From positions 1 to 22,524 of IMG/VR virus record IMGVR_UViG_3300006920_000279: a stretch of 22,524 nucleotides of DNA; one strand, 5' to 3'. Within the stretch, counting starts at the first letter, position 1. Every line of letters begins with the position of its first letter. Shown here one piece after another: positions 1 to 22,524 of the stretch. This stretch comes from a virus. The notes under the pieces are model-generated. The model was not told the DNA's origin. It ran no database searches and saw only the letters and a program-made list of their open reading frames with translations. Both the position numbers and the translations under genes were made by a program.

Positions 1-13
1 AGTTAATTTTTAT

Positions 14-67
14 CCGTCTTTGCTATGATACCCTCCGTCTTTGTTATGAGAGGGGTATGTTTAATAT
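14..67. repeat. Short direct repeats, about 21-bp unit
   Basis: CCGTCTTTGCTATGA (from 14) recurs as CCGTCTTTGTTATGA (from 35), a 21-bp period. It is followed at 57-67 by ATGTTTAATAT, the core of the array on the other side of the neighbouring gene (337-410). The block lies just downstream of the minus-strand gene at 69-329. No function is recognised. Confidence 0.7.
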
Positions 68-68
68 T

Positions 69-329
69 TTATATTCCTCTGTAAGTGTAGTTGTGATTCT
101 CAATCAAATGTTTATTATTCCATTCTCTAAAATAAACATCAAACTTCTTATTACTTAATTTAATTATATCTGAGTCAGATTGAATACATCCAGCAACAAC
201 TCCATTACCTTCTTCTTTTTTATCTAATCTTTTTAGAAAAACGAATGACTTTGTACTTCTGTCTATTATAAAAAAGTTGTAAATAGTTTTGTTGTAACCT
301 GATTCTTTGTAGTAAATAGTTTTTTCCAT
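69..329 (-). CDS. Hypothetical protein, 86 aa, bracketed by repeats
   Basis: I do not recognise this small soluble protein. It is rich in Lys, Tyr and Asn, with no signal peptide, membrane segment or clear motif. It is the only gene in the first 900 bases. Its 5' side carries a 19-bp repeat array (337-410) and its 3' side carries the same core plus a second repeat (14-67), so it looks like a cassette inside a repeat field. A possible promoter box (TATGTTTG on the minus strand) lies at 502-509. The start is the only ATG that gives full length. It could be an accessory early phage gene; the assignment as coding is moderately sure. Confidence 0.55.
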   Translation of the reverse strand: MEKTIYYKESGYNKTIYNFFIIDRSTKSFVFLKRLDKKEEGNGVVAGCIQSDSDIIKLSNKKFDVYFREWNNKHLIENHNYTYRGI

Positions 330-336
330 TTGTTTT

Positions 337-410
337 ATGTTTAATATGGAGGGTTATGTTTAATATGGAGGGTGCGTTTAATATGATGCCCTATGTTTAA
401 TATGGAGGGT
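337..410. repeat. 19-bp tandem array, four units
   Basis: The unit ATGTTTAATATGGAGGGT occurs exactly at 337-354, 356-373 and 393-410. A diverged unit, GCGTTTAATATGATGCCCT, sits at 374-392. The period is 18-19 bp. The array lies immediately upstream of the minus-strand gene at 69-329, so it would be in that gene's 5' region. Iteron, operator array or slippage-prone intergenic repeat are all possible. Confidence 0.9.
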
Positions 411-442
411 TAATTTTGTTATTTTTAACCATTATAAATAGC

Positions 443-464
443 TTATTTAGAATAAATATAAATA
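443..464. promoter_or_regulatory. Near-palindromic 22-bp element, copy A
   Basis: TTATTTAGAATAAATATAAATA. It differs by one base from copy B at 620-641 and is close to an inverted repeat (TTATTTA ... ATAAATA arms). Its size and symmetry suit a dimeric repressor operator. The binding protein is unknown. Confidence 0.45.
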
Positions 465-581
465 GTAATTTTATTTGTTTATGTCGTTTATTTTCCATAT
501 GCAAACATACATTTTTAATAGTATTATTTTAAACAAAAAAAGTCTTGTAAATGTTTGGTAGATTAAAAAGATTTTTGTATT

Positions 582-591
582 CGCGCGCGCG
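582..591. repeat. (CG)5 dinucleotide tract
   Basis: CGCGCGCGCG lies in otherwise very AT-rich DNA, between the two 22-bp elements. It is self-complementary and rare in this base composition. No function is assigned. Confidence 0.9.
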
Positions 592-619
592 TTCCTTATA
601 TTAGTAATTTATACCTATG

Positions 620-641
620 TTATTTAGAATGAATATAAATA
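620..641. promoter_or_regulatory. Near-palindromic 22-bp element, copy B
   Basis: TTATTTAGAATGAATATAAATA matches copy A (443-464) at 21 of 22 positions. It lies about 45 bp upstream of the plus-strand TATATTTG box, a reasonable position for an operator controlling the small-gene operon. Confidence 0.45.
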
Positions 642-666
642 AAAAATAATTTAAAATAAATTAGGA

Positions 667-693
667 TTGTATTGTAAAAGTATTGTATATTTG
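667..693 (+). promoter_or_regulatory. Putative Bacteroidetes-type promoter of the plus small-gene operon
   Basis: The -7 box TATATTTG (686-693) matches the Bacteroidetes consensus TAnnTTTG, with TTG at 667-669 as a possible -33 element (16-base spacer, shorter than in the two minus-strand promoters). Transcription would give a leader of about 230 nt before the gene at 930. Confidence 0.45.
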
Positions 694-929
694 TAGAGTA
701 CTAAGGTACTGAGTTCTTTGAAATATCGGAAAAACTAAAAAATTAGAATTTCAAAAATAGGTTTACAGTCTTATCATCTGTATTAATTGATTACTTAAAT
801 CACGGAAAAAACCTCTGCGCATCGTCTAGATTAGTGTATGTCCTCCAGATATAATCCAACCCTTTCAGCCATTTAAGATGTAGGATGGTAATTCTAATAA
901 AAAACAATAATAATTAAATTTAAAATAAT
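694..929 (+). other. Long untranslated leader with possible 12-codon leader peptide
   Basis: The stretch between the promoter box and the first gene is less AT-rich than its surroundings from about 800 to 890. AGGTTT at 759-764 can pair with AAACCT at 809-814. A 12-codon open frame (838-876, beginning MSSRYN) ends in TAA. This could be a regulatory leader; I do not recognise a riboswitch class. Confidence 0.3.
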
Positions 930-1067
930 ATGAAAAATCTAAACCCTTGGGATATGATTAAAAACCATCCAAAGATTGGTAAAATGTATACTAGTGATGA
1001 AATTGATGAAATGACTTTCTCTGAACTTGGCGAATTAATAAATTTATATAACGAACTTAAAAAATAA
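930..1067 (+). CDS. Hypothetical small protein, 45 aa
   Basis: First gene of the plus-strand small-gene operon. It begins MKNLNPWDMI and has an acidic, helix-prone C-terminal half (SDEIDEMTFSELGELINLY). There is no membrane segment. The upstream AAATTTAAAATAAT is an A-rich Bacteroidetes-style initiation region. It is followed after 5 nt by the next gene. Not recognised; an early accessory or host-takeover role is inferred only from size and position. Confidence 0.6.
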   Translation: MKNLNPWDMIKNHPKIGKMYTSDEIDEMTFSELGELINLYNELKK

Positions 1068-1072
1068 ACAAA

Positions 1073-1231
1073 ATGAGAAAATTAAAAGTAAACACAAAAC
1101 TAACAATTAGAAAAGTAAATAGAATGGATGACATCGATAAAGCAGGTTTAACTATTGGGTTATTAATTATCTTACCAGCATTTGTGGCAATAGTAAAAGA
1201 CGTATTAATTAACGGTTCAAATTTAATCTAA
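1073..1231 (+). CDS. Small single-pass membrane protein, 52 aa
   Basis: It has a basic N-terminus (MRKLKVNTKLTIRKVNR), an Asp-rich turn, and one hydrophobic segment at about residues 25-42 (AGLTIGLLIILPAFVAIV). The positive-inside rule would place the N-terminus in the cytoplasm. Its TAA shares an A with the ATG of the next gene (TAATG), which suggests coupled translation. Family not recognised. Small early phage membrane proteins often act on the host envelope or on superinfection, but nothing here proves that. Confidence 0.6.
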   Translation: MRKLKVNTKLTIRKVNRMDDIDKAGLTIGLLIILPAFVAIVKDVLINGSNLI

Positions 1232-1389
1232 TGAATGAAACAATCCAAAAATTAAGAGATTATGCAAGCCTAAAAAATGATTGGTATATTAACGGGCAAC
1301 TGGATATTTTAGAAAAGCAAATAGCAATCGAAATAACAAAAGCAGAATTAAACCAAGTAACAGAACTAAACAAATTTATAAACAAATAA
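1231..1389 (+). CDS. Hypothetical small protein, 52 aa
   Basis: The start overlaps the preceding stop as TAATG at 1229-1233. The product begins MNETIQKLRDYASLKND and is predicted mostly helical, with a Lys/Glu-rich middle and a C-terminal NQVTELNKFINK. No known motif. Four bases separate it from the next gene, consistent with one operon. Confidence 0.6.
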   Translation: MNETIQKLRDYASLKNDWYINGQLDILEKQIAIEITKAELNQVTELNKFINK

Positions 1390-1393
1390 TATT

Positions 1394-1744
1394 ATGAATA
1401 ATACAATAAAAACAGAATTAAAAAATTACCTATTAGATTGCATAAACGATGGAATTTTAACTAATGAAAATAAAGAGGATTGGCATTTTCACGCATTTAA
1501 TGAAGATTATTATATTACATACCATAGTAGAGCTATTGAATGGCTAAAGACTCACAATATAGATACTTTTGATGCTATTAATGAAGTTAGACAATATGAG
1601 GAAGATAATTTCGGTGAATTTACAACAGATATAAACCCTGAGAGGATTGTTAATATGTTAGTGTACATTTATGGGGAGGAAATTATATATACCTATGATG
1701 TTGAAACTGTTGAGGAATTGAAAACACAAATCGAAAACAGTTAA
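1394..1744 (+). CDS. Hypothetical acidic protein, 116 aa
   Basis: The largest product of the plus-strand small-gene operon. It is acidic and soluble, with aromatic-rich stretches (DWHFHAFNEDYYITYHSRAIEWL, residues about 29-51) and a C-terminal VETVEELKTQIENS helix. It resembles uncharacterised proteins common in Bacteroidetes phages and mobile elements, but I cannot name the family. It is tightly packed between its neighbours (4 nt before, 3 nt after). Clearly coding from length, composition and packing; function unknown. Confidence 0.8.
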   Translation: MNNTIKTELKNYLLDCINDGILTNENKEDWHFHAFNEDYYITYHSRAIEWLKTHNIDTFDAINEVRQYEEDNFGEFTTDINPERIVNMLVYIYGEEIIYTYDVETVEELKTQIENS

Positions 1745-1747
1745 GAT

Positions 1748-1951
1748 ATGGTAAAAATAAGCATCACAACAGCATTAAAAATAATACGCTCAAATAAAGA
1801 CTTTATATTTTATAGGGTTGAAGACAACAAAATGGTAGATTTTACCCTTACAAATGACTTAAGTAGATTTAGAAGCCAGTACAGCAACAAATTTAAAATT
1901 GTATCTGATATAAAAAAACAAATTAATAATAACCTTAAAATTGAATTATAA
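1748..1951 (+). CDS. Hypothetical small basic protein, 67 aa
   Basis: It begins MVKISITTALKIIRSNKDFIFYRV and ends INNNLKIEL. It is small, basic and soluble, with no recognised motif. AAGAT directly precedes the ATG, the same leader as other genes in this operon. The stop overlaps the next start (TAATG). The coding of its last residues (aattaataataac...) is nearly repeated at the end of the next gene, which suggests cassette-like duplication of junction sequence. Confidence 0.7.
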   Translation: MVKISITTALKIIRSNKDFIFYRVEDNKMVDFTLTNDLSRFRSQYSNKFKIVSDIKKQINNNLKIEL

Positions 1952-2151
1952 TGAATAAAACAATATCCGAAATGCAAATAATTTCTAACATTGCTAAAAT
2001 GAGAGAAAAAATATCAGGAGTAAAAATGGATTTTAACAGACTGAACAAATATGATGTTTATTCAATGAGCTATAATCAGTTATTTGAATTACAGATGCAT
2101 TTACTACCATACTACAATAAAGCAATTAATAATAACTTAAAAACTATATAA
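1951..2151 (+). CDS. Hypothetical small protein, 66 aa
   Basis: The start shares an A with the stop of the upstream gene. The product is Met-rich and helix-prone (MNKTISEMQIISNIAKMREK) and ends AINNNLKTI, echoing INNNLKIEL of the preceding protein. No recognised family. It belongs to the plus-strand operon of microproteins. Confidence 0.7.
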   Translation: MNKTISEMQIISNIAKMREKISGVKMDFNRLNKYDVYSMSYNQLFELQMHLLPYYNKAINNNLKTI

Positions 2152-2152
2152 A

Positions 2153-2254
2153 ATGAACAACATTAACAACATTATCGAAGACACATATAACGAATTAGAA
2201 ATAAACGATTTCGATTTCTACAATGATTTTAACAATAATTTTAATAACTACTAA
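2153..2254 (+). CDS. Asn/Asp-rich microprotein, 33 aa
   Basis: This open frame starts one base after the previous stop and encodes a peptide of unusual composition, almost only Asn, Asp, Ile, Phe, Tyr and Glu. It starts MNNINNIIED and ends DFNNNFNNY. It is strongly acidic. A DNA-mimic or intrinsically disordered role is conceivable; no homology is recognised. Coding status rests on position and start/stop spacing. Confidence 0.45.
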   Translation: MNNINNIIEDTYNELEINDFDFYNDFNNNFNNY

Positions 2255-2265
2255 ATAATAAAGAT

Positions 2266-2304
2266 ATGGAAATTAAAAGAAACAATAAAAAACAGATATT
2301 ATGA
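2266..2304 (+). CDS. Possible 12-codon coupled peptide
   Basis: It is preceded by AATAAAGAT, the leader used by other genes of the operon, and its TGA overlaps the next ATG (ATGA at 2301-2304). It encodes MEIKRNNKKQIL. It may simply position ribosomes for the downstream gene rather than make a functional product. Confidence 0.3.
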   Translation: MEIKRNNKKQIL

Positions 2305-2477
2305 AACGATTTGACTACCGAAGAAAGTACACTAATTGGACACAAGAACAAATGCAAAAACACTTACCAATTTTGCGATACAGAATGTTAAAACATATAG
2401 GTTTAAACGATATGGTTGCAGATGATTGTTTAAGAAGAATAAGTTATTTAGAAAGCAAAATTAATAAAGATGCCTAA
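2301..2477 (+). CDS. Small basic protein, 58 aa
   Basis: It begins MKRFDYRRKYTNWTQEQMQK and is strongly basic, with helix-prone segments and a C-terminal DDCLRRISYLESKINKDA. It overlaps the next gene by 8 nt and the preceding mini-frame by 4 nt. The charge would suit nucleic-acid binding, but no motif is recognised. It is in the correct frame and packing to be a genuine operon member. Confidence 0.6.
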   Translation: MKRFDYRRKYTNWTQEQMQKHLPILRYRMLKHIGLNDMVADDCLRRISYLESKINKDA

Positions 2478-2652
2478 AACAAAGAAAGTAACAATAATAA
2501 ACGATCTAAATAAACAGATAAAGCAGTTAAGTAAGAAACACAATAAACTAGGTGTTGATGGCTTAGGTTGGTTCTCATTAGATAGGGAGAACATCAGGGC
2601 TTGTATGAAGGATATTAAAAACGTAATCAAAACACTAGAAACAATTAAATAA
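2470..2652 (+). CDS. Hypothetical small protein, 60 aa
   Basis: It begins MPKTKKVTIINDLNKQIKQLSKKHNK and continues with a conserved-looking GVDGLGWFSLDRENIRACMKDI. Basic N-terminus, helical C-terminus. AAAGATG precedes the start. Not recognised. The opposite-strand hydrophobic frame over this interval is judged an antisense shadow. Confidence 0.65.
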   Translation: MPKTKKVTIINDLNKQIKQLSKKHNKLGVDGLGWFSLDRENIRACMKDIKNVIKTLETIK

Positions 2653-2660
2653 ATAAAGAT

Positions 2661-2864
2661 ATGATAAGAGTATACGGAAGTACAGACAATAAAAACATAC
2701 ATACAGACACCAGCAGTACACTACTAGGGGCTAAACAGTACGCTACTAGACACGGGTTAAGAAATGTATCTGTCAGAATAGGTTATAATGTTACACTATT
2801 AGAATATAAAGATTCAGGTAGATGGTACACTTATAAAAACTTTATAGACGAGCTATTCGAATAA
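2661..2864 (+). CDS. Hypothetical small protein, 67 aa
   Basis: Last gene of the plus operon, with the AATAAAGAT leader before its ATG and a hairpin terminator 22 nt after its stop. It begins MIRVYGSTDNKN. GAKQYATRHGLRNVSVRIG and WYTYKNFIDELFE suggest a compact alpha/beta fold. It resembles small uncharacterised phage proteins, but I cannot name a family. Confidence 0.7.
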   Translation: MIRVYGSTDNKNIHTDTSSTLLGAKQYATRHGLRNVSVRIGYNVTLLEYKDSGRWYTYKNFIDELFE

Positions 2865-2886
2865 CACAAACAACAACCAACAATAT

Positions 2887-2916
2887 ACCTTACTATTAAT
2901 TTAGTGAGGTTTTTTT
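2887..2916 (+). terminator. Rho-independent terminator of the plus small-gene operon
   Basis: The inverted repeat ACCTTACTA / TTAGTGAGGT, with a short AT loop and one G-T pair, is followed directly by seven T. It lies 22 nt after the last gene of the operon. Confidence 0.85.
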
Positions 2917-2921
2917 ATACC

Positions 2922-2980
2922 CTATAATTAACTATAAATAATACCTATAATAGACTATAATACTATATCAATATACTATA
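2922..2980. repeat. Phased CTATAA repeats
   Basis: CTATAA or CTATA occurs at 2922, 2932, 2945, 2955, 2963 and 2976, close to one helical turn apart, in nearly pure AT DNA. This would unwind easily and could be a protein-binding array. Confidence 0.6.
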
Positions 2981-3133
2981 CAAATATATTGGGGAATGTA
3001 GAAGGGAATAGATGAGAATGTATTGTAAACTTAAACACGATAAAAATATTCAATCTAAGGCTACATAACAACAAATCAATACTAACATACCATATAAATA
3101 ATATAATAGCTTAGAGAGGCTTAGAATAGATAT

Positions 3134-3231
3134 TAACGTAAAACAAAGGTTGGTAATGTGTAGTAGGTCAATTAAATGAATTCAACGTAAAATGAATGAT
3201 GGGTATGTGTAGTAGCTCAATTCAATGAAAT
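3134..3231. repeat. 49-bp imperfect tandem repeat, two copies
   Basis: Copy 1 (3134-3182) and copy 2 (3183-3231) align without gaps at about 80% identity. The strongest conserved blocks are AACGTAAAA, ATGTGTAGTAG and TCAATT.AATGAA. The repeats lie in non-coding DNA. Confidence 0.8.
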
Positions 3232-3332
3232 CAAATAAAATTCAATGATTTAAAATAAATATTAAAAAGGTTCTATAGGGGTTTTTTTACTGTATTGTAA
3301 CTTGCTGGTTGTTAGTGTTTAATAAATAATTT

Positions 3333-3367
3333 AGTTCCCCAACTTTTACAAATCGAGGAACTTTTTT
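3333..3367 (+). terminator. Second plus-direction hairpin terminator
   Basis: AGTTCC at 3333 pairs with GGAACT ending at 3362, and TTTTTT follows. The loop is long (about 18 nt), so strength is uncertain. It could stop read-through into the opposing minus-strand operon, or end an unseen transcript from the repeat region. Confidence 0.55.
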
Positions 3368-3376
3368 ATAATTATG

Positions 3377-3556
3377 TTAATTTACGTAATCTAGTATGTA
3401 TCTTTTACAGGATTCAATACCTATATTCTTGTTTCTGGAATTGTACCACCTAATAACCTTGCCTTTAGGATTTGATACTATTAGCTTGAATTTATCTATG
3501 GCTCTATGTTCTATTATTATTAAATGCTTATTGTATGCTAATGATTCTCTTTTCAT
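3377..3556 (-). CDS. Hypothetical small basic protein, 59 aa
   Basis: Last gene of the minus operon. Read on the minus strand it begins MKRESLAYNKHLIIIEHRAI and ends RYILDYVN. It is basic with alternating hydrophobic residues, probably a small alpha/beta protein. Its ATG overlaps the stop of the upstream HTH gene by 4 nt. A hydrophobic frame on the opposite strand here is a shadow. Family not recognised. Confidence 0.65.
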   Translation of the reverse strand: MKRESLAYNKHLIIIEHRAIDKFKLIVSNPKGKVIRWYNSRNKNIGIESCKRYILDYVN

Positions 3557-3954
3557 ATTCTATGTTTATTTACTGCTCTTGGTGTTATATCAAGTATGTC
3601 AGCTATCTCTTTACTGGTTATATTTGGTTTTAGACTTACTATCTCTCTAACCTTCTCTTTAGTCTTTATCTTAGCTTCTCTACTTATCTCTCTTATCTTA
3701 ACATCTATATCCAAACTTCTTCTCATATCTGCTAGATACTTCTCTTGTCTTTGTTTATATTCTTTACCCCAATTATATGTATGGTGGTGTATCCAAGACA
3801 TAGGTTTGTTATAGTCTTCAAAGTTGCTTATGTAATGCCTAGACCAAATATTATCTGGTTTAGACATCCACACAAACTCATAACCATCATATATTACTTT
3901 ATGGTTAGTTACTTCTTTAAGGTTCTTTAATTGTTCTGTAGTCCAGTTAGTCAT
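3553..3954 (-). CDS. Protein with C-terminal helix-turn-helix, 133 aa
   Basis: The N-terminal half (residues 1-75) has WTTEQLKNLKEV and an aromatic-rich block containing WSRHYISNFEDYNKPMSW and WIHHHTYNWG. A basic helical linker follows (about 85-106). Residues 111-131 form a typical helix-turn-helix, NITSKEIADILDITPRAVNK, so DNA binding is likely. It begins on the last base of the preceding gene's stop (TAATG on the minus strand). It may regulate phage promoters; target unknown. The aromatic N-terminus is reminiscent of HNH-type or phage regulatory proteins, but I see no complete HNH motif. Confidence 0.8.
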   Translation of the reverse strand: MTNWTTEQLKNLKEVTNHKVIYDGYEFVWMSKPDNIWSRHYISNFEDYNKPMSWIHHHTYNWGKEYKQRQEKYLADMRRSLDIDVKIREISREAKIKTKEKVREIVSLKPNITSKEIADILDITPRAVNKHRI

Positions 3955-4034
3955 TACCTAGATATATAAATATAAGTTAATGCTAATATACCTAGTACTG
4001 CTAGTCTGAATAAAAATACTAATGGTTCTCTCAT
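3954..4034 (-). CDS. Single-pass membrane microprotein, 26 aa
   Basis: The sequence MREPLVFLFRLAVLGILALT continues to YIYISR, so it is almost wholly one transmembrane helix with Arg at both ends. Its stop overlaps the next start as TAATG and its start lies 3 nt after the preceding stop, the spacing of a real operon member. It is too short for standard gene callers. Function unknown. Confidence 0.5.
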   Translation of the reverse strand: MREPLVFLFRLAVLGILALTYIYISR

Positions 4035-4037
4035 AAT

Positions 4038-4259
4038 TTATTCTACTACTTCTGCTATTATTTTATCTGTAATCCTATCCAAACATTTCTTAGCCTCTTC
4101 ATATGAATCAAAGCTAACTAATATTCCATCCCATATAGGATGATAGTAAGTTTCCTTACTCCACCATTCCCATATTAAGAACTTCTTTTTACGTTCTATG
4201 TAATAAGTTACTTTGTTTGTGTTTGTTGTTGTTTCTTTTAATATTCTGTATTCTTTCAT
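4038..4259 (-). CDS. Hypothetical protein, 73 aa
   Basis: The preferred start is the internal Met (MKEYRILKETT), because AAAACAAATAGAT directly before it is the same leader found before three neighbouring genes. The upstream ATG at 4277 would add six residues made from the leader itself. The product has the layout YRILKET ... YYIERKKKFLIWEWW ... FDSYEEAKKCLDRI, which I recognise as a frequent small Bacteroidetes phage/prophage protein of unknown function. Confidence 0.75.
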   Translation of the reverse strand: MKEYRILKETTTNTNKVTYYIERKKKFLIWEWWSKETYYHPIWDGILVSFDSYEEAKKCLDRITDKIIAEVVE

Positions 4260-4274
4260 ATCTATTTGTTTTTT
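4260..4274 (-). promoter_or_regulatory. Reused translation leader, copy 1
   Basis: On the minus strand the sequence AAAAAACAAATAGAT abuts the preferred ATG at 4259. It differs only at its first bases from three exact copies upstream of neighbouring genes and decides the start here. Confidence 0.6.
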
Positions 4275-4314
4275 CATTTAAAAATTCACCCAAATCGCTT
4301 TCGTTTAACATATT

Positions 4315-4515
4315 TTAGCTATTTAATATATGTTGGTTTAGCTCTTCATTGTAAGCTATGAGTAGATTAAGGTGGAATTTCTCCTCTCTCTCAAACATAC
4401 CTTCTGCTAATCTTATAGCGTTTATAACTCCTCCTCTATACATAGCATCATCTTCTGAGATAGAATCTCTTAAATCTTCTAATTGTTTTATTAATTCTTG
4501 TATTGGTGTTTTCAT
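4315..4515 (-). CDS. Hypothetical helical protein, 66 aa
   Basis: It begins MKTPIQELIKQLEDLRDSISED and is an almost continuous helix with heptad-like leucines, probably a small coiled coil. GGVINAIRLAEGMFEREEKFH follows. It resembles uncharacterised helical phage proteins. The leader TAAAAACAAATAGAT abuts its ATG and contains the TAA of the upstream gene. Confidence 0.75.
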   Translation of the reverse strand: MKTPIQELIKQLEDLRDSISEDDAMYRGGVINAIRLAEGMFEREEKFHLNLLIAYNEELNQHILNS

Positions 4516-4530
4516 ATCTATTTGTTTTTA
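4516..4530 (-). promoter_or_regulatory. Reused translation leader, copy 2
   Basis: TAAAAACAAATAGAT on the minus strand, directly before the ATG at 4515. Its first three bases are the stop codon of the upstream gene. Confidence 0.6.
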
Positions 4531-4677
4531 TATCGATTTTCTCCACAATATCTTTTCCCAAGTTTCTTCTACTTTTTGCAATTCTCTAAAGCGTTTAGCT
4601 ATTAAAGTCATCCCATTTTTACTAATCTTGTCGAATCTATTTTGTTCTATTAATTTTATAAAGTCTTCTGCTTTCAT
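4528..4677 (-). CDS. Hypothetical small helical protein, 49 aa
   Basis: Read on the minus strand it begins MKAEDFIKLIEQNRFDKISK and ends WEKILWRKSI. Basic and helix-prone. It has the shared TAAAAACAAATAGAT leader immediately upstream, and its own TAA is the first codon of the next gene's leader. Not recognised. The shared leader strongly supports it as coding despite its size. Confidence 0.65.
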   Translation of the reverse strand: MKAEDFIKLIEQNRFDKISKNGMTLIAKRFRELQKVEETWEKILWRKSI

Positions 4678-4692
4678 ATCTATTTGTTTTTA
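4678..4692 (-). promoter_or_regulatory. Reused translation leader, copy 3
   Basis: TAAAAACAAATAGAT on the minus strand, identical to copies 2 and 4 and abutting the ATG at 4677. Confidence 0.6.
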
Positions 4693-4699
4693 TAATTTA

Positions 4700-4942
4700 T
4701 TAGTTAAATATCCAAGAAAAATCCTCCTTAATTTCTTCTTCTTTGATTTCTTTAATAGCATCTCCATTTATTAAATACTTTTCAATACATTCTATAACAT
4801 TGCTAGTGGCTATGTTTTCATCAAATGCATCATAAGGGTATTCATCTTCTCCATCATAACCCCAATCTTCGTAAACACCACTTTTCACAGCTTTTTCTAT
4901 TATTCTTTTAAATTTGTCGCTTTTGAGTAATTCCTTGTCCAT
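4700..4942 (-). CDS. Hypothetical acidic protein, 80 aa
   Basis: It begins MDKELLKSDKFKRIIEKAVKSG, then a very acidic aromatic stretch with YEDWGYDGEDEYPYDAFDEN (about residues 24-43), and a C-terminal KEIKEEEIKEDFSWIFN. The high negative charge would be compatible with nucleic-acid mimicry or protein inhibition, but that is only inference. It has the shared TAAAAACAAATAGAT leader. Confidence 0.7.
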   Translation of the reverse strand: MDKELLKSDKFKRIIEKAVKSGVYEDWGYDGEDEYPYDAFDENIATSNVIECIEKYLINGDAIKEIKEEEIKEDFSWIFN

Positions 4943-4957
4943 ATCTATTTGTTTTTA
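4943..4957 (-). promoter_or_regulatory. Reused translation leader, copy 4
   Basis: TAAAAACAAATAGAT on the minus strand before the ATG at 4942. Its first three bases are the stop codon of the diphosphohydrolase-family gene. Confidence 0.6.
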
Positions 4958-5476
4958 ATGTTTATTAGTTAAATATCTTTCTAATCCTGCTAAAGCTCTC
5001 CAAGCTACTTTAGTTAAGTGTAGTACTCCATCATCATCTAAAGGGTCTATAGTATGGTCTATTAAGTGTCTAGTTAAAGCATCATACTCATCTTTAGACT
5101 TATCCATATCCCAATGCAGAGGTTTATCTGGATGGTGTTGGTCATTACCTGCTTTACTACACTTAGACACCTCTTTTAAAGCATTAGGAAAGTACTTTAA
5201 TACTCCACTAAATACAGGTGTAGCTTTTCTCTCTTCTGCTTTTAGAATAGCATCTGCTACTATTCTTGAGTCTGTACAGGAGTAAGAAGGGTCTAACTCT
5301 TCTGTAGGCTTAACAACCTCAGCCTCCACCTCTATATGCTTAACAGACTTATTAAATCCGTTAAGCATATCTTGCTCATAGTTTAAACCAGAATTACCGT
5401 TCTGAGCTATGATTCTCATTCTTCTTTCGTGTTCTTCTGATTCTAGCATCTCTATGTATTTCTCTCTTGTATTCAT
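4955..5476 (-). CDS. dATP/dGTP diphosphohydrolase-domain protein, 173 aa
   Basis: The C-terminal half matches the phage family annotated as dATP/dGTP diphosphohydrolase (N-terminal domain type, MazG-like all-alpha). Visible blocks are PVFSGVLKYFPNALKEVSK (87-105), GNDQHHPDKPLHWDMDKS (110-127), DEYDALTRHLIDH (129-141) and DDDGVLHLTKVAWRALAGLE (147-166). The conserved acidic and His residues suggest metal-dependent nucleotide hydrolysis, altering the dNTP pool during infection. The N-terminal about 85 residues are variable. The gene overlaps the DnaA-like gene by one base, suggesting a replication module. No PurZ-like gene is visible, so base replacement (Z-DNA genome) is not indicated. Family assignment is by memory of the motif pattern; activity is inferred. 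Confidence 0.75.
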   Translation of the reverse strand: MNTREKYIEMLESEEHERRMRIIAQNGNSGLNYEQDMLNGFNKSVKHIEVEAEVVKPTEELDPSYSCTDSRIVADAILKAEERKATPVFSGVLKYFPNALKEVSKCSKAGNDQHHPDKPLHWDMDKSKDEYDALTRHLIDHTIDPLDDDGVLHLTKVAWRALAGLERYLTNKH

Positions 5477-5892
5477 TATCTTATTGTTTTTAATATTTGT
5501 TGTAGTTCTGTTGCATCTTTACCCATAAGAGCATTGTACACTTCTTGTCTTATATCACTTATAATACTTTTCTTAGCTATGCCACTATTTTTGTAGACAT
5601 CTGATGATTCTACTATAGCTCTTAATTCTAAGTAGTACATCTTATACTTAGGTGTTACCTCTAAGTCGTTATTTACTGTTTTTATAGAGTGTATTACGTT
5701 ATCGTGCTTCTGACCAAATAAATCTCCTATATCTTGTAATGTCATACCAGTAAGTTCTCTAATTATCTTACAAGCATACATTCTAGGTCTAACTATATTA
5801 GTCTTTCTACTCTTTATTCTGCAATCTGTCTCGAAGTAGTTGTTTACTTGAGTTATTGTCTCCTTCGCTATCTCGTATTGTTCCTTTGTCAT
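5476..5892 (-). CDS. DnaA domain IV-like DNA-binding protein, 138 aa
   Basis: Residues about 10-80 match the C-terminal DNA-binding domain of the replication initiator DnaA. They show an N-terminal helix with VNNYF, a basic RPRMYACKIIRELTGM region, then the helix-turn-helix LQDIGDLFGQKHDNVIHSIKTV (about 51-72), which corresponds to the DnaA signature around RDHTTVLHA. The AAA+ ATPase domain of full DnaA (about 450 aa) is absent, so it could bind DnaA-box DNA without ATP-driven unwinding. It could serve as origin binding factor, repressor or competitor of host DnaA. GAAGGA before the ATG supports this start. The C-terminal about 50 residues are unassigned. Confidence 0.85.
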   Translation of the reverse strand: MTKEQYEIAKETITQVNNYFETDCRIKSRKTNIVRPRMYACKIIRELTGMTLQDIGDLFGQKHDNVIHSIKTVNNDLEVTPKYKMYYLELRAIVESSDVYKNSGIAKKSIISDIRQEVYNALMGKDATELQQILKTIR

Positions 5893-5965
5893 ATTCCTTC
5901 GTGTTTATTAGAGAGCAGTAACAGCCACCTAGTCTAAGATGGCAGTCACATATTCTCTGTTGCAT
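5807..5965 (-). CDS. Possible Cys-rich microprotein, 52 aa, overlapping the DnaA-like gene
   Basis: It starts one base after the stop of the upstream gene. It encodes MQQRICDCHLRLGGCYCSLI near its N-terminus, giving CxCH-x5-CxC, a plausible metal-binding knuckle. It then runs out of frame through the first 86 nt of the DnaA-like gene to a TAG. The overlap is longer than any other in the window, so it may be a chance frame in the spacer, or a short product whose C-terminal part is free to vary. Confidence 0.35.
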   Translation of the reverse strand: MQQRICDCHLRLGGCYCSLINTKEYDKGTIRDSEGDNNSSKQLLRDRLQNKE

Positions 5966-5966
5966 A

Positions 5967-6317
5967 TTATATTTCATCTATTTGAGCTTGAGCATTCTTT
6001 AGATACTCTTCTTTATTAGCCTCGTAATCACTTAAAAGACCTTCTACAATAACTAATTCATCTAAATCTAGCTTAGATATAGTACTAATTACAGAATCTA
6101 TCTTATTTAGTATATTAGTAGTCATTTCTGGGTCTGCTTGATATACTGAATCAAACTCTTCTCTTACTACAGGCTCTAACATACTATTTACCCTGTTTAT
6201 CTGCTGTTTTAAGCTACCTTTGTAGCGATTTGTTAATACTAGCTCTTCGTTAGCTTCTAAAAGCAACTGAGACGTTAATACTGACTTTAAATAACTAATT
6301 GTTTCTTTACTTACCAT
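5967..6317 (-). CDS. Hypothetical helical protein, 116 aa
   Basis: It begins MVSKETISYLKSVLTSQLLLEAN and is predicted nearly all-helical, with long Leu/Ile-spaced segments and an acidic C-terminus (YEANKEEYLKNAQAQIDEI). No catalytic motif. Its start overlaps the stop of the upstream 47-aa gene (TAATG). The position beside the DnaA-like and nucleotide-pool genes suggests a replication-related or host-interaction role, but I do not recognise the family. Confidence 0.75.
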   Translation of the reverse strand: MVSKETISYLKSVLTSQLLLEANEELVLTNRYKGSLKQQINRVNSMLEPVVREEFDSVYQADPEMTTNILNKIDSVISTISKLDLDELVIVEGLLSDYEANKEEYLKNAQAQIDEI

Positions 6318-6460
6318 TATATTCCTGTGTTTATACCGTTATCAATTACACCTACTAGATGCCTTAAATCACTTCTTTCTTGTTCGCCAAGTATATCCTT
6401 TCCGTCTACGAAAACTCTATAGTGGTCTTTTTTGGTTTCTATTATTTCTGGTTTATTCAT
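6317..6460 (-). CDS. Hypothetical small protein, 47 aa
   Basis: Minus-strand frame beginning MNKPEIIETKKDHYRVFVDG and ending VIDNGINTGI. It looks like a short beta-rich protein. Its start lies 8 nt inside the upstream gene's end and its stop overlaps the next ATG as TAATG. The strict packing supports coding. Not recognised. Confidence 0.6.
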   Translation of the reverse strand: MNKPEIIETKKDHYRVFVDGKDILGEQERSDLRHLVGVIDNGINTGI

Positions 6461-6713
6461 TTCTACTTGCTTTTAATTGCATAACTTGCTTAAAAAATTT
6501 TCTGTCGTTTACTAAATTGTCTTTTATAAACTTCTCAATTAAATAATACTCTGCCATAAACATCTCTAGCGAATACCTAATTATCTGACCATCTTCAGTC
6601 TTCTTATCTTGTACGTGTTTAAGGAAGTGATAGCTACCGTCAGTATCTGTCTCCATAAAGACTGTTACTTTGCTCTTGTCATTCTCATAACTTGTTAAAT
6701 CTTCTACTCGCAT
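6453..6713 (-). CDS. Hypothetical protein, 86 aa
   Basis: It begins MRVEDLTSYENDKSKVTVFMETD and has mixed alpha/beta character with GSYHFLKHVQD and a helical C-terminal half (MFMAEYYLIEKFIKDNLVNDRKFFKQVMQL). No membrane segment or known motif. It lies 10 nt after the methyltransferase gene in the same operon. Confidence 0.75.
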   Translation of the reverse strand: MRVEDLTSYENDKSKVTVFMETDTDGSYHFLKHVQDKKTEDGQIIRYSLEMFMAEYYLIEKFIKDNLVNDRKFFKQVMQLKASRNE

Positions 6714-6723
6714 ATTTTAGTTT

Positions 6724-7578
6724 TTATTTTAAATTTTTAAATATATGAGCTATAACGTCAATAGTCCAGCCATTACCCAGCATCTTATGTCTTTGATTTA
6801 AAGTTAACCCTACGTTTGTATAATCTTTAGGTACAGTCTGTATAGCTTCCAATTCGTTTGCTGTAAACTTTCTTATTCTTCCGTTTTGCCACAATCTTAA
6901 CGAGTTGTGATGTGGTAGAGTTAAAGTTGGAACTTTCTTATCTGTCTTGTACTTCTTATTGTAGACATCTACAGAGGCTAAACTAGGGCAACCTGTAAAG
7001 TCTATCTTCTTATACATCAAATACGTGTTCTTAGCCTTAAGCCATACATCACTATCAACATTCTCTTCAGGAGTAATAACGTCACTCATAATAACACCTT
7101 TGTCTTTTGGCTGCTCTACATTAGGTATGTTAGTCCAATAGAGTCTTTTTCTGTGACCTGCTGATACTAAGCTACTATTAATCTTTATAGGTTCGACTCC
7201 TAGCGATTTAGTTATTATGTCTTGCCATTCCTTTTTCATTACTACATTCTCTAGCAAGAAGTACTTGGGATTACACTCTCTTAAAACCCTTACAAACTCC
7301 CAAAACAACCCACTCTCTCCGTCAAAACCTTTTCCGTTACCAGCATTGCTAAAACTCTGACAAGGACTACCTCCAAATAATAAATCTATACTAGGTAGAA
7401 TTGACGTGTCTAGCTTTGTTATGTCTCCTAATTGATTAGTTTTGGGATAATTTCTTTGAGTTACATTAATTGCGTCATTGTCAATTTCACTCGCAAAGTA
7501 GTTATCTACCTTAACTCCTAATCTATCTAATGCTATTTGTCCACAACTCATTCCATCGAATAATGATAATACATTCAT
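6724..7578 (-). CDS. DNA (cytosine-5) methyltransferase, 284 aa
   Basis: Transfers a methyl group from S-adenosylmethionine to cytosine C5 in DNA. Motifs in order: I LFDGMSCG (6-13), II ASEID (29-33), IV GGSPCQSFS with catalytic Cys73, VI ENV (110-112), VIII SAGHRKRLYWTN (139-150), IX RKFTANELEAIQ (236-247), X GNGWTIDVIAHI (268-279). The short target-recognition region lies between VIII and IX. The layout resembles the DNMT3-like phage enzymes. I start at the internal Met before NVLSLFDG, because an upstream ATG at 7629 would place the promoter inside the gene. No endonuclease is adjacent, so this is an orphan enzyme, probably shielding phage DNA from host restriction. Confidence 0.95.
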   Translation of the reverse strand: MNVLSLFDGMSCGQIALDRLGVKVDNYFASEIDNDAINVTQRNYPKTNQLGDITKLDTSILPSIDLLFGGSPCQSFSNAGNGKGFDGESGLFWEFVRVLRECNPKYFLLENVVMKKEWQDIITKSLGVEPIKINSSLVSAGHRKRLYWTNIPNVEQPKDKGVIMSDVITPEENVDSDVWLKAKNTYLMYKKIDFTGCPSLASVDVYNKKYKTDKKVPTLTLPHHNSLRLWQNGRIRKFTANELEAIQTVPKDYTNVGLTLNQRHKMLGNGWTIDVIAHIFKNLK

Positions 7579-7606
7579 AATTTTTAGTTTAATTATTAAT
7601 ACTTTG

Positions 7607-7637
7607 CAAACATACGGATAATTATTCACATACGCAA
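7607..7637 (-). promoter_or_regulatory. Early promoter before the methyltransferase
   Basis: On the minus strand, TTG (7637-7635), a 20-base spacer and TATGTTTG (7614-7607) fit the Bacteroidetes promoter pattern. The 20 bases TTAATACTTTGCAAACATAC on the plus strand are identical to those at the promoter before the lipoprotein. A DnaA-box-like TTATTCACA lies in the spacer at 7622-7630. Confidence 0.7.
7622..7630 (+). promoter_or_regulatory. DnaA-box-like sequence inside a promoter spacer
   Basis: TTATTCACA fits the DnaA box consensus TTATNCACA. It lies between the -33 and -7 elements of the methyltransferase promoter. The phage itself encodes a DnaA domain IV-like protein in this operon. A chance match is possible. 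Confidence 0.35.
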
Positions 7638-7649
7638 GCTTTTTGTTGA

Positions 7650-7940
7650 TTATCTGTAAATATCTAAATAATCTCTAGTTTCCTGTAATTCCGTCAAGCC
7701 TCTCATATATTCTGTATGTAAGTCTACAGTATAGTCAAATAGCTCTGTCATAGTCCTAGAAGTTAACTCTAATGGTATTTCGCTTGATTTAGAGTATATT
7801 TCTACAGTAAATAAGCAATCCCAAGAGGTAAACCTTACATCTACGTCATAATTACCATTATCATACACTATATCCACTCCTTCGTGGTCTACTTCTGGAT
7901 GTATATCTCTTACTAATTCAATAATTTCTGCTTGTGTCAT
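7650..7940 (-). CDS. Hypothetical acidic protein, 96 aa
   Basis: It begins MTQAEIIELVRDIHPEVDHEG and continues with strand-rich VDIVYDNGNYDVDVRFTSWDCLFTVEIYS, then a helical C-terminus ending TRDYLDIYR. Acidic and soluble. TAAATTATAATTATGACAC at its start is identical to the start of the next upstream gene. Not recognised. The gene ends just before the methyltransferase promoter. Confidence 0.75.
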   Translation of the reverse strand: MTQAEIIELVRDIHPEVDHEGVDIVYDNGNYDVDVRFTSWDCLFTVEIYSKSSEIPLELTSRTMTELFDYTVDLHTEYMRGLTELQETRDYLDIYR

Positions 7941-7942
7941 AA

Positions 7943-8122
7943 TTATAATTTATTTATCTCTTGTTTAACTTCGGTGTAAAATTCAAACTTTCTATCTGCT
8001 ATCGTAGTGACTGCATCTAGCACCTCATCTACACAAATTAAAGCACATATAATAGCGTTATCTGTTTGTCCGTCTTTATCAAACTTCATTGCAATCTCCA
8101 TTGCCTTTTCTTTTGGTGTCAT
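7943..8122 (-). CDS. Small MTPKEKA-type phage protein, 59 aa
   Basis: Read on the minus strand it begins MTPKEKAMEIAMKFDKDGQT, then a hydrophobic helix CALICVDEVLDAV and a C-terminal FYTEVKQEINKL. I recognise this arrangement (MTPKEKA..., CALI.VDEI..., FY.EVKQEI) as a very common short protein in Bacteroidetes phages and prophages, with no known function. It starts with the shared TAAATTATAATTATGACAC cassette. Confidence 0.75.
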   Translation of the reverse strand: MTPKEKAMEIAMKFDKDGQTDNAIICALICVDEVLDAVTTIADRKFEFYTEVKQEINKL

Positions 8123-8142
8123 AATTATAATTTAAATTAAGG

Positions 8143-8436
8143 TTAATCTTCGTACACTATATCCAATTCCACGCCTTCGTCGTCTACTAATTGTAAACAC
8201 CCTTCATCTCCCCAAAGATATATAAACTCTATACTTGCTGTGAAGTATAGAAATGTAAAGAATATATCAATGTTGTGATACTTCTGTCTCCTGCGAGTTT
8301 CTAGATTATTTGTAACACCTCTACCACTAATAAGACCCTCTATACCTATCGAAGGTATCAATACAAACCAATCGGTTGTACTCCAGTGGGAGGTCTTGCT
8401 AACCACGTCTATTATTCTGTTTTTTCCTAATTTCAT
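8143..8436 (-). CDS. Hypothetical protein, 97 aa
   Basis: It begins MKLGKNRIIDVVSKTSHWSTTDWF, has an Arg-rich turn (NNLETRRRQKYHN), then a hydrophobic aromatic segment (IDIFFTFLYFTASIEFIYLW, about 56-75) and an acidic tail ending DIVYED. The hydrophobic stretch could be a membrane helix or a buried strand pair. The start overlaps the upstream gene by 4 nt. Not recognised. Confidence 0.65.
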   Translation of the reverse strand: MKLGKNRIIDVVSKTSHWSTTDWFVLIPSIGIEGLISGRGVTNNLETRRRQKYHNIDIFFTFLYFTASIEFIYLWGDEGCLQLVDDEGVELDIVYED

Positions 8437-8678
8437 CTTTTTTTCTTCTTTTTAGTTAAATAATCTTTTTCTGGTATACCTTCTATATTAGTAAACCTAG
8501 TTTTTAGCTCTGCTCTAGCAAAAGACTTTCTTAGTCCATCACTACGAACAAGTGTATCGATAGCGTTGTTAATATACCTGCCTGTACACTCCGTTTGAAC
8601 AACCTCGTATATCTGATTAGTTCTCAGACACTTAAACTTCTTAAATGTTATTACACTATTTGAATCTAGTAATTCCAT
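8433..8678 (-). CDS. Hypothetical basic protein, 81 aa
   Basis: It begins MELLDSNSVITFKKFKCLRTNQ and ends with a run of lysines (EKDYLTKKKKKR), giving a strongly basic tail able to bind nucleic acid. The Cys residues at about 17 and 31 are isolated. Overlap by one base with the upstream lipoprotein gene shows coupled translation. Not recognised. Confidence 0.65.
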   Translation of the reverse strand: MELLDSNSVITFKKFKCLRTNQIYEVVQTECTGRYINNAIDTLVRSDGLRKSFARAELKTRFTNIEGIPEKDYLTKKKKKR

Positions 8679-9106
8679 TAATCACAGTGGTTTAAATCTG
8701 ATATAGTTAATGCAGATGGGGTCATAAGGGTCTTAGCTGACAGGTTGTCTTCATAATTGTATATGGCTTGGTGGAAGTAATAACCATTCACGTTATAGAA
8801 CCTCAAGGTGTACGAGTACCCATCAATATAGGTGATTAATAATTCAAGCTCAGAGTATGAGTTCTTTACAATGTCTACAGTCTGGACTTCAGAAAGATTT
8901 AATTTTATATAACAACCTAGCTGGTTATTAAATGGATGAATATCATAGACACTATCTGAGTAGTCAAATGATATTAATTGTGTAGAACTATAATCTAACT
9001 TCCATAACTGGACTTCAGTAAGTCTGTCTAACATTGTTTGTTCTTCTGTTTCATTATTACAGCTAAATAAAGAAGCAATAATAATTAATGATACTAATTT
9101 TTTCAT
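8678..9106 (-). CDS. Putative lipoprotein, first early gene, 142 aa
   Basis: Start chosen at the Met of MKKLVSLIIIASLFSCNNET, since an upstream ATG at 9139 would put a non-signal segment in front and overlap the promoter. The lipobox LFSC makes Cys16 the lipidated residue. The acidic NNETEE after it is compatible with the surface-export signals described for Bacteroidetes lipoproteins. The mature 127 residues are beta-rich (YSELELLITYIDGYSYTLRF) and match no family I know. It is the first gene behind the early promoter, so it would be made at once in infection. A superinfection-exclusion or receptor-masking role is inferred by analogy with phage lipoproteins such as T5 Llp. Confidence 0.75.
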   Translation of the reverse strand: MKKLVSLIIIASLFSCNNETEEQTMLDRLTEVQLWKLDYSSTQLISFDYSDSVYDIHPFNNQLGCYIKLNLSEVQTVDIVKNSYSELELLITYIDGYSYTLRFYNVNGYYFHQAIYNYEDNLSAKTLMTPSALTISDLNHCD

Positions 9107-9136
9107 TTTATATAAATTTAATTTGTTAATACTTTG

Positions 9137-9167
9137 CAAACATACAAAAAATAAATGAGACTACCAA
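9137..9167 (-). promoter_or_regulatory. Early promoter of the minus operon
   Basis: On the minus strand TTG (9167-9165), a 20-base spacer and TATGTTTG (9144-9137), followed by CAAAGTATTAA. Spacing and downstream sequence are the same as in the promoter at 7607-7637. It drives the lipoprotein gene, with a leader of about 25-30 nt. Confidence 0.75.
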
Positions 9168-9187
9168 ATTATTAACACATATAATTT

Positions 9188-9205
9188 AAAAATACGTTAT
9201 CTTTA
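9188..9205 (+). promoter_or_regulatory. Late promoter motif, copy 1 (tail operon)
   Basis: AAAAATACGTTATCTTTA, 16 nt before the ATG at 9222. The core AAAAATACGTTA occurs before four late transcription units (9188, 17375, 18831, 21043). Confidence 0.7.
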
Positions 9206-9221
9206 TATACAAAAATAATAT

Positions 9222-9932
9222 ATGAATCAAAATTTTAACTTAAATATACCTAAGTCACTAAGAGGCATTAAATTAAAGGACTGGGTTAAGTTCATTGACG
9301 TTTACAACAAGAATAAAGACAACGAATCTAATGATTTTCTAAATAAAAAGATGTTAGAGATATTTTGTGATGTAGATTTAAAATCATTACTTAAAATACC
9401 TGTTTCTAGCTTTGATACTATCATAGGTCACTTATACGACACCTTAAATTCACAAACACCATTAGTAAACACCTTTAAAATGGTAGGTTCTGATGGAGTA
9501 GAGGTTGAATTTGGACTAATACCTAACTTAGATAAGATGTCTTATGGAGAATGGGAAGATTTAGAGAATTATATTTGGGATAACAAGAGCCTACATAGAG
9601 CTATGGCAGTCTTATACAGACCGTTAATATGGCAAATAGGTGGTAAGTATAGAATACACGAGTATCAAGGTACAGACTTTTACGCAGACCTTATGAAAGA
9701 GATGCCAATAGATGTAGCTTTAGGTGCTAGGGTTTTTTTTTATCGTTTAGTGAAAAAATTAGGGGATTATACGATGGACTCTATACTCAGTCAATATCAG
9801 ACGGAAAAGGAGAACAACTCAGAAGTAGTTTCGGAAGAAAATGGAAGGGTTATCCAGCAATACTTGAACTTGCGCAAGGAGATGTCAGAAGAATTGACGA
9901 AGTTACAGCACTCCCCATTCATCAATGCTTAA
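9222..9932 (+). CDS. Tail assembly chaperone, unshifted product, 236 aa
   Basis: First late gene. The N-terminal half (residues 9-160) is the conserved chaperone-like domain, with MSYGEWEDLENYIWDN and PVSVALGALVFF-like DVALGARVFFYRL (about 164-176), which I associate with Bacteroidetes phage proteins encoded near the tape measure. The zero-frame tail ends ENGRVIQQYLNLRKEMSEEL...HSPFINA. The protein would bind the tape measure during tail assembly, like lambda gpG. The gene lies far upstream of the tape measure (15077), which is unusual. A probable -1 frameshift gives a longer form ending at 10000. Confidence 0.7.
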   Translation: MNQNFNLNIPKSLRGIKLKDWVKFIDVYNKNKDNESNDFLNKKMLEIFCDVDLKSLLKIPVSSFDTIIGHLYDTLNSQTPLVNTFKMVGSDGVEVEFGLIPNLDKMSYGEWEDLENYIWDNKSLHRAMAVLYRPLIWQIGGKYRIHEYQGTDFYADLMKEMPIDVALGARVFFYRLVKKLGDYTMDSILSQYQTEKENNSEVVSEENGRVIQQYLNLRKEMSEELTKLQHSPFINA

Positions 9933-10000
9933 TGTACCTAGAGTACGCTAAAGAGAAAAACGAATTAGAGAATAAGTTAATAAAACAAAGTACAAGATAA
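9222..10000 (+). CDS. Tail assembly chaperone, -1 frameshift product, about 259 aa
   Basis: The -1 frame is open from 9731 to a TAA at 9998-10000 and contains no ATG, GTG or TTG before 9933, so it cannot start alone at a useful site. Its translation, FGRKWKGYPAILELAQGDVR... then PIHQCLMYLEYAKEKNELEN, has the pattern I recall from C-terminal chaperone extensions in Bacteroidetes phages (KW..Y..I..LA.GD ... CL..L...KEKNELE). Its TAA overlaps the next ATG as TAATG, whereas the zero-frame stop at 9932 leaves a gap. The shift most likely occurs near 9803-9809 (G GAA AAG). This is the counterpart of lambda gpGT. Confidence 0.65.
9733..9741 (+). other. T9 run in the chaperone gene
   Basis: Nine T read as GTT TTT TTT TAT. 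It contains a canonical T TTT TTT slippery heptamer exactly where the -1 frame opens (after TAG at 9728-9730). It is an alternative frameshift site and also a place where sequencing errors are likely. Confidence 0.5.
9801..9845 (+). promoter_or_regulatory. Probable -1 frameshift region
   Basis: Zero-frame protein remains family-like up to about residue 195 and the -1 frame becomes family-like from about 9830. The best slip candidate between them is G GAA AAG at 9803-9809. The A-site AAG to AAA slip is favourable, while the P-site pairing is imperfect. Confidence 0.45.
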
Positions 10001-10458
10001 TGAAACACGTTTACGACATATTAGATGTATTAAGGGATGAGCTTAGAAGCAATCCTTCTGTAAATACAGTCTCCTACGGAGACATAACTGACTTAGATTT
10101 AGATAAAACGACAATGTTCCCATTGTCGCATCTACTAATCGATAGTGCATCTTACGGAGAAAGAACTATTACATTTAGAATAAAAGTATTATGTGCTGAT
10201 ATAGTTGACTACAACCAATCTCCTAGTGATTTTGACGAGTTTTATGGTAATGATAACCTACACGATGTTATGAATACTCAGTTTCAAGTAATTAACTCAC
10301 TTATAATGAAGTTAATGCGTGGAGACTTGTTTAACTCTAAGTTTCAAGTAACAACAACGCCTGTAGCAGAGCCATTTAAGGAAAGTTATGGTAATGTATT
10401 AGCTGGATGGACTACAGATATAGAAATAGAAGTACCTAACGGAATAAGTATCTGTTAA
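10000..10458 (+). CDS. Putative tail terminator/completion protein, 152 aa
   Basis: The layout matches a Bacteroidetes phage tail protein family: an N-terminal helix (YDILDVLRDELRSNP), FPLSHLLIDSASYGERTITF (39-58 region) and VLCADIVD. These are followed by GNDNLHDVMNTQFQVINSLIMKLMRGDL and a C-terminal AEPFKESYGNVLAGWTTDIE ending EVPNGISIC. Such proteins cap the tail tube and join it to the head. The start overlaps the stop of the frameshifted chaperone, and the stop overlaps the next ATG. Role by family memory and context. Confidence 0.65.
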   Translation: MKHVYDILDVLRDELRSNPSVNTVSYGDITDLDLDKTTMFPLSHLLIDSASYGERTITFRIKVLCADIVDYNQSPSDFDEFYGNDNLHDVMNTQFQVINSLIMKLMRGDLFNSKFQVTTTPVAEPFKESYGNVLAGWTTDIEIEVPNGISIC

Positions 10459-10961
10459 TGGAGAATAAACACTTAAACGAAGCGTTAAACGAAGCTGGTA
10501 AGCTAATAAAAAGTAAACTTAGGGTTGCTGCATCAGAGGATGGTTTTAAAGCGTCTGGAAGGCTAGATAAGTCTTTTGACTATAGCGTTGTAGCCAATGA
10601 ACTGCAAGTTAAGGCAGAAAAGTATGCAGGAGCTTTATCGGAAGGTATATCTACAGGAGGTAGAGGAAGCAAAGAGGAGTTTGAGAAGATGCAGCTAAAC
10701 ATTATACAATGGGCAAAGTCAAAAGGTATAAGACCTCAAGTTAGAGACAAGAAAGGTAGGTTTCAGAAAGTTACAGATAGAACTTGGAAGTCATTAGGTT
10801 ATGTTTTATCAAGAAGTATAAGACGTAAAGGTATATCTAAGCGTTTCGGATATAAAGGTAGTGGCTTTATAACTCAAGTTAAAAGCTCTATGGAGAAAAA
10901 GTTAACAAGTATGATACTTGAAGGATATAAAAAAGATTTACTAGAACAAATAAATAAATAA
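10458..10961 (+). CDS. HK97 gp10-like tail/neck protein, 167 aa
   Basis: A basic protein with ASGRLDKSFDYSVVANELQV (31-50), KYAGALSEGISTGGRG and WAKSKGI followed by RDKKGRFQKVTDRTWKSLGYVLSRSI, and a helical C-terminus. The pattern (self-association sheet, YA..LE.G, then a long helix) fits the HK97 gp10/minor tail family used in head-tail joining. It starts on the last base of the previous stop (TAATG). It is placed next to the terminator candidate, as expected for connector genes. Confidence 0.65.
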   Translation: MENKHLNEALNEAGKLIKSKLRVAASEDGFKASGRLDKSFDYSVVANELQVKAEKYAGALSEGISTGGRGSKEEFEKMQLNIIQWAKSKGIRPQVRDKKGRFQKVTDRTWKSLGYVLSRSIRRKGISKRFGYKGSGFITQVKSSMEKKLTSMILEGYKKDLLEQINK

Positions 10962-10963
10962 AA

Positions 10964-12085
10964 ATGGGTTTAATATTAACAAGAAGTCCTTTTCATATAA
11001 GTAGAGGTGAATTAGACGCTAACGCATCTGCTTTAATATCAATAGGTAGAATGAATGGTGCTGGGAATTTAGAGGTGGTAGAGGAATACACTTTAAGTTT
11101 TAGAGATAAATACTTTATAGACATATCTAAACTATGTAGCTCGGTTTACGCACCAAACTACTCCTATATTGGCGTTTGGAGTCAATACATTACGTCTTTC
11201 GTAGGGGATTCTCTTAAATTCTACGAAAATGGATATGTTACTGTAACTATTAGTGGTAGTATCTCTGGTGTTGCTCAAGCAGACCAAGTTACCAACTATT
11301 TCTGTACAGACGGATATGTTTATTCTTCAGAAAAAATAGATAAAGACTTTGTGGCTGAACTAGAAAACAATAGCTTCTATGCTGGTAGCTCAGATACTAT
11401 ATATAAGCTAGATGGTTACGACCTTAGAATACCTATACTAAACCCTAAGAGTTACACTTCAGACAGCTATGTATATGTTTACTTTATGTATCAAGGCAGT
11501 GCTGTTCATACAGACTCTCTATTGTACAGAGATGAAGGGAGTAGTACGCTTACTGTGTCTAGGTGGGGAGGTAATAGCGATATTAATGTTGATGAGATTC
11601 AAGTATCTTCAGACCACGGAGTTAAGACTATTAAAGTTAAAGAGATAGAAGAATGTAAGTACAACCCATATAGAATCACATTTAGGAATAGATATGGTGT
11701 AATGGAAGACTTATGGTTCTTTAAAAAGTCAGAATCATCTATTAGTGTTGAAGCTGAAGAGTTTAGAGCTAATCAGTTTAAGCAAAGAAGTTCTGGAGGT
11801 AGAGACAGAGATGCTGGTCTTGTTAGGTCATCTAAAGAATATGGTAAAAACGGAACAGAGTCAATTACTTTAAACTCTGGATTCGTAGATCAAGCTCTTA
11901 ACGAGTCTTTTAAGCAACTTATGTTGTCTGAAGAGGTTCAACTATTAGATTCAGATAATGATGTCCTTAGAGCTGTTAAAATTAGCGATTCTTCATTAAA
12001 AATAAAGACCTCAGTTAACGACAAACTTATAAACTATACAATAGAAGTAGAGTTTAGTAATAACATAATAGACGACGTAATTTAA
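10964..12085 (+). CDS. Putative distal tail structural protein, 373 aa
   Basis: It begins MGLILTRSPFHISRGELDAN and is rich in Ser, Tyr and Gly with many predicted strands, typical of tail proteins. The C-terminal region, KIKTSVNDKLINYTIEVEFSN, resembles the end of Bacteroidetes tail proteins encoded just before the large hub/baseplate protein. No enzyme motif is visible. Its stop overlaps the next ATG. A distal tail or baseplate ring role is inferred from neighbours only. Confidence 0.6.
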   Translation: MGLILTRSPFHISRGELDANASALISIGRMNGAGNLEVVEEYTLSFRDKYFIDISKLCSSVYAPNYSYIGVWSQYITSFVGDSLKFYENGYVTVTISGSISGVAQADQVTNYFCTDGYVYSSEKIDKDFVAELENNSFYAGSSDTIYKLDGYDLRIPILNPKSYTSDSYVYVYFMYQGSAVHTDSLLYRDEGSSTLTVSRWGGNSDINVDEIQVSSDHGVKTIKVKEIEECKYNPYRITFRNRYGVMEDLWFFKKSESSISVEAEEFRANQFKQRSSGGRDRDAGLVRSSKEYGKNGTESITLNSGFVDQALNESFKQLMLSEEVQLLDSDNDVLRAVKISDSSLKIKTSVNDKLINYTIEVEFSNNIIDDVI

Positions 12086-14931
12086 TGAACTTACAACCTG
12101 AATTATATATAGATACAAGTGGTAATCCATTAGGAGAGCCTACATTTGAAAGAGTAGAGTTCTTTGATTTTGAGTCAATAGAGCTTAACTCTTCATTTCA
12201 AGACGTTAGAGACATTTCTAAGGTGTTTACAGACTATTCTAAAACATTTTCTGTTCCTGCATCTCCAATTAACAATAGGATATTTAAGCATTATTATAAT
12301 TCTAATATAAACAATGGCTTTGATGCTAGAATAAAGCAAAAAGCAGAGATATACTTAAACGGAGTATTATTTAAAGTAGGTTATGCTAGATTAACTAAGG
12401 CTACACTTAAAGGTTCAAGACCTCATTCTTATAGGATAACATTCTTTGGTGCTTTAACTAAGATACAGAATGTGATAGGTGTGTCTGAGCTATCTGAATT
12501 ATCTTCTTTAGATAAATACAACCATACTTATAACATAGACAACGTAAATAATGGTTTTAGAACAGGATTAGAGTTATCTAGTACAGGTATGATTACAGGT
12601 GCAGGTAAAGATATAGTTTATCCGTCTATTTCTGCTTCAGAGAAGTGGTTTTATGATTCTAACAGCTCAACACCTGTTAGTGAAACAGAGTTTAATCAAG
12701 GTACTAGTGCCAACATATATGACGAGGATGGTTTAGGTAATTATGGTATAAACTGGCTAAACCTAAAACCAGCTATAAAAGTTAAACATATCATATCTGC
12801 TATTGAAGATAAGTATTCTAGTATAGACTTCTCTGATGACTTCTTTGGTACTGCTGAGTTTGATGATTTATATATGTTACTACATAACAATAAGGGAGTT
12901 TTAGCACCTAAGTCGTCTACTAATACAGATACTTCGACAACTTACAGGATAGGTACTAACAATACCAATTCTGACTTCTTATTAAGTAGTGGAACAGACA
13001 GAAGACCTATGACAACTTATTGGGAGGATGCTGGTTTTACTGAAGTACGTGTTTTTCAATATCACGTCATAGTTGATGTAACTAATGTGACTAAAAGTGG
13101 TGGTGGCACTAATCCTGTGTATGACTTAGAAATACTAGATGGAAACATTGTTATAGAAAGGTTTGTAGGATTAAATGGAGACACTCAAAAGACAGCAGTA
13201 TTATGTTCAGAAAATAGAAAAGAGTGGGATAACATAAATGTTAGAATAAGCTCTACAGAAAACGAATTAGCTACCTTTGACTTAGATGTTGAACTAAAGA
13301 AGGTTAGGTTTAAGGTAAATAGAATAGGTGTTTCAGATGAATATATTTGCGATGTACAAAACTTTATAAACGATGGTGGTGTTCCTGTAACAGAATCAAG
13401 TTACTACTTCCCTAGAGTATCTGGAACTCAATCATTAGTTCAAAACATAGAAATAACAAAGAATATGCCAAAGATGAAGATAATAGACTTCTTAACAGGT
13501 ATATTTAAAGCATTCAACCTTACTGCTATAGTTGGTAGTGATGGTCAAATACAAGTAAAACCTTTAATAGACTTCTACAATACAGGAAACACTATTGATA
13601 TAACTAATATGGTTGATAATAGTGAGTTAGAGGTAAATAGAATGGACTTGTTTAAGAATATAAGTTTTAACTTCTCAGAACCTAAGACTTTTGGAATAAT
13701 AAACAATAATGAGTTATCTCAAACAGATTATGGTAACTTAGAGTATGAGTCTGTAGCTAACGGAACAGATGCTAGTTTAATCTTTGACGGTAAAGACTAT
13801 AAAGTTAAATTACCTTTTGAGAAAATGTATTACGAGAGGCTATATGATGAAGATAATCTAACAGAAAAGACTAGCTTTGGTAATGGATGGTTGGTAGATA
13901 AAGACCAGAACGAAGTTGTGACTAAACCTATATTATTCTTTAATGTAGTTCAGCCTGTTGACTCATCTAAGTTTAAAATAGGATTCTTAGGTAAACCATT
14001 AATTACTCAATACAATAGAGCTAGTAATTCAAATGCTTTAGAGTATTGGACTGGCACGGATTGGTATGTAGAACAAGGAACAAAGAGTATCAACTTTAAC
14101 GGAGAGTTTGATGAGTTTACTTTTACATTAATTGCTAGAGGGTTATTCAGAAAGTACTATAGCGATTATATATCAAGTGTATTTGACAAAAAGACTAGAA
14201 TATTTAAGCTAAAAATGAAAGCTAGTATATCTTTCTTATTAAAGTACAATATTAATGATACATTGTTGATGAATGGAGAGAAATTCTTAATTAACAACAT
14301 AAGAACTAATTTAAACACAGGTGTTACGGATATTGAGTTAATACTTAAATTCTTCTCTAGTGAAGATGCAGACCCTGTTGGAGACCCTTTAACAACACCT
14401 ACAGGATTGTTTTTATTACCTACTCTTAGTAACGAGCAGTTGTCTATAGGTTGGTCATCTAATCCAAGTGGAGAGATAGTTAAAGGATATAAGGTTTATC
14501 TTGACGGAGTATTAAATAAAACACTTCTCAGAGTAAATTCTTACACAATAGAAGGTTTAGACCCTAATACGTCTTACGATATACAGATATCAGCTTATGA
14601 TGCTCAGGGTAATGAGTCTTCATTGACTTCAGTATTAACAGCTACTACAGGTTCTTCAGATACAGGAGCACCTACAACACCATCTAACTTAATTGTTACT
14701 GGTTATACAGATGTATCGGTAGGTTTATCTTGGAATGCTAGTACAGATGACGTAGCTGTAACAGGTTACGAGGTTTATGTAGACGGAGTATTAAATCAGA
14801 CTGTAACAGGAACAAGTCTTAACTTACTAGGATTAACGAGCAATACAGTTTACTCATTCTATGTTAGAGCAAAAGACGCAGTACCAAACTACTCAGATAT
14901 AAGTAACGAAGTAATAATAAGAACATTATGA
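12085..14931 (+). CDS. Large tail hub/baseplate protein with two FN3 domains, 948 aa
   Basis: The N-terminal about 750 residues contain FEDVRDISKVFTDYSKTFSV-like sequence (RDISKVFTDYSKTFSVPASP, about 42-61) and RITFFGALTKIQN, features of large Bacteroidetes phage tail proteins. They probably form the tail tip hub. From about residue 770, two fibronectin type III domains follow (about 770-857 and 860-948). Each has SIGW/SLSW, GYKVYLDGV/GYEVYVDGV, GLDPNTSY/GLTSNTVY and AYDAQGNES/AKDAVPNYS. FN3 domains in phage tails often bind cell-surface carbohydrate. The stop overlaps the next ATG (ATGA). Confidence 0.75.
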   Translation: MNLQPELYIDTSGNPLGEPTFERVEFFDFESIELNSSFQDVRDISKVFTDYSKTFSVPASPINNRIFKHYYNSNINNGFDARIKQKAEIYLNGVLFKVGYARLTKATLKGSRPHSYRITFFGALTKIQNVIGVSELSELSSLDKYNHTYNIDNVNNGFRTGLELSSTGMITGAGKDIVYPSISASEKWFYDSNSSTPVSETEFNQGTSANIYDEDGLGNYGINWLNLKPAIKVKHIISAIEDKYSSIDFSDDFFGTAEFDDLYMLLHNNKGVLAPKSSTNTDTSTTYRIGTNNTNSDFLLSSGTDRRPMTTYWEDAGFTEVRVFQYHVIVDVTNVTKSGGGTNPVYDLEILDGNIVIERFVGLNGDTQKTAVLCSENRKEWDNINVRISSTENELATFDLDVELKKVRFKVNRIGVSDEYICDVQNFINDGGVPVTESSYYFPRVSGTQSLVQNIEITKNMPKMKIIDFLTGIFKAFNLTAIVGSDGQIQVKPLIDFYNTGNTIDITNMVDNSELEVNRMDLFKNISFNFSEPKTFGIINNNELSQTDYGNLEYESVANGTDASLIFDGKDYKVKLPFEKMYYERLYDEDNLTEKTSFGNGWLVDKDQNEVVTKPILFFNVVQPVDSSKFKIGFLGKPLITQYNRASNSNALEYWTGTDWYVEQGTKSINFNGEFDEFTFTLIARGLFRKYYSDYISSVFDKKTRIFKLKMKASISFLLKYNINDTLLMNGEKFLINNIRTNLNTGVTDIELILKFFSSEDADPVGDPLTTPTGLFLLPTLSNEQLSIGWSSNPSGEIVKGYKVYLDGVLNKTLLRVNSYTIEGLDPNTSYDIQISAYDAQGNESSLTSVLTATTGSSDTGAPTTPSNLIVTGYTDVSVGLSWNASTDDVAVTGYEVYVDGVLNQTVTGTSLNLLGLTSNTVYSFYVRAKDAVPNYSDISNEVIIRTL

Positions 14932-15077
14932 TAATAAAACAAGCATTAGAATTACTAGCTGGTAGTGACTGGCTAGTAGCAGATAAGGATATACAAATAG
15001 CAAAAGGATTGTATGAATTACCTACAACCTTTGCAGAGCTAAGAATGAATAACAAACGTAAAAAACTATTGAAATAA
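14928..15077 (+). CDS. Small protein between hub and tape measure, 49 aa
   Basis: It begins MIIKQALELLAGSDWLVADK and ends MNNKRKKLLK. Start ATGA overlaps the hub stop and the TAA overlaps the tape-measure ATG, so it is locked into the operon on both sides. The position directly before the tape measure is where a chaperone part often lies, but this product has no chaperone-like sequence. Not recognised. Confidence 0.65.
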   Translation: MIIKQALELLAGSDWLVADKDIQIAKGLYELPTTFAELRMNNKRKKLLK

Positions 15078-17356
15078 TGGCTAAAGACATAAATAATATA
15101 ATTTATAAGGTACAAGTAGATGCTACTAGTGGTAAGATAAGCATAGACGGTGTAACTAAGAGTTTTGAGCAAGCTGATAAAGCATTCTTAAAGTTACAAA
15201 AAGATGTAGCTAAAGGTATTCCAGATGCAACCAAGAATATGAAGAGTTTAAAGTCAGCTTCTGGTGGAGCAACTACTTCTGTGCTAGAACTTGGTAGAGT
15301 AGTTTCTGATGCACCTTATGGTATTAGAGGTATGGCAAACAACGTTTCTCAGCTAGCTTCTAATATGCTATTTACATCTCAGCAGATAGATAAGACTACA
15401 GGTAAGGCTATAGGTTTTAAAGGTGTTTTAAAAGATATGGGTAAGTCTTTTATGGGTCCTCTAGGTGTTTTATTTGCTATACAAGCAGTAGTAGCTGCTG
15501 TCGACTACTTTTATGGCAGTGCTACAAAAGCTGCTGGAGCAGGTAAGGAGTTTGAATTATCAGCTAAAGACTTGAGTGGGACTCTTAGAGACCTTCACGG
15601 TACTCAAGAGGAAGTTAACGATAAGATAGACGAATACATAACATTGATGATGAAGAAGAGAGCTGTAGCTAAAGAAGATGCTGAGTCTAACCAAAAAATA
15701 TCTAAGCTAGATAAAATCATAGATGATGCTAAGGCAATAATGTTCAATAACGATGTTGAAAGGCTTGGTGGAGCTGAAAGATTAACCAAACAGCAAATAG
15801 CTTTAGCTAATAAGACCTACAATGCTCAAAAAGAGATATTAGAAAAAGCTGAGAGTGATAGAGTGGAGGAGTTTAAAGCAGTTATAAAGAGACAGCAAGA
15901 GATTGAAGATTTAGACAAGAAAATGAAAGCTGCACGAGAAGGCACATTAAAATCATTAAAGAACTTAAAAAAGGAGAAGGAGAAGGAAAGAGAGCTAAAT
16001 GCTGACAGTGCTGAAGAATATAAAAGATTAACTGTAGCTATAGACGAGTATCAGAGAAAGATAGAAGAGATTGAAGGTAAGAAAACTAAAGGTAGCGGTA
16101 AGGACAAAAAAATATCTCCATTTAAAACACCTAAAGAATTAGATATAGATATAAAGAATGCTGAGAACGCTATGATTCAGTATGATAAGAAGATAGAAGA
16201 CGCTAGGCTTAAAGAAGAACTTAATAGCAAACTGAGGGTAGCTCAGTCTGAATACGAGAAGAGGTTAATAAGAGAGAAGTACGAGGAAGAAAGGTTAAGA
16301 AATCAAATAGAATCAGAAAGAAAAGCTCTTAAATTAAAAATGAGTACAGAGAAGGCTGTAGTTAATCAAAAAGTCGACAATCATATAGACGACCTAAAAA
16401 GAACTACAGAACTTTATATACATAAAACAAAATTAGATAAAAACCTGTCTTCAAAGCAAAAAGAGCAAATGATTAGAATGGCTAAATCTCAATTACAGAT
16501 AGCTACTAATCAAGCACAACAGGAAGGTACAAAATCTATTAGTGAAATAACTGAAAAGTACGCTCCTTTATTCGCATTATTCGAGAAGTTAGGTACGGCA
16601 AGAATGAACGCTTTATATTCTGGGTTTGGAGGAGAGAGCCTTACTGCCGACCAAATAAAAGAGCGTGACGCTAAATTACTTGAAGCTAAATTACAGACAA
16701 TGATGGAGGCTGCTAATGCTATATCTTCATTTATGGATGCTGAAATTCAAAGAGAAATAACCAAAGAGCAAAACAAAACAAATGCGATAAATAATGAACT
16801 GAAAGAAAGGTTAAATAACGAAAACTTATCTGCTTCAGAAAGAAAGCGTATTCAGTTAGAAATATCCAAGAACGATGAGGCTATGCGTGTTAAAAAAGAG
16901 AAGTTAGAAAAGAAGGCTTTTAAAATACAGAAAGCTGCTAATATAGCTAACGCTTTAGTTTCTACTTATTCAGGAGCTTCAGCAGCTTATTTTAACTCAC
17001 TAGCAAACCCTATGAATAAACTACTTCCTGATGGAGGATTAGTTAGGGCTAAAATAAACGCTGGTATTGCTGCTGCTGTCGGTCTTACTAATGTAGCTAT
17101 GATAGCTAGACAGAAGTTTCAATCATCTTCAGCAGGTGCACCTTCTGCTGGTTCGTTAGGTGGAAGTGGAGGTTCTGGTGGTGGTAACGATAGAAGTTTT
17201 AACTTTAATTTAGCAGGAGCTTCTAGGGAAAACCAACTAGCTAATACATTACAAGGTAGATTCAACCAACCATTACAAGCATACGTTGTTAGTAGAGATA
17301 TAACGAATCAACAGCAATTAGACGAAGAAATTACGAGTTCTGCAAGCTTTGGTTAA
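15077..17356 (+). CDS. Tail tape measure protein, 759 aa
   Basis: Sets tail length and is ejected with the DNA. Visible features are a short N-terminal strand region and LELGRVVSDAPYGIRGMANN (70-89), a block I associate with Bacteroidetes tape measures. A hydrophobic segment follows (FMGPLGVLFAIQAVVAAVDYF, about 125-146), then long charged coiled coils (about 170-620), an Ala-rich region (NIANALVSTYSGASAAYF) and a Gly/Ser linker near 700. Applying the usual roughly 0.15 nm per residue gives a tail of about 110 nm (estimate). The opposite-strand frames here are shadows. Confidence 0.9.
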   Translation: MAKDINNIIYKVQVDATSGKISIDGVTKSFEQADKAFLKLQKDVAKGIPDATKNMKSLKSASGGATTSVLELGRVVSDAPYGIRGMANNVSQLASNMLFTSQQIDKTTGKAIGFKGVLKDMGKSFMGPLGVLFAIQAVVAAVDYFYGSATKAAGAGKEFELSAKDLSGTLRDLHGTQEEVNDKIDEYITLMMKKRAVAKEDAESNQKISKLDKIIDDAKAIMFNNDVERLGGAERLTKQQIALANKTYNAQKEILEKAESDRVEEFKAVIKRQQEIEDLDKKMKAAREGTLKSLKNLKKEKEKERELNADSAEEYKRLTVAIDEYQRKIEEIEGKKTKGSGKDKKISPFKTPKELDIDIKNAENAMIQYDKKIEDARLKEELNSKLRVAQSEYEKRLIREKYEEERLRNQIESERKALKLKMSTEKAVVNQKVDNHIDDLKRTTELYIHKTKLDKNLSSKQKEQMIRMAKSQLQIATNQAQQEGTKSISEITEKYAPLFALFEKLGTARMNALYSGFGGESLTADQIKERDAKLLEAKLQTMMEAANAISSFMDAEIQREITKEQNKTNAINNELKERLNNENLSASERKRIQLEISKNDEAMRVKKEKLEKKAFKIQKAANIANALVSTYSGASAAYFNSLANPMNKLLPDGGLVRAKINAGIAAAVGLTNVAMIARQKFQSSSAGAPSAGSLGGSGGSGGGNDRSFNFNLAGASRENQLANTLQGRFNQPLQAYVVSRDITNQQQLDEEITSSASFG

Positions 17357-17374
17357 AAACAAAACGATAATAAT

Positions 17375-17391
17375 AAAAATACGTTAACTTA
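17375..17391 (+). promoter_or_regulatory. Late promoter motif, copy 2 (protease operon)
   Basis: AAAAATACGTTAACTTA, 13 nt before the ATG at 17405. It shares the AAAAATACGTTA core with three other late units. Confidence 0.7.
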
Positions 17392-17404
17392 TTAAATAAA
17401 AATT

Positions 17405-18031
17405 ATGAATAGTGAATTTGATACAATAGAATTAATCATAGACGAACAACTAGAGGAAGAAGGCATAAACGCTATCTCTCTAGTAGAGTTTCCTGCTATA
17501 GAAGAGAACTTTGTAGCTCTTAGTAAAGACCAACATAAAGTTGAGTTTAAAACTGTAGATAAAGATAAAAGAATTATTGTGGGATTAGCATTAGTTCCAG
17601 ATAAGCTCATATATCGTCGTAGAGGTGATTACGAGTATAATATAACATTCTCTAAGGAAACTGTGAGAAAAGCGTCTGAGCTATACTTAAAACGTCTTAA
17701 AAACAATAATACAACCCTAGAGCATCAAGAGTTTACTTCTGGTGTATCTGTAATTGAATCTTGGATAGTAGAAGACCCTAAACAAGATAAAACTGCTTTA
17801 TATAACTTAAATGCTAAAGAGGGTGATTGGGCAGTAGTTATGAAGATAGATAACGATGCTGTATGGCAAGATGTAAAGAATGGTAAGTATTTAGGTTTAA
17901 GTATTGAAGGTATCTTTAGTGATAAGAAAGAGGAGGAAATGAGTTCTTTAGAGGATATGACTGAGGAAGAAGCTAAAATATTATTACAAGAAATAAAAGA
18001 CTATCTAGAGAATGAGAGCAAAATATTGTAA
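17405..18031 (+). CDS. XkdF-like prohead serine protease, 208 aa
   Basis: Matches the phage XkdF-type serine protease family, which processes scaffold and capsid in proheads. Blocks: INAISLVEFPAIEENFVALS (21-40), RIIVGLALVPDKLIYRR (56-72), FSKETVRKASELYLK (82-96), LEHQ with His107, VIESWIVEDP (116-125), GDWAVVMKIDNDAVWQDVKNG (140-160) and GLSIEGIF with Ser166. His107 and Ser166 are the likely catalytic residues by family comparison. The acidic C-terminal helix (SSLEDMTEEEAKILLQEIKD) may contact the scaffold. The gene lies ahead of scaffold and capsid, as expected. It overlaps the next gene by 20 nt. Confidence 0.85.
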   Translation: MNSEFDTIELIIDEQLEEEGINAISLVEFPAIEENFVALSKDQHKVEFKTVDKDKRIIVGLALVPDKLIYRRRGDYEYNITFSKETVRKASELYLKRLKNNNTTLEHQEFTSGVSVIESWIVEDPKQDKTALYNLNAKEGDWAVVMKIDNDAVWQDVKNGKYLGLSIEGIFSDKKEEEMSSLEDMTEEEAKILLQEIKDYLENESKIL

Positions 18032-18242
18032 GTCAAAGAATACATATACTATAAAGGACTGTAAAAATTGTAAGTGCCAGTACTATTGGAAACAAGGTAT
18101 TGGCTCTATACATAATGACAACCACGATTCTACTATAGTTAACCAAGATACTCAGAGAACGGAAATACATATAACATCTGAGAAGACTTCTGAAGAAGGT
18201 AATATTACAAATATAGATACAACAAGGATTATAGTAAGTTAA
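18012..18242 (+). CDS. Cys-rich small protein, 76 aa
   Basis: It begins MRAKYCKSKNTYTIKDCKNCKCQ. Cys6, 17, 20 and 22 (C-x10-CxxCxC) could bind one metal ion. The rest is polar with IHNDNHDSTIVNQDT and a strand-rich end. It overlaps the protease gene by 20 nt and is followed after 2 nt by the fibre-like gene. Not recognised as a family. Its place in a head-gene operon suggests a structural or assembly function. Confidence 0.65.
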   Translation: MRAKYCKSKNTYTIKDCKNCKCQYYWKQGIGSIHNDNHDSTIVNQDTQRTEIHITSEKTSEEGNITNIDTTRIIVS

Positions 18243-18244
18243 AA

Positions 18245-18745
18245 ATGTCAACAAGAAAAAAAACAAATGCAACTTTCAATGTTCGACCAGACCACGCAAC
18301 AAATGTAGAGGTTTCATCTTGGGATATGGAGGCTCACGAAAGTGGCTGCATAGTTTGGGATTCTACTCTAGAGGCAAATGTTATGTGGCAAGGTGCTGAT
18401 TGGGTAACAGTAGTAACAAGCCCACCAACTGGAGCATCTCCATTTTTAATAACAGCGACACCTACTGGAGCTTCAACGTATTCATCACATAAAGCAGATG
18501 TATATATAACGTGGTTGGGTGCTTCGGGAACATACGAATTAACACTACCTAATGCAGCTGAACACCCTTACAGAACTATAAGAGTAATAGATGATGGTAC
18601 GGTCAACTCTAATAATAAAATACACATACTAGCACCTAGTCCTCAGACAATAGATGGAACTGCTTTTTATTCACTTAGTAAGCCTTACGGAGGTGTAACG
18701 GTCTGGAGTGATGGTAGTAATTGGATAGTAATACAAGCAAAATAA
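18245..18745 (+). CDS. Putative head fibre/decoration protein, 166 aa
   Basis: An N-terminal WDMEAHESGCIVWDSTLEAN motif, a Pro/Thr/Gly linker (PPTGASPFLITATPTGASTYS, about 59-79) and a beta-rich C-terminal domain (GTYELTLPNAAEHPYRTIRVIDD ... FYSLSKPYGGVTVWSDGSNWIVIQ). The C-terminal region has the look of trimeric fibre-head domains in phage fibres. Located between protease and scaffold, it is more likely attached to the capsid than to the tail. Assignment is from composition and position. Confidence 0.5.
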   Translation: MSTRKKTNATFNVRPDHATNVEVSSWDMEAHESGCIVWDSTLEANVMWQGADWVTVVTSPPTGASPFLITATPTGASTYSSHKADVYITWLGASGTYELTLPNAAEHPYRTIRVIDDGTVNSNNKIHILAPSPQTIDGTAFYSLSKPYGGVTVWSDGSNWIVIQAK

Positions 18746-18830
18746 TAGTAAATAATAAATTAAATATAAAATGATTAGAGAAATAATCTAGTTATCAAGC
18801 AGTTAGTGATTAAAACGAAACAGTTAGAAT

Positions 18831-18847
18831 AAAAATACGTTATATTA
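18831..18847 (+). promoter_or_regulatory. Late promoter motif, copy 3 (scaffold-capsid operon)
   Basis: AAAAATACGTTATATTA, 20 nt before the ATG at 18868, in a 122-bp gap with no gene. Confidence 0.7.
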
Positions 18848-18867
18848 ATATATAAAAACAATCAATT

Positions 18868-19383
18868 ATGAACAGTAAAGAAATTCTTACAAGCATCAAA
18901 GAATTAGTAGGTCTCTCTAAGGAGGAAGTTACTACAGAAGTTGAGGCTACAGAAGAGGTTGTCTTATCTACAGAGGAGGTTGCTGAAGAGGTTATCGAAG
19001 AAAAAGTTGAAGAGGTAGAGTTGTCTACAGAAGAAACTAAAGAAGAGGTTATCGAAGAAGCAGTTGAATTAGCTGAAGAGAAAGAAGAGCCTAAACAAGA
19101 AGCACCAGTTCAAGTGAACTTTGCTACTCAAGAAGAACTATCTCAAGTTAAACAAGAATTGTTATCTATGATTAAAGCAATGATGGAAGACAAATCTGAT
19201 TATAACGAGGCTGATGTACCTGCTAAATTATCTGCTGAAGAAAAAGAAGCTGTAGAGCTTTCTGAAGAAGTAGAAGAAGAAGTAGTACATTCTCCTGAGA
19301 GTGTAACTGAGACTAGACAGAAAAATTTTAATAACAAAGGAATGACTGCTGCCGAACGAGTGTGGTCAATGATTAATAATTAA
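18868..19383 (+). CDS. Putative capsid scaffold protein, 171 aa
   Basis: A highly acidic, Glu/Val-rich, low-complexity helical protein directly before the capsid gene, the usual place and character of a scaffold. Internal repeats: EEVIEEKVEEVELSTEE and EEVIEEAVELAEEKEEP, with identical DNA GAAGAGGTTATCGAAGAA at 18985 and 19042. The middle (QVNFATQEELSQVKQELLSMIKAMM) is a likely coiled coil. The conserved-looking C-terminal GMTAAERVWSMINN may bind capsid subunits. Expected to be removed by the upstream protease; no enzymatic motif. Confidence 0.7.
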   Translation: MNSKEILTSIKELVGLSKEEVTTEVEATEEVVLSTEEVAEEVIEEKVEEVELSTEETKEEVIEEAVELAEEKEEPKQEAPVQVNFATQEELSQVKQELLSMIKAMMEDKSDYNEADVPAKLSAEEKEAVELSEEVEEEVVHSPESVTETRQKNFNNKGMTAAERVWSMINN

Positions 19384-19412
19384 TTAAATTAAATTTAAAA
19401 TTCGCTAAAATT

Positions 19413-20363
19413 ATGGCAACAAGTACAAGTATTACTACTACCTATGCTGGAGAAAGCGCTGGAAAATACATCTCGGCAGCTTTATTGGCAGGTAACACAA
19501 TCGCTAACGGAGGTTTAACTATTAGACCAAACGTTAAATTTAAAGAAGTTGTAAAAAGATTAGAATTAGACGGTATCGTAAAAGATGGTACTTGTGATTT
19601 CGCTGACACTTCTACATTAACACTTACTGAAAGAATCCTTCAACCAGAAGAATTTCAAGTAAACTTAGAATTATGTAAGAAAGATTTCCGTTCTGATTGG
19701 GATGCTATTAAAATGGGTTATTCTGCTTTCGATAACTTACCTTCTTCTTTCCAAGACTATTTAATCGGTCACGTTGCTGCTAAAGTAGCACAGAAACAAG
19801 AACAAAACATCTGGGGTGGTACTAACGCTACTGCTGGAGAGTATGATGGTTTTTCTACTTTATTAGCTGCTGACGCTGATTTACCTGCTGCAAACGAAGT
19901 TACTGGTACTTCTGTAACTGCTGCAAACGTTGTAGATGAATTAGGAAAAGTTGTAGATGCTATTCCTGCTGCTTTATACGGAAGAGATGACTTATATATT
20001 TATGTTGCTCAAAACGTATTTAGAAGTTATAAAAGAGCCTTAGGAGGATTTCAAAGTGGAGGTCAAGGAGCTGCTGGTTTCCAAGATAAAGGAAACAATC
20101 AAGATATCAACATCTCTTACTTTGATGGTGTAAAAATCTTTATGGCTAACGGACTTGCTTCTGATACTATGATTGCTACTACTAAAGATAACCTACATTT
20201 TGGTACTGGTTTGATGTCAGATTCTAATGAGGTAAAAATCTTAGATATGGCTGACTTAGATGGTTCACAAAATGTAAGAATCATTATGAGGTTTACTGCT
20301 GGTGTTCAGTATGGAGTTGTTGAAGATATCGTAACTTACGGAATCGTTAACGGAGCTAACTAA
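19413..20363 (+). CDS. Major capsid protein (HK97 fold), 316 aa
   Basis: The shell subunit. It begins MATSTSITTTYAGESAGKYI and contains GGLTIRPNVKFKEVVKRLE, CDFADTSTLTLTERILQPEEF, DFRSDWDAIKMGYSAFDNLP and HVAAKVAQKQEQNIWGG. These blocks I recognise as typical of flavobacterial phage capsid proteins. The C-terminal half has FDGVKIFMANGLASDTMIAT, an HK97-type P-loop/A-domain pattern. Codon use shifts to more TTC, AAC, ATC and GCT than in early genes, as in highly expressed genes. It lies 29 nt after the scaffold and is followed by a terminator. Confidence 0.9.
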   Translation: MATSTSITTTYAGESAGKYISAALLAGNTIANGGLTIRPNVKFKEVVKRLELDGIVKDGTCDFADTSTLTLTERILQPEEFQVNLELCKKDFRSDWDAIKMGYSAFDNLPSSFQDYLIGHVAAKVAQKQEQNIWGGTNATAGEYDGFSTLLAADADLPAANEVTGTSVTAANVVDELGKVVDAIPAALYGRDDLYIYVAQNVFRSYKRALGGFQSGGQGAAGFQDKGNNQDINISYFDGVKIFMANGLASDTMIATTKDNLHFGTGLMSDSNEVKILDMADLDGSQNVRIIMRFTAGVQYGVVEDIVTYGIVNGAN

Positions 20364-20384
20364 GATTAGTATAATATAAACTAG

Positions 20385-20418
20385 AAAGGGTAGGTAGTTA
20401 ATCTGCTTGCCCTTTTTT
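20385..20418 (+). terminator. Terminator after the capsid gene
   Basis: AAAGGGTAGG pairs with CTTGCCCTTT (two G-T pairs), loop about 11 nt, then a T-run. Strong hairpin. It separates capsid from the tail-tube gene, which has no late-promoter motif of its own, so it is probably leaky. Confidence 0.85.
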
Positions 20419-20443
20419 ATTAACTTTAAAAAATATAAATATA

Positions 20444-20971
20444 ATGAGTTGTGATATTTCAAGAGGTCGTTTAGAGCCTTGTAAAGATTCAGTTGGTGGA
20501 TTAAACGCTGTTTACTTCGTTAACAAAGGTGACTTAGGTGCTATTACCTATGATGTTACCGACACAGATGTTATTGATGCTGTTGCAGGAACACCTTCTG
20601 CATACAAGTTCGATATCAAAGGAGCTTCTACTTATACAGAGAACATTACTTCTTCTCGTGAGAATGGAACTACTACTTTCGAACAAGTTTTAGAGCTTCA
20701 ATTAACTAAATTAACCAAAGAAGACCATAAGACGGTTAAGTTATTAGCTTTCGGAAGTCCTACTGTTTTAGTAGAAGACAATAACGGAAACGTATTTGTT
20801 GCTGGTTTAGAACACGGATTAGATGTATCTGGTGGTACTATCGTATCTGGAGCTTCTATGGGAGATATGAGTGGATATACTTTAACATTCTCAGGAATGG
20901 AGAAAGCACCTGCTAACTTCTTAGGAGATACTATTTCTGCTGTAGGTTTTACAGTTACTGAAGGAGTATAA
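20444..20971 (+). CDS. Putative major tail (tube) protein, 175 aa
   Basis: It begins MSCDISRGRLEPCKDSVGG and contains VYFVNKGDLGAITYDVTDTDVI, SSRENGTTTFEQVLELQL, KLTKEDHKTVKLLAFG, VLVEDNNGNVFVAGLEHG and MGDMSGYTLTFSGMEKAPA. This is a conserved structural protein of Bacteroidetes phages whose size and beta-rich pattern suit a tail tube subunit. It has highly expressed codon use like the capsid. Terminators lie on both sides (20385, 20996), so it forms a separate expression unit. A tail tube function is inferred, not proven. Confidence 0.65.
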   Translation: MSCDISRGRLEPCKDSVGGLNAVYFVNKGDLGAITYDVTDTDVIDAVAGTPSAYKFDIKGASTYTENITSSRENGTTTFEQVLELQLTKLTKEDHKTVKLLAFGSPTVLVEDNNGNVFVAGLEHGLDVSGGTIVSGASMGDMSGYTLTFSGMEKAPANFLGDTISAVGFTVTEGV

Positions 20972-20995
20972 TAAATAATACCTTAATTACTAATT

Positions 20996-21024
20996 AAAGC
21001 CTTGCATTATGTGAGGCTTTTTTT
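20996..21024 (+). terminator. Terminator after the putative tail tube gene
   Basis: AAAGCCT at 20996-21002 pairs with AGGCTTT at 21014-21020, followed by T-run. It lies 24 nt after the stop of the preceding gene and just before a late promoter motif. Confidence 0.85.
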
Positions 21025-21042
21025 ATTTAAAACAAAATAATT

Positions 21043-21059
21043 AAAAATACGTTATCTTA
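21043..21059 (+). promoter_or_regulatory. Late promoter motif, copy 4 (portal operon)
   Basis: AAAAATACGTTATCTTA, only 2 nt before the ATG at 21062, directly behind a terminator. If the motif works as a -7 type box, the transcript would begin almost at the start codon (nearly leaderless). Confidence 0.7.
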
Positions 21060-21061
21060 GT

Positions 21062-21418
21062 ATGATAATATTACAACCAAACACATCATCTCAATCAATA
21101 TCTATAATGCCTAGAGTAGACTTATCTACTGTTATAACATTGTCTATTAGATTAAGAAGAGATGGAGATGCTAAGTCTGAAACAATAACTGATGCAGTAG
21201 TGGGTAGTGATAGTAATTTCACAACATTAGACTTCTCTAGTTCTATACTATCTGAAGGTTCTACTTACTTTATGGAGATAGAAGCAGATGATAACTTAGC
21301 TTATAGAGATAAAATATTCTGTACTAGTCAAAACGATTATACGGTTAAGCATATAATATCTCAAGATAGATATACGCAACCTACAGGAGAGATAAATGAT
21401 AATACATACATTATATAA
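21062..21418 (+). CDS. Putative minor structural protein, 118 aa
   Basis: It begins MIILQPNTSSQSISIMPRVD and is beta-rich with LSIRLRRDGDAKSETI, STYFMEIEADDNLAYRDKIFCTSQ and YTQPTGEINDNTYII. I regard this as a small structural protein often found near the portal in Bacteroidetes phages; exact role unknown. The stop overlaps the portal start (TAATG). Confidence 0.65.
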   Translation: MIILQPNTSSQSISIMPRVDLSTVITLSIRLRRDGDAKSETITDAVVGSDSNFTTLDFSSSILSEGSTYFMEIEADDNLAYRDKIFCTSQNDYTVKHIISQDRYTQPTGEINDNTYII

Positions 21419-22524
21419 TGGAGAATAAGAAACAACAACAAAACGTAAGGGTACTTAACTTATCATCTTACGAAGCACCAGAAGTAAAAGAAGTTCACAA
21501 TAGAGATTGGGTTTCTTGGGGAGACGATAATAACTACTTTGGTAGACTTATTGACTTAGATACTTCTAGTCCAACTAACGCTAGATGTAATAATGGTATT
21601 GCTGATATGGTATTTGGTAGAGGTATTGAATCTACTAACTCTGAGTTGTTACCAGAACATTATGTAAGAATGAAAAAGCTATTAAGACCTAGAGAAATCA
21701 AGAAGGTAGTAATAGACAGAAAGAAATTAGGACAAGCTGCAATTAAACTTACCTACAACAGAAACAAGACTAAGATATTAAAAGTATCTCATTTTCCTAT
21801 GGAGACTTTAAGGGCTGAGAAAGCTAACTCTAAAGGAATTATACAAGCATACTACTATCATCCTAAATGGGCAGATGCTAAACCTAGTGACAAGCCTAAA
21901 AGAATACCTTGTTTCAAACACGGAAGTAAATCACAAAGAGAAGAGATATATGTAATTAAGCCTTATAGAAGTGGGTTTTACTACTACTCTACTCCTGATT
22001 ACCAAGCTTGTTTACAATACGCTGATTTAGAATGCGAAGTGTCGAACTACCATATATCTAATATACAGAATGGTTTAGCACCTTCTTTATTTATTAACTT
22101 TAACAATGGTATTCCTAATGAAGAAACTCAAGGTGCTATTGAAAGAAAGATTAATGATAAGTTTGGAGGTAGCTCTAATAGTGGTAAGACTATCATTGCA
22201 TTTAACGAATCATCTGAAACACAAGCTAATATAGAAGCTATACACTTACCTGATGCTCACGCTCAATATCAATTCTTATCTGATGAAGCTAGAGAGAAGA
22301 TTATGTTAGGTCACGGTATTGTATCTCCTATCTTATTAGGTATTAAAGATAATACAGGATTTGGTAACAATGCAGAAGAATTAAGAACAGCATCTGTATT
22401 AATGGATAACGTTATTATTAGACCATTCCAAGATGAGATTAAATATTGCTTAGAAGATATATTAGAATTTAATGGTATCGTACAAGATTTATACTTTGTA
22501 ACATTACAACCTATTGAGTTTACA
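21418..22524 (+). CDS. Phage portal protein, 5' part (369 codons), cut by window end
   Basis: Forms the dodecameric DNA gate at the capsid vertex. The visible part starts MENKKQQQNVRVLNLSSYEA, then WVSWGDDNNYFGRLIDLDTS (30-50 region), SPTNARCNNGIADMVFGRGI, a central wing domain with YYYHPKW and YVIKPYRSGFYYYS, and a crown/stem region with FGNNAEELRTASVLMDNVIIRPFQDEI. The start overlaps the preceding stop. The frame is open to the last base of the window, and the C-terminus and stop lie outside. The portal usually precedes the capsid, but here it lies downstream. Confidence 0.85.
   Translation, partial: MENKKQQQNVRVLNLSSYEAPEVKEVHNRDWVSWGDDNNYFGRLIDLDTSSPTNARCNNGIADMVFGRGIESTNSELLPEHYVRMKKLLRPREIKKVVIDRKKLGQAAIKLTYNRNKTKILKVSHFPMETLRAEKANSKGIIQAYYYHPKWADAKPSDKPKRIPCFKHGSKSQREEIYVIKPYRSGFYYYSTPDYQACLQYADLECEVSNYHISNIQNGLAPSLFINFNNGIPNEETQGAIERKINDKFGGSSNSGKTIIAFNESSETQANIEAIHLPDAHAQYQFLSDEAREKIMLGHGIVSPILLGIKDNTGFGNNAEELRTASVLMDNVIIRPFQDEIKYCLEDILEFNGIVQDLYFVTLQPIEFT

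Follow-up and report, generated by a model that had tools for sequence, protein, structure and literature searches.

Homing-endonuclease insertion sites in phages represent a known kind of locus. In the satellite PLE of V. cholerae, RepA proteins and origins form matched pairs and changes in the origin escape cutting, and Odn of ICP1, a T5orf172 nuclease, is aimed at the PLE origins (PMC8263062).

The locus described here lies in a 22,524-nt stretch of marine flavobacterial phage DNA (hereafter the window) and comprises a gene for a small HTH protein, a dyad and a conserved non-coding core. As at phage homing-endonuclease sites, GIY-YIG and T5orf172/MUG113 genes are inserted beside a conserved site; unlike at those sites, the target would be a non-coding protein-binding dyad, and cleavage is putative. 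Like intrinsic (bidirectional) terminators, the window dyad is a stem that has A and T runs and lies where operons converge; unlike these, dyads of this type are near-constant in length and have outer arms that switch with the neighbouring HTH helix. As with the RepA/origin pairs of PLE, a DNA-binding protein and its site vary together among relatives, and, as with Odn, a T5orf172-type nuclease appears to be tied to the site, with a DNA-binding part resembling the site's own protein (PMC8263062). However, PLE origins contain three semi-palindromic iterons and their RepA/origin pairing was tested, whereas here one dyad and a small HTH protein are known from sequence, and, unlike in the ICP1/PLE system, the nuclease genes lie inside the phage locus itself (PMC8263062). 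A literature search for the phenomenon returned no relevant report. What had been put forward as a repeat-rich gap would become a protein and site whose pairing can be tested and whose specificity varies naturally several times over, a useful case for studying site recognition by a small HTH.

Layout and conservation of the non-coding element

The 22.5-kb virus record has no end repeats and is probably a fragment. Megablast and blastn searches revealed no near match to the window among phage records. One of its proteins (19413-20363) shows 33.5% identity to a protein of Nonlabens phage P12024S/L; a search of Nonlabens phage P12024S for the HTH protein revealed no homolog. Relatives were collected via the 133-aa minus-strand protein (Table 1), yielding 35 loci, to which further ones were added later; the gene contexts compared leave out duplicate versions of a single contig, L004, and the truncated loci L014 and L035. 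Against genome contigs, this protein gave just four short matches of 18-19 residues, all in Rhizobium-type genomes, which we dismissed as chance, and a plasmid search returned nothing useful.

Table 1. Features at the HTH locus and the DnaA-like protein gene; positions are those of the window
Feature	Position	Strand	Remarks
Last ORF of plus operon, 67 aa	2661..2864	+	phrog_7744, function unknown; ORF list, PHROGs
Intrinsic terminator of plus operon	2887..2910	+	9-pair stem, then TTTTTTAT
CTATA cluster, 6 copies	2922..2980	+	Lies outside conserved core
Conserved non-coding core	2977..3331	-	Constant words between highly variable slots
49-bp unit, copy 1	3135..3183	+	Tandem comparison
49-bp unit, copy 2	3184..3232	+	Tandem comparison
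Conserved box around CTATAG	3268..3290	-	Similar box ~50 nt past dyad in Maribacter phage Panino
30-bp dyad AGTTCC...GGAACT	3333..3362	-	Proposed cognate site of HTH protein; terminator-like hairpin
59-aa ORF between HTH gene and dyad	3377..3556	-	Common to window and L007
133-aa protein, C-terminal HTH, family c0	3553..3954	-	Proposed dyad binder; profile, relatives, model
DnaA domain IV-like protein (Bac_DnaA_C)	5476..5892	-	E 9e-12, over cut-off; phrog_30669 'replication initiation protein'

Iterated nhmmer searches located a non-coding element 3' of the HTH gene in 32 of the 35 loci, and the three loci lacking it (L013, L036 and L037) are contigs that end at the HTH gene or 240 nt beyond. 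Since homologs were retrieved via the HTH gene, its position next to the element follows in part from the way they were collected. A scan using the element pattern alone, which served as a partial check, recovered seven additional contigs; the end of the HTH gene adjoins the element in five of them, and the other two begin inside it. There is one element per record (8 of 8 records), and contig ends coinciding with the element were attributed to assembly breaks. The likely layout is seen in the relative G002, where the terminase and small ORFs close a long plus block; next come the element, then a minus operon of short length and, finally, plus structural genes. The portal and following genes stand at both ends of this contig (L050-L052) as diverged copies 36.8 kb apart, which suggests circular permutation or a mixed population.

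The gap is gene-free, as had been claimed, with no ORF of at least 50 aa in 2865-3376. Within it, the repeats reported earlier were recovered, although their meaning changed. CTATA starts at 2922, 2932, 2945, 2955, 2963 and 2976, and six copies within 60 bp occurred neither in 1000 dinucleotide-shuffled versions of the region nor in 200 of the whole window; the cluster is therefore beyond shuffles, whereas 'phased' is a generous term for spacings of 10, 13, 10, 8 and 13. The two 49-bp tandem units are 82% identical, compared with a best 40-60 bp tandem identity of 0.61 among 60 shuffles, so the duplication is real. Neither repeat is conserved, however. Per fixed 130-nt span, the window and L005 each have four CTATA copies and the other 28 of 30 loci have 0-2, and the 49-bp unit is present twice in group 1 and once in group 2 relatives, unlike the several conserved direct repeats of an iteron origin. 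Thus, an origin argued from either repeat was dropped.

The element extends from the hairpin at 3333-3362 to about 2977, between two terminators. That of the plus operon comes after the 67-aa ORF, and several relatives have another hairpin with a T-run in its place. The original prediction held that the hairpin at 3333-3362 has no gene before it; it begins 14 nt beyond the stop of the 59-aa minus ORF, with stem and T-run beside a gene end as in an intrinsic terminator. Its stem scores 27 with 13 pairs in minus-strand RNA and 20 with 12 pairs in plus-strand RNA. Because the T-run is stronger on the plus side though the stem favours minus, it may terminate both ways, and because G-U pairs favour minus-strand RNA, selection for termination shapes the dyad as well. 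It is conceivable, then, that the gap is a convergent-operon junction with back-to-back terminators, at which the HTH protein acts on the dyad as a roadblock or regulator and has no role in replication. The convergence of the plus and minus operons at the gap, the two terminators, and a T8 past the dyad on the minus strand in group 2 agree with such a junction, which nevertheless would not need a 300-bp core and has no downstream minus-strand gene with read-through to control; we consider it a somewhat unlikely explanation.

The same hairpin had also been taken to allow an untranslated transcript. With the hairpin excluded, consensus folds of the interior from the 11 sequences of group 1 gave z-scores of -0.21 on the minus strand and +0.18 on the plus strand; the 20 sequences of group 2 gave -2.22 and +0.74, respectively. 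The group 2 minus-strand value, a weak signal which none of 60 shuffles reached, speaks for an RNA gene; against this, group 1 has no interior signal on either strand, single-sequence z-scores were +1.55 (plus) and -1.30 (minus), a convincing promoter was not found, and Rfam gave no match at the gathering threshold and one irrelevant match at E 3.6. With no clear conserved fold and a hairpin that lies behind a minus operon, an RNA gene terminating there is highly improbable, and an ncRNA at the element is disfavoured. We read the gap as a conserved DNA control site or functional DNA element. In this respect the initial idea of a functional non-coding element, possibly an origin, is still viable, although the grounds given for it fail.

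In the group 2 element, divergence is 0.066 over the first 110 interior columns and 0.215 over the remainder, and four-fold-site divergence is 0.111 for the HTH gene and 0.124 for the terminase gene; as gene c5 also reaches 0.215, the excess divergence of the element is not universal. Beyond about 16-30 bp, linkage in this element is 0.10-0.13 against 0.10 in shuffled data and 0.20-0.31 in the HTH gene, and the group 1 element shows 0.14 against 0.11 shuffled; linkage is almost equally low in certain small genes, namely c4 of group 2 and c13 of group 1. In the group 2 element (L019-L033, L068-L081), constant words of 5-10 bp alternate with short variable slots that have few alleles and are unlinked beyond ~16 bp. 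TACGTTA in the element was considered as a late promoter and dropped, its context being unlike the AAAAATACGTTA motif ahead of late genes. This motif, probably a phage promoter, precedes plus-strand late genes at 9174, 17361, 18817 and 21029 of the window.

Co-variation of the HTH recognition helix and the dyad

Within the HTH protein family, the N-terminal part is rather constant and the recognition helix is variable. The predicted fold is a long helix followed by the C-terminal HTH (mean pLDDT >90 over residues 81-130). It gave short HTH matches without significance against the PDB (best E 0.64), a PDB search by sequence yielded nothing useful, and no recognised initiator domain was found in the protein.

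Of 38 elements, 36 have a strict dyad of 26-31 nt where one is expected, despite differing arms, and a contig end truncates the remaining two (L071 and L073). In the 13 of 30 loci without an insertion, only 3-15 nt separate the stop of the HTH gene from the dyad. An exact match of both arms is confined to the dyad in seven of eight records; in G004, the matches listed comprise an exact one for one arm and one with two mismatches for the other. The arms differ with the helix: VNKH, the type of the window, is found with AGTTCC or GTTCC, VEYHR with TCTTCG, VEYHK with TTTAGGG, VERY (as in L007) and VERH with TGTCG, and VQRC with ATGTCA. L099, L100 and L112, retrieved once the pattern was known, conform (VERH with TGTCG). 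A post hoc correspondence between residue 129 and bases (E with TCG, Q with TCA, N with TCC) fails in L008-L010 and is violated by VEYHK with TTTAGGG. Maribacter phage Panino (paper PMC11590407) encodes a homolog with 33.6% identity in the same layout: the dyad lies ~10 nt beyond the stop, a CCTATAG box is found at about +95, and the type is VNRY with TGTTTCC right behind the gene.

Recognition-helix distance was compared with 15-nt DNA windows in group 1 genomes (10, then 11 including L007). In the 11 genomes, which represent just five helix types (L011 and L012 share the same helix and the same dyad), the correlation was highest at the dyad (r 0.91; 0 of 5000 permutations for the maximum over 99 windows), and 30 control windows in the gene before the HTH codons reached a maximum of 0.24 with a mean of 0.01. 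A partial Mantel test of helix against dyad gave 0.87 (p 0.0002). In the 10 genomes, the correlation reached 0.82-0.94 at the dyad, was 0.38-0.63 in the stretch separating it from the gene, and was approximately zero some 20-25 nt past the dyad. A lower second rise occurred inside the core, to 0.59 with 10 genomes and 0.47 with 11. In a comparison of the window with L007, identity is 89-97% per 100-nt block over the first 300 nt of the HTH gene and ~90% in the ORF between gene and dyad, whereas helix and dyad both differ; this contrast is weaker evidence if the 59-aa ORF came later.

Site specificity therefore co-varies with the recognition residues. Tight linkage is the main caveat of the module reading. 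Because helix codons and dyad are so close in the uninterrupted loci, one short replaced block could shift both, and a block of HTH codons and hairpin swapped by recombination would produce the association without any binding; recombination is wide among the relatives, and G002 encodes an ERF recombinase. Linkage alone is nonetheless unlikely as the explanation, considering that the association falls off so soon past the dyad and is also lower in the stretch leading from the gene to it, that whatever sequence is swapped in still forms a dyad of similar length, and that the layout is kept in Panino.

Inserted nuclease genes and the possible role of the locus

Among the 30 contexts, the gap between gene and dyad was empty in 13 and held a small ORF in eight, a GIY-YIG-type gene in four, a T5orf172/MUG113 gene in three, a Mom-family gene in one, and in one a protein judged HNH-like by eye, without a Pfam match. 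GIY-YIG scores were slightly below the Pfam cut-offs in L011 and L031 and above them in L015; in addition, L013 has a GIY-YIG protein (below cut-off) and L112 a MUG113 protein. Across 29 records, four of five MUG113 matches lie between HTH gene and dyad and the fifth immediately before the HTH gene, and PF01541, at E up to 0.05, also had five matches, one of them (in the record of L112) away from the locus. When 1116 ORFs are compared with the c0 profile, the HTH of the inserted nuclease in L022 and L023 ranks first among the non-c0 matches (E 4e-4 and 6e-4), which is only suggestive of a tie between nuclease and site. The CAGATT block is altered in 2 of 20 group 2 sequences, L031 (GIY-YIG type) and L020 (Mom family), both of which have a large gene immediately before the element.

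Our analyses established the layout, the conservation, the single-copy dyads and the sharp co-variation of helix and dyad. We interpret the locus, with a probability of roughly 0.6, as a DNA element with a dyad-binding HTH module and as a candidate origin. The HTH protein is predicted, with good confidence, to bind the dyad. The 30-bp dyad at the element edge would be its sole genomic site, the two would form a matched specificity module, and a protein dimer may hold the two half-sites. Less certainly, the dyad, the CTATAG box and the core would constitute a replication-origin region, with terminators on both flanks keeping transcription out. Nucleases inserted at the locus may cut rival versions and thereby favour new protein/site pairs. 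Origin recognition is tentatively the likeliest role of the module, because a unique specificity-switching pair adjoins a long stretch of conserved non-coding DNA that terminators insulate, and because it is analogous to the RepA/origin pairs of satellite PLE.

Roadblock, partition and packaging roles are alternatives of lower probability. A packaging (pac) or partition site for the HTH protein would accord with the single dyad per record; moreover, the gene adjoining the terminase large subunit has no PHROGs or Pfam match, so that the small terminase was not identified. The element is ~3 kb away from the terminase gene in G002, however, many contigs continue across it, which is incompatible with a cos end, and a ParA-like partner was not seen, all of which makes such a site quite improbable.

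A more speculative and rather doubtful extension of the candidate-origin reading is that an origin-recognition module switches specificity as a unit, with an initiator-like HTH and a single dyad diversifying together because nucleases in the same gap, one with a c0-like HTH, attack rival sites. The variable slots of the core, which in group 2 diverge faster than four-fold sites of the HTH and terminase genes, would belong to the same conflict. If the element is an origin, it would provide a defined replication module for marine flavobacterial phages and would extend origin-targeted nuclease conflict past the ICP1/PLE system.

Other, possibly replication-related features of the window

The phage does encode a DnaA domain IV-like protein, as originally predicted (Table 1), and tblastn of this protein against phages returned nothing useful. 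Its recognition segment is variable in 10 relatives (KHDN, KHEN, QHAN, NYDT and THGS), and no site for it was found. This segment tracks no window of the element convincingly; the best correlation with an element slot (r 0.60) was attributed to the gap of L005. No site within one mismatch of the DnaA box TTATNCACA was found in the element of the window. The skew check proposed at the outset gave no support, since third-codon GC skew has no consistent switch at the element and the GC skew profile of the window is explained by coding strand.

A tandem 19-bp repeat, GTTTAATATGGAGGG, is present in four copies at 339-412. All 26 relatives listed have between 1 and 8 copies of the related word TTTAATATG following their terminase gene. 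The TTTAATATG repeats offer an alternative, as an independent rival origin candidate or an operator region. At 580-592, the AT-rich genome contains a CGCGCGCG stretch, of which a variant form is found in L005, L009 and L016.
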